Below, piece after piece: positions 1 to 64,000 of a stretch of 64,000 bases of DNA. The notes under the pieces are model-generated. The model had not been told where the DNA came from. It searched no databases and worked only from the letters and a program-made list of their open reading frames with translations. Position numbers and translations under genes: made by a program. Each line of letters starts with the position of its first letter. Position 1 is the first letter of the stretch. Where the stretch lies: NCBI GenBank assembly GCA_028688895.1, contig JAQTXG010000002.1:1-64000 (forward strand), in the 5' to 3' direction. This stretch comes from Candidatus Altimarinota bacterium (GTDB lineage: Bacteria; Patescibacteriota; Gracilibacteria; BD1-5; UBA6164).

Positions 1-208
1 CTCAGAATACTCAAGTACATGCTGTTGTGATAATAGCTGTATCTCAGGTAAAACTCCAATTTTCAATTATACCGTCTTCTATTTTTAAAAATACTGTCAA
101 AGCATCTCAACATAAATCATTTTCTTCAAAATGACTAATAGTATGATTTTCCATTTCAAACTTATTAAATGGATTTTTTGAATAGTAGGTTATTGTTTCA
201 TTATACAT
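1..208 (-). CDS. SufU/IscU-type Fe-S scaffold protein (3' end beyond window)
   Basis: Scaffold on which Fe-S clusters are built from sulfur supplied by the cysteine desulfurase. The visible N-terminus has the family features: a YYSKNP opening like the HYxNP of IscU, then CGDALTVFLKIEDG with the first ligand at Cys33, and TACTG with Cys64. The start at 208 overlaps the end of the VKOR-like gene by 8 bases, so translation is probably coupled. A later ATG at 154 would delete the YYSKNP segment, so 208 is preferred. TGA at codons 34, 55, 65 and 69 reads Gly. The rest lies left of the window. It is the last visible gene of the leftward suf cluster. Confidence 0.8.
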
Positions 209-782
209 TTTCTATATTTTTAGTTTCATTATTATTAATCTCCTCTTTTTTTTCATCATTGTTTTCAGTAGAATCACTGCATTTTGAGTTAGATAGTTTA
301 TTTGCCTTGCATTCTTTTATTTCTTCTGATAAAGATAATAGTGCTATAGTAGTTATAATTGCACTACACATAAGACATAGTGGACAAAATGCTCCTATAT
401 TAAATGTTTCTTGGAATATAAAATAACCATTAAACATCATACCACCAAATCACATAAACATAAGTATTTTTGTAGGTTTTCTGATTTTTCCAAGTATTCA
501 AAGTATTGCTACTAAAAATATAATAGGATAAACAAACAAAGCAATAACTGGAAAAGGTATTCCATATATTTGTGATAATGGATTTGATAAAACTGCTGAA
601 CATGAAAGAGTTTCATTTATATCACAAAAACTTCATCATTGTTCTATATTTCAAGTAGGAAGAAAATACATACTTTGAGATTCATGTACATTGAAAATCC
701 AATCATAACTCAAATAAAATGCATTTATAAAAGCTATTACTGATATTATACTAATTATTATTAATTTGGTTTTTTTAGTCAT
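201..782 (-). CDS. VKOR-family thiol oxidoreductase
   Basis: 193-aa membrane protein of the vitamin K epoxide reductase family, which uses a quinone to re-oxidise DsbA-like thiol oxidases. It has a TM segment at about 7-25, the loop cysteines Cys53 and Cys61, a Ser in VLSNP, further TM segments at 76-98 and 104-125, and the active-site CPLC at 133-136 before a last TM. The hydrophilic tail (about 150-193) is Lys/Glu/Asn-rich and has extra cysteines. The gene sits between sufS (57 bases upstream) and the scaffold gene (8-base overlap). The likely partner is the DsbA-like protein at 60396-61673. TGA is used for Gly, e.g. residues 44 and 49-50. Confidence 0.85.
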
Positions 783-839
783 TTGTTATTTTTATAAATT
801 ATACAGGTTTAATATATCTATTTTTCTTTTAAATTCAAA

Positions 840-2033
840 TTATAAAATCTTGTCTAATATTTCGAAAAATCTATCTATATCTTCTCTAGTATTATATATA
901 TACAAACTCATTCTAGAAGTATGGGCTACTCATATTTTATTTAAAAAAGGATGAGCACAATGCATACCTGACCTGATACAAATATTGTTTTCAGCCATTA
1001 TATCAGCTACATCATGAGAATGTATTCATTCTATAACAAAACTAAATACTCATACTCTATTCTCAGATTTTGTACTTCAGATAAGTTTTACAGATTTTCT
1101 CAATTTAAATTTTTCGAGTGCATATTCAACTAAATCATTCTCTATTTCCTCTACTTTTTTAAATCATCAAATACTTTCTATGTATTCTATGGCTTTTAAT
1201 AAACTGACAGCTCAAGTCAAGTTTGGGGTACCTGGTTCAAATTTGTTTGGTAATTTTGAATAAGTAAAACTACATTCATCTACTTTTCATATAGCACCAC
1301 CTCATGAAAAAACTGGTGTTAGTTTTTCTAGTAACTCAGTTTTTCACCATAGTACTCATATACCAGCATCTGCCAAAATCTTGTGTCATGTAAAAAATAT
1401 GAAATCTGCATTTAATTTTTTTACATCTAGTTTGAAATGTGGAATACTTTGCGATGCATCAATTACAAATAATGTATCATCTCTCTTGATTTTTCCTACT
1501 CTTTCTAAATCAAATACTTGTCATGTAACATTTGAAACATGAGTCAAGGAAATAACTTTTACTTTTTCATCATATTTTTTTGTAAAATCATCAAAATCTA
1601 AATCATAGTTTTCATCTACATTTATATATTCTATCTCTATACCTATCTCATCTTTCAATATCAACCATGGTACTATATTGGCATGATGTTCAACTATACT
1701 CAGTAAAACTTTGTCTCATTTTTTCAAAATATGACTCAATCTAAGTGATCAAGTCAATATGTTTGATGCATATGTAGAATTGTATGTATATATTATTTCC
1801 TTGTAATCATCTGCTCATATCATATCTGCGACTTTTTGTTTTGAATCCACATACATTTTTTCAGATTTTGTCGCTATACTATACATTCACCTGTGAATGT
1901 TTGAATAACAATTGTCTAAATAATACTTTATTCATTCTATTACCATTTTTGGTTTTTGAGTAGATGATGTAGAGTCTAAAAATATTAATCATGGATTGTT
2001 CTCAAAAATCGGGAAATCTTTTTTTATGTTCAC
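840..2033 (-). CDS. sufS: Cysteine desulfurase SufS
   Basis: PLP enzyme that removes sulfur from L-cysteine and passes it to the Suf scaffold. About 397 aa, normal family length. It starts NIKKDFPIFENNPGLIFLDS, as SufS proteins do. It has the PLP lysine in FTGHKILA and the persulfide cysteine in RSGMHCAHP near the C-terminus. The start is uncertain: GTG at 2031-2033 matches the family N-terminus but has no ribosome-binding site. AGAGGA at 2057-2062 instead precedes in-frame ATT codons at 2046-2051. It follows sufD by 28 bases. Many Gly codons are TGA. Confidence 0.93.
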
Positions 2034-2061
2034 TTTTTTTTTGTTAATAATGTAATCCTCT

Positions 2062-2772
2062 CTATTTTATCTTTTTTATGATATTTTCAAATAATTCTTT
2101 GTAAAAAGCTTCATCTATCATGGAAATACACTTAAACATATTTGATATGTAGCTTTCTATCATCATTGATAGAGCATTTTCTTTTCATATTCATCTAGAT
2201 CTTAGATAAAATAATTTTTCATCGCTAATTCTCTCTATCTTGCAAGCATGAGATGCTTTTACATCATTGCTTCTTACAAGTAATGTAGGTATTCATTTTA
2301 CTTTTCATGTATTTCATAGAAATATATTTTCTTCTATTAAATTTGCATCTACTTTTTCTATGTCTTTTTCTATTTGAATTATTCAATCTAGATCTATAAA
2401 TCAATCTTTTCATACAATTGATATAATATGAATATCTGACTTTGTGTTACTGGCTTGCAATATAGAATGAATTTTTGATTTAATGTTTTCTCAGTTTTTT
2501 GAAAGTAATAAACATCTAACTGACAATGTAGAAAATGCTTTGTTTTGCATAAAATTGATATCAAAATCTCATCTATTTTCTAGTACTCAATAATACTCTA
2601 CTCTAGAGTTTTCTCATATATCCATCTGTATTCTATGTGATAATACATTTTCAAATAAAGAATTGGTTAAGAAAAAGTCATCAAAAATAACTACTATTAA
2701 ATTGTCTCAAATAGTTATTTTTTCAGAGTTTAGTTCTGATAATTTGTAAAATCAGTTTTTTGTTATATTCAT
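2062..2772 (-). CDS. sufD: SufD-like component of the SufBCD complex
   Basis: 236-aa SufB/SufD-fold protein, shorter than the usual 350-420 aa and apparently reduced at the N-terminus. The conserved C-terminal core is clear: VKASHACKIERISDEKLF followed by YLRSRG and the helical tail MMIESYISNMF. SufD pairs with SufB and SufC to assemble clusters. Its first bases overlap the end of the A-type carrier gene by 10 bases, an overlap that exists only if TGA at 2769-2771 is sense. It ends at TAG, 28 bases before sufS. Confidence 0.88.
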
Positions 2773-3158
2773 TTTTTAAACTTATTTTTTAAATCTTTTA
2801 ATTTATTTATATCTATTTTTGGCTTCTTTTTTTCTCAGAAACTAAAACTACTACCACATCCACATCTATCTTTTACTTGTTCGTTTGAAAATATGTAGCG
2901 AACTTTTTCTTTTCAAGTATGGTCAGCTGTAATTGTCTTGGTGATAATAGATCACTTGAATTTGTCTGCATCTTTTGTTTCTACATAGACATCAAAAGGA
3001 CTACTTTTAAGTTCCAATTTCGATAACTCATCAGTGATTTCAAAATCCTCTTTTATATTTACTTTTGTACCACTACATCAGGCATCGTAAAAATACACAA
3101 GTATTTTTTCTACTTTTCTATTTATTAAATCTAGAACTGTGCTTTTGTCTAATTTCAT
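2763..3158 (-). CDS. A-type Fe-S carrier (IscA/SufA/HesB family)
   Basis: 131-aa carrier that moves Fe-S clusters from scaffold to target proteins. The three ligand cysteines are present: Cys28 in DAGCSGT and Cys99/Cys101 in DRCGCGSSF. The last codons read KKGI, with TGA as Gly before the TAA stop, so the reading frame runs into sufD. It heads the sufD-sufS-VKOR-scaffold run. A 59-base gap separates it from the oppositely directed small ORF at 3218. Confidence 0.88.
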
Positions 3159-3159
3159 A

Positions 3160-3187
3160 TTGACTTTTTTTATTATATATTTATTAT
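3160..3187 (+). promoter_or_regulatory. Candidate promoter for the small ORF at 3218
   Basis: TTGACT at 3160-3165 and TATTAT at 3182-3187, spacer 16. It lies 30 bases before a GGAGG-preceded ATG. Confidence 0.45.
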
Positions 3188-3217
3188 TAACTTACATTCA
3201 AAAATGGAGGAAAAATA

Positions 3218-3451
3218 ATGAAAAGAAATATTTTTAATAATATTTTATCTATTTTCAATAGACTATTAAAAATAATAGTATTTATTGGAGGTGCATTATG
3301 TGTAATAAAAACTATATTTGTTATTGTAATGCTTGGAATGCATACTCTACAATATGGATTTATCTATACAATGCCTAAAGTTACCTTGATATCTTTATAT
3401 TTACTATTGAGTATAGGATTTATAAAAATGTACAAAATGATTGAAAAATAA
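3218..3451 (+). CDS. Small two-TM membrane protein, function unknown
   Basis: 77 aa, with hydrophobic segments at about 15-38 and 52-70, so a small integral membrane protein; not recognised. A strong Shine-Dalgarno (GGAGG, 3205-3209) precedes the ATG, unlike the suf genes around it. All five-plus glycines are GGA or GGT; none is TGA, although TGA is a frequent Gly codon in neighbouring genes. It is opposite in direction to the suf genes, with its own candidate promoter and a strong terminator. This suggests a separately acquired unit. Confidence 0.7.
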   Translation: MKRNIFNNILSIFNRLLKIIVFIGGALCVIKTIFVIVMLGMHTLQYGFIYTMPKVTLISLYLLLSIGFIKMYKMIEK

Positions 3452-3532
3452 AAATTAGTCCTTATATATTTTATTGCAATATTGCAAGTAAAATTGTATA
3501 TTAGTTTTTTGAGATTTAATTCTCTTTTAATT

Positions 3533-3555
3533 AGCTACTTTTGTAGCTTTTTTTT
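3533..3555 (+). terminator. Rho-independent terminator
   Basis: AGCTAC-TTTT-GTAGCT hairpin followed by seven T. It ends the transcript of the small ORF at 3218, just before the convergent end of sufB. Confidence 0.8.
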
Positions 3556-3557
3556 GT

Positions 3558-4964
3558 CTAAAATCCTCACTCAAACTCCATAGCAATGAGTACATTCATC
3601 TCACTTGCATATTCTAGTGGTAATTCTTTCATTATAGGTGACAGAAATCCATTTACTATCATAGCTATAGCTTCGTCTTCTTTTATACCTCTAGACCTCA
3701 AATAAAAGAGTTCTTCTTCACTTATTTTTCAAGCTGATGCTTCGTGTCAGACAATAGAATCACTATTTCAGACATTTATCGTAGGTATTGTGTCTGATAT
3801 AGAAAAATTGTCTAAGAGTAATGCGTCACAGTCTATCTTGGACACTGCTCAAATTGCACTTGGCTTAATGTCTATTAATCACCTGTATGTCGATATTCAT
3901 CATCATTTTGACAATGACTTAGACAATATGTTACTAGAAGTATTTTTTCATATATGAATTACTTTTGAACCTATATCTTGGTTTTGATTAGCATTTGCAA
4001 ATGCAAGTCATAGCATATCAGTTTTACTATTATCTCATAAAAGTACACTACATGGATAAAGCATAGTTACTCATGATCACATATTTCATCCTACCCATTC
4101 CATATATCAATTTTCTTGTACTATTGCTCTTTTTGTATTTAGGTTATATGTGTCTAGGCTCCAGTTTTCTACTGAACTATATCTCATAGAAGAATTTTTG
4201 CCTACAAATATTTCTACAGCTCATGCATGAAGTGAATTTTCGTCGTATTTTGGTGCACTGCATCATTCTATATAATGAGCTTGTGATTCTTCTTCTAATA
4301 TAATAATTGTGTGTTCAAATTGACCTCCTGATTTTTTGTTCATTCTGAAATATGATTGTAGTGGTTCTGATATTTTGACTCACTTTGGTACATATAGAAA
4401 TGTACCTCCTGACCAAACTGCATAATGGAGAGCTGCAAATTTGTGGTCACTAATAGGTATAGATTTAGTGAAATATTTTTTAATCAATTCTGGATATTTG
4501 TTGACAGCTATAGTAGTATCATCAAATATAACTCACTGGTCTACTAATTCTTGTTTCAAACTATGATAAACAACTTCACTATCGTATTGTGCTCATACTC
4601 AAGCCAGAGATTTCTTTTCTGCTTCTGGTATACCAAGTCTATCAAAGGTATTTTTGATATTTTGAGGGACATCATCCCAACTCTTATTTGCTCAAGCTCA
4701 TTCAGGTTTAGCAAAATAATAAATCTCGTCTAAGTCCAACTTAGACAAGTCTGGTCACCAATTTGGCATCTGCTTTTCCTGAAATATTTTTAATGCTTTA
4801 AGTCTAAGTTCTAGCATCCAATCTGGTTCGTAGTTAGACAAACTTATTTGTCTAACAACTTGCTCGTTTATTCATTTCAATATCTCATTTGAATACGTTA
4901 TATTGTCATCTTGGAAATTCCAAGTGTCAGAAACTGATATAGTTTGATTTTTATTATTTGACAT
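3558..4964 (-). CDS. sufB: Fe-S assembly protein SufB
   Basis: 468 aa, the usual length for SufB, the main scaffold subunit of SufBCD. The N-terminus has the SufB pattern: [20 protein letters not shown] followed by a helical stretch and [16 protein letters not shown]. It ends FEGGF then TAG. TGA supplies many glycines. It lies upstream of the A-type carrier in the leftward transcription order, but the plus-strand ORF at 3218-3451 and its terminator separate them, so the cluster is not one uninterrupted transcript by layout. Confidence 0.93.
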
Positions 4965-5019
4965 TTAATTATTTTATTTTATATTAAAGATAGTACTATT
5001 GATAACAAAGGAGAATGGT

Positions 5020-5241
5020 ATGAATGCAAATACTTATTTGTTGAAAGTTACATTTTGCGAAGGTACGAGAAGGGATAATTCAGTACTCAGGAAAATAAAG
5101 CTAGCAATTAATCACGGATTGAGTGATTATGACTTAAAAGAAAAAATCAAATCGGAAATAGGATCTGAAAGAAAGATCACTATTGTTGCTAGAAAAAAAG
5201 TAAAAAAATGATTGCCTAAAAAGTCTTTGACTTATTTGTAA
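5020..5241 (+). CDS. Small basic protein of unknown function; end depends on the code used
   Basis: Starts at an ATG six bases after AAGGAG, a strong Shine-Dalgarno. With TGA as Gly it is 73 aa and ends at TAA 5239-5241. With TGA as stop it is 63 aa and ends at 5211, after the basic tail VARKKVKK. Three of the glycines are GGT or GGA. The only TGA lies in the basic tail, where a stop would also be natural. It uses ACG, AGG, CTC and TCG codons that are rare in neighbouring genes. It lies between sufB and sufC on the opposite strand. No family recognised. Confidence 0.6.
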
Positions 5242-5283
5242 TTTATTTATAATGTGATTTCCTTTAACTAGATAGGAGCGGAA

Positions 5284-5409
5284 ATGCTGGATTTGATTAA
5301 ATCTAAGGTTCCTTTAATTGTTACCATTATTTTAATGATTGTATTGTATAGCCTGTACGGTTGAACACTACAATGCATTTGAAATATGTATTTTTTTAAT
5401 ATGCCATAG
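5284..5409 (+). CDS. Very small single-TM peptide
   Basis: The ATG follows AGGAG (5275-5279). The peptide starts MLDLIKSKVPLIVTIILMIV, one clear TM helix. Under code 25 it is 41 aa and ends at TAG 5407-5409, inside the terminator hairpin. Under the standard code it is 26 aa and stops at TGA 5362-5364, right after the helix and well before the hairpin. The shorter reading is the more natural gene end. It follows the 5020 ORF by 42 bases on the same strand. Confidence 0.5.
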
Positions 5410-5431
5410 TACTATGGCATATTATTTTTTT
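5398..5431 (+). terminator. Rho-independent terminator
   Basis: A perfect 12-bp inverted repeat (AATATGCCATAG / CTATGGCATATT, 2-base loop) followed by a T-rich run. It terminates the small plus-strand ORFs and abuts the end of sufC. Confidence 0.8.
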
Positions 5432-6170
5432 ATAAATCCTTGAATCATTTGTCTTTGATTTCTTCTACCAATTCATTTCATCATTCTCTAATTATATTTC
5501 AATCTTTCATAACATATACTTTGTCTACATCTATGTAGTCTAGTATTTTGAAGTAATGTGTGATAATAATCAAAGTATTATTTTCACTACTCAATTGCTT
5601 TAGCATTTCAGCTATTGTTCTAAATGCATCTAAATCCAATCAACTATCTATTTCATCTAGTATGATGTATTTTGGTCAAATGAGTTTCATTTGTAATATT
5701 TCTATTTTTCTCTTTTCTCATCCACTAAATCATACATTTAACTCTCTGTCTAAAAATCTATCATCTATATGTAATTCTTCTAAATATTTTTTTATAAATC
5801 TTTTGAATATAAATGGTGATAGTTCTTTTACTTCTGTGCTAGTATTTTTTAAATGAATATTATATATAGTTCTCAGGTATTCACTTAGTCTAATCCCCTT
5901 TATTTCAGGCACATTTTGAAACGAAAGAAACAATCAAGCTTTGCTTCTATCTTCAGGTGATAATTCCAGTAGATTATTTCAATCAATTTGGATTTCTCAA
6001 CTAATGTATTCATATTTTGGATGTCACATCAAAAAAGCAGAAAGTGTAGATTTTCCACTTCAATTTTTTCATAGTAGACAATAGTTTTTTCAGATTTCAA
6101 AATCTATACTTACTCATTTCAAAATCTCTTTATCAGCTACTCAAACTTTTAAATCTTTTATTTGTATCAT
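5430..6170 (-). CDS. sufC: Fe-S assembly ATPase SufC
   Basis: 246-aa ABC-type ATPase that drives conformational changes of SufB/SufD. The Walker A GKNGSGKST is at 34-42, with the first glycine and the one after Asn encoded TGA. It ends EEIKDKGFKDL like other SufC proteins. It is the first suf gene by transcription order. The 291-base divergent region to rsmH lies upstream. Confidence 0.95.
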
Positions 6171-6461
6171 TTTTATTAATAATTGTTAAAACATTACTAA
6201 TTTAGTAATATTTTAATAAAAAGCAAGTTTTTTTATATACACATATTATACACATTGTTTTTAAATAGACAAGTGTTAATAAAATGTTAAAAAGTCTTAT
6301 TTTTTTGCTTTGTATACGACAACTTATTTTGGACAACTTGTCTAGACAATTATACAAACTAGTTTTGACAAGTGTAAAAAAAAGAATAAAACTATATTGT
6401 AATTTTGCTATAAATAAAGATAAAAATACAAGTATTAACATTTTTTTAACATTTGACTTAG
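6171..6461. promoter_or_regulatory. Divergent intergenic region sufC / rsmH with repeated motifs
   Basis: No gene seen. It holds two copies of GACAAGTGTWAA (6268-6279, 6367-6378), a perfect palindrome TTGTCTAGACAA (6338-6349) and an inverted repeat ATTACTA-ATT-TAGTAAT near 6192-6210. These may be regulator sites for the suf cluster or rsmH; this is inference from symmetry only. Confidence 0.35.
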
Positions 6462-7406
6462 ATGAAAACTGATTTGAAAGAAATTGAAAATAGACATATT
6501 TCTGTCCTATTAAATGAATTGGTTGATTCTATAAGTATAAATAATAAGAAAAAAAATGTAATTGTAGACATGACATTGTGAATGTGATGACATGCAAGCA
6601 AGATTATAGAAAAGATGAATAAGTGAGATATATTTATTTGATTTGATGCTGATATAAAAAACCTAGAAATGGCAAAAATCAGATTAAATAAAATAAATAA
6701 AGATGATAAAGTAGTAATAATCTTGATAAATTCAAATTTTGTGAATTTGAAAAAAGAGTTATCTAAAAAAGGTATAGATAGTATAACATGAATTTATTAT
6801 GATTTATGATTGTCTTCCCTACATTTGGATGAAGCTGGCAGATGATTTAGTTTTATGTTGGACTGACCTCTAGATATGAGATTAGATAAAACAAGATGAA
6901 AAACTGCAGCTGACATAGTAAATGGATATACTCAAGCAGAATTGAGAGAAATATTTCTAAAATACTGAGAAGAACCTTGAGCAAATAAAATAGCTTCAAA
7001 AATAGTTGATGCTAGAAAAACAAAAAAATTTAAAACTACAAAAGATCTAAGTGATGTAATCTGATGAATACCAAAAACAAAATCAAGGATTTTCCAAGCA
7101 ATTAGAATAGAGGTAAATGAGGAATTAAAAAACCTGGAAACAAGCTTAAATGATGCTATAGATTTACTAGAACTATGATGAACAATATTTGTTATTAGTT
7201 TTCATTCACTTGAAGATAGGATAACAAAAAATATATTTAAAAATGAAACAAGAGACTGTATATGTCGTGATATAATATGTTCTTGTTGACATAAAAAATC
7301 GTTAAAAATTTTGACAAAAAAACCAATCATTCCCTCAGATGAGGAAATCAAGAGCAATTCTAGAAGTAGAAGTGCCAAAGCAAGATGTGCAGAAAAAATC
7401 AAATAA
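6462..7406 (+). CDS. rsmH: 16S rRNA m4C1402 methyltransferase RsmH (MraW)
   Basis: 314 aa, typical length. N-terminus [16 protein letters not shown]-binding DMTLGMGGHA at 36-45, [19 protein letters not shown], and the C-terminal ISFHSLEDR signature are all present. It methylates N4 of C1402 in the ribosomal P site. As in most bacteria it is followed by a short ftsL-like gene, 28 bases downstream. Starts at ATG without a Shine-Dalgarno. Confidence 0.96.
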
Positions 7407-7434
7407 TCCTAATTCTTAACCTACTTGTTAAACC

Positions 7435-7800
7435 GTGAATTCAACAATAATTAATAAAAATATAAAAAGAACTTTTTCATCTAGCAGAAAAAAAGAAAAA
7501 GAACAATTCAATTTTTGAATAACTTCTACTTATATAGCTCTATTATCATTGATATGCATGTTACTTTTGTATTATGTTTGGATACTAAACGTAAATGCTA
7601 CTAAGGGGTATAATATAAGAGAATTAGAAATAGAGAAAAAAAATCTACTAATGGAAAAAGAATTACTAGATGTAAAAATAGCAGAACTAGAAAGCTTGTC
7701 TACAATACTAAAAGATGATGATTTACAAAATATGGAAACTATTCAAGAACCTAAGTATTTAGTGGTGAAAGATGATGTACAATATGTGTATAATGATTAA
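7435..7800 (+). CDS. FtsL/DivIC-like septum protein
   Basis: About 121 aa from GTG 7435. It has a basic cytoplasmic N-terminus (to about residue 33), one TM segment (about 38-60), then a Glu/Lys/Leu coiled coil (about 68-95). This bitopic layout and the position directly after rsmH are those of FtsL, which links FtsB and FtsQ in the divisome. Sequence identity to FtsL cannot be judged by eye. One TGA-Gly before the TM segment hides the true N-terminus from standard-code reading. The start is uncertain because there is no ribosome-binding site. Confidence 0.65.
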
Positions 7801-7827
7801 AAAATCCTGATAAACAGGATTTTTTTG
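7799..7827 (+). terminator. Rho-independent terminator
   Basis: AAAATCCTG / CAGGATTTT stem followed by a T run, right after the ftsL-like gene. Confidence 0.85.
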
Positions 7828-7882
7828 TTTATTCAAATTGAATAATAATTTTTTTTTTATATAATCATACAATAATGAAAAA

Positions 7883-7920
7883 TAAATTATTCATTATTCA
7901 CTATTAATTTTTCATTAATT
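7883..7920. repeat. ATTCATT/ATTCACT heptamer repeat (short copy)
   Basis: A short intergenic run of ATTCATT-like heptamers just before recR. Same family as the array at 58449-58625. Confidence 0.55.
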
Positions 7921-8532
7921 ATGATGCCTGAAGCACTAAAAGAATTGATAAACTCTATTGGTTACCTACCCTGAATCTGAGAAAAATCTGCGACTAAACT
8001 AGCTTTTTTTTTACTGAACTCAAATAAGAATTATGTGGAAAAACTGAGTAATAATATGTTAAATATAAAAAATAAAGTACATTTTTGTAATATATGTCAT
8101 AGTTTGACTGATATAAATAGAGATATATGTAATATATGTAGTTCTGAATCTAGAAACAAATCTATGATAGCAGTTGTTGAAGAATATTTGGATATGCTGA
8201 CTCTGGAAGAATCAGGATGATATAACTGAACATATCATATACTCGGATGAGTAATATCACCAATAAATTGAGTATTTATTTGAGACTTAAACTTTGAGCA
8301 ATTATTTAGAAAGATATCTGATTTTGACTGAAAGCTGGAACTAATACTAGCTACAAACCCAAATATAGAATGAGAAGCTACAAGCTCTTATATAACTGAA
8401 GAAATAGAAAAAAGATGACTAAAATACAAGGTTAAAATCACTAGATTATCTAGATGACTTTCTAGTGGTTATATAGAATATGCTGATAATATAACTATTG
8501 TAAACGCATTGAAAGAGAGGAAGGAAATATAG
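7921..8532 (+). CDS. recR: Recombination mediator RecR
   Basis: 203 aa, usual length. N-terminal helix-hairpin-helix (YL-PGIGEKSATKLAFF), a C4 zinc finger (Cys56, Cys59, Cys70, Cys73), then a Toprim domain with AVVEEYLDM and a C-terminal ATNPNIEGEATSSYI. RecR loads RecA on gapped DNA with RecO/RecF. Either ATG at 7921 or 7924 can be the start; neither has a Shine-Dalgarno. Confidence 0.95.
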
Positions 8533-8631
8533 TATAAATATCCCTATCCTGAATCCTTTCCCTTCATATGAAGATAAAGTGGCTGCAGTTAGAAATAAAG
8601 AAATAATCCTAATATAAACTCTTCATATTGA

Positions 8632-8661
8632 ATTCATTATTCATTATTCATTATTCATTAA
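8632..8661. repeat. ATTCATT tandem heptamers
   Basis: About four tandem ATTCATT units, ten bases before the next ATG. Part of a dispersed heptamer family in this window. Confidence 0.7.
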
Positions 8662-8670
8662 TAAAATATT

Positions 8671-8859
8671 ATGTGAGAATTTGCACCAGCATGATCAAAT
8701 GCTAGAATGACTGCTGCACAAGTCAGAAAATATGTTGCAGATATGAAAAAAGCTCAAGAAATAGCTAAAGCTAAGCTTGAAAAAGCTAAAAATAGTTGAG
8801 AATTGGAAAAAGATAAAAAGGAATTAGAAAAACTTGAAAATATGCTTGATGAATTATAA
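8671..8859 (+). CDS. Small charged helical protein, unknown
   Basis: 62 aa. TGA is the second codon (M-G-E-F-A-P-A-G), so the gene is invisible under the standard code. Residues 13-62 are one long Ala/Lys/Glu helix, predicted coiled coil, ending ENMLDEL. Three TGA glycines show it belongs to the host code. No family recognised. It stands alone between recR and a terminator. Confidence 0.65.
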
Positions 8860-8932
8860 GTAGCTCTGCTAGATTCACATATATAAAAAACATATTTTTA
8901 TTCATATGAAGGTATTTTACAGAGGACATTAT

Positions 8933-8963
8933 AAAAGGTTTAGAATAAATTCTAAACCTTTTA
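8933..8963. terminator. Bidirectional terminator
   Basis: 13-bp inverted repeat AAAAGGTTTAGAA / TTCTAAACCTTTT between convergent genes. It overlaps the stop of the YvcK-like gene. Confidence 0.8.
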
Positions 8964-9947
8964 TTTAATATGTTTTTTAACTATATTATGTATTACTTTA
9001 CCTACTTTATCAAAACTATGTCTGACAAATGTGTGTTCATGTAATAAATCTGCTTCTATTACTTTATATGATTTTCAGTTGAAATGCTCCTCATGTCTTA
9101 CTTTTACTGGTTTTTTCTTTTCTAGTGAAAAGTATTTATCTGACATCTTTTCTGAAATGTAACCATCGTTTATAACTACAAAATCAAGCACGTTTTCTCA
9201 AAGGTATTTTTCTATTACATCTACAAAATCAATTGCTTCAAAATCAGTTGTTTCTCCTGGTTTAGTCATCAGGTTACAGAAATATATTACTTTTGCTTTT
9301 TTATTTCATGCAATAGCTTCTTTTATACCTTTTACAAGTAGATTTGGAATGATCGAAGTATACAAATCTCAAAAAGCAATAATTATCAAATCTGATTTTT
9401 CTAGTGCTTTTATAGCCTTTTCATTTGCTTTTACTTCTGGAGTAAGATATGCTGTTTTTATAGGAGAAGATTTTTCATTTAGATTTAAGTCTATATTAGT
9501 TTCTCATTCTACTATAGTACCATCATTTAGCTCTACATTTAGATTTGATAACTCTAGTGTAACAGGTATTACTCTCCCCTTTACTCTAAACATCTTGCAT
9601 ATTTGCTTCAATCATTTATCAAAATTTCATGTTATATCAGCCATAGCAGTTATTAGTAGATTTCATAGATTGTGTCATCATACTGAACAATTTTTGACAT
9701 ATCTATAATCAAACAATTTCTTAACTAAATCGTGTTCACAAGATAAAGCCATTACTGCTCTTCTCACATCTCCTGGAGGTAATATTCAAAACTCTTCTCT
9801 AAGTACTCATGTAGATCATCCACTATCACTCATAGAAATAATAGCAGAAATATTGTAATCTTCGTTATCTCTGATACTAGAAAGTATTCAGTAACTACCA
9901 TTTCATCAACCTATCGTCGTAACTTTTATCTTTTTATTTGCATTCAT
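8961..9947 (-). CDS. YvcK-like protein (gluconeogenesis factor, CofD-like fold)
   Basis: 328 aa. The nucleotide-sugar-binding start GGGNGSYGIL, then SMSDSGGSTGVLREEFG and PPGDVRRAVMAL, are signatures of the YvcK/GluP branch of the CofD superfamily. In other bacteria these proteins bind UDP-GlcNAc and affect cell-wall synthesis and carbon metabolism. Much of the glycine-rich first motif is written with TGA. The gene is single between a terminator and the HD gene. The exact role here is not known. Confidence 0.88.
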
Positions 9948-10052
9948 AGTATAAACATTATTTTTCGATATTTTATATTTAAGTGATTATATATTAAAAG
10001 TAAATAAAAGCTAATCAATTTTTAATAAAATAGTAAGTATTCCCAAATTTTT

Positions 10053-10838
10053 TTATTTTCTAAACTCCAACTGATTTGTTAGATAATTTATATCATCTTC
10101 TCAACCGTAATTAAAATGTAATTTTATCCATTTATCATACAAATTGTATCCTGTATTTTCTGACAGTGAATTTAAATTGTGTGTTCTAGAATTGTCTAGA
10201 CAATTCATATCATTGAAATCTGAATTCATATCTAAAAAAGTATCTGAAACATCTATATTATTTCAAAAATAATCCAAGATATTTTCTACTATTTTTCTGA
10301 CTTTATTTTTCGTATAGTCAAATGGTCATACTTCTAGTCACCATTTAGATAATATGATTGCAAACATCTCATTTCATGCAAAAAGTTCATGAGTTATTTC
10401 TAGATGTGAATCCAATTTATCTGCAAAATCTACTATTTGAAACTCTATTCAGTCTTTGTTTTCCACTTTTAAAAGTATTTCTTTGTAATCATTTTTTTCT
10501 GATATATTTTTATAGTTTTCATATAAAATATCTATAGCATTTTCACAATCCTTTTCGTATTCTTTTAGTTTTGATTCTGAGAATTTTTCCTTATCCATAG
10601 CTAAAAAATCACCCGTAATTATCTCAGCGTCATCATGAAATCTAGCCATTTCTCTGACTAAATCTATATCTATATTTATTTCTGAATTTTTCATCAAAAA
10701 ATCAGCTACTTCAAAAGCTATCCATTCTACTCTTTTAGAATGGATTTTTAGATTTGGTCTATAGTACATCGGTGTGCATGGACTTCATTTGTAACGAAAT
10801 ACTTTGCTAAGTTCTTCGTCTCTGGATAATAGATTCAT
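10053..10838 (-). CDS. HD-domain hydrolase
   Basis: 261 aa. HD-superfamily metal ligands are visible: His33 (LKIHSKRVEW), His68-Asp69 (ARFHDDAEI), and Asp in IVDFADKLDSHLE. The layout resembles 5'-deoxynucleotidases of the YfbR type and small (p)ppGpp-like hydrolases; the substrate cannot be told. The C-terminal half has no recognised motif. It lies 18 bases downstream of the nucleotidyltransferase/NDK fusion, so probably in the same transcript. Confidence 0.75.
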
Positions 10839-10856
10839 ATACTAATATTAATAATA

Positions 10857-11843
10857 TTACAAAAACCATTTTACTAAAACCTTACTAAATTCATAAAAGT
10901 CTTTTGGGCAGTGTACTATATTATCACATGGTACATCAACTATTTTACCAATAGGAAAATCAAAATCATCAAATTGCTTATCTCTAAATATATACCTAAT
11001 TGAATCTTCTCTACATTTCATAGGCCAATAACTATTTCATTTAAGATAATCAGCTTTATTTATTGCATCATTTCATTTAACTATTAAAATTATAACTTTT
11101 TGATTTGTATATAACTTTTTATTTATCTCTATAGCTTTATTTATATCATCTTGCCCTAAAATTTTTCATAGTTTTTCATATTCATCTCTATACAAATATT
11201 CGATGTCATCTCATAATAATATGACTTCTCTTTTATCTTCTATAGTAAATCAATTTTCTATTATATAATCCTCTATTTCTTGGTAAATTAATTTTCAATT
11301 ATCTGATTTTCTAGATAAGCTACTAGGTTTTAATATGAAAAATGTATAATTTGATTCATAATATTTTTCTAATAAATTATTAAACTTATCCTTGTATCAA
11401 ATTTTTCTTGGATTTTCATAATCACTTCATTTTTTGTAAAACTTTATAATATCAGAAAATCATAAACTTTTAAATATAACTCAATTTATTTCAATATTTT
11501 CTATATTTTTTGTAAAATCAGCTATTTTAGTAGCTAATTCAAGGGAATGAATAGATAATTTTGCTCAATCCTTAAATAATCTAACAGAATTATGATCAGT
11601 AAGTTCACAAGTTATTTCTTTTTCGTCTTTAAATAATTCTATGATTTTACTATAATTCTCTTCTTTTGTAATCAAATCTATGTCTCAAACTACTATATTT
11701 TCATCTCAAGAGTAATATAAATATGATAATGAACCATATAAATAAATATTTATTCAATATGGTTTTATTTTTGAATCAAAATATTTGTAAAATTCTAGTA
11801 ACTTTTCAAATGTTTCATTGTTTATTACTTTAAATTTAGACAT
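10857..11843 (-). CDS. Nucleotidyltransferase fused to an NDK-like phosphotransferase domain
   Basis: 328 aa with two domains. Residues about 1-160 look like a polymerase-beta-type nucleotidyltransferase: YLYGSLS (GS at 37-38) followed by VGDIDLI (DID at 54-56), and a later IHSLELATKIADF helix. Residues about 165-328 resemble nucleoside diphosphate kinase: FFILKPSSL (the KP lysine), IIENGFTI, VIILIVKGNDAI, DSIRYIFR, and DNIVHC with His311 at the position of the catalytic histidine. The arginine of the RDLLG motif seems to be missing. I know of no standard family with this architecture. It lies 18 bases from the HD gene; Fic is upstream. Confidence 0.72.
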
Positions 11844-11863
11844 ATTTTTAAATTATATTATAA

Positions 11864-11956
11864 TTATTTTGATAAATTTAATACATAACTACTAATACAC
11901 TTTTGTAGATCTAATAATAATGATAAATCCTTTCAATCTATTTTTGTTCTATCCAT
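11864..11956 (-). CDS. Candidate 30-aa peptide
   Basis: ATG to TAA, 30 aa, one TGA-Gly, start MDRTKIDGKDLSLLLDLQKC. It lies between fic and the fusion gene. It may be a remnant of a longer gene or chance; little supports it beyond an open frame. Confidence 0.25.
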
Positions 11957-11974
11957 AATAAAATATGATGATAA

Positions 11975-12760
11975 TTAATACTTATATATCTCTTTATTTA
12001 TAACTAGTTCTAACTCTTCTTCTTTGAATTCTAAAAAATTTGAATTCATAAAATCTATATAAGTTTTAATATCATTGTCAGATTTTTCAATACTTTCTAT
12101 ATATTCTTGTCTATTTTTAAAATAAACAATATTTACATTATTCAAAGTGTATAAGAACCATAAATTTTGTAATAATCTAGCAGTTCTTCCATTTCAATCT
12201 ACAAAAGGATGAATTTTTACAAAATCTAAATGTAATAAATATCAAAATTCTAAAACTTTTTCAATATCATTCAAATCAATTTTTTCATACAAATCAATAT
12301 ATTTAACTATAAAATCATTCATTAAATAACTTACTTTTTCATACCTTGGTAAAACAGCCCTAGAAAAAGCAATTCTTACATTTTGTTGTCTATATATTCA
12401 AGCCCAGTCATCGTTAATATTATTAAGTAAAAAAGAATGTATTTTTAAAATATTATCTTCTGTAAATATATCTGAAAACTTTTTCTTAGATTTTTCAAAT
12501 CATGAAGATAAATCAAAAATGAAATTAAAAGCATTTTTATGATTTATTACTTCAAAATGTTCTATTAAGCTATGTTTAGGGATTGTTTGTCATTTCAAAA
12601 CTAAACTAGTTTCCTTTTCGCTTAGAGTAGTTCACTCAATAGCATTTGAATTATAATTGTATTTCACATCCAAAAAATCTTTAATAGACTTTTGCATAAT
12701 TTTATCTAGTGGCAAAAAAGCATTAAATTCTTTTAGTTTTTTTATTAGTTTAGTTTTCAT
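11975..12760 (-). CDS. Fic-domain protein (predicted AMP transferase)
   Basis: 261 aa. The Fic active site HPFVDGNGR is complete at 184-192, with the catalytic His184. An N-terminal SNAIEG at 38-43 fits the [S/T]xxxE[G/N] inhibitory motif of class II Fic proteins, so activity is probably self-restrained. Fic enzymes transfer AMP to a Ser, Thr or Tyr hydroxyl. The target is unknown, and no separate antitoxin is seen. TGA encodes Gly in the active site and the inhibitory motif. Confidence 0.9.
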
Positions 12761-12827
12761 AAAGTTTATAAATTATATATTGAAATGATTATATTTAAAA
12801 AGTAAACAAAAGCCAGTTTTTATAAGC

Positions 12828-13619
12828 TTATCCAATATCTTTTTTTCAAATTTTTTCTTGCACAATTGAAACTAATTCATCATGTATCTTATCGTTTGAT
12901 GCTATATATCATTTTATTTCTCAATCATATGCTTGTTCATTTCAAAATACATCAGTCATTTTTCATCATGCTTCCTCTACTAGTATCTTGAGACTTGCTC
13001 AATCATGAGCAGTATTATGTGGAAATAATACTGCATCAATTTCTCATGCACAAAGCATAATTCCACCATATAATACACTACAAAATTGGAAGTATTTGAT
13101 TCATTTTGAGCTTAAATTTTTCACTACATCTGATATATCATATATAGCAGTAGAAAAAAATTCTCAAGAAATAATAGTATTTCAATCAATTTTTGATTTA
13201 TTATTTACAGTTACTCTTTCTCCATTTAAATATGTTCATTTTCACTTTTCTCATATGAGTAATCTGTCCATATATGGATCATAAATTACTCATGCTATTG
13301 GTTCTCATCTATATACCAAGGCTAGAGAAAAAGTAGAAATAGGAAAACCACAAGAAAAAGGTATAGTACCGTCAATAGGGTCACATACCCATAAATAGTC
13401 AGAATTATTTTCAAAATTACTCTCTTCTTCTCATTTGAGATCATGTGTTGGAAAGTATTTTTTCAATTCTTCTATGACTAATGTATTGATTTTTTTATCT
13501 GTAATTGTTACAGGAGAAAAGTCAGACTTCATCTGTTTTTTCATTCACAGTTTGAATTCTGACTTGATAATTTCTCAACTTTTTCTGGCTATGTATTCTA
13601 GGAATTGTAGGTATGTCAT
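12828..13619 (-). CDS. Inositol monophosphatase family protein
   Basis: 263 aa. Metal-site motifs: GEEESNFE (Glu ligand), WVCDPIDGT at about 80 with a CGFPISTFSLALVY stretch after it, and HDGASLKILVEEAGGKMTD near the C-terminus, where the usual WDxAAG is changed to HDGASL. The family hydrolyses inositol phosphates, PAP or sugar phosphates; the substrate is not decided. It is 10 bases downstream of the P-loop kinase gene. Confidence 0.85.
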
Positions 13620-13629
13620 GATAATGTTT

Positions 13630-14151
13630 TTAAGAATTAACCAATTTTTCCAATTCTAATATCATTTCTTCTTTTGATAAAATACTAGAATCTAAAGTTA
13701 AAATGTCTTCTTTTTTAGTATCAATATATTCGTTATAAATCTCTATAAATCTGTCTAGTGATTTATTTGAAACTTTTCATCAATTAATCTCTACGTCTTT
13801 TAATCTTTGTAAAAATCTTTCTTTCAAAATCTCTAAAGGTGCTTCTAAATTTATTTGATAAACTTTTATATCTAATTCTTTTAAAAATGACTCTAGTTTA
13901 TTAAAAATATATGGTGATTTTCATTCATATATAATATTCATTTCATTTTTTATAGCTGTTTTTGCTAATGAAACTAACATCTCATCCAATGTATTTAAAT
14001 ATGAATTATTTTGATTGTTGTAATCAGAAATCAACCACTTGATTTTATCAATGTTTAAATGAAACATATTGGATGATTTTTCTAGCATAGATTTTACAAG
14101 TGTACTTTTTCATGCACAACTTGATCAATATAAAAAAATTGCTTTTGTCAT
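13630..14151 (-). CDS. P-loop kinase of the zeta-toxin/AAA_33 type
   Basis: 173 aa. Walker A GSSCAGKST at 9-17 near the N-terminus and a lid-like LEILKERFLQRL segment. The size and pattern fit small-molecule kinases such as chloramphenicol or nucleoside kinases. It is followed closely by the phosphatase-like gene, so the two may act on related phosphorylated metabolites (inference from spacing). Confidence 0.7.
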
Positions 14152-14165
14152 TTTTAAATAAAAAT

Positions 14166-15983
14166 TTATTTAACTAAAACTGCCTTTATTCTCCTAACTC
14201 CTCTACTACTAGATTCTTCTTTTTGTATTACAAATCTTCACATATTTTGAGAGTTTTCGATGTGTGGTCATCCACATAATTCTTTACTGTAAACTGTTCA
14301 GTCTGCTCATACCATAGAGTATACTTTTACAGTTTCTGGGTACTTTTCCCAAAAACTTCACTCTACACCAGATGCTTTTGCATCTTCTTTTGGCACATTT
14401 GTAACTGAAACAGTTAATCCTGATGCAATTGCTTCATTTACATATGCTTCTACTTTGTCTAGTAAATCTTTTTCTATTTTGTCATCGTTATTGAAGTCAA
14501 ATCTAAGTCTTTCTGCTGTAATATTTGAACCTTTTTGATGTACATGAGGTCATACGAATTTTCTAAGACCTGCCAATAATAAGTGAGTAGCAGAATGAAG
14601 AGCTGTTGTTTCTTCTCAACTATCAGCTAATCATCATTTAAATTTTTGCTCTGCTCATGCTCTAGAAAGTTCTTGGTGTTTAGTTTGTGCTATATTAAAT
14701 CAGTCTATATCTACTTTTAATCATTTTTCTTGTGCTAATTCTACTGTCATTTCTAGTGGAAAACCATAAGTATCGTATAATTTGAATGCTTTATCTCCTG
14801 AAATTGTATCTACTTTGTTCCCTGTTCTTTCAAATGCTATTTGGAAACCTCAAATCAATTTATCAAATTCTTTTAATCCTTTTTCTAATGTTTCACCGAA
14901 TTGTTTTTCTTCTCTAAGTATTTCATTTACTATTTCTTCTTCTTTTTCTATCATATGAGGATATGCATGTCATAGTTTTTCTACTACTTGAATAGCTACA
15001 TTGTGCAAAAAATCTCATTTAAATCATAGTTTGTATGCTTGTCTGATAGCTCTTCTGATAAGTCTTCTAAGTACATATCATTGATCAACATTACTAGGTA
15101 ATACTCAATCACTTATCATAATAGTTGCAGTTCTAGCGTGATCTGCAATTATTCTGATAGATTTCATTGTAGTTTCATTGTAATCTACTCCTATATTTTT
15201 TGATATTGAATGAATAATACTATTAAAAATATCAGTATCATAAACAGTTTTTACACCATTAAGAGTAGCTGTGATTCTTTCTAGTCACATACCTGTATCT
15301 ACATTTTTATTTGGTAATTTCACTAAACTACCATCTGGTAATCTATTGAATTCCATAAATACATTGTTCCATATCTCCATCCAGTTTTTTTCATCATTTC
15401 ACACATTTGATCATGCTGGTGGAAATTCACTAGCTCATACCCAGTAAAATATTTCTGTATCTGGTCCACAAGGTCCAGTTGGTCCTGCAGCCCACCAATT
15501 TTCTGATTTAGGTAAGTATGATATTCTATCAAGTGGCATACCTTGCTCAGCCCATATAGTAGCTGATTCTTCATCTCTAGGAGCATCTTCATCTCATTCA
15601 AATACTGTTACTGCTATCTTTTTTGGGTCTATATTTAACCATTTTGGACTAGTAAGTAATTCGTATGACCATGCTATAGATTCTTTTTTGAAATAATCTC
15701 AAAGTGACCAATTCCCAAGCATTTCAAAGAATGTTAAGTGTGTATTGTCTCATACATCATCTATGTCACCTGTTCTGATACATTTTTGAGAATTTGCCAA
15801 TCTCTCTCCACTAGGATGTTTTTCTCACAACAAATATGGTACTAGTGGCTGCATTCAAGCAGTGTTAAAAAGCACTGTTGGGTCATTTTCAGGTACTACT
15901 GGAGCACTTGGAACTACTACATGTCATTTAGAAGCAAAAAACTCTAGATATTTTTCTCTAATATCTGCACTATTGTATTTCAT
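14166..15983 (-). CDS. alaS: Alanyl-tRNA synthetase, short form
   Basis: 605 aa. Class II catalytic core with [32 protein letters not shown], and [12 protein letters not shown], then the editing domain with [14 protein letters not shown] and ELCGGPH. The usual C-terminal oligomerisation and C-Ala region (another 200-270 aa) is absent: the protein ends soon after the editing domain at RRIKAVLVK. Start ATG 15983, no Shine-Dalgarno, with a promoter-like pair upstream. Confidence 0.96.
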
Positions 15984-16017
15984 ATTTTTAATTTTAATTG
16001 TTAAAGAAATTGGCTTT

Positions 16018-16045
16018 ATTCTAGCTAAAATGTACAAAAAAACAA
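16018..16045 (-). promoter_or_regulatory. Candidate alaS promoter
   Basis: On the minus strand TTGTTT (16040-16045), a 16-base spacer, TAGAAT (16018-16023), 35 bases before the alaS start. Confidence 0.45.
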
Positions 16046-16212
16046 ATTAATTTAGGCTTTTTGTAAATAAATATATAAAAAATAATCATTTATGTATAAT
16101 AAAATATAGAGATTAATTTTACTTTTAAATCAAAGTATATATATTGCATATGCTTTAGTTTTTACTTTCATAATTAAAGTGAATCACATTTTATTATTTA
16201 ACCTTGTATATT

Positions 16213-16308
16213 ATGAAAGTATTAATAACTTTTCCAGTTTGGAAAGGTTATATTGTATCCTTTTCACTTAAAAAGAAGAAATTTGTAAGAAAAAGGAAGA
16301 CAATATAA
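16213..16308 (+). CDS. Candidate 31-aa basic peptide
   Basis: Frame MKVLITFPVWKG...KKKKFVRKRKTI ending in TAA right at a strong terminator. Very basic C-terminal half. The gene-like position supports it, but the same bases form a hairpin, so the transcript may instead be a non-coding RNA. Confidence 0.3.
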   Translation: MKVLITFPVWKGYIVSFSLKKKKFVRKRKTI

Positions 16309-16337
16309 AAAGAGAGGTTTCGTACACCTCTCTTTTT
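16307..16337 (+). terminator. Rho-independent terminator
   Basis: AAAAAGAGAGGT / ACCTCTCTTTTT stem with a 7-base loop. It shows that a short plus-strand transcript ends here. Confidence 0.85.
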
Positions 16338-16481
16338 AATAATCACATTTTACAACCATGTTTATTATGGAAGTTATATATATAATATAAAAATTCTATC
16401 TTTTTGTCAAAGTTTTCTTATTTTTTTGTTTTTAATAATAAATTATGTTAAAATAAATAAAATATATATTTATGTAAAAAT

Positions 16482-19133
16482 ATGCCAGAAAATAATGATT
16501 GATCTCAATTTAATGATTTAATATCTCAAGTTTCTAGTAATGAAATAGAAACTGAAGATAAATCTGTAAAAAGTGAAACTCTGCAACTCTTGTGAGATGC
16601 TAGAGGTATTATTGAATTGGCAAGTAGACAGTGAAAAGATAAAGAAGCAGAGATAAGACAAAAATATGAAAAAGTGAGACTTTGAATAATTGAAGCAACA
16701 AAAAATGATTTAAAAATAACTAGAGCTGAACTTAATTGATTGAAATCAGAAGTAGATAAAACAAATGAAAAAGTAGCTGATTTTTATGCACAAAATGAAG
16801 AAATGCTTAAATTGGAGCTAAATAAAGATATAGTTATAAAGACATTAAATAAATTGGTTACTCAAAAAAATTCTCAAGAAAATAGTAAAAGTTTAACAAA
16901 TAATTCTCAATTAACTGTAAGTTTTCTAGATATAAATCCATCATTATTAAATGATATAAATGTATTAAAGGCTACTAGACCTGAATGAATGACTCTATTT
17001 CCTGAGGATATTTTGCATATACCAAACTCATTTTTTCAAAATGATGAAAACTTGAGCAAAGTATTAGAAATAACTAGCGGTGAATATAAATCTGCTCTAA
17101 TAATGAAAGCATCAAAAGTACTTGGTGAAGAAAAACTAATAAGTCTCATATGAAAAATAAACTCTGAAAATACTCCAAAAACAAAATTGCAAGACAAAGA
17201 TATACCTATCAATCTTTTAAAAAAAGATGATAAAAATGTAATGTGATTGAATGAAGATTGGAAAGAAATGCATCTAAATAAGATAAATGAAATAACTGAG
17301 GATGCTTTGGATAATATATTGAAAACAGATATAGACTGAAGAGATTTGGCTGATGAAGTGGAATATTACTTACAAAAATATAGTATAGAAAAAATACCTG
17401 ATAAAACTTTGATTGATATATTAACTAGATTGAACCAAGAAGATGCTATTATTTATGTACCTAAAATGTTACTTGGTTTAGATAAAAAAATAAATGTAAT
17501 TAATGAATTTTCAAGTAGAGTTGATCCTGCATTTATTAGATTTTTACCTTCTGAAATAGCTAAAAATAATGAAGTCCAAAAAAACTTTGTAGATGTAATA
17601 GCAAACTATGTACATATAGATAGTGATGTAGATTTTTTACTAGATTATCTAGAAATAGATGATTCTGAAATAGCAAAGTATTTTTATGATACTATAAAAA
17701 ATATGTGAGGAGAAAAAGCTGATAAAGTATTTTCAAATTTTAAAATCAGAGAAAAAACAAGTAGAGTGATTTGAAGAAATGAAAATACTCAAGATCCTAC
17801 AGTAAATGAAATGGTGAAAAAATTTGCTTCATATGAAAAATTATGAAGAGATTTAATAAATGCAGTAAAAGCAAATAAAGAAACTATTGAAAAAATAAAA
17901 AATGATAAATCAAGTTTGGAGATAACAGCATTGAATATCAAAGCAGAACTGGGGTTAAAAATAGAAGATCGAATAATGATTCATTTGGTAAGTGAAATAG
18001 TAGATTTAAATGATGATGATGTAAACTCTGAAAAATCTAGATGATTGATAGATAAATTGATTAGAGTTTGTTGAACTGAAGAAAAAGCAACACTTTTTAT
18101 ACAAAAAGTGAATAATTATAAAATAACAGAAAATGTTAAGAAAATAGAAGATATAAAAAAGAATATAGATAAAGATGGTAACTTGCTAAAAAATGTAGAA
18201 GTAGAGTTTGATAATTTTCTAATAAAAAAAATATATGATTTAAAAAAAGAAAATAAAGATAAAGAATATGATATAAATGATATTTCAAATAAAGCTATAG
18301 ATGAATATCTAGAAAGTAGACAAGATTTAGGTCCAGAACAAAAAGATGGTTTAAGAGAAATTTTAAAAAAATTTGTATCTAATAAAAAATTAAAAAGCAA
18401 TAATGATAATGGTATAAAATATACAAAAGCATTATCATGAGAAATATCAAAGGAAGAGTACAATAAATTGTCTCAAAGTAATTTTGAAAAAGCTTATGAT
18501 TTTGAAGCAGAAAAAGAAATAGTAAAACAACAAGAAAAAATAGAAAATGATTATAGAATAAAAAATGGGTTGTGATGAAATAATAATGAATTAAATTATA
18601 GCTTACAATATGATTATAAAAAAGTAGAATGATGATATAGTTTGGTATGACAAAATTGAGAAACTGTTAAATGACTAGTTATTAGTGAAAAAGAGAAATT
18701 GTTAGCAGAAAAAAATCCAAAAGCGGCTGAGAATCTAGTAAATTTTTATGAAACACTTGATAAACTTTGATTAAATAGTATATGGAAATATAGAGAAGAC
18801 ATATCAAGTAGTATATGAGGTATAAATTGAGCAAGTTTGAACTATAATGATGATTCATTAGGACAAAATGAGTTGAAAATATTTCTAAATGCTATACTTG
18901 TTTCTGTTTGAGAAACTAAAATAGATATGTGAAGAGGTGTAGATGAATTTATAAATTTATTTAGAAATAAAAATGATTTTCAAGTAATATGAGAATGATA
19001 TAAAAACAATACTAATAAAATATGATGATCAAAAATAGAGGAAAAATTTATGGAAAAATATGTATTATGATTTCCTAAATTTCAAAATACTGCTTTTGCT
19101 GATTCACTTTCTAAGCCTATTGTAAAAACATAA
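16482..19133 (+). CDS. 883-aa protein of unknown function, helical and charged
   Basis: Runs from ATG 16482 to TAA 19131 with dozens of TGA codons. No signal peptide or TM segment. Residues about 45-130 are a predicted coiled coil (Lys/Glu/Leu heptads). The middle is all-helical and repeat-like in feel. A Lys-rich stretch follows (about 540-650), and the C-terminal third contains NGLGGNNNELNYSLQYDYKKV and a globular end. It has its own terminator and no operon partner. I do not recognise a family. It may be lineage-specific. Confidence 0.8.
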
Positions 19134-19156
19134 AAAAGAGCTATAAATAGCTCTTT

Positions 19157-19158
<2 letters not shown>
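19134..19158. terminator. Bidirectional terminator
   Basis: AAAGAGCTAT / ATAGCTCTTT stem flanked by A and T runs between convergent genes. It overlaps the gyrA stop. Confidence 0.8.
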
Positions 19159-21718
<2,560 letters not shown>

Positions 21719-21742
21719 TTTATATAGTTAGGAATTATTTTA

Positions 21743-22015
21743 TTAAAATGAATTAGTATTTTTTGTTATTGAAACAATAAAAATATTATTTCAGACAATT
21801 TTATACAATATTCTAAATTTATATTTTGGTTCAACTATTTCTCTCATAAGTTCAAAATAAGGTTTTCACATATAAGGAAATAATCTTAAATTTTGTATTG
21901 TTTGATTTATTTTATTTATAACTTTTATTGCTACTATTCAATTATCTTCTGCAATGTATGAAAATATAAAATCTAAATTTTCATCTGCACTTTCTTGAAA
22001 TTCTATATTATACAT
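21743..22015 (-). CDS. ParE/RelE-superfamily toxin (TA pair 1)
   Basis: 90 aa, start MYNIEFQESADENLDFIFSYI, middle AIKVINKINQTIQNLRLFPYMGKPY, end YKFRILYKIVGNNIFIVSI. This is the ParE fold order of helices then a sheet with RILY. ParE toxins poison gyrase; RelE relatives cleave mRNA; which applies here is unknown. The start codon lies inside the antitoxin end, sharing 8 bases. gyrA lies 24 bases further on the same strand, a curious neighbour for a possible gyrase poison. Confidence 0.82.
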
Positions 22016-22181
22016 GTTCTTTCATCTTAGAATTTATTTTTTCATGAACTCTTGACCAAAAAACTTCTTCTGAGATAGTTTTTCATTCTTCAATATTTTT
22101 AAGTCATTTTTTTATACTTTCAATTTGCTCAAAAGTATAACCATCCTTTTTCATTCCTTCAATTGCTTCTTTTGATAACAT
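22008..22181 (-). CDS. Antitoxin of TA pair 1
   Basis: 57 aa: MLSKEAIEGMKKDGYTFEQI then a helix and EEVFWSRVHEKI. It has the same opening as the antitoxin at 22458-22649 and shares GYTFEEI with the one at 58628. The N-terminus could be a small DNA-binding helix pair and the rest toxin-binding; this is inference. Overlap with the toxin gene suggests coupled translation. Confidence 0.75.
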
Positions 22182-22191
22182 AATTTTTTAG

Positions 22192-22470
22192 TTAAAAAGT
22201 ATTTTTGTATTTAAATATTGAAACAATCATAATTGTTTGATTTTCTTCATCTATTTTGTAAATAATTGTAAATCTATGTTTAGAGTTTACTAATTTTCTA
22301 TATTCTCAATAAAATTTTACTCATAAATATTTAAAATCTTTTAAATAGCTAATTGTATTTAATATTTGATTATAGACTTTTATTGCTACAAATGGAGAAT
22401 CTAAATATATGTATGAAAATATATTTTTCATTTCCTCTCTAGAAGATTTTATGAATTTTATTTTATACAT
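22192..22470 (-). CDS. ParE/RelE-superfamily toxin (TA pair 2)
   Basis: 92 aa, MYKIKFIKSSREEMKNIFSY, AIKVYNQILNTISYLKDF, RFTIIYKIDEENQTIMIVSI. Paralogue of the toxin 180 bases away, clearly diverged. It overlaps its antitoxin by 13 bases in a different frame. The stop lies 10 bases from the start of antitoxin 1, so both pairs likely form one transcript. Confidence 0.82.
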
Positions 22471-22649
22471 TTTTCTCTATTAATCATTATATTATTCATA
22501 TCTGCTTTAACTAATTCCCAAAATTCTTCTTCTTTATAAAATTCTGCAGTTCAATTTTCTATACTTTCTATTGTATTTGAAATTTGTTTTATTTCTTCAA
22601 AACTTAATCAATCATTTTTTAATTCTTCAATTGCTTCCTTTGATAACAT
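22458..22649 (-). CDS. Antitoxin of TA pair 2
   Basis: 63 aa, MLSKEAIEELKNDGLSFEEI, helical, ending MINREKCIK. The first seven residues match antitoxin 1. The end CIK recurs in the third antitoxin at 58628. It is the first gene of the four-gene toxin-antitoxin run. Confidence 0.75.
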
Positions 22650-22679
22650 AATTTTTTATATTAAAAATTAATTACTAAT

Positions 22680-22707
22680 AATATAATGATTTTGTCTAAT
22701 TAATCAA
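22680..22707 (-). promoter_or_regulatory. Candidate promoter of the TA operon
   Basis: Minus strand TTGATT (22702-22707), a 16-base spacer, TATATT (22680-22685), 31 bases before antitoxin 2. Confidence 0.5.
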
Positions 22708-22748
22708 GAAAAAAAGCTAAAAAACTATAAATCTGTTATAATTAAAAT

Positions 22749-22776
22749 TTGATAAAAATTATGTGATTTTTATACT
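22749..22776 (+). promoter_or_regulatory. Candidate promoter of the GlmU-like gene
   Basis: TTGATA (22749-22754), a 16-base spacer, TATACT (22771-22776), 61 bases before the ATG. It diverges from the TA promoter. Confidence 0.45.
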
Positions 22777-22837
22777 TTGCTTTACAAAAACTACAAAAAA
22801 AATAAACTAAGAAAAACTAATACATAATTATAAAATA

Positions 22838-24016
22838 ATGAAAGCAATAATACTAGCAGCTGGAGAATGAACTCGTTTGAGACCACTTACAAATACTATA
22901 CCAAAACCACTTATAAAAATATGTGGTAAGACTATTTTGGAGCACAATTTGGAAATAATGTATAAGTATTTGGATGAGATAATAATAATAGTAAAATATA
23001 AAAAAGAAAAAATACAGGAACATTTGTGAAATAACTATAAATGAGTAAAAATAGTATATAAAGAACAGTGAGAAGATAAATGAACATGAGCAGCTATCAG
23101 ATGATTACAATCTGATACAGATGTGATTATAATAAACTGAGATACGATTTTTGATAAAAAAGATGTAGAAAAATTGATAAACTATGCTGGATTTTGAGTA
23201 TTAATTAAAAAAGTTAATGATCCTGAAAAGTATTGAATTTTTAAGTTGGATTATAGATGATATATAAAAGAAATAATAGAAAAACCTAAAGAATATGTCT
23301 GAAATCTAGCAAATTTATGAATGTATAAATTTGATGCTAAAATAATTGAATTTGCTGAAAATATTCGTATATCAGCTAGATGAGAATATGAGATAACAGA
23401 TGCTATAAATGATTTTGCAAAGTTGTTTCCTTTTGTTCCTTTTGAAATACAATGAGAATTTATCGATGTATGATATCCATGGGATATTTTAACATCTAAT
23501 GCACATTTGTTAAAAGAATTGTCAAAATCTGAAATAAGATGAACAGTTGAAGATTGAGTAAATATTAAATGAAATATTATTTTAGAAGAATGAGCTGTTT
23601 TAAAATCTGGTACTTATATAGAGTGAAATGTATTTATAGGAAAAAACTCTATTATCTGACCAAATACATATTTGAGATGAAGCACTGTTATATGAGAGAA
23701 TTGCAAAATATGAAATGCTGTGGAATTAAAAAATACTTGTATATGAGATAATTCTAATGTAGCACATCTGAGTTATATATGAGATTCTATTATATGAAAC
23801 AATGTAAATATAGGTGGATGATTTATAACTGCAAATCTGAGACATGATAATTGAAGTATAAAAATACCTGTAAAGTGAGAACTTGTTGATAGCTGATTAC
23901 ATAAATTTGGGATAATAATCTGAGATAATTGTAAACTAGGTATAAATAGTTCTAGTATGCCTGGTAGAGTACTAGAAAATAATACATTTACAAATCCTGG
24001 GACAATTATAAAATAA
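22838..24016 (+). CDS. Bifunctional sugar-1-phosphate nucleotidyltransferase/acyltransferase (GlmU-like)
   Basis: 392 aa. N-terminal pyrophosphorylase with LAAGEGTRLRPLTNTIPKPL at 6-25 and INGDTIF. From about 240 a left-handed beta-helix of hexapeptide repeats contains HLSYIGDSIIGNNVNIGGG followed by TANLRHDN, the acetyltransferase active-site region shared by GlmU and archaeal ST0452-type enzymes. Probable product: UDP-GlcNAc or a related nucleotide sugar for envelope glycans. The TGA in AAGEGTR replaces an invariant Gly, one of the clearest proofs of the recoding. Start ATG 22838, no Shine-Dalgarno. Confidence 0.9.
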
Positions 24017-24056
24017 AAAAACAAACTAATTATAAATAATTAGTTTGTTTTTTTGT
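24014..24056. terminator. Bidirectional terminator
   Basis: A 16-bp stem AAACAAACTAATTA / TAATTAGTTTGTTT flanked by A and T runs between convergent genes. Confidence 0.85.
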
Positions 24057-24057
24057 A

Positions 24058-24330
24058 TTATATAACTGAAACATAAGTTTCAACATATTTTCTACCATCG
24101 TATCTAGTTTTTTTCTTTAAAGAAAAATTAACTGTTCATTCAGCAGTAGCGAAAAGAGTAAAATCTTTTCCTTGTGATACACCTTCAGCTGGCCAGAATT
24201 TATTACCTTTTTGTCTCAAGATGATATTTCCTGATACAGCTTTTTGTCCACCAAATATTTTCACACCAAGTCTTTTGGCATTACTATCTCTACCATTACT
24301 AGTAGATCATTGAGCTTTCTTGTGAGCCAT
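24058..24330 (-). CDS. rpmA: 50S ribosomal protein L27
   Basis: 90 aa. [20 protein letters not shown] then [22 protein letters not shown] is the L27 signature. The N-terminal tail reaches the peptidyl transferase centre. The usual partner rplU is not next to it; rpsG is 166 bases upstream. Only 2 of about 11 glycines are TGA. Confidence 0.96.
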
Positions 24331-24496
24331 TGTTTAAAAATTATTAACTAAAAAATATTTTTCTTTTTTACAATTTATATTATTAATCGAAATAGTTGTG
24401 CTGTATAAAACTAAAATTATTGTGAACTGTACAAGTGTACATTGAAAGAATTTTTAATTTATTCAATACAACTATTTTGATTTTTAAACAAAATTA
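24331..24496. other. Intergenic inverted repeats between rpsG and rpmA
   Basis: It contains complementary AAATAGTTGT...ACAACTATTT (about 24400 and 24460) and a small GTAC-AAGT-GTAC hairpin. It may be a transcription end for the ribosomal block or a leader of rpmA; not decidable. Confidence 0.3.
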
Positions 24497-24934
24497 TTAT
24501 CTCTTATTTGCAAATCTAGCAAATGCTTTATTAGCTTCAGCCATTTTGTAAACTTCGATTTTTTTCTTGAATGCAGTACCTGTTTCATTTGCAGCTTCGA
24601 TTAACTCAATAGCTAAAAATTTAGAGAAAGCAGCACCTTTTTTAGATCTAGCAGCATCAATTAACCATTTAGCAGCTAAAAATAATTGTCTTTTTGGTTT
24701 TACTTCTTGTGGTACTTGGTAAATAGAACCTCATACTCTCTTTGGTCTTACTTCAATTTTTGGTACGATATTTTCTATAGCTTTATCAAAAATAGCTTGA
24801 GGATTTTTTTGTCCTTTTGCTTTGATTTCTTCAAAAGTATCTGCCATAATTTTTTTAGCTAAACTTTTTTTACCATCTAGCATCACATAATTAACGAATT
24901 TGTCCATCATAGACATTTTTTCATTCATTTTCAT
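24497..24934 (-). CDS. rpsG: 30S ribosomal protein S7
   Basis: 145 aa, about ten residues shorter than E. coli S7. KFVNYVMLDGKKSLAKKI, then RPKRVGGSIYQVPQEVKPKR and ARFANKR. Binds the 3' major domain of 16S rRNA. Only one Gly (GGS) is TGA. ATG at 24934 or 24928 can serve as start. Confidence 0.95.
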
Positions 24935-25026
24935 TTTTTGGGAACAATTAATAAATATATTGCGGTCTTTTCAGTAATTGTTAAACTTACTCCGCTTTTT
25001 TTGTAAATATCTACTAACCCATCCTT

Positions 25027-25124
25027 GAATTCCTTCCCTTAAGTCTAATGGAAGGAGGAACAATTTATTTGATTTGTAGCCCCTTGCCCTTAGTATTAAG
25101 GGAAAGGATTCAGGTTAGGGTTAT
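25027..25124. repeat. Pair of GC-richer hairpin repeats
   Basis: CCTTCC...GGAAGG and CCCTTAGTATTAAGGG hairpins with GGATTCAGGTTAGGG after them, between rpsL and rpsG. A near copy of the GGAAAGGATTCAGG segment occurs inverted at about 8546-8566. Confidence 0.45.
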
Positions 25125-25128
25125 TAGA

Positions 25129-25548
25129 CTACTTCTTTGGTCTTTTAGCACCATATAAAGATCTACCTTGATTTCTCTTTTTTACTCATTCACAGTCTAA
25201 TACTCATCTAACGATGTGGTATCTTACTCATGGTAAGTCTTTTACTCTTCATCCTCTAATAGCAACTACAGAGTGTTCTTGTAAATTATGACCTTCACCT
25301 CCGATGTAAGCATTTACTTCCATACCGTTAGTAAGTCTTACTCTTGCAACTTTTCTCAAGGCAGAGTTAGGTTTTTTTGGTGTCATTGTTGTTACTTTAA
25401 CACAAACCCCTCTTTTTTGAGGACATCCACCTGGCATTACTGATTGTGTTTTCTTTATAGAATTTTTAATCATTTGTAATGCTGGAGATTTACTTTTAAC
25501 AGAAGGAGTTTTTCTCTTTCTTTTAATTAATTGATTAATAGTAGGCAT
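25129..25548 (-). CDS. rpsL: 30S ribosomal protein S12
   Basis: 139 aa. [73 protein letters not shown]. The glycines in GRVKDLPGVRYH are TGA; no ribosome could work if these were stops. The decoding-centre protein. Precedes rpsG as in the str operon. Confidence 0.97.
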
Positions 25549-25625
25549 TTTTCAATTATAGTTAGTAAATTACTTTAATAATCCATCATAAACTCCAGTT
25601 TGATAAATATCAATGATGACAAAAA

Positions 25626-26018
25626 TTATCTTTTTGACCATTGAGATCCTTTTCTCGCTTTATGTTTACCTGGTTTCTTTCTTTCAACTTTTCTAGCATC
25701 TCTAGTTAATAAACCAGCAGCTTTTAAAACTTTTTTGAACCCTTCATCGCTTGAAGCTAAACTTCTAGCTAATCCGTGTCTAATTGCTTCAGCTTGAGCA
25801 GAAATTCCTCAACCTGAAATTTTAACTTCAAAGTAAAAATTTTCTTTTACTTTACAAAGCTTTAATGGAGTATAAATAGTATCAAATAAATCTGATCTTG
25901 TTACATATTCAGTTATTTTTTTACTATTTACCATATTTTCACCTTTTCCCTCAAATAATTTAACTTGAGCAGAAGCAGTTTTTCTTTTTCAAATAGTATA
26001 ATTATATTTATTTGCCAT
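25626..26018 (-). CDS. rpsI: 30S ribosomal protein S9
   Basis: 130 aa with the C-terminal [13 protein letters not shown] tail that contacts P-site tRNA (normally ending SKR) and GLARSL in the core. Follows rplM by 9 bases, the normal rplM-rpsI pair. Confidence 0.96.
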
Positions 26019-26027
26019 ATCAAGTTA

Positions 26028-26456
26028 TTATTTAATAAGTTCTGGTTTTTGAGCAACATATGTATGTTCATCTCAAGTAAATAATTTTAATCTAGATAAC
26101 ATTCATTTTCTTAATTTATTTTTTGGTAACATACCATTTATAGCAAATTCTAATGCTTTAGTAGGTTTTTTTATTAACAAATCTTCTAAAGAAATTTCTT
26201 TAAGACCACCTAAGTAACCAGTATGTCTGTAATACATTTTGTCTGTTAACTTTTTTCAAGTAACTTTAAATTTATCACAGTTTGTTACTACTACGTAATC
26301 TCCATTATCTATGTGTGGCGCAAATGATACCTTGTTTTTACCTTTTAGTATAACTGCTATTTTAGTAGCAAGTCTACCTAAAGATTCACCTTGAGCATCA
26401 ATTACATACCATTTTCTTTCATCACCTTTTAATTGTGAAGGAGTAATAGTTTTCAT
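26028..26456 (-). CDS. rplM: 50S ribosomal protein L13
   Basis: 142 aa. [50 protein letters not shown], and [18 protein letters not shown] all match L13. It lies between rplQ and rpsI. Confidence 0.96.
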
Positions 26457-26482
26457 GTCTATTAGTATTAAACGTAATTAAA

Positions 26483-26845
26483 TTAAACTAATTCTAATTT
26501 TACCAATTTAGCATTATCACCATCTCTATATTTGATAGCAGTAGCTCTAGTAAAACCAGATGTTTTATTTCCTTTGTATTTTGGAGCAATATTCTTGAAT
26601 AATTCAAGAGAAGCTTCTTTTGTAAATAGATATTTCATTACATATCTAATTGCGTTCATTTCATCTTTCGTATTTACAACATTTATCAATTTATCAACCA
26701 TAGGAACGATTAATTGAACTTTCTTTTCAGTTGTTTGAATAGATTTGTGTAAGAAAAATGAAGTCAATAAGTTTCTTTTCATAGCATCTCTATGAGCAGA
26801 ACTTTTGTCATTGAACTTTAAGTTTTTTCTAACTCTATGTCTCAT
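26483..26845 (-). CDS. rplQ: 50S ribosomal protein L17
   Basis: 120 aa, MRHRVRKNLKFNDKSSAHRDAMKRN... Unusual among genes here in having no TGA-Gly: its few glycines are GGN. Standard position after rpoA. Confidence 0.96.
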   Translation of the reverse strand: MRHRVRKNLKFNDKSSAHRDAMKRNLLTSFFLHKSIQTTEKKVQLIVPMVDKLINVVNTKDEMNAIRYVMKYLFTKEASLELFKNIAPKYKGNKTSGFTRATAIKYRDGDNAKLVKLELV

Positions 26846-26925
26846 TATTATATAATTAATAATTAATAGTGAATAGTGAATAATGCTTAAAAATGATTTA
26901 ATTATTCATTATTATTTATTCTTTT
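26846..26925. repeat. Heptamer-type intergenic repeat
   Basis: Runs of AATAGTGAATAGTGAATAATG and ATTCATTATT between rpoA and rplQ; related to the array at 58449. Confidence 0.5.
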
Positions 26926-26934
26926 TTCTTTTTA

Positions 26935-27915
26935 TTAGTCGTCTCACAATAATTTTAGACCTCTTTCAGCAAGTGATGATCTAATTTCTGTCATAGCTTT
27001 CTTTCAGAATCATTTGATTGAAGAAAGTTTTGTTTCAGTACATTTAGTTAGTTTTTCAATTGAAAGAATATCTCAATTGATTAACGCATTTAATGTTCTA
27101 GGAGATAATCACATAATTTCTATTGGAGTATAAGATTCTTTTTCTAATTCTTCTTGTACTTCTTCTTTTTCTTTATTTATTAAATCTTTTACATTTGAAA
27201 TGAATTGTCATTCAACTTGTAAAGATCATTCGTTAAATATAGAATAATATGAAGTTAACATATCTCATGAAAATTTAATTGCATCTGATGGTGAAATAGA
27301 ACCATTAGTTGTAATAACCATTTCTAGAGAATCCAAGTTGATCATATCTCAGAATCTAGCTTGTTCAATGTTGTATTTAACATTTAACACTGGAGAAAAG
27401 TTTGCATCAATATGTAATACTTCTACATCTTCTTCTCTATCTTTTAATTCTTCAAGTGTCAAGTATCCAACTCATTTTTCTACTCTAATATCAATATTTA
27501 ATTCTAATCAATCTTGGTCAATTTCAGTGATATATAAATCTTTGTTCAAGATTTCTACTCATGCTGGAGCTTTTATGTCTGCAGCAGTTACTTTTCAAGA
27601 TTTTGATTTTGACAATTTCAACCATTCAATTCATACATCATTTTTACTTAAAACTAATCATTTTAGGTTAAGTATGATATCAATTATACTATCCTTTACT
27701 CAAGGTAGTGTAGAATATTCATGTGAAACTCAAGTAACTTTTATTCATGTAATTTTAGTACCAGGAATTGAAGAAAGCAATATTCTTCTAAGTGAATTTC
27801 CTAAAGTAACACCATATCATTTCGGTAATGGTCACACAGTGAATGAAGAAGAATTAGTATCAATATCATTTTGTGTAATTTTTGGAACCCCAATTGTATT
27901 ATGTATAATATGCAT
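26935..27915 (-). CDS. rpoA: RNA polymerase subunit alpha
   Basis: 326 aa. N-terminal domain with GYGVTLGNSLRRILLSSIPG (assembly domain); C-terminal domain LSPRTLNALI...IEKLTKCTETKLSSIKGFGKKAMTEI with the helix-hairpin-helix that binds UP elements. TGA encodes Gly in GPLPKGYG. Placed between rpsD and rplQ as in most bacteria. Confidence 0.97.
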
Positions 27916-27944
27916 ATTTTAAATTGATTACAAAAATAATTAAA

Positions 27945-28568
27945 CTATTTAGAATAAAACTCTACTATTTTTTGAATATCAATTATTTGTTCAAAATCTT
28001 CTTTTGTAGGTAAAGCTGTTATTGTGATAGTTAATTTTTTAGAATCAACTTCTATCCATTTAGTTCATGTTACCTTACCTTTATTTTGTTTAGAAAATTC
28101 TTCTAATTCTTCTAATAAAGATTTGTACAAAGGACTTTCTTTTAATTTATCTCTAAGTGCAATAACATCTCATACTTTTACTGAAATAGATGGAACATCT
28201 ACTTTTACTCAGTTTACTGTGAAATGAGCGTGACTTACAAATTGTCTAGATTGTATTCTAGTTCTTGCAAAGTTTGCTCTGTAAACTACATTGTCTAATC
28301 TAAGTTCGATTAGTTTTAACATTTTTTCTCATGTAGTTCATTCTGCAGTAGATTTTTGTGCTTTTTTAAAGTAAGAAACGAATTGTTTTTCAGATAATCA
28401 AAACATTCTTTTTGCTAATTGTTTTTTTCTCAATTGTGTACCAAATTCTGATGCTTTTCTAGCTCTCATTGGAGCTCTTTTAGATTTAGTCAAATCATAC
28501 TTTTCAGTACCAAACAAATTAACACCTTCCCTTCTACAAAGTTTTTTCTTTGGTCAAGTATACCTCAT
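27945..28568 (-). CDS. rpsD: 30S ribosomal protein S4
   Basis: 207 aa. [19 protein letters not shown], then [19 protein letters not shown] and the S4 RNA-binding motif [32 protein letters not shown]. Body-assembly protein of the 30S subunit. Codon 5 is a TGA-Gly. Confidence 0.96.
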
Positions 28569-28685
28569 AGTTAAATTTAAAATTTAAAATTTAAAGTTTT
28601 GTTTGTTTTTCCGGAACGTTTGAGAAACTAATTTAATATATAATAAATGTGTTTTTCATATTTTCCTATAGAAAACAAGTAAATA

Positions 28686-29078
28686 TTATAATTTTCTTAC
28701 TTTCTTTTTTCTACATCCATTGTGTGGAATTGGAGTTATATCATATATAGCTCTTAGTTCAACACCTGCTCAGATAATACCTCTGATAGCTTGTTCTCTA
28801 CCTATACCGATTCATTTAACATAAACGTCAACAGTTTCAATAGAATGAAGAGTTTTAGCTCTTTCTATAGCTTGCTCAGCTGTTACTTGAGCAGCATAAG
28901 GAGTAGATTCTCTAGCACCTTTAAACCCAGCAGATCAACCAGTAGCCCAAGTTAACACATTACCTTTTTCATCTGTAATACTTACTATAGTATTATTGAA
29001 TGAAGCCATAATATGAGCTTGACCATGTGGTACAATTTGTCTAGTTTTTTTACTTTTCTTTACAGTCGCTTTTGCCAT
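28686..29078 (-). CDS. rpsK: 30S ribosomal protein S11
   Basis: 130 aa. [46 protein letters not shown] and the C-terminal [17 protein letters not shown]. Last conserved platform protein before rpsD. Confidence 0.97.
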
Positions 29079-29141
29079 AATTTAAGTTATAAAAATTAAG
29101 TTGTAAAAAATTTTAAGTTGTAGTTATTAAATTACTACTTA

Positions 29142-29510
29142 TTACTTTTTCTTACCAGCTACTGCTACAGACTTACCTTTTCTAGTCTTAGCATTAGTCT
29201 TAGTACTTTGTCCTCTAACAGGAAGTCTCTTTCTATGTCTTTGACCTCTATAACAATTAATTTCTTGTAATCTTTTAATATTACCAGCTACTAATCTTCT
29301 AAGATCTCATTCTACAACATAATTTTCTTTTATTTCATCTCTGATTCTATCCAAATCTTCTTCTGAAATAGTTTCTATTTTTGTTGTTTTATTAATTCAA
29401 ACTTTTGCTAAAATTTCATTAGCAGCAGTTCTCCCGATACCATATATGTAAGTTAATGCAATTTCTGCATGCTTACCATTTGGTAAATTTACTCAAGAAA
29501 TTCTTGCCAT
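29142..29510 (-). CDS. rpsM: 30S ribosomal protein S13
   Basis: 122 aa. [48 protein letters not shown], basic tail. Head protein contacting tRNA. The gap to rpsK holds nothing recognisable. Confidence 0.97.
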
Positions 29511-29693
29511 AAAATTATAATTAACAATTAATAATAATAAATTGTAATTAACAATTAACAATTAACAAATAACAATTAACAATATATATATAACAGTAAT
29601 ATTTAACAAAAATGGATATTGTATTTATAAATACTATTTTTGTTCACTATTCATTATTCATTGTTCATTATTTATTGCTCATTTTTCATTGCA
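29511..29693. repeat. Heptamer repeats AACAATT and ATTCATT
   Basis: Tandem TTAACAATTAACAATT-type units (about 29520-29590) and ATTCATT/GTTCATT units (about 29641-29690) fill the gap between rpsM and rpmJ. No gene seen. Confidence 0.6.
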
Positions 29694-29807
29694 TTACCCT
29701 TGTTTTTGTTTGTGTTTTGCAGTTTCACATATAACCCTAACAACACCTTTTCTTTTTATAACCTTACATTTATCACATATAGGTTTTACAGAAGCTCTTA
29801 CTTTCAT
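29694..29807 (-). CDS. rpmJ: 50S ribosomal protein L36
   Basis: 37 aa, [20 protein letters not shown] then [13 protein letters not shown]. Zinc ligands Cys11, Cys14, Cys27 and His32 are intact, so the zinc-binding form. Too short to be noticed by length filters. Confidence 0.96.
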
Positions 29808-29867
29808 AGTAATTAATAAATAATTAATTAAATTAAACACACTCCGTTTAATAAGAGTGTGAGCCAC

Positions 29868-30098
29868 TTATTTTTGCCTGAAGATTATTCTTCATTTAGT
29901 TAGATCATAAGGAGATAACTCAACTAAAACTTTGTCTCATTCTATAAGTTTTATAAAGTTGTTTCTCATCTTTCAACTAAGGTATCATTGAATAATTCAT
30001 CATCAAAACTCTTCTGGTAATTGAATATCAAAAACCAGGCCAGGTAGAGCCTTTAAAATAGTTCACTCTACCTCTATTTTATCTTGTTTATTTGACAT
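29868..30098 (-). CDS. infA: Translation initiation factor IF-1
   Basis: 76 aa S1/OB-fold: [52 protein letters not shown]. Eight of nine glycines are TGA, one of the highest shares here. First gene of the rpmJ-rpsM-rpsK-rpsD-rpoA-rplQ run, with a good promoter upstream. Confidence 0.96.
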
Positions 30099-30131
30099 AA
30101 ATAAAGTCGATTAAAATTATGAAGTGCCCGG

Positions 30132-30159
30132 ATTATATACAAAAAAAGACTAAATGCAA
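30132..30159 (-). promoter_or_regulatory. Candidate promoter of the infA-ribosomal operon
   Basis: Minus strand TTGCAT (30154-30159), a 16-base spacer, TATAAT (30132-30137), about 33 bases before the infA start. Confidence 0.6.
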
Positions 30160-30221
30160 ATCTTTTTTTAAGTTTTTTGCTTAGCCTTCTTTATTAGTGG
30201 TTTATTGACTATTTATTGTTA

Positions 30222-30644
30222 TTATTTTGAATTATTTAAATTTTTATTATTTATCATCCTATCATTGATAATCATTTTAATTTTTTCTAATAATTCTGGA
30301 TATTTTTTTGTAAGATCTTTTATAGAAAATCATAAAACTACTACTAATATACAATCTTCCAATGCTGTTGCAGTAGCCATTCTCTTGTTTGAATCTCAAA
30401 ATAAAGCCATTTCTCATAGTATTTCTTCTGCTTGAACATCTCAAAGAATAATTTTTTCTCATTCATGCATTCTAGAGATTTCTATTTTCCCCTCTTTTAA
30501 TAGATACATAGCTGATGCTTCATCTTGTTCATAAAACAAAACCTCTCCTGCATTTAATAGTTTTTCTTGACAAAAAAGGGATAGATTATCTTTTTCAGAT
30601 TGCGATAAATCTGCGAGTAATTTGATTCAATCAACTAAAGACAT
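30222..30644 (-). CDS. Cyclic-nucleotide-binding-domain protein
   Basis: 140 aa, a single Crp-type effector domain: AGEVLFYEQDEASAMYLLKEGKIEIS, GEEILGEMALFGDSNKRMATATALEDC. The phosphate-binding cassette is degenerate because the typical RSA is replaced by KRMAT. No DNA-binding helix-turn-helix follows, so not a Crp regulator by itself. It stands between infB and infA as an apparently single gene. Role unknown. Confidence 0.8.
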
Positions 30645-30811
30645 AGTAAATTAATTAATTTTAAATATTTGTAATCTATATATTATCATAATATATTTAT
30701 TTAATCAAATATTTATAAAAAATAATATAGATTACTGAATTGAACAAATATTATAATCAAAATTTTCGTGGACTATTTTTCCTTAAGGAAACAGTGTAAA
30801 AACCACATACA

Positions 30812-30847
30812 AAAAAATACTAAATCTATCAAGATTTAGTATTTTTT
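30812..30847. terminator. Terminator of infB
   Basis: AAAAATACTAAATC / GATTTAGTATTTTT stem, immediately beyond the infB stop. Confidence 0.8.
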
Positions 30848-33221
30848 ACTTTTGTATTTCTATTTTGTATATCTCCAAATCATCTCACATCTCTATTGCT
30901 ACATTTGTATTCAACTTGATTCAACACTCGATTGGTCATTCTAGCATCTTTACTTCCAAAGTTCAACTCTTTAATGAATCTATTTTTCAGTTTCAGATCA
31001 TTTTTTTCTTTCTGATAATTCTTACAAGAGTTTTGTTTTCAATTGTACTTTCTGGTGGTACTTTAAGCCCCAGAATCATAAATCATTTTCAAGTAAAGAA
31101 AATTCATCAAACTTTTGCTTTTGTAAGTATTGTTTCAACTTCTTTTGGATCAAGCATTCATGTAACGATTCTCTCTATTTTGTCTGTAATATGGTATATG
31201 ATGTCACTTGCAATATATTCTACTCATGATGATTCAAGAGTTGATTTAGCTGTTGGTAACACTCATACATTGTATCATACAAGGATAGCATCACTTCACT
31301 GCCCCATCAATATATCACTTTCAGTTATCGATCAAACTCATGCATGGATTATTTGAACTGTTGTTTCTAAAGTAGATAGTTTTACAAGTGCTCACTTAAT
31401 AGCTTCTAGTGATCAATTTGTATCTGCTTTTAATATTATCTTTAATTGTTTCAAACTTCATGCTTTGATTTTTGACATAAGTAATGCCAGTCATGTAGTT
31501 CATGCTACTCTTTGTTTGAACAATATAGCTCTGTATTCTTCTGCTTTTTGTTTTGCTTGTTCTACACTTGTTACTACTTGTAAAATATCTCAACCATTTA
31601 CTACTTTATCCAATCATACTATCAAAGCTGGTTCTCATGGTAGTGCAAATTTAACTGAATGGTTTGTATAATTTTTTAATACTTTTATCTTTCAATAAGT
31701 ATCTTGACATACTATATTGTCTCACATTTTAACTGTACCTGTATTCACTAATACAGTAGCAACTGGTCACAATTTGTGATCTAAATGAGATTCTATAACA
31801 GTAGCTACTCAAGCTCTATCTGGATTTGCTTTTAGTTCTTGCATCTCTGCCACTAGTAAAATAATTTCTAGTAATTCATCTATTCAGAAACCAGAATGTG
31901 CTGAAATAGGTACCATTGGTGTATCCCCTCCCCAATCCTCAGCTGTTAATCCGTGTTCTACTAATTGTCATTTTACATGTTCAGGATTAGCTCCTGTTTT
32001 ATCCATCTTGTTGATTGCAACTATTATAGGTATACCTGCTTCTTTTGCATGATTGATTGATTCGATTGTTTGAGGTTTTACTCATTCGTCTGCTGCTACT
32101 ACTAAAATAGCAATATCTGTTGATTTAGCTCATCTAGCTCTCATAACAGTAAATGCTTCATGTCCAGGAGTATCTAAAAAAGTAATTCTACCTTGGTCTA
32201 ATTCTACTTGATACGCTCATATACTTTGAGTAATTCAACCAGCTTCTCATGATGCAATTTTTGCTTGTCTAATGTAATCTAAAAGAGATGTTTTACCATG
32301 ATCTACATGTCACATAATAGAAACAACAGGTGTTCTAGGTAACAATTTAGCTTGATCATCTTCTTTTAATAAATCTGTAATATTTCATGAAAATAAATCT
32401 TCTACTGATGCTCAACCTGATATATCTCTCTCTAGTTTTATTTCAAATGCTTCTGCTACTATAGATGCTGAGTCAAAATCTATTTTTGAATTGATGTTTA
32501 CCATCATACCATTTTTCATGAATTCTGCCATCAATTTAGGTAATACTACTCAAATCTTTTCTGACAATTCTTTCAATGATAAGATTTCAGGTACTGTGAT
32601 AGTTTCTCATTTTTTTTCTACTAGATTTTGTTTGATATCTTCTACATTTTTTTCTAGTTTTTTATTTACTTTGTTTGATCTAGTAAATGTAACTTCTTTA
32701 TCATCTGCAAATTTGAATCTACCTCTAGTTTTTTTATCTCATAAATGCAATTTAGATTTTTTTCATTCTTCATAATCAAAATCACCTGCTTTACCAGGTT
32801 TTTTGTTATTCGTAAAAACTTTTTTTGGAAAATCTTTTGTATTAGTCTTTATATCTTTGTTTAGATTTATAGTGATATTTCTAGGCTTGTTATCTCTTTG
32901 CTCTTCCTTTTTTGGTGGTAATGATTTATCTACTTTTTTTACCACTATCTTCTTTTTTGGAATATCATCTCTCTTTACTACATCTATTTTTTGTACGAAT
33001 CATTTTTTCTTGACTTTTACTTCTGGTCTAGAATAATCTTTTTTATTTTTTTCGTCTCAAGAAATAGCTCAATCATTATTTTGAACTACTTTTGGTTTTT
33101 TTATAATTATTTTTTTCTTTGCTACAATTTTAGGTTTGTTAGCTTGGGTATCCTTACCAGGTGTTTTATCAGAAGGATCTATTTGTGTATAATAATCATC
33201 AACTACATTTTTGTCTGCCAT
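30846..33221 (-). CDS. infB: Translation initiation factor IF-2
   Basis: 791 aa. A Lys/Asp-rich N-terminal region of about 230 aa carries little sequence signature. The G domain has [30 protein letters not shown] and NKMDKTG; domains III and IV follow. It recruits initiator tRNA with GTP. TGA encodes the first Gly of the P-loop. Heads a single-gene unit ending in a terminator. Confidence 0.96.
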
Positions 33222-33314
33222 TTATTAAAATTACTGAATAAATAAAGAAAATATTTGGAAAGTAGAATAAGTATTTTTTTATGAAAGTCAAAAAATTATA
33301 AAAACTTGTAAAAT

Positions 33315-33343
33315 TTGGATTTTTTATTAATCTCTTTTATAAT
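33315..33343 (+). promoter_or_regulatory. Candidate promoter of the jag-like gene
   Basis: TTGGAT (33315-33320), a 17-base spacer, TATAAT (33338-33343), 20 bases before the ATG. Confidence 0.5.
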
Positions 33344-33363
33344 TTAAAATTAAGAAGAAATGT

Positions 33364-33858
33364 ATGAAAAATGAAATAAAATCATTAACTCAAGAATTCT
33401 TTGATAGGTTAAATATCAAAATAGATTCTTTGGATGTGGTTAATGAGGATAATGCAAATATTTTTAATATTATAATCAAAACTTGAGAATCTGGGTTGAT
33501 TATATGACCAAATTGAAGAAATTTGGATAGTATTCAAAACATACTTAAATTGATGATTTCAAATAAAGTATGAGAAAAAGTAAAAATACACTTAGAAATA
33601 AACGATTACATAAAATCTAAAGATGATAGATTGTTTGACTTTATAAAATCAAAAATAGAATATGTAAAGAAAACAAAAAAGGATTTTTGTCTACCTTTTT
33701 ATTCTGCTTATGAAAGAAAAAAAATTCACTGATTTATTTCTGAAATGAAAAGTGAATCTATATTTACAAAAAGTATTTGAGAGTGAAAAGATAGAAGATT
33801 ACATATTTTTATCCAAGAAAAGAAATTGGAATTGGATATAGATTGAGATGATATTTAA
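33364..33858 (+). CDS. Jag/KhpB-like RNA-binding protein (KH + R3H)
   Basis: 164 aa. KH domain about 40-85 with TGESGLIIGPNGRNLDSIQ; R3H domain about 90-150 with LPFYSAYERKKIHGFISEM where the usual RxxxH is RKKIH, then RRLHIFIQEK. In other bacteria Jag/KhpB binds mRNAs and affects division and envelope growth. There it lies by yidC; here yidC is 14 kb away. Followed in 23 bases by the next gene. Confidence 0.85.
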
Positions 33859-33881
33859 TATAATACAATTTAATTAGAAAA

Positions 33882-35039
33882 ATGAAAAAGATTAATAAAA
33901 GATTAATAACTACTACTTTAATAATATTAGCGTTAATTAGTTTTTATAAAATAAACAATTTAAATTATATAAAACATATCGATATAAAGAACTCTTTTGT
34001 AGAACATCCTGAAAATCTCCCTACAAAGGAAGCTGCTTTAAATAGCTCTTTTTGATACAAAAATCTAAAAGCTGATATATATCGGTTAAAAGCTATTCAA
34101 TATATAGGTTGAAATGCTATATGATCTGAATATAAAAAATATCTGTATTTTATGACAGATTTGATAACAGAATTGAATCCTTATTTTGTACATCCTTATG
34201 TAATTGCACAATTATTGTTACCTAACTACAATGAGAGATATGAAAATTTAACAGAGGAAGAACAAGAAAAGCATGTAAATGAAGCCGAAGAAATATGATT
34301 GAAATGAATTAAAAATTTTTGTGATATGGAAAAAATAGATTTGATTGACAAAGAAGATAATCTACAAAAAATCTGGACTGATGATAAATTTACTAATCCA
34401 TGTAGTGAATATAGTATACCAAATTATTTGGCTTATGTATATTATTATTATAAAAATGACCCTAAATCTGCTGCTAAATATTATAAAGTAGCTAGTGCTG
34501 TCAAAGACTGACTAGAATGATCTAGGATAATGGCAGCTATAATGGCTGGTAAATGATGAAACAGAGAAAAATCATTTTTTATGTTTTTAAATATAGCTAA
34601 ATACATAGAATCAAATGATGAAGTATGTTTGGAATACGCATCAAATCTAGAAAAAGTATGAGCAATGGTTTTTATAAACAAGCAAACTGCTCTGGATTGA
34701 AAATTGATAAAAGATATAGAAGTCTCTAGAGATAAAGTATTTTGAAAATTTAGTGAAGAAAAAGAATGAGATGTGATTTCTGATACTAGTTGTTTAAACT
34801 ATGTAAATAAATCAATACGTGAATTGAATCTAGGATATATAGAAAGAGCTAATGATAAATTTGAAAAAGATAAAAAGAGAGAGAGTATAAGTGCCCAGGA
34901 ATTGTATGAGGAAAAGTATATAGACTACTTACCTATTGATTTTCAACAATACAAGGATTATTGAATAATATATTATTATAATAAAGATATCAAAAATTAC
35001 GATTATAAAATGGGTACTTATGAAGAGTTGGGGTTGTAA
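33882..35039 (+). CDS. Membrane-anchored helical-repeat protein, unknown
   Basis: 385 aa. N-terminal anchor or signal (about 6-22), then all-helical TPR-like sequence: YLAYVYYYYKNDPKSAAKYYKVASAVK reads like a TPR hairpin, followed by GSRIMAAIMAGKGG and further helices. Two cysteines may pair (FCDM, NPCSEY). Probably faces outside the membrane. Lies with the jag-like gene and ends at a terminator. No family recognised. Confidence 0.7.
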
Positions 35040-35065
35040 GGAAACACTGAAAAACTCACATCTAG

Positions 35066-35100
35066 AAAAAAAAGTTTAGTTTCAAAAACTAAACTTTTTT
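35066..35100. terminator. Bidirectional terminator
   Basis: AAAAAGTTTAGTTT / AACTAAACTTTTTT stem between convergent genes. Confidence 0.85.
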
Positions 35101-36172
35101 ATTTGTTTTCAAGTATTTCTAGCCTTTTTTGTAAATCTTCATTTTGTTTTTTTAGTTCTTTAATTGATTCTATCATTGGTGCTACTAAATTAGAATATTT
35201 AACTGACTTCATACCTTTTTCATCAGTATCTACCAAATCAGGATATACTTCTTCTACTTCTTGTGCTATTAATCAAATTTCTTTTTCTCAAGTAGTTTTC
35301 CAATCAAATGAAACTCATCTAAGTTTTGATACTTTTTCTAGAGAATTATCCAAAGTATTGATATTTTTCTTTAATCTTTTATCTGAACTAGTATTATAAG
35401 AAAGACCATAAAGATTACCTCAAAAATGAGCATTATTGTTTTCTAGATTTATGTATAATGGCCATGCTGAGTTATATTGACACCGAGTATCACTATTTGT
35501 ACCACATCATCTAAGTATGTAAAACAAATTACTATTTACATGTATCATAGCAGAACGATGATCAGTGTCTTGATAAAATGTAGTAGGAGCAGCATTATTT
35601 AAATATATATTTCATTGATTATACGTATTTCAAGTCACTTTAGTATTTCAAACAACATGTAATTTTTGTTCGGGAATTGTTGTTCACATTCATATATTTC
35701 CGTTTCATTTTATAGACATTGATGTATCTATTACTCAATCATTACCTACATTTGTAAATGCAATTCATCAATCTGGATCTGGTGCATTTGTATCAGTTTT
35801 TTCAAAGATTGTATAATCAAATCATACTCATAAATAATTTTCATCAGTTCTAATTCTAAATCAATCATTTGTTGTAGTACTTGTAGTAGGGTTAGTTCAA
35901 TTAAATCATACATTTCATCTAAAAACTGTTGTTCAGTTTATGTCCAGTTTTCATTCAGGTGATGAGTTTCCTATTCAAACATTTCATCCATTACTAGATA
36001 TATTTGTCAGTTTATCAGTATTGTTATTTACATCTGCTACCATACTATTCCAAACGGTATCAGTTAATGGATCTCCATTTGTAACTGTTGAAAGTGCTGC
36101 ATATGCTCATGCTGTGATTGAAATAACTGAGATTGTAATTATAACTTCTTTAATGTGTTTTTGTAGTTTCAT
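35099..36172 (-). CDS. Secreted protein with a C-terminal peptidase S74 (autoprocessing chaperone) domain
   Basis: 357 aa. N-terminal signal or anchor (about 8-28) ending AGAYAA, beta-rich Asn/Thr/Gly body, then about residues 262-357 the intramolecular chaperone domain: NTSSDKRLKKNINTLDNSL with the Ser-Asp and Lys needed for self-cleavage, GLIAQEVEEVYPDLV, VKYSNLVAPMIESIKELKKQNEDLQKR. In phage tail spikes this domain trimerises the fibre and cuts itself off. A cell-surface fibre is likely here. TGA-Gly throughout. Confidence 0.87.
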
Positions 36173-36254
36173 AGATATATTGTATTAGAAAATAGTTATT
36201 TTTTAGTATATTTATTTTGTTTTTATATTCAATATATTTTCAAATTTTAAAAAT

Positions 36255-36282
36255 TTGCTATTTAATCATTTTTTTATATAAT
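36255..36282 (+). promoter_or_regulatory. Candidate promoter of tig
   Basis: TTGCTA (36255-36260), a 16-base spacer, TATAAT (36277-36282), 36 bases before the ATG. Confidence 0.55.
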
Positions 36283-36318
36283 CCCTCTCGTTTATTATAT
36301 AATATTTAATAAGATAAT

Positions 36319-37617
36319 ATGAAAATAGAAAAAAATTTACTTCCAAATTCTGTTGTAGAATTGATAGTAGAAGAAGAAACGCAAAATGTTGCTAAATATA
36401 GAAGTCTAGCATTGAAACATTTAGAAAAAAATGCAGATATAAAATGATTTAGAAAATGAGCTAAAATTCCTGAATGAGTTTTGGTTAGAAAATTTGGTGA
36501 AGAATATGTAGGTAGATTGACTATTGATTTCGCAATAGATGCTATTTATAGAGAAAGTTTGAGATCAGAGTGAGTGGTTCCAGTTGCTCAATGAGAAATA
36601 AAAGAAATAATTTCAGAATCACCTCTGAAATTGAAAATACATATCGAAGTATTACCAAATGTAGAAATAGATCCTAAATACAAAGATATTAAATTGAAAA
36701 AACAAATGATTGAAGTATCTGATGATGAAGTAAAAAAAGCACTTGAAGATATAGAAACTAGATTTACAAAATTTGAAGAAGTAAGTGATGCAGGATATAA
36801 ATCTCAAATGTGAGATAGAGTTACAATCAATACTCAATGATACGAAAATGAAAAAGAGTTAGATAATACTAATATGCTAGAATACCCTATTGTTTTATGA
36901 TCAAATATATTGGTTCCTGGATTTGAAGAACAAATAGTTTGAGCAAAAACTGGTGATAAACTAGAATTTCCTGTTGATTTTCCAGCTGATTATCATAATG
37001 CAGAATTTGCAAGTAAAAAAACTATTTTTAAAGTAGAAGTTACAAAAATAGAAAAAGCTGTAAAACCTGAATTTACTGAAGAATTTATAGAACAATTGAG
37101 AGGTAAAAAACTAGATTTAGAATGATTTAAAGAATTGGTAAAAGAAGAAATCAGAGATACTAAAGAATCAAATGCTAGAATGGATGAAGAATCTAGATTG
37201 ATGGAAGAATTGATGAAAATATCTAAACTAGAAATAGGTGAAAAATTGTTACAACACAATATAGAAAAAGTATTTAATGAAATAAAAGAAAATATCACAA
37301 AAGATGGATTGAGAGTAGCTGATTATCTAGAAAGTTTGAAAATGGATGAAGAAACTTACAAAGAAAAAAATGTAAAACCAGTAGCAGAAAAAAGATTACA
37401 ATGAGAATTGATTTTGCATAAATTGGATGAACTAGAACCTGTTGAAATAACAGAAGAAGAAATGAATAAAGAAGTACAAAACATACTTGCTAGATTTGGA
37501 TCTGCTGATGTATTAAGTAGATTAAAAGAATTGTATATGCCAAATAGTAAATACTACGAAGAATTGAAACAAAGAATCAGATATAGAAAATTGATCGATA
37601 CTTTTTTCGAAATGTAG
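36319..37617 (+). CDS. tig: Trigger factor
   Basis: 432 aa. Ribosome-docking GFRKGAKIPEGVLVRKFGEE (variant of GFRxGK), FKBP-like middle domain around VGAKTGDKLEFPVDFPADYHNAEFASKKTIFKVEV, then the long helical C-terminal chaperone part ending DTFFEM. Folds nascent chains at the exit tunnel and may act as prolyl isomerase. Flanked by its own promoter and terminator. Confidence 0.94.
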
Positions 37618-37619
37618 TA

Positions 37620-37653
37620 CAAAAAAATGCTAAATAAATTTAGCATTTTTTTT
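37620..37653. terminator. Bidirectional terminator
   Basis: AAAATGCTAAAT / ATTTAGCATTTT stem with flanking A and T runs between convergent genes. Confidence 0.85.
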
Positions 37654-37655
37654 GT

Positions 37656-38222
37656 TTACTCACTTGGCTTACCTAAAATCTTTTTTACTTCCTTGTTTAC
37701 GTTAAGTCTGTATTTTCTGTGTGATTCTAACAAATCATTTATATTTTTTTCTGTTCAGCAATATGGACAAATATCCCAATTTGATTGAATCATTTTGTTG
37801 CATCTACTACATTGCATTTTTAGATTTGTTTTGCATTTTGGACAAAAAATGAAATCTGGACTTATAGCTTCTTGGCAACTAAAACAGTGAGTTTCTAGTT
37901 CTGATTGCTGATTTTTTTCATCTATTATTTGTTGAAATAATTCTAAGTTGTCTTCTATATCTTCATAATATTTTTCAAATAATGTCTTACCTGGTCTGAT
38001 AATCAGGTAAATAAATATTCAAAGTGGTGTAAAAAGTAAAACAATCAATATAGATAATACTTGTAAAAGTATACTACTAGTTCTATTTGAGATATCTCTG
38101 ATTACCCATAAAAGTAGTGCAAACCAAACAATAAAAAAATACAAAATGACAAATTTTATAAGCATTTCAAACGTAATTGTATTGTATATGTATTCTCATA
38201 CTTTGTATAAATCTATTTTCAT
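37656..38222 (-). CDS. Membrane protein with a double zinc ribbon
   Basis: 188 aa. Two TM segments (about 19-43 and 51-76), a cytoplasmic helix, then two CxxC pairs per ribbon: HCFSCQ...FCPKC and CSRCNK...ICPYC. The ribbons resemble DUF/DZR zinc ribbons. Function unknown. It precedes trmD by 23 bases in the same direction. Confidence 0.7.
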
Positions 38223-38245
38223 AATGTTTGATTATTAAGGATTTT

Positions 38246-38899
38246 TTAAGTTAAATTAGCCTTTTTCCATTTCTCTATTTCAGAGTGGTTACCCGAAAGT
38301 AAAATAGATGGAACTTGTTTTGACATAAATATTTCTGGCCTAGTATATACAGGATACTCTTTTTGTCTATCAAATTTTTCTGAAAAGCTATCTTGTTCCA
38401 ATGATTCTGTATTTCATAATACTCATGGTATATGTCTGACCAAAGCATCTATCAACACACTTGCAGCTAGTTCTCAACTTGTTAAAACATATTCTCAAAT
38501 ACTTATTTGGTAGTCGACATACAAATCTATAATCCTTTGATCAATTCATTCATAATGTCCACATATAATTATAAACTCATTATCTAGAATTTTGTAGTAT
38601 TGTTCAACTTTTTCTTGATTTAATAATTCTCATGAAGGTGTCATATAGATTACAGGGATTTTGTGTCCTACTTTGTCTATTATGAATTCAATAGATTTAG
38701 CTAATGGTTCAGGAGAAATAACTTGTCAGTGCATACCATATGCTTTTGTATCTACTCTTTTAAAATTGTTGTCAGAAAAATCATTCAATTTATATAATTC
38801 ACATTGAAAAAGTCATTTTTCTTTGGCTCTTCACAAAATAGAACTATTAAAATATGACTCAAAACTTTCAGGAAATATACTTATGATATGTATTTTCAT
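38246..38899 (-). CDS. trmD: tRNA m1G37 methyltransferase TrmD
   Basis: 217 aa, near normal length. SPOUT knot with IICGHYEGIDQR at about 111-122 and ISIGEYVLTSGELAA; AYGMHGQV is the N-terminal GGGxGM-type loop in altered form. Methylates G37 next to the anticodon and prevents frameshifts. Usual partners rpsP, rimM and rplS are not next to it. Confidence 0.95.
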
Positions 38900-38997
38900 C
38901 TATAAATAAAATTAATTAATTAACATTTATTATTTCAAATTTAAATTATTCCAAATTTAAATTTGGAATTGGAAGAAGTTTTCATAACATCCTAACT

Positions 38998-39537
38998 TTA
39001 AAACTCCATATATTTTACTCAGATTTTTGATACTATAATATCAACTATTTCTTGTGGTGAAATATTTGCTACATCTATAACAATATCAAATACTTCTTCT
39101 CTTGGTGGAAAAGAAATATGTGGGTAAATCTTTGCGTATCTTTGTTCTAATTCTGTTTCTCTTTTTTTATTTTTATCTATTATATCTTGTAGTGGAGTTG
39201 CTTCCCTATTTTGTATTCTTTTGTATCTAGTTTCTTCGTCACATTTTAGATAAATCTTGAATGAATCCGGTATAAAATACCAAGCTAGTCTACTTTCAAA
39301 TAAAAAATTGTCATTTTCTACTCAATATTCTCTGACTTTATTATCTAATTTTACATCAAATGTATCATCATTTTTGGCTATTTTATCTTCAAAATCATAT
39401 ATACTTAATCATTCTGCTTCTGCCCACTGTCTCATGATATTTCAACTAGACATAAATGTATAATTTAATTTATCTGTAAGCAATTTTCATACTGTAGATT
39501 TACCGCTTCAAGCTAGTCAAAAAATAGTAATTTTCAT
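38998..39537 (-). CDS. Cytidylate-kinase-like nucleotide kinase
   Basis: 179 aa. Walker A GLAGSGKST at 7-15, MSSGNIMRQWA resembling archaeal-type CMP kinase SSG(DE)IFR, LFESRLAWYF (substrate arginine), and RIQNREATP...KKRETELEQRY lid. Short archaeal-like Cmk is the best guess; other nucleoside monophosphate kinases cannot be excluded. Confidence 0.75.
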
Positions 39538-39667
39538 AATTCAAATATCAATTAAAATATAAATTTTATATTTGGAATATACTTTAAAAAGCCAAAAAAT
39601 CAATGTAAAATTTACAAATGTATTTTTTTGTATAATATCACAGTATATTAATAAATAAATAATATAT

Positions 39668-40711
39668 ATGATTAATTTTCTGAAAAATTACTTGTCTACA
39701 ATTTCCTTTATAATTATTGCATATTTTTTATTTTTGGATAATAGTTTTTACTACAATTTTTTGATTAAGGATTTTTCTTTTACTTTTAATTTCTTTAGTT
39801 TAAATACTTTGATTGTTTATCAAACAATAATTATTTCTTACATAATATTTTTGATTCCCTTTTATATAAGATACAAAGAAAAATCCAAAGCAAGAATGAT
39901 TGTTGAGTACATCTTAAACAAAGTAATGAACTTTAAATACAAATTACACAAAGAAGAAAAAATCTCTATACTAGCTTGGACAGTAAAACTTTTCTTTGCT
40001 CCACTGATGATAGTTTGGTTTGTATGACAAGTGTTTACCATGACGAATAATATATATCTTTCATATAATGACTTGTCTATATTGGACTATAGTTTTTTAG
40101 TTTTTTTTAACAAACACTTTTTTTGGCTAGCTTTGTCTATAATACTTTTTATTGACTTGATATTTTTTACTATCTGATATTTGATTGAAATACCAGTTTT
40201 GAAAAACAAGATAAAAAGTGTCGAATCTACATTTCTCTGATGGTTTGTAGTACTTGTCTGTTATCCACCTTTTAATACATATACTACAAGTATTATATGA
40301 TGGTATTCTAGTGATTTTCCTAAATTTGGAAATGGAAATATGCATATAATATTGAACCTTGCTATACTTGTCTTTATGTGAATATATGCTTGGGCATCAT
40401 TTTCACTTTGACTGAAAGCTAGTAACTTAACTAATAGGTGAATAGTTAAAAAGTGACCTTATAAATATGTTCGACACCCTGCTTATTTTTCTAAAAATTT
40501 GGCTTGGTGGATCTGAGGTATGCCCTTGTTAATCGGAAATATTCAAAGTGGACAATATAGACATTTCTTTATAGTATTATTTTCTTTGTCTGTTTGGACA
40601 TTTATATATTATATGAGAGCTATGACTGAAGAAAAGCATTTGAGTTTGGATGATGATTATGTAAAATATAAAAAAGAAGTGAAATATAAATTTGTGCCAA
40701 GAGTGTTTTAA
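39668..40711 (+). CDS. Membrane methyltransferase of the ICMT/PEMT-like family
   Basis: 347 aa with about seven TM segments. The C-terminal catalytic signature is clear: GPYKYVRHPAYFSKNLAW followed by a TM pair, MTEEKHLSLDDDYVKYKKEV, and PRVF. These enzymes methylate carboxyls, phospholipid amines or small substrates using SAM at the membrane. The N-terminal 150 residues are extra compared with simple isoprenylcysteine methyltransferase-like proteins. Substrate unknown. Confidence 0.8.
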
Positions 40712-40743
40712 GTTTTCAAAAATAGTGTTAAATTTTATTAATT

Positions 40744-40921
40744 AAAAACACAAGATTTATAATGGAAAAACCTTATTAATTTTAATGTAACAAGCAATTT
40801 AAAATCAAAAATTTACAAATTGGTCTAGCGAAGCTTAGTTTTTGTAAATTTTTAGATTTTTATTGTGAAGTGAAATGTTAAAAAATTTATACAGTTTTGG
40901 AATTATAAATCTTGTGTTTTT
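40744..40921. repeat. 178-bp nested palindromic element (MITE-like or structured RNA)
   Basis: Perfect 20-bp terminal inverted repeats AAAAACACAAGATTTATAAT at 40744-40763 and its complement at 40902-40921. Inside is a second 19-bp stem (40801-40819 with 40841-40860, one bulge) around a loop containing AAGCTT. The whole can fold as one long arm. Nothing coding is seen in it. It could be a non-autonomous mobile element or a structured RNA. Confidence 0.75.
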
Positions 40922-40983
40922 AAGTTTCTTATCAAAATAAATTGGAATTATTGATCTTGTGTTTTAAGTTTCTGATCAAAATA
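40899..40983. repeat. Imperfect direct repeat beside the palindrome
   Basis: The right end and flank of the element (40899-40941) are repeated at 40944-40983 with few differences (GGAATTATTGATCTTGTG). Confidence 0.65.
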
Positions 40984-41013
40984 AAAATGTGGTTTTTAAA
41001 AACCACATTTTTA
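40983..41013. terminator. Bidirectional terminator
   Basis: AAAAATGTGGTTTTT / AAAAACCACATTTTT stem next to the stop of the 893-aa gene. Confidence 0.8.
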
Positions 41014-43692
41014 TTTTGATATCTTTTCAGATTGTAAATATTCATTGATAAATGTAGAAATAAGTGGAGCAGGTTTTCTAAATAATTTAGAACCAAAGCT
41101 TACTATTGTTCAAACATCTATTTGATTTGATGAATTTTGTTTTACATATGTCCTATTTGCTATCAAATTGTTTATATTTCAATACAATGATCCATTTACA
41201 TTTAATTTGTTTTCAAATGTAGTTCATCAAATAGCTTGAAATTTTCAACCTACTCAATCTTTTGCTATTGTTACATATGTTCAATCCATTTGTGTAACAT
41301 CTTTGTATACTTGAATATTTCATCATTTTACTACAAATGCTATATTATCTGGATAAACTATATTTGCATTGATTTTTAGATTTCAATTTTCTATTATATA
41401 TGTTCTAGAACCTTTTACATTAGTAAATGTACCTGATTCAACTATAAAATTTTTATTTTTAAGTATAGATACATTTTCTATACCATTATAACTTTCGAAA
41501 TCTGACAACAATTTAGTATCTCAAATAGCTGTACCTTCTGTATCTGAAACTTGTTTTATGCTTTGAGAATATTTGTCTCATAATTTGCTTATAGTATCTA
41601 CTGATCAACTATCTGTTACATCATTTGAATAACTAGATATATCTCATCATGATACTCAAACTCATACGAAATTTTTATTTTTATCAGGATTTAATTGTCA
41701 ATTTTTAGCTACATCTGATATGTTTCAAACAGAAGTAGTATTTCATAAATAACTAGTACCACCTCAAGTAGTAGCTACACTTGATTTTGCTACTCTTACA
41801 TCTAGAATTGATATAAAATATGCATTATCGTATCTAACTCATTTATGTTTAATGGTCGTTATGATAGTATTGTCCCCATAATTTCATGTCGTTACATTTG
41901 CTCATCTGAAATCAGGTGTTGTAGGATAATATTTAGTTTGTCATGCATGTATAATTCATGCTTCTCTACAATCAGTAGCTCAAATCAAAGTACTTCATGT
42001 TTTTTTAACTACACAGATTTGATCAAAGTATAAATCATAGTCTGATTCATTTCTAATAAATGGTCTAGACAATCAGTGTGCAGTATATGGGTTCATTCAT
42101 GCTCATATAATTACATTATCTTTTGGTCAAAATATCATAGCTCAACCATTTGGTATAGTGATTTCACATGATCAGTTATCTTGACAATGTCATGGTATAG
42201 TATTGTTTGTATATGTACAATCTCTGTTACAATATAACCAGTCAGTTTCATTTCAAAAGTCACATTCTTCGTATTGTTGATCGTCGTTTGGTCTCTGAAC
42301 TCTACCATCTCAACAGTAATTTTTACTTCAACCTCCTCAACTAGAACTACTTCAACCTCCTCATGAACTAGAACTAGAACTTGAACTTGATCAACCTCCT
42401 CACCCTCAAGTATAATTAGCATAACATCCTCCACCACTTATTCATCCACAACTCCAACTATAGTAAGTAGTATTTCATATAACATTTGATGCAAAGTTTC
42501 AAACACTTAATCATGTTTGACATAATCATGGATTAGTTGGTGATACTGGCGATGACTGATTTCAAGTGATTGGTCAATTTAGACAAGAGCTTCATCCTCA
42601 TCCTGTAGTGTAGTTTGCACTACAATTTCATCATGTATATGTGTTTGTACCATTCGTACAATTCCATACATAATTTGTAGTGTTTCCACTTACACTTGAT
42701 GTAAAATTTACTACTGTTTCTCATGTATTTGCACATAGATTTGCTGTACTTGCACTTATTGGTGAAGTTTGCGTTCATGTTACTCATGCGTTACAGACTG
42801 GAGATACTGGTGGTGTGTAGTTTGCACTACAATTTCATCATGTATATGTGTTTGTACCATCTGTACAATTCCATACATAATTTGTAGTGTTTCCACTTGC
42901 ACTAGAAGTAAAATTTACTACTGTTTCTCATGTGTTTGCACATAGATTTGCTGTACTTGCACTTATTGGTGAAGTTTGCGTTCATGTTACTCATGCGTTA
43001 CAGACTGGAGTTGTAATAGGTTGACATGATTGATTACATCATCCTGGTCACCATCCTGTTTTATTTGGATCATTGAAGTCACAAGTTTCTTTTCATGCAT
43101 CTACTACTCAATCTCAACACCATGCTGGATAATTGAGTACGCACTCTTTGTGGGTTGTTTTAGTCCAATTTCAAATATTATAATAATTAATAGTATATTG
43201 AGTTTCCCAAAGTGGAAAGTTTCTACCATTATTTATTACACTTTGTGATAAATTTGCAAATTTTATAAAATATGAAGAGTCTGAACTCAATATTTTTCAA
43301 CTTGTATTTGGAGTAAATTTAATAAATGTAGATCATGCTCAATCTCTGAAAAATTCTCAATTATTAGCATTTCAGTCAGATAAATTTGTAGACCATCAAA
43401 AACCTCAAGCTCATTGTTGTAACTCTCAATTTGTATAAAATGCTCTAATATTTACTGGTGAAGTATTTTCATCTGGGTATATATATGTTCATGCTGCTCA
43501 CGAAAACCATGTATCAGATAAATTTCTAGTTCAACTTCATAAATATATTTTTGTAGTTTCTGTAAAACACTGGTTACAGCTATTAGTAAATTGTGGATTT
43601 GAACCACAACTTACTTCAACAACTGCTCAATGAGCTACTGTAGAAAAACTACTTAGTAGTAAAATTGCTACTAATGCTAATTTTTTTTGCAT
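41011..43692 (-). CDS. 893-aa secreted Cys-rich repeat protein
   Basis: Signal peptide about 1-22 (ends VAHGAVV). Then a Cys-containing domain, two near-identical 69-aa repeats (QTSPISASTANLCANTGE, NYVWNCTDGTN), a Gly/Ser-only linker, a DUF4215-like CGDG...YEECDFGNE segment, and a long beta-rich C-terminal part (about 470-893) with VVKGGNIQVYKDVTQ. The linker is seen only if TGA is Gly. Likely a disulfide-bonded surface fibre or adhesin, which would need the VKOR and DsbA-like oxidases. No anchor motif at the end. Confidence 0.8.
42608..43010. repeat. Two 196-bp direct repeats, period 207 bp, inside the 893-aa gene
   Basis: 42608-42803 and 42815-43010 are nearly identical and in phase (period 69 codons). 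They encode tandem Cys-containing modules and could expand or contract by recombination. Confidence 0.9.
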
Positions 43693-43708
43693 AATAATAA
43701 TTAATAAA

Positions 43709-43948
43709 TTAATTCCTTTTAACTTCATTTTTTGTTTCTATTTCTCAAATATTATCTAATCATTTTACTTCTAATATATTTTCAGAGTCTTTAATCTCAG
43801 TTCAAGATCATGTAATCTCTTCTATAATTGTTTCATTATTTAATATCTCGATATTTTTATCAGAGTCTCTGTTTAAATAAAAATATATAATAGTTATTAG
43901 TAAAAGTATCAGTAGTATAATTCAAGAATACTTATATGTTTTTTTCAT
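43709..43948 (-). CDS. Small bitopic membrane protein
   Basis: 79 aa: basic start MKKTYKYSG, one TM (about 9-28), then an acidic, Glu/Asn-rich tail. Four TGA glycines. It lies 16 bases before the 893-aa gene, so probably cotranscribed and possibly an assembly partner or anchor. No family recognised. Confidence 0.65.
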
Positions 43949-44024
43949 ATTTTAAATGATTATATAATATTATATAATTTTGTCAATAAACAAGTTTTAT
44001 CTTATTTAATATAACAAGATTATA

Positions 44025-47000
44025 TTATAAACCTGGTCTTCAAGAATTTCAAGTATCTACATTGATATTTGTAGGTGTAGATGGATTCATAGGTACATTT
44101 GTATTTGTATCAGTAATTGATGTTCAATGATTATTAATATTATCTACATCTTGATCTGGAGTAGAACTTACTCATTTATCATTTTGTCTTTCAGGAGTAA
44201 TAGGTTTATGTGATTTTACATCTATTCAAAACGCTAAACCATATTTATCTGTATCAAACTTAGGTTTATAAACTGATATACCTTCTCTTTCTTCAAGGTT
44301 AGTTATTTCTTTACCTCATTTACTTAATAATATAATTCTATCATCAAATCAGTCTGGATCTGAATAATAGTTTAATGCTATTTCTCATGATAATACACCA
44401 TCAATTAATTCTTTCTTTAATATAGGGTTTATATTATTTAATCCACTTAAAGTGCTTACAAATCAATCAATTTTGTTTTTGTCAGTAATAGGTACAAAAA
44501 TTGGTTCATTTCAATTAGCTAAAACTTGTATGTTAGATAAAAATACATCTACTCATTTTTCAGTTTTTCTACCAAGTCAAACTTGTTTACTTGCAGATGC
44601 ATCAAAAGATATACCTGTAAGATTTACTTCTTTTATGTTTTTACTTGATCCAGCTTTGGCTAATTTTTCATCAAATGCTTTAGATTCTGTATCAGTATTG
44701 AAACCAAATAATTCATTGTAACCTTTTCTTCTATTGTTTTTCATAGCAATCAATTTTTCATAATCACTATTATATTTATCTATATTACCTTCATTGGTAT
44801 CATTTGATTTTTTCATCAATTGTACTACTGTTGATAATATATACATTTTATCATTTGGGCTTATTTGTTGCTTATTTGCAGCACTTAATACATCTCTAAA
44901 TGCTTTAATTGTAGTTTGTAATTCTTTAGAATATTTTCAATTTCTATTTGCAAATTTTTCTAATCATGTCCATCTCTCATCTATAGATAAGTTTGGATTC
45001 ATTATTACATCTGCATATTTATTCGTTCTAGTTCTATAAGTAATTGCTCAGTCTAAATTTTTAACAGCTTGTGCTAAACTAGTATTATTAGTTTCTATTC
45101 ATTCCACCGATTTAGAATATTTGTCTACTACGGTTTTAGTTTCTACTTTATATAGGTTTTCTCATGCTTGTTGTGATTGTTCCCATTTTGTACTGTGATA
45201 TTCTGCATGAACTCATATTACTGGCATTAAGTAACCAAATGCACTTATTACTCAAACAGAAACTCATGCAAAATTTAATCATTCAGCATTTTTATATAAT
45301 TCTCTTTCATAATTATTTAATGCACCTTGTTTTAGAAAATTTATTCATGCTTCACCAAATGATTTATGTAATCATTTTAGTCTATCATATGCTTGTCTAT
45401 TTTCTTTAGTATCGTTTATTCAAGTTTCTGAGAAATCTTTTCAGTCTTTCACTAAATCAAATATTATATCTAATGAGTCTCCCATTTTTCCTTTCATTTT
45501 TTCTATACCAGCTTTTGTGTCTTCATCTACTTTTGAAACATCTATTCATGCTCACCATGATCATGTTAAAAATACTGTACCTCAAATAGTTACTTTTACA
45601 TCATTTCCAACTTTTTTAGGAAAAATATCTTTGAAATCTTCCATAGTAGATTCAAATACTTTAGCTGATCATGCAATATACGGTATGAAATTTGAAGCTC
45701 ATACATTTAAATTGAATGTATCGTCTGAGTATAAACTTTTATCTATTACAAATCATAGAGTACCATTTACTACACCGAAAGCTAATGAGTCTATAAAATT
45801 GTATGTTAATTTTGAAATATCAAAAGAAACAGCTCAACCATTCATAGAACCAAAAATAGCTCCTGCTCATTCATACTTTATTAGATCTGCTAATCTCTGA
45901 TCCTTTGCTTTAATAGCTTGAAATGTAGGATTTTTTTCGAATTCATCTTGAATTTTGTTCATTGTAGCTACCTTGTCTTTTGCTGCATTTGGAGAAATAA
46001 GCATTTCTACTGGATTTATATTTAGATCATTATCTAATACTGTTCCTAGCCTGTTTTTGAATTCTTTTCTCTCATTGTAATAGTTATTTGCCATTTTTGA
46101 TTTAAAATCTTCATAAGAAGAATATCACAATGATGATAGTAGATTTGTGAAGTCTTTTTCTGATTTAAATGCTAATAAAAATTCTTTTTCTTTTGTATAA
46201 AAATCTTCACTTGTGTTATCTAATAATCAGTCAAAATTGTAATCTAATAGTATTTTAATACTTTCTTTGTAATCCAATTTACTTTGAGTAAATTTTTGTT
46301 GTGTTTCTAAGGTATCATTAAATAATCTAAATAATGATGCTACTTCTTCTCAACCAAAAAATCAATCAGTTTCATATCATTTACTTTCAAATAATTCTTC
46401 TAATTTACCTGTATTAAACATATGAAAGTTTAACTCATTTGTATCTTTGTTATAATTATTAGATCATGCTAATTGTTGCATATCTCTTACAAAAACTAAA
46501 AGTTCTGCATAACTCATATTTGTTAAAATAGATTCAAAACTCTTGAAATTTACATTGTTTTTGTATTCAGCTAGACTTTCTGTTGATCAAAAAGTAGTAT
46601 TGATTGTACTAGATACTTCTGGAGTTTCTATTGGTTCATCAGTTTTTTTATCTTTGATTTCTTTTTTGCTTTTATCAATTCATAATAAAGAATCTTTCAT
46701 ATCTGAAAAATCATCTTCATCTCACCAACCAGATTTTTCTAAATCCTCTGATGTTTCATAATCTGTTAGAGCATTATTTATATCTGATTCAGAAGGATAA
46801 TTTTTGAATAATTTTATACTATCATTTGTACCTAAATCATCTATTCTAAGTACAAAAACTCATTCACGGTTATCAATAAAAACATCATATCATGATTCAG
46901 TTTGATAGTCTAATTGATTAGAATATCATTTTGGTAAAAATACTTCTTTATTTTGTTTTTTAGAAGTTTCGATAATGGTATTTTTTTCACCAGAATATGT

Positions 47001-47357
47001 ATCAAGAGCATTAACTATTTCAGAAATAGCTACTCATGATGAAAGTTTTGAACTATCTAATCCTAAATCAGTCATGATTTTTCTAAGTATTTGTTCATTT
47101 TTTATATTTTCAGTCAAATTTGTTCCTGAAAAATCATCTTTATTATCTCCTAGTTTAGAAACAATATTTTTATCAGTATTTTTATCTAAAGAATTAATAT
47201 ATTCTAAAATAGCTTTAGAATTATTTTTTATTATTTCTTGTCTACTTGCATCATCCAAATTTCTATACTCATCAGCTTTAAAAGCTCAAGTTTCTGCAAA
47301 ACCATTTGATATAAAACCCATAAAAAGTTGTCTATATTGTCTTATTATATGTAACAT
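44025..47357 (-). CDS. 1110-aa protein of unknown function
   Basis: No signal peptide at the start. Residues about 1-420 are acidic and helical with Asp/Glu/Lys-rich stretches; a weakly hydrophobic Gly-rich block follows at about 500-600 (GAGAIFGSMNGGAVSF, TIGGTVFLTGSWGAG), another at about 680-720 (NFAGVSVGVISAFGYLMPVIG), then coiled coil and a globular domain; the end is Thr/Asn/Pro-rich. A second ATG at 47331 is possible. The Gly-rich blocks could span a membrane. One of the longest genes in the window, with no recognised family. Confidence 0.8.
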
Positions 47358-47420
47358 ATGTGTTAATTTTAATATATAAATTTATAATTACCTTTATATA
47401 ATATCATATTACACAATAAA

Positions 47421-47463
47421 AAAACAATAAAAATCACTTGACGTAAAGTGATTTTTATTGTTT
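47421..47463 (-). terminator. Terminator after the LPQTG gene
   Basis: AACAATAAAAATCACTT / AAGTGATTTTTATTGTT stem. Confidence 0.8.
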
Positions 47464-47501
47464 AATATATAATTATAAGTATTTGATATATAATAATAAT
47501 A

Positions 47502-48185
47502 TTATGATTTTGTTCTAAATTTTAATGCTCCAAAACCTAGTGCCATAGCAAGTATCATCAATAATAAATATTCTGCTGGACCAGTTTGAGGTAATTTTTT
47601 TGGTGTTTCTGGTACTACAACTTCTGCAGTATCTCAAGATTTGAATAGTACACATTCTAGATGTTCATTACTATCATCCATACTTACTTCTCAGTTTTCA
47701 AGTATATTGTGTGTAACTATAGAGTAAATCAACATACCTATATTTGATCATGATGGTGCTGTATTTTTATCTAAACTATATGCACTTGAAAGACTTGATT
47801 TTAACCATGTGATTGATTTACCTGCATCTAATACATAACCAAAATCTGTATCACTATATAATGCATTGAATTCATCTGTATATTCCCAAAACTTATCAGC
47901 ATTAGGTACTTGAGACCAAGCTGCATTAGTAGAATCTAGATTTACCATTTGTGGATCTTTTTGTTCTTCTTTGTAAAGAATCTTTTTTACATCAGTTACA
48001 TTCATCCATAAATCAGTCAATAAACCTAGTTTATCTCACTCCATTTTTGAACCTCACTGAAAACATTGATTACATGAATACTCAGAAAAAACTGGATCAG
48101 TAGAACACTCTACTTCTTCATAAGCTGAAAAAGAAGGAGTAGCAATAGCAAACAATGCAAATACAGCCAAAAGTTTTTTAGTCAT
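47502..48185 (-). CDS. Secreted protein with an LPQTG sorting signal
   Basis: 227 aa. Signal peptide 1-20 (VFALFAIATPSFSA), Cys-containing mature start (VECSTDPVFSEYSCNQCF), globular middle, then about 198-227 a classic sortase signal: LPQTG, hydrophobic segment EYLLLMILAMALGFGAL, basic KFRTKS. Sortase would attach it to the envelope. No sortase gene is in the window. The Cys pattern CxxC...C suggests disulfides. It is read in the same direction as the 1110-aa gene, with a terminator between. Confidence 0.82.
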
Positions 48186-48230
48186 AGTATATAATTATAT
48201 ATTAAAATTTACTCTCATATTGTACTAAAA

Positions 48231-48262
48231 TAAAAAGATGTGTCAAAAATATTAACACATCT
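48231..48262 (-). terminator. Terminator of yidC
   Basis: On the minus strand GATGTGT / ACACATC hairpin followed by TTTTTATTTT, just beyond the yidC stop. Confidence 0.75.
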
Positions 48263-48267
48263 CAGCT

Positions 48268-49434
48268 TTACTTTTTTAACTTTTTATTAACAATTAATTG
48301 TTGAAATAACATAAACAAAGTTGATACTCACCAGTAGATACCTACTCATGCGAATAATGTATATGTAAACACTCATACCATAGCTGGCATTCCGTATAAC
48401 ATAAATTTATTCATCATATCTGGATCTGGCATAAATTGACTGTAATTATCGTCTCATTTCTTTTTTTCTAGTACAACTCATTTGTTGTCTCAAGACTTAT
48501 TTTTATCTGCAAGTGATAATTTTACTTGTAAATATTGTATAATAGCTACAGATAATGCTAATATAAATCACCCTATTCATCCTGCTCAAGATAAATCTAA
48601 TCAAAAGAAATTGAAATCTATAGAATCTAACTTAAATGTAGATAAAAAATTGTATACATAATAGAAACTAGAAGGATCTTTTATTCAAAGGATAATATTG
48701 TATATAACCAATAATATAGGCATTTGTATAAGTAAAAATCAGCATGATCACATAGGATTTACATCTTCTTTTTTGTAAAGTTCCATCAGTTTTTGACCAA
48801 TCATTTGTTGATTTCATTTGTACTCTTTTTGTATTTCTTTTATCTTTGGTTGAATAGCTTGTAGTTTTTTCTGACTCATCATCATCTTTTGTTGTGGATA
48901 CAACAGTATTAATCTAATGATAATAGTTATTGATAATATAGCCCATCAAAATACTCATCAAAATAATGTAAGTAAAAATATCATCAAATTGTAAATCGGT
49001 GCATAAAACAATCCTACAAATATTTTTTTGAAACTTCCTTTGTTTTCTAATTCAAATTGGTCTATGTAATTTTTACCATCTATAGTTGCATTTAGATTGT
49101 ATTTTCAAGTAGTGAAAAATTTATCATATTGTGATGCATAATCTATAACAGTACCTGACATAGATGATAAAGATATATCTTTACAAAAAATAGGATCAAA
49201 TGTTATATTAGTTCCATTGTTGTTTATGATTAAGTCATTACATGTATTTAGTGTAATACCTGATGATGTATAATTGTTTATTTTTACTCAAACTGATGCT
49301 GGAATAGTATATGATTTATCTACAAATTCAAACGATATCGTATCGTTTGGTTTGATTTCTTTATCTCCATTAAATAAGTTTACTACAACGATAGTAAGTA
49401 AAACTATCAATAATATATCTAAAAATTTTTTCAT
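48268..49434 (-). CDS. yidC: Membrane protein insertase YidC
   Basis: 388 aa. N-terminal TM (about 4-21), an exposed domain of about 130 residues, then the conserved core: YAPIYNLMIFLL, YPQQKMMMSQKKLQAIQPKIKEIQKEYKGNQQMIGQKLMELYKKEDVNPMGSC, GWFILALSVAIIQYL, and AGVGIYWGVSTLFMLFQQL. Inserts and folds membrane proteins. It follows rnpA by 4 bases, the common rpmH-rnpA-yidC order. Confidence 0.95.
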
Positions 49435-49438
49435 TTTT

Positions 49439-49777
49439 TTATACTTTATTTAATAAAAAATTTATATCTTGTTTGAAAGAATTTAATATTTTTTCGTCTT
49501 TTTTGTCTAGTTTTGTTTGTTTTTTAACTACAAATACATAATCAATTCATTTTTGATTATCCAAACTACTAGAAACTAAATCATAAAATGTCCTCCTAAA
49601 ATAATTTCTCTCTACATTAGTTTTAATCGATTTTCATCAAATTACAATAGCAAATCTATTTTTATTTAAATTATTTTTTAGATAATTCAAAACAATTCCA
49701 TATGAAAAAAAAGGTTTTCACCTAGTCAAAACCTTTTTTACTTCTCTTTCAGATAATCTGTTTTCTTTTGAAATCAT
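49439..49777 (-). CDS. rnpA: Ribonuclease P protein component
   Basis: 112 aa. NRLSEREVKKVLTRGKPFFS, FAIVIGGKSIKTNVERNYFRRTFYDLV is the RNR signature in altered form. Binds the RNase P RNA for tRNA 5' processing. Between rpmH and yidC as expected. Confidence 0.92.
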
Positions 49778-49799
49778 AAAAAAGTTATTTTATCAAAAA

Positions 49800-49882
49800 A
49801 ACTCTCTCTTGAATTTTCTCCCTTGATAAGGGAAAGAGGCTCAAAATATATTATTGTTGCCTCTTATATTCAAGAAAGAGTT
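49800..49882. repeat. Hairpin repeat between rpmH and rnpA
   Basis: ACTCTCTCTTGAAT pairs with ATTCAAGAAAGAGT (one mismatch) around CTCCCTTGATAAGGGAAAG. Resembles the other GC-richer hairpins in the window. Confidence 0.5.
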
Positions 49883-49907
49883 ATTTATTGTTAATCCTTT
49901 AAGTGAA

Positions 49908-50153
49908 TTATTTTTTTCTAACTATATAGTTACCTTTTCCATCAAAAGGTGATTTTCTAGCTGTACCTCATGCTATGATGTGCATTCTAGCTTTACCATT
50001 TATTTCTTGGTATCTTTTTGGGTAAGAAACTGTTAATTCGTGTCTACCTTTTCTTCTTCTATTTTTAAGTACATTTCTACCATTAGCTGTAGAACTTCTG
50101 CTTAGAAATCCGTGAACTCTAAGTCTTTTTCTTTTCTTTAATTTTCCTAACAT
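49908..50153 (-). CDS. rpmH: 50S ribosomal protein L34 with a C-terminal extension
   Basis: 81 aa, against about 44-47 usually. [37 protein letters not shown] is the complete L34. Some 35 extra residues follow, containing [20 protein letters not shown]. Under the standard code only the last part is lost, at the TGA of AGGT. The usual N-terminal KRTYQPS is replaced by MLGKL. Standard neighbour of rnpA. Confidence 0.92.
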
Positions 50154-50270
50154 CTTGATTTATTAAATTTTAATTAAAATTATTTTTTTATTAATCACTA
50201 AAAGGTGTATATGGTCTTTTAACAATTGCCGCAACATAATATACAAAACATAAGAATTGTCAAAAGTTTT

Positions 50271-50963
50271 TTAACTAATTGTACTTCCCTCTTTTTCTCA
50301 ATTTATTGCTCTAAAAATTGCTCAGTCTTTTGATAGATTTACTACTTTTATTTTCAATTTATTATCTCTAGCAAGTGATACTGCTGTTTGGTCTAGTATC
50401 TTGAGATTTTTATTTATTACTTCTTCGTAGCTAATATTCTCAAAAAATACTGCATCATCATATTTCATAGGATCTTTGTCGTAGATACCATCTACTTTTG
50501 TAGCTTTTATCATCAATTCACATCCAAGTTCTAGCGATCTAAGTACTCATCATGTATCAGTTGTGAAATAAGGATTTCATATTCAACCTGTACATATAAC
50601 TATTTTTCCATTATTTAAATGGTTTAGAGCATTATTTTTATTGTAGTTTTCTACGAAATTGATACCATTTGGATCCATTACTATAGCTTGGATTCCTGCT
50701 TGTTCTAAAAAATTTTTGAGTACTACTCAGTTGAATACTGTAGAAAGCATACTGAGGCTATGTGAATCGGCAGCATTTACTCACTGTGCTATCAAATTTG
50801 AACCTCTATAAATATTTCATCATCAAATAACTATTGCCATTTGTGTTCATTTATCATAAATATCTTTTATCTTTTCTACAACTATTTTTGTAAAATCTGG
50901 GTCTATTCAGAATTCTTTTTCTCATTTCAATGCTTCACCAGATATTTTTAGTAATATTCTCAT
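50271..50963 (-). CDS. pyrH: UMP kinase
   Basis: 230 aa. [48 protein letters not shown]-type [40 protein letters not shown]. Converts UMP to UDP. The GGG of IGGGN is entirely TGA-encoded. Usual partner frr is not adjacent. Confidence 0.96.
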
Positions 50964-50989
50964 TATTAATTAATTAAATTTTATCTATT

Positions 50990-51024
50990 TCCCCCTCCTT
51001 AATAAGGAGGGGGTTAGGGGGTGG
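50990..51024. repeat. GC-rich hairpin element
   Basis: CCCCCTCC-TTAATAA-GGAGGGGG then TTAGGGGGTGG between pyrH and the lipoprotein gene. Strikingly GC-rich for this genome. Confidence 0.6.
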
Positions 51025-51025
51025 T

Positions 51026-52045
51026 CTATTTCACTATTTCATTAAACAAATCATCTGATGCTTTAAGTATTGGGTACTCAGAATTTTTTACTTTTAATTC
51101 AGTATTTTTTTCTCAAAGAGTTTCACGAGTTACTCACACTCATGATTCCAATTCTTGCACTCAGTATATTCATTTTTCTGATATATAATAGTGTTTTTCA
51201 TAATAGTATTTATCTCAATCCAATCTAACTACAAAAAAACTTAATCATTTATCAGTAGCTATAGGACGACAAGTATTCCAATAAAACCATCAATCCAATT
51301 TTTCTGATATTGTAGCGGATAGATTTTCACATGTCAATTCAGAAAAAGTATAGTTTTCAATTTCTAATCACTTCAGATCTGAATATGTGATTTTAGCATT
51401 TCATAGTTCAATCGGATTTCCATATGATCATCATGTAGGAAGTATATCTTTTGATATTTGCACAGAAACTTGTTCTACTTTTTGCTCTAAGTCTTTTTCC
51501 TCTTGTTTTGGGTAATTTATAACCAGTTCCATCTTGCTTACTTGGTCTCCAGAATAGGCTTCTATAGTATATACATTTCTACCATAATCAAAAGTTTTAT
51601 ATTTAGAGAATGCTCTGTATAAAAATGTCTTCGATCACGCTGAAAATTGTTGCAATGTATAAACGTCAATAGGAAATGTAGACTCTGTATTTTCGTATGT
51701 AATAATTATTTTGTCTACATGAGTAAGTGTCTTACCTGAAATCTCTATTTCAGCTTTTGATAAATCTACGCTAGATAAATCATCCAATTCTAGAAATTGT
51801 TCATCTGAAATTGGATTAATAACTATTTTTTCTACTTGTTTTTCTGATTCATTTTCGGCTAGTGAATCTGAATCTGTTTGGACTTCGTCTGGTAATCATA
51901 TATTACTTCATGAATCATTGTCTCACTCTATTACTCATAACTCTTTTTTTGCTTGATTTATTTGATCATCATTATTTGAACCAAAACATGAAGATAAAAG
52001 GAAAGCCAAAAACAAAATAAGCAATATATTTATTGTTTTTTTCAT
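51026..52045 (-). CDS. Lipoprotein, unknown
   Basis: 339 aa. Lipobox LLSSCF with Cys at about 20 after a hydrophobic start; acidic Ser/Asp/Glu linker to about 80; then a beta-rich globular part with several aromatic stretches (YYYEKHYYISEKG). Attached to the outer face of the membrane. Ends VK then TAG. No family recognised. Confidence 0.78.
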
Positions 52046-52064
52046 AATTTTTTATTTAAATAAT

Positions 52065-52102
52065 AAAAACACAAAAACATTTTAAAAAGTTTTTGTGTTT
52101 TG
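52065..52102 (-). terminator. Terminator of the RNase J gene
   Basis: AAAACACAAAAAC / GTTTTTGTGTTTT stem, just after the stop of the RNase J gene. Confidence 0.75.
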
Positions 52103-52108
52103 TAAAGA

Positions 52109-54175
52109 TTAAACTTCAACAATCATCGGAATAATCATCGGTTCTCTGTCCAATCTGTGTAATAGAAATTTTTCTAAATCTATTCTGATTATTTTTAATA
52201 AATCTTTTTCTTCCATATCTGGTACATCTTTTACTGTATTTTCATATACATCTCTAGCTTTTTTTATAATAAGTCTATGTATAAATCTAACTTCGTCCAG
52301 ATATACTAGACCTCTACTTTCTAGTTTCATATGTCACAATATAGCTTTTGTCTTTTTATCCACTTTGAATGTAACTACAAGCACTCATGAATTCATCATT
52401 TTTTCTCTGGCTTGGATTACATGACTATTTGCTAATCACATACCGTGTCCATCGATAACCAATTCTTGAATAGGTGCTTTGATTCTAGATTTGAATACAT
52501 TACCATTTTTTGGAGCAAAATCTACCATATTACCATTGTCCAACATCAAAATATTGTCTTCTGGAAAACCTGTATCCATGGCAGTATTTTTGTGTAAAGT
52601 TCTGAAATATAGGTCTCAGAATATAGGCATAAAGTATTTTGGTTTTACCAATTGTAACATGATTTTTTGTTCTTCTTGGAATGCATGTCATCCAGTATGT
52701 ACTTCTCAGTCATCTTTAGTGATTACATTTGCTCATAGTCTGATAAGTCTATTTATAATAGAAATAACTGATTTTTCGTTACCTGGAACGATAGATGAAG
52801 AAAATATAACAGTATCTCATTTGATAATTTCTACTGATGTATGTTTTCATTCTGCCATTCTAGATAGTGCTGAAAATTCTTCTCATTGACTACCTGTAGT
52901 GATTATTATTTGTTTATGTGGTGGAATTCATTCTGTATTTTTAGGTGTCATTTTTTTAACTATACCTTGTTTTATGTTTAAATAACCCAATTCTTTTGCT
53001 ATAGCAACATTTTCTACCATACTTCTACCACTCAAGAAAATTGTTTTGTCGTATTTTTCACATATATCTACCAATTGTTGAATTCTAGAAATCCATGATG
53101 AAAAAGTAGCAATAATAAGTCTACCTCTAGTATGATTTGAAACTATTTTTTCTAGTTCTTCTCATACATTTTTTTCACTCATCGAAAATCATTTTCTAAT
53201 AGAACCTGTAGAATCTGATAAAAATAAACTGATTCCTCTACTACCTATTTTTTCTATTCTGTCTAAGTCTGCTGGTTTATCTATAGCTGGTGTATGGTCT
53301 ATTTTGAAATCTCAAGTATGCATTATTTTTGTACCACCTTCTGATTCTATAAATATTCAAGCACAATCTGGAACTGAGTGGTTTACATTGAAAAATTCTA
53401 CACTAAATTTTCATAGTTTTAATTTTTCTCATGATGAAGCATCTACTTCTATAAGAGTAGCATAAGGCATTAATCATGCTTCTTCAAAGATTTTTCTGAT
53501 AAGCCCTAAAGTAAATCTAGTAGCATACAAAGTAGGCATACCTAGTGCTGGCATAACGTGTTTCAATGAACCAATATGATCTAAATGAGCATGAGTTATC
53601 AAAAATCATTTGATATTTTTTTTATATTTAGTCAAAAAAGATACATCTGGTATAGAGTAATTTACTCATAACATATCTGGATCTGCAAATTGTACTCAAC
53701 AGTCTATTAATAAAATATCTTCATCGTATTGAACCATTCACATATTTTTTGCTCACGTTTCATTGTTACCTCAAATAGGCATATATCTAGTATATCATTG
53801 TCTAAGAGCTGGTAGGTAAAACTTTGTGTCTGGAAATTTTGAGATAAATTTTCATTTTATCTCTGCTTCACTACTCTTTTGTGGTTTTTTGTTTTCTCTA
53901 TCTGATTGTTTTGTTGTAACTGCTATTTTTCAGTTGTTGTTTTCTGTTACATTTGAATTGTTTTCAGAAGATTTGTTGTTGTTTTTGATTACAACTATTT
54001 CTTTTTTTACAGTTGGTTTTTGTGTATTTTTTACTGTATTAATAACAGTTTTAGTTTCAGTTTTAGCTGTTTTTTCAGTTATTGATTTTTCTGAAGTATC
54101 ATCTAAGTTTTCTATAATATCTGAATCATCTCATATAGATAATTCTTTATCTAATTCGTCTAAAAAGTCTTTCAT
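52109..54175 (-). CDS. Ribonuclease J
   Basis: 688 aa. N-terminal Lys/Asn/Thr-rich extension of about 115 residues, then the RNase J metallo-beta-lactamase/beta-CASP fold: YMPIGGNNETGAKNM, THAHLDHIGSLKH (metal site at about 190), beta-CASP region, and a C-terminal domain. 5'-3' exo- and endoribonuclease for mRNA turnover. Ends EPMIIPMIVEV. Confidence 0.92.
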
Positions 54176-54346
54176 TAAGAATTGAAAGTTAAAAATTAAA
54201 AATTACCATATTTACCCATTTATGGTATACAATCATATAGATATATTTAAAATAATATATCTATTTTGGTTTACTTATTTTATATTTGAGATCAACTTTT
54301 TAATGCAATAAATAATATAACTAATTTAAATATTAGTTATTTTATT
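54176..54346. other. Intergenic inverted repeats
   Basis: Several AT hairpins: TACCATA...TATGGTA (about 54205-54230), AGATATATT...AATATATCT (about 54240-54270), and ATAACTAA...TTAGTTAT (about 54314-54340). The last can act as a terminator for the small gene above it. No gene seen. Confidence 0.4.
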
Positions 54347-54487
54347 TTACCTAGAAAAGCCTTTTATATAGATGTTATAAGACTTTTTGAAAACAAAAAA
54401 ATTGATTGATTGTATTTGTTTAGAAAACACTTTTTTTAAATCTGAATTTGAATGAATTAAAAAGTTATTTCCTATTGGTATATACAT
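54347..54487 (-). CDS. Candidate 46-aa protein
   Basis: ATG 5 bases after the metalloprotease stop, reading MYIPIGNNFLIHSNSDLKKV... to TAA, with a hairpin behind it. No TGA codons and the composition is normal for a small protein. Position at the end of the metalloprotease-pilin operon supports it. No homology can be claimed. Confidence 0.42.
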   Translation of the reverse strand: MYIPIGNNFLIHSNSDLKKVFSKQIQSINFFVFKKSYNIYIKGFSR

Positions 54488-54492
54488 TATAA

Positions 54493-55380
54493 CTACTTTT
54501 TCAAAAACTCCAAAAAGTTTTGTAAAGAAAAATCTATTTTTGTAATATCCCGATAATATCCTAGTACTTTTGTAGATGTAGAAAAATTTGTATCATTGAA
54601 TTCTCTATACCTAAATAAATACTTACCAAAAAAGTCGTATTTCTTTTTCAATATAGTTGATGATTTAGTTTTTTCTAGAAAATCTTTGTTGTGTAGTATA
54701 TAGTATGTGAATGTTTCTGCGAAATCTTCGTATTTATTTGTCATTGCATAACCAGAAACAAAGTCAGTTCATTTTTGACCAGATTTAATGACATGAACTC
54801 AGTCCCATGAAATGTTATAGAAAAAATCACTTATATCTGTAAATACTTTTTTTTGAAAATAATACAAATCTATAAAATGTGCAAATTCATGGATTCAAAC
54901 TGCTGTCATTTCAGGTGTTTTCATTGATTTGACACCATAAAGTTTTACTCTACGGTTTTTCATCTTTCATCTCGATTCTCATTTTTGCTTATACATTTCT
55001 ACTTTTAGTGAATCTATTTTGTCGTTTATGATATCACTGTATAAAAATGATTTAAATGCTATAGTATAATCAAAAGCATCATCTATAAAATCACTAGGAA
55101 AATAGTTAAATACCACTTTGTAAGCTGTTGTGTTACTAGATTGTATTACGGTATTGTCATCTTTTCATGAATTTAAATCTATTAATGTTTCGTCATGTGT
55201 TTCTATAGAACCAGAATTTTCTAGTAATGATTCTGTTGTAGTGATACTTGGCTCTATATAATTGTCTTCTACATGATTATTTAAGTCTGTTTCAAATGTT
55301 CACAAAAAATAGTTCTTGAAAAAATATATTCAAAAACTAAATATTAATAGCGAGATAATAAAGAGATTTATTTTTTTCAT
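54493..55380 (-). CDS. Membrane-anchored zinc metalloprotease
   Basis: 295 aa. N-terminal TM (about 6-26), linker, then a zincin domain: HEFAH at 164-168, followed by DLYY, and YEDFAETFTYY at 217-227 with the likely third ligand (Glu222). The pattern resembles substrate-bound metallopeptidases that act in the cell envelope. Follows the pilin-like genes by 1 base, so probably processes something linked to them. Standard-code reading breaks it at TGA. Confidence 0.78.
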
Positions 55381-55381
55381 A

Positions 55382-55792
55382 TTATAAAGAATACATCAAT
55401 TTAACTACTAAAGTAATAATAGCTGAAGCAGATATCAATAATAAAAATCAAAATATTCACCATTTGATTATATCTTTTGCTTTCTTGATTTTTTCATCTT
55501 CTCATGAACTAAGTGTCAACATAAGTGATCAGTATACTATCGATCATACAGCAAATACTCATAGATATAGGGCTATGTTGTTTACCCAGTTTTGGATTTT
55601 TTGTGAAAATCATCCAGATCAATCTACCTGTACATTTGTTCAATCCACAAGTGCTGATCATTCTAGACATGTATTCAAAGCACTTCAAACATCTCATTCT
55701 CCATCAAAAGTACATGCTGCTCAAAAAGAATAATCAAATGTTATCAAACTAAGTGATACAATAAATAATATAAGGATTAATAATTTTTTCAT
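55382..55792 (-). CDS. Small secreted membrane protein, VirB2/TrbC pilin-like (1)
   Basis: 136 aa. Signal peptide about 1-24, Gly/Asp-rich segment with two Cys (AACTFDG, LNTCLEG), TM1 about 76-95 (IALYLGVFAVGSIVYGSLML), polar loop SSGEDEKIKKAKDIIKWG, TM2 about 112-135. The layout, signal plus two TMs with GEEEKxKKAK in the loop, is that of type IV secretion pilins of the CPR. Same loop as gene 3 of the cluster. Confidence 0.72.
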
Positions 55793-55804
55793 TTTTTGTA
55801 ATAT

Positions 55805-56188
55805 TTAAAAATTTAATCATGCAACTAGTGTAACTGCTGCCCAGGCTAAACTGATAAGAAATATTCAAACTATAGCGTAGATGAGTTGAGTAATAGATTT
55901 TTTGAATTCTTCTGGATTTCATCTAGCCATAACTACTCTTATTCATATGAATAAAAATACTCAAACAGCAGCTACAAATAGCAATCAAGTCAGAGAATCT
56001 TTTACCCAAATAAAAATAGAGTCTAGTACTGATAATCAATTATCATCTGCTGGTAAAACATCATTTTCAGTAATTCATAGTAGAGAATCTTTGATAGTAC
56101 CATTTCATACACTTCTAGTTGCTGCATATGTGGTATTTACTAGAAATAAGTATGATGATAGTATGTATAAAAATATTTTTTTTGACAT
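55805..56188 (-). CDS. Small secreted membrane protein, VirB2/TrbC pilin-like (2)
   Basis: 127 aa. Signal about 1-22 ending TYAA, short mature start, TM about 62-82 (LTGLLFVAAVGVFLFIGIRVV), loop MARGNPEEFKKSITQ, TM about 99-122. The loop GNPEEFKKS matches a common variant of the pilin loop. Cotranscribed with its neighbours (12-base gap). Confidence 0.72.
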
Positions 56189-56206
56189 AATTATTGTTGC
56201 AATTAA

Positions 56207-56581
56207 TTAATATATGTAGAAGTTGTTTAACATATTGATTATTCACCATGCTGAAATAGAAACAAGTACTCAGACTAGTGACCATATAATCCATGTTTTT
56301 GCTTTTTTTGTTTTTTCTTCTTCTCATCCTGAAAACAAGTAAAAGAATCAACTAATAATCAAAGCAATGACAGCTATTACAGCTACGTATTGAATAAGTT
56401 GTCATATGATACTTGTGATGAGTTCTAAACCTATATTGTTACTGATATTTGGAGTTCCAGGATTCATAATATTAGAATCCACACAACCAGGTAATCATAC
56501 ACAGTTCACTTCTGGAGCAGATGCAAAAGTATAAGAATTTGATAATAATAAAATGCTTATAATAAATAATTTTTTAATCAT
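56207..56581 (-). CDS. Small secreted membrane protein, VirB2/TrbC pilin-like (3)
   Basis: 124 aa. Signal about 1-20, two Cys in the mature start (NCVGLPGCVD), TM about 58-85 (QYVAVIAVIALIISGFFYLFSGG), loop EEEKTKKAKTW, TM about 93-118. Loop nearly identical in type to gene 1. Gap of 18 bases to gene 2. Confidence 0.74.
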
Positions 56582-56598
56582 TTTAAATGTATTAATAA

Positions 56599-57090
56599 TT
56601 AATTGTTTCCGAAATATAGTATATATCTAACTATTGATATTAAGTAATATGAACTCAAAGCTACAACCATAGCATAAACTCATGACATAAAAATAGCTTT
56701 TCATTTACTCAGTAGCTCATCTTGACCATGATGTAGCAATATATATCCAGCTCAAATAGTCATGATAAGTAATGCTAGACTTCATAGTGCTATCATCAGA
56801 TTTTGTATAATAGTTCACAATACAAAGTTTACATTTTCTTTTGTAGTTCATCAAACTGGTCACATACCTGGACTTATATCATCTACAAATATAGTAAATC
56901 ATGTAGTAGTTACATCTCAAGCAGCTTCAGCAGAATTGCTGTATGCATCTTTTGCTGCTTGTATTTGTTCTTTTGTACTATTTTTATCATTTAAAACTTT
57001 ATTGTATGCTTCCTTTTCCCCTACTGCAAATACACTTGAAACTCAAGTAATAAAAACCAAGAGTAAAAATATTGACATCTTTTTAATCAT
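56599..57090 (-). CDS. Small secreted membrane protein, VirB2/TrbC pilin-like (4)
   Basis: 163 aa. Signal about 1-22, helical acidic segment, then TM about 93-117 (LMIALGSLALLIMTIGAGYIL), loop LHHGQDELLSKGKAIF, TM about 133-158. Longer than the other three. First gene of the five- to six-gene run that ends with the metalloprotease and the 46-aa ORF. Confidence 0.7.
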
Positions 57091-57191
57091 AATATATATA
57101 GATTATAAATTATTTTGACGAAATTTTAACATAAAATTCATTTTTTACAAAAAATAATTATATTTAATGAAAGAATTGTTTTGAAAAATTA

Positions 57192-57236
57192 TCCCCATCC
57201 TTAATTCTCCCGCTAAAGCGGGGGGAGGCTGCAATA
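57192..57236. repeat. GC-rich hairpin element
   Basis: CCCGCTAAAGCGGG hairpin within CCCCATCCTTAA...GGGGGGAGG, in the divergent gap before the glycosyltransferase. One of several such elements. Confidence 0.5.
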
Positions 57237-57279
57237 AGTATGGAGGAATGACTTATGTAAATAATAATTAATTAAAAAT

Positions 57280-58431
57280 ATGAAAATAGCAATATTACAT
57301 GAGATGTTTATAAAGCTTTGAGGAGCTGAAAAAGTAGTGGAAAATTGGTGCAAAATGTATCCTCTAGCAGATATATTTACTCTGATTTATGATGAAAAAA
57401 AAGTAGGAAATGTATTTCCTATAAACAAAATAAACAAGCAAGTTTTTGATTTGAAAACTCAAAAGATTTATAAATATACAAAAAAACAAAGACTTTGTTT
57501 ACCTTTTATGGCGTTTTCAGTCGAACAACTGGATTTTTCAGAATATGACATCGTGCTATGTAGTAGTAGTTGATTTGCACATGGTGCTATCACTAAAGTC
57601 GAGACAAAGTTTATAGTATACTGTCACTCACCTGCTAGATATATGTGGGACTGGACAAATGAGTACAAAAGAGATTTGTGACTAAATAGTGGTATAAAAA
57701 AATATTTGTTGTCATATATAATAAATAAAATGTTTTTGAATCTGAGACAGTGGGATTTTATAGCATCAAAGAGAGCTGATATAACAATAGCAAATTCATA
57801 TAACACAAAGCAAAGAATAACAAAGTATTATAGAAAAGATTCTGAGATACTTTATCCACCAGTAGAAACTAGTAGATTTTGAAAGCTCTGAGTAGCTGCA
57901 CCTACCAATGTAAAAATCAATGATATACCTGAATCATACTATATAATCATTTCAGCTCTGACAGAATTTAAAAAAATAGAGGTGGCAATAGAATGATTTA
58001 ACAAAATATCAAATCAAAAGCTAGTAATCATTTGAAAGTGAGATTATGAAAGTGTATTGAAAAGCAAGGCTTCTAAAAATATCGTATTTGCTGGAGCAAA
58101 ATACTCTGATGAATTGGTTTTTTTGGTACAAAATAGTTTGTGACTAATTTTTCCAGGTGAAGAGGATTTTTGAATAGTTCCTGTAGAGGTAATGGCTGCA
58201 GGAAAACCGATATTTGCTTATAGATGATGATGACTACTAGAAACAGTAGTACAATGAGAAACTGGAGAGTTTTTTGATGATAAAAATGGTAGTGATTTCG
58301 TAGAAAAATTTATGATGTTTAACAGGAATAATCTGAAATGAAAATACTTGCCAGAAACTTGCAAAAATCAAGCTGAAAAATTCTCAGAAAAAAAGTTTGA
58401 AGAAAGAATAAAACAACTTGTAAATTTATAA
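57280..58431 (+). CDS. Glycosyltransferase family 4
   Basis: 383 aa, GT-B fold. N-terminal MKIAILHEMFIKLGGAEKVVENW, a middle YCHSPARYMWD typical of mannosyltransferases of the WbaZ type, and the C-terminal EEDFGIVPVEVMAAGKPIFAY (E-x7-E motif) and GGGLLETV. Probably builds a surface polysaccharide. An O-antigen-ligase-like gene follows 700 bases later. No Shine-Dalgarno at the ATG. Confidence 0.9.
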
Positions 58432-58448
58432 ATAATATGTATAGTATA

Positions 58449-58625
58449 GGATAATGAATAATGAATAATGAATAATGAATAATGAATAGTGAATAGTGAA
58501 TAGTGAATAGTGAATAGTGAATAATGAATAATGAATAGTGAATAGTGGATAATGGATAGTGAATAATGAATAGTGAATAGTGAATGATTAATAATGGATA
58601 ATTAACAATTAACAATTAACAATTA
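58449..58625. repeat. Tandem heptamer array (ATTCATT/ATTCACT class)
   Basis: About 20 copies of AATGAAT / AGTGAAT and, at its end, TTAACAA units, read on either strand. It ends 3 bases before the start codon of the third antitoxin. Not a CRISPR (unit 7 bp, no spacers). Confidence 0.85.
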
Positions 58626-58627
58626 AT

Positions 58628-58795
58628 ATGAAAAACTTAAACAAATCTCAAATAGATTCATTTAAAGAATCATGATATACATTTGAGGAGATAAAACACA
58701 TAGATGATTCTCTTTGAGAGGAATGATGATATACTCCGGAAGAAGTTTACTTTGAAATTTTAAAAAATAGAGAACAAATATTATGTATAAAATAA
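58628..58795 (+). CDS. Antitoxin of TA pair 3
   Basis: 55 aa, MKNLNKSQIDSFKESGYTFEEIKHID...; ends REQILCIK. Shares GYTFEEIK and the CIK end with the antitoxins at 22008 and 22458. Overlaps the toxin start by 13 bases. Four TGA glycines. Confidence 0.72.
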
Positions 58796-59061
58796 TTTAT
58801 AAACCACTTGCTCTCAAAGACATTAATGATATATATAATTATATAATCTTGGATAACATACAAGTAGCTATAAAAGTCCAAGAAACAATTTTTAATTTTA
58901 TTAATTATCTCGCATTGTTTCCAATGCTTTGAAAACAAAATTGAAATAATCATAATCTAAGAGAAATAATTGAACCAGCTTTTAAATATAGAATTATTTA
59001 TAAAATTGAAAATAATACAGTGTTTATAGTTTGAATATTCAAAAATAAGAATTTATACTAA
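58783..59061 (+). CDS. ParE/RelE-superfamily toxin (TA pair 3)
   Basis: 92 aa. MYKIIYKPLALKDINDIYNYI, VAIKVQETIFNFINYLALFP, REIIEPAFKYRIIYKIENN. Same fold and gene order as the two pairs near gyrA. Preceded by the heptamer array, which may affect its promoter. Confidence 0.83.
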
Positions 59062-59105
59062 TTTCTTATATTAAAAACTTTATATTAAAAACTTTATATT
59101 AAAAA

Positions 59106-60359
59106 ATGAAAAAAACTAATTTATTTACGATACTGACTCAATTTTTGATAATAGTATTGCCTTTTTATGTACTTTATGCTGTTTTTGTAAATAGCGAATT
59201 TTGAATAACTAATGCTTGATTTTTTGTGAAAGAATTGGTGATAATTCTTTTGTTTATTAGTCTAGTATATGAATTCATAAAAAACAAAAAACTACCTAGA
59301 TTTGGTACTGTAGATTATATGATATTTTCATATATGATTTATTGAGTGTTGATAACTTTTTTTAACTGACTTTGACTAAAAAGTGTTATTTATGGATGAA
59401 GATATGATTTCATATTTTTGGTTGTATTTCTGATATATAGACATGGTAGACAATTTTTGAGTGTAAGTGTAAATCAATTGGTAAAACTATTTTTGATTAG
59501 TTGAGGTGCTTCCCTATTGTTTTCTATACTTATCAAATTTAGATTTTGAGAAAAAGCTTTGCTTGCTTTTGGATTTACTGACTATGTGAGTAACTGGACT
59601 TATGACTGAAAAATACCGACTTATCACTGACTAGAAAATTCTGGAATCAAGAGGTTTCAATGAATATTTGACTGACCAAACCAAATGGCTTTTTACTTGA
59701 TAATGTATACTTCTATATTGCTTCATTATCTAAAAAAGAAATTTGAATATCATATAGTATTGGTACTGATTTTTTTGTTTATATTGCTTATAATGACTTA
59801 TTCTAGAAGTGCTTTACTTTGAGTATTTTCGTGAGCTGGATTATTGTTTGTATTAAATATTGAAACTATTTATCATAGGTATAAAAAATACATAAAAAAT
59901 TGATTGATAGCGATGGTTATAATTGTCTGAATTATTTGAATGGTTTTCAGTGATAGGATATGAAATATATTTTTGAGAACATCGTCTACTACTGGGCATT
60001 TTGATAGGATGGAGATCTGAATAGATAGATTTTTGGAAAAGCCACTATGATCAGGATTAGCTGAGTCTGGACCAGCGTACAGAAGTATATATCCAGATAA
60101 GCAGACAAAAGATGATGAACAGTATTATATACCTGAAAGTTGGTTTATACAACAATTGACAGAGTGATGAATAATCTATTTTGTATTATTTGTCTCTATA
60201 CTTGTAAATATTTTGAACAGATTATATCATAATACGAAATCACTGTTTTGGTGACTTGTTGCTATACTAGTGATGAATATATTTTTACATATATTTGAAG
60301 CTACTTATTTATCTATATTGTTGTTTGTTTTTGTTTGATTATTGTATGAAAATAAATAA
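59106..60359 (+). CDS. O-antigen-ligase-like polytopic membrane protein
   Basis: 417 aa, about 11-12 TM segments. A long exposed loop contains GIDRFLEKPL, GSGLAESGPAYRSIYP and a Wzy_C-like region. The pattern is that of WaaL/Wzy enzymes that link or polymerise glycans on the outer face. Lies between the TA pair and the DsbA-like gene. The acceptor cannot be told. Confidence 0.8.
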
Positions 60360-60360
60360 T

Positions 60361-60394
60361 ATAAAAGAGTTAATTTAATATTTAACTCTTTTTT
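60361..60394 (+). terminator. Rho-independent terminator
   Basis: AAAAGAGTTAA / TTAACTCTTTT stem then T run. It overlaps the start region of the DsbA-like gene. Confidence 0.75.
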
Positions 60395-60395
60395 T

Positions 60396-61673
60396 ATGAA
60401 AAAAATATTTAGTTTTTTTATACTATGCTCTTTAATTTTTGTAAATTTTTCAGTGAAAACTTTTGCTAATTTGGATGATTATATTGTTAATAATAAAGTT
60501 TTTTATGAAATGCAACTTTCAAAAAATATTTGATGAAAAAAATTTGTAAATCTGATAAATAAATTTATAGAAATAAATAAAAACAACCCTGAAAAATTGT
60601 TAGAAATAAATACAAAACTAGTAAATATAGATTTATCAAAAGTGAAAAAAGCTGATACTATTAATAAAGTAATGTATGCTTTAGCTGTAATAAATATTGC
60701 ATTGGATGAAAATAATAATTCAGATAATTATGTAAGTACTGAAAAAATCTACGACAAATTGTCTATAACTGTCTATGAAGATAAAAGATGTACTAACTGT
60801 CCTACTAATGAAGTGATCGATCAATTAAAATTGTTACCTAGTATTGCAAGTGTTGAAATAGAGAGAAAAGATTTTGCTGAAGACTGAGTTGCTGATTATT
60901 TAACTAAAAATGATATAAAAACATTACCTTTGATTGTTTTTTCTACCAATAATTTTGATGTTTCAAAGGATCAAGCTCAAATGGATTATAATAATCAACC
61001 AGTTCCAAAAGTAAATACTTATTTAGAAGCATTACCAGAAGGTGGTTATAGTTTGGCTATTGGTGCTACATTTAATCCATTTGAAAAAAGAAGTGAGAGA
61101 TGATTTTTACTTTTGGATAAAACAATTTTAGATAATATAAAAGAAGAATCATATATAAAATGAAATAAAGATGCAAAAATTACTTGGTTAGAATATTCAG
61201 ATTTAGAATGTCCATTCTGTGCAAAATTACATAATTCTGATACTACTGACGAATTAACTAAAAAATACTGAAATGATTTAAATATTATTTATAATCATTT
61301 TCCATTACAATTTCATGAAAATGCATTACCTGCTGCTCAAATCCTAGAATGTGTAGCTGAACAAAAATGAAGTGATGTTTTTTATTCATTGATTGATATA
61401 GCTTTCAAAGAAGAAAAGTCTAGTAAGTCTTATCTAGAGGAACAATCAATTTCTCTTTGAGTAAACTTAACTGATTTGAGAAAATGTGTAGATGATTGAA
61501 AATATTTAGATAAGGTAAATAAACAAATAGACAATTGATATAATGTTTTTGCAATAACTGGTACTCCAGGTAGTATATTAATAAACAATTCTACTCTAGA
61601 ATATGAAGTGATATCTTGAGCATATCCAACTAGTATATTTATTAATACTATTGATAAATTGATTTCTAAATAA
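60396..61673 (+). CDS. DsbA-like thiol oxidase with two thioredoxin-type domains
   Basis: 425 aa, about twice a usual DsbA. Signal about 1-24. First domain has CTNC at 132-135 with a cis-Pro in KTLPLIVF (about 178). Second, classic DsbA domain has CPFC at 272-275 (ITWLEYSDLECPFCAK), the inserted helical domain, and cis-Pro in ITGTPGSILIN (about 394). Forms disulfides in exported proteins. VKOR at 201-782 is the likely recycling partner. The first domain may be a relay or hold substrate. Conserved Gly at several sites is TGA. Confidence 0.87.
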
Positions 61674-61706
61674 TCTATGATTTATTTATAAAATAATAAT
61701 AAAAAT

Positions 61707-62063
61707 ATGAAAAAAACTATTTTTTTAATTATATCAATAATAATTGTTACATTATTTATAGGTAGCACTTATGCTGCTATAAATTTAGAAAAAAAATTGT
61801 ACAAGGATACTATTTTGTCTACAAATAAGATAAAACAGGATTATTCTAATGGTGAAATAATGGCAAAAAAGATTTCTGATATATTTAAAAAATACAGATA
61901 TACTAGAAATGTAGTAGCTGTTCAAAATCTACAAAATATAGTGAGAGCAAAGATAATTGTACTAAACAAGAAATCTGTGCTGACTAGAAATGATAGAAGA
62001 TTGTTAAATCTGTATAACAATATATATTATAGAACTGTATTGTTGTTGGATTATCAGTGGTAA
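61707..62063 (+). CDS. Small secreted basic protein, unknown
   Basis: 118 aa. Signal 1-23 (FIGSTYAA), then a Lys/Arg-rich helical mature part ending LLLDYQW. No Cys and no TGA codons. Follows the DsbA-like gene by 33 bases and ends at a strong terminator. No family recognised. Confidence 0.68.
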   Translation: MKKTIFLIISIIIVTLFIGSTYAAINLEKKLYKDTILSTNKIKQDYSNGEIMAKKISDIFKKYRYTRNVVAVQNLQNIVRAKIIVLNKKSVLTRNDRRLLNLYNNIYYRTVLLLDYQW

Positions 62064-62074
62064 AATAATGTTTT

Positions 62075-62113
62075 AAAAAACTCCCAAACAATTTAATGTT
62101 TGGGAGTTTTTTT
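62075..62113. terminator. Rho-independent terminator
   Basis: A 16-bp stem AAACTCCCAAACA / TGTTTGGGAGTTT with T run, after the small secreted protein gene. Confidence 0.88.
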
Positions 62114-62214
62114 GTGTTATATATGCTAGTTATATATTTTACAAATTTTTAATTAACTGTGTGTCTAAATATATGGGGACTTGACAATAGTTAAGTATGT
62201 GATAAGATAAGAAT

Positions 62215-62841
62215 TTAATTATTTAAATAATATTTATTAAAAAAATCATCAATACACCCTATATTTAATTTACTATTTATTTCACTTTTTGTTTTATTAT
62301 CTATAGTAAAATTATTTACACTTTTATATTTGAAAAATGATTCTCAAAATTTTGATATATTTTCCTGTGATTTATATTTATATGCAATAATATATCATTT
62401 TCAATTATCAATACTTGCTATATAAAAACACTTTAAAAGAGGAAGAAATTCATCTTCTTTTTTATATTTGTTTATATAATCATTTATATCTTTTATATCA
62501 AAATTATCATGATATGATAGTGTTTCAACTATTTTATTTTTTAGAGTATTTTGTCTTATATCAAGATTTTTTTCCATTTCTGGTATTGATATTTTGTATG
62601 AGTATATATTAATAAAGTAAATAAATATAAAAATTAATAATATATTTAAACATAATAATATTTTTAATATGTGTTTATTATTTTTATATATTAACATAGG
62701 AATTAACCATATAAATATGTATATTAACACAAAATATTTTTCAATTGTTCATATTTCTGTATCAATATAATATATATACAAAATAAGTGGAAATATAATT
62801 CCTATTAGTAGTTTTATTATAAATAAAATTTTTTGTTTCAT
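62215..62841 (-). CDS. Candidate immunity protein for the Rhs toxin (multi-TM)
   Basis: 208 aa. TM segments at about 6-25, 34-51 and 57-80, then a charged soluble domain to the end. The start lies only 3 bases after the Rhs stop, the usual spot for an immunity gene. Very AT-rich (Ile, Asn and Lys rich) and few glycines. A membrane-located immunity protein suits a lipase-like toxin acting on membranes. Not otherwise recognised. Confidence 0.6.
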
Positions 62842-62844
62842 AAA

Positions 62845-64000
62845 TTAATTATTATTAAATATCATATCATAAATTGGAATAACCATTTTATTATCAATAT
62901 TCTTATGAGTAACTTCTTTTCATAGTAAAGTATCCATTTCAATATTTTTAATATTAGTATTGTTATTATTTTTTGATAAATCTAGTTCAGCTCAAAAATC
63001 TACATAATAATTTGTAGCCTTAGTGACATTCTTTTCTACATTATCTCTCATTAATGGTGATGCAATTTCTAATGTTATTAAATGATTAACATTTATATTT
63101 TCATCATTTAAGTAATTTGATAATAATACAGAATTATCTCATCAAAGACTATGTCAAACTATTATTATTTTATTATATTTATCTTTATTTTCTTTTATAT
63201 AATTTAGTGCTGGTAGTACTCCAGTGTCTTCATTAAAATCACCATAATATAGTTTAGTATCATATCATTTATTTCATTCAAACATGGATATTAAATCTGA
63301 TATTCAGTTGTCTACATAATGTCATTTAGGAACTTCTCATTTAGGAGCATATTTTTTAGGATTTCAAAATATATCCATTCATCATCATGCATATTCATGC
63401 TGCCATCCTGTAAATCAAATTATTAATGTTTTTCCTAATCCCCTCAAATCCTTATACATAACCCCATTATTCCCCACATAAGCATACAAATTAACATCAT
63501 CCTTTATATCAATCGGGTCTCTACTGATAAATCTTGCTAATTCTGGATTGTAGTATCTTGCTCTGTTGTAGTATAGTCATAATTCAGAATCATATTCTCT
63601 TCATGTGTATAGTCTAGTATTATCAAAACTATTATCTCATGATATTACTTTTGCTTTACCGAATACATCATAATCATACTCTACTATAGTATCTCAATTA
63701 TTATTTGTAAGTCAAACTATACTTCATAAATGATCTTTATGATAGTAGTATCTTTGTGAATTTTCTTCTAAAGATACTAGTTCATCTGTTCAGATTCAGT
63801 TTATATAGTCTCTTGTTTTAGTAGTATTTGTTGTAGTATCTGTTGTTGTTTCTTGTAGGATATTTTCATTAGATTACACATAGTTTATAACTTTTTCTGA
63901 TGTAGTTTTTTGAAATCTTCTATTTAATACATCATAGCTAAATTCTACTATTGTTTCATCTACTAAGTTTGTTGCTTTTACTAGTCTATTTTTGTAATCA
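62845..64000 (-). CDS. Rhs-repeat protein with lipase-like C-terminal toxin domain (5' end outside window; in-frame TAA)
   Basis: C-terminal part of a polymorphic toxin. Rhs core signature: YYYHKDHLGSIVGLTNNNGD, then GREYDSELGLYYNRARYYNPE and ARFISRDPIDIKDDVNLYAYVGNN, the conserved end of the Rhs shell. After it a variable domain of about 200 aa with an alpha/beta-hydrolase elbow IIIVGHSLGGDNSV and a late His in EVTHKNID, so a lipase or esterase-type effector. An in-frame TAA at 63874-63876 interrupts the frame where Rhs shows YVYS; one base change would restore TAT. Either a broken gene or a sequence error. Confidence 0.82.

Follow-up and report, generated by a model that had tools for sequence, protein, structure and literature searches.

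Nucleotidyltransferases (NTases) of the pol-beta type occur as stand-alone proteins such as TM1012 (PDB 4hx0/2fcl/2ewr) and as the MntA antitoxin of HEPN-MNT systems, in which a GS-xn-DxD motif holds Mg-ATP (PMC7641770, PMC11586414). In the nucleoside-diphosphate kinases (NDKs; PF00334), residue roles have been assigned to K, Y, R86, T92, R104, N114, H117, S119, E128 and D12, and the Asp, Ser and Glu shape access to, or line, the histidine site (PMC7554756). Long-insert NDKs, such as those of Pyrobaculum aerophilum (1XQI) and Borrelia (4DI6), have extra residues in two loops. No description of an NDK-nucleotidyltransferase fusion was found in the open literature searched, many journals being outside its scope.

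Such a fusion is encoded on the minus strand of the 64,000-nucleotide stretch of DNA analysed here (the window).

10857..11843, minus strand: NTase-NDK fusion gene (protein P0001), 328 aa in code 25, with 14 TGA codons read as Gly
11364..11843, minus strand: pol-beta-type nucleotidyltransferase domain, residues 1-160, assigned from GS-x15-DxD, the TM1012 match and the stand-alone proteins L002 and L003
11676..11735, minus strand: NTase active-site motif G37-S38...D54-I55-D56, invariant in four aligned family members
10860..11351, minus strand: NDP-kinase-like domain, residues 165-328, assigned from Pfam NDK, hhalign and AlphaFold/Foldseek
10911..10913, minus strand: His311, equivalent of the NDK phosphohistidine in an alignment with 25 stand-alone NDKs

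The frame is open only under code 25 (TGA=Gly) and is broken under table 11; the table 11 reading of 10857-11843 was dropped and code 25 preferred. Code 25 is used across the whole window, and we consider it right because the housekeeping genes gyrA, alaS and rpoA also have many in-frame TGA codons (42, 28 and 20, respectively). Given this code, the coordinates, strand and length in the initial annotation of the gene are correct. Rfam gave no match in the fusion-gene region.

A profile of the NTase half, built from P0001, its full-length relative P0002 and the stand-alone L002 and L003 from other Patescibacteria, matches TM1012 with an E-value of 0.001, and NCBIfam Lnu(P) matches P0001 weakly. 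By this profile comparison the NTase half is a distant relative of TM1012. It has in common with TM1012, L002 and L003 the GS loop, the DxD motif and a length of ~160 aa, and G37, S38, D54 and D56 of its GS(37-38)-x15-D54-I-D56 motif are invariant in 4 of 4 aligned members, the stand-alone NTases included. Unlike these stand-alone proteins, the fusions have Ser97/His99 at the third acidic position: the third-carboxylate Glu of TM1012 aligns with Ser97 of P0001, in a stretch of low alignment confidence, and two residues further on both fusions have His99 where the stand-alone NTases have Asp. The two Asp would still bind metal, with uncertainty about the third acid; because of the two substitutions, NTase activity is not assured. 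MntA is likewise a minimal pol-beta NTase, but it lacks the NDK domain. The fusion does not fit the HEPN-MNT toxin-antitoxin systems, since these combine GS-x10-DxD with an adjacent HEPN gene, whereas the fusion has the x15 spacing and its neighbours are Fic and HD genes, with no HEPN gene adjoining.

The initial annotation had joined the NTase to an NDK-like fold, and both the fold and the joining are borne out. Pfam NDK matches P0001 over residues 166-290 (E 8e-5, 22.9 bits, under the gathering cut-off of 27) and P0002 along almost the full length of the profile (E 3e-12, 46.9 bits, above the cut-off). With hhalign, the NDK half aligns to the stand-alone NDK L017 over 150 columns (probability 95.5, E 1.6e-8). 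An AlphaFold2 model of the fusion has a mean pLDDT of 85.8, and its top Foldseek matches are NDP kinases, the best being 1XQI (E 9e-8); TM-scores normalised to the target are 0.67-0.82 among the best of these matches. Although the model is in line with the sequence evidence, it does not count as independent support, because its eight-sequence alignment included real NDKs and NTases; with just the two fusion sequences, the model was poor (pLDDT 46). Judged from the profiles and the predicted structure, the C-terminal half is a true NDP-kinase fold. Fold, motif order, Lys, Tyr, Ser/Thr, R105-type Arg, Asn and catalytic His are common with PF00334, and the long-insert NDKs have their extra residues in two loops, as the fusion does. 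It differs from solved NDKs in its low identity (~17%), the attached NTase and the absence of the KPD Asp, R88, Ser120 and Glu129 equivalents.

The same genome retains a canonical stand-alone NDK (L013), and thus the fused domain does not substitute for it. The window's contig also carries, at around 91.6 kb, a second divergent stand-alone NDK paralog of 163 aa (L014:1465-1956), which adjoins an RNase H-like gene. Most of the loop from Thr94 to Arg105 is deleted in this protein, and Lys, Arg88, Arg105, Asn, His and Glu129 are kept; possible relatives occur in genomes G001, G004 and G012.

The full-length relative, P0002 (L010:1495-2457), is encoded on contig JAQUKG010000047.1 of a Candidatus Gracilibacteria MAG (G505), from another genus of the same family. 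Identity to P0001 is 53% overall, 52% for the NTase half and 59% for the NDK half. Given a full-length copy in another genus and in an unrelated context, an assembly or frame artefact can be ruled out. A simple count between the two genes gives dN ~0.36 and dS ~0.99 (dN/dS near 0.36), which argues for constraint on both halves and against an assembly chimera. We searched three overlapping sets, namely the 353 other genomes of the class, 59 close relatives and 380 genomes sampled from the phylum, and found no full-length fusion in them besides that of G505; in the 380 phylum genomes the NDK half returned ordinary stand-alone NDKs and noise. The four other same-genus genomes have no intact copy, scans of genome contigs gave nothing beyond JAQUKG010000047.1, and phages, plasmids and IMG/VR, searched with either protein or with half-alignments, yielded no relatives. 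Stand-alone NDP kinases are near-universal, being found in 260 of 288 class genomes, and fused, re-tooled copies are exceptional among the matches listed.

Alignment of both fusions with 25 stand-alone NDKs shows which parts of the kinase pocket are retained. K172 (K12), R283 (R105), N308 (N115) and H311 (H118) are kept in both proteins, as had been proposed for Lys172 and His311. The T94 equivalent is S271 in P0001 and Thr in P0002, and Y218 is the likely Y52 equivalent in two alignments, although the 25-NDK multiple alignment shifts this loop. At four positions invariant in 25 of 25 stand-alone NDKs, P0001 has replacements (KPD Asp by S174, R88 by D265, Ser120 by P313 and Glu129 by V322), and P0002 carries the identical S, D, P and V. 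The earlier claim that the substrate-binding arginine is missing holds for the R88-type residue but not for the R105-type residue, which is present as R283, and three further residues are replaced. The suggestion that the protein could transfer phosphate is likewise upheld in part, by the kept His, Lys, R105-type Arg and Asn, and weakened by the four losses. Since R88 and the equivalents of the Asp, Ser and Glu that position the histidine are gone, ordinary NDP-kinase turnover by the fusion is doubtful.

A gene represented by just two full-length copies, with both active sites departing from the canonical, could be a functionless fusion, either in decay or produced by chance read-through. However, the identity and dN/dS between the copies, their identical active-site replacements and the open frames in two genera make this very improbable.

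Given that the catalytic pocket is rebuilt, we suspect an accessory role for the NDK half, and our favoured reading, which we put a little short of an even chance, is a nucleotidyltransferase to which an NDK-derived domain adds accessory nucleotide binding. The gene would give rise to one soluble two-domain protein, in which the GS loop and D54/D56 of the N-terminal NTase hold Mg-NTP and NMP is passed to a putative partner molecule or protein. The C-terminal domain would descend from a long-insert-type NDP kinase and may still bind nucleotide via K172, Y218, S271, R283, N308 and H311, probably as an accessory nucleotide or substrate binder with weak or altered phosphohistidine chemistry and not as a housekeeping NDP kinase. 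This is consistent with one uninterrupted frame in each of two genomes from different genera, the conservation of both halves, and the same four NDK replacements in both fusions alongside the kept K, R105-type Arg, N and H. However, the kept His311 is odd if the domain merely bound nucleotide, the third acid of the NTase (S97/His99) is not secure, and the confident structural model relied on an alignment with real NDKs and NTases.

Alternatively, the protein could be a bifunctional enzyme, in which an active, specialised NDP kinase half makes or regenerates NTP for the NTase half by local supply or channelling. We consider this unlikely: K172, Y218, S/T271, R283, N308 and H311 are kept in both proteins and purifying selection acts on both halves, but the equivalents of four residues invariant in 25 NDKs are lost in both and the genome has a separate canonical NDK. 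There is only a slight chance, in our judgement, that the NTase and the rebuilt NDK act on each other's substrates, which would make the fusion a new enzyme type. An example would be NMP transfer to an NDK-bound nucleotide or to the NDK histidine, the product being an unusual nucleotide or a nucleotidylated protein that serves as a signal or in control of the adjoining Fic.

The genes around the fusion bear on whether it works with its neighbours.

10839..12827, minus strand: Fic and fusion block, by synteny inserted between the phosphatase and HD genes, which are adjacent in G002 and G004
11975..12760, minus strand: Fic gene, 261 aa (Pfam Fic E 8e-18), with SNAIEG inhibitory and HPFVDGNGRTAR catalytic motifs
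10053..10838, minus strand: HD gene, YfbR-like (Pfam YfbR-like E 1e-14)
12828..13619, minus strand: inositol-monophosphatase-family (HisN-like) gene, the usual partner of the HD gene

In the window the order on a single strand is alaS, a small kinase, the phosphatase (IMPase family), Fic, fusion, HD and yvcK. The order, also on a single strand, is alaS, phosphatase, HD and yvcK in G004, and alaS, Fic, GNAT, phosphatase, HD and yvcK in G002, while G001 and G003 have neither phosphatase nor HD between alaS and yvcK. Fic and the fusion thus form a ~2 kb insert between phosphatase and HD, and the alaS-yvcK interval (window 8961-16037) is a gene-gain hotspot in the genus. The GC content is ~0.21 in Fic, the fusion and the kinase and 0.27-0.32 in the other genes of the interval. 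The small P-loop kinase (Zeta-toxin/AAA_18-like, 173 aa) lies at window 13630-14151, between alaS and the phosphatase gene, and has no counterpart at the four same-genus loci compared. Upstream of yvcK (window 9956-10011) and of Fic (12758-12813) lie the two copies of a 56-nt direct repeat (79% identity), which contains a promoter-like TTTAC...TATAAT element; of the two, the one at yvcK is conserved in both G002 and G004.

The HD gene is present without the fusion in G002, G004, G005 and G012. Because the phosphatase-HD pair occurs in same-genus genomes without the fusion, we regard the pair as independent of it. In G505 the fusion lies between pyrF/pyrE-like and rsmI-like genes (names from our reading of the sequences), and with the independence of the pair this indicates that HD is not a partner of the fusion. 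The initial annotation had taken Fic, NTase-NDK and HD as a hint of a small regulatory or defence module, and the three genes are indeed adjacent on the same strand, with a gap of 18 bp between fusion and HD. However, G002 and G004 have HD and phosphatase but no fusion, neither Fic nor HD adjoins the fusion in G505, and in the PADLOC defence library Fic and the small kinase have matches but the fusion and HD have none. Fusion, HD and Fic are therefore not conserved together, which largely refutes the module and leaves it next to no probability. The fusion gene appears to be rare and accessory, sitting in a hotspot of gene exchange among neighbours that are mostly there by chance.

The Fic gene is the neighbour for which a link to the fusion may exist. 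In G002, a Fic gene (L049:4509-5294) that is 92.7% DNA-identical to that of the window is followed by a 54-bp spacer, in which 35 bp match the fusion's last codons and downstream spacer, with 23 exact bases. The score of this scar was equalled in 0 of 2000 dinucleotide shuffles and 0 of 2322 control windows, and suggests that an ancestor of G002 carried Fic and the fusion and then lost the latter. We take it as a hint, since it is short and AT-rich and many matches with comparable E-values occur across the genome; chance AT-rich matches dominate the search for DNA remnants in the 59 relatives, which is therefore uninformative outside G002. In the G002 Fic, moreover, Asp replaces a Gly of HPFxDGNGR (HPFVDGNDRTSR instead of HPFVDGNGRTAR), and this protein is possibly inactivated. 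Adjacency of Fic and fusion is present in the window, possibly left as a remnant in G002, and absent at the G505 fusion and the G006 Fic; the remnant is the sole hint that the two may move together.

These observations raise the possibility of a toxin-antitoxin-like arrangement, in which the fusion modifies or restrains Fic by nucleotide transfer, by analogy with the modification of HepT by MntA. The arrival of Fic and fusion as one inserted block of equally low GC, the scar directly after the G002 Fic and the changed catalytic motif of that Fic would fit such a role. However, an inhibitory SxxxEG motif is already present in Fic itself, no fusion adjoins the 59%-identical Fic of G006, the G505 fusion has no Fic, and the scar is known from one lineage only, among AT-rich short matches of similar score. 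We regard Fic control as improbable, and our order of preference is an NTase with an accessory domain, then a bifunctional enzyme, then a Fic-control role.

The fusion is real and rare; it joins members of two known families, and its NDK pocket is rebuilt in the same way in both copies. A new system is so far unsupported, and the fusion matters mainly for research on nucleotide-transfer enzymes and on Patescibacteria. In two independent copies the same four residues of the pocket are replaced, which offers a clean, testable case of a repurposed housekeeping enzyme: in bacteria that have reassigned a stop codon, an NDK may have been built into a nucleotidyltransferase.
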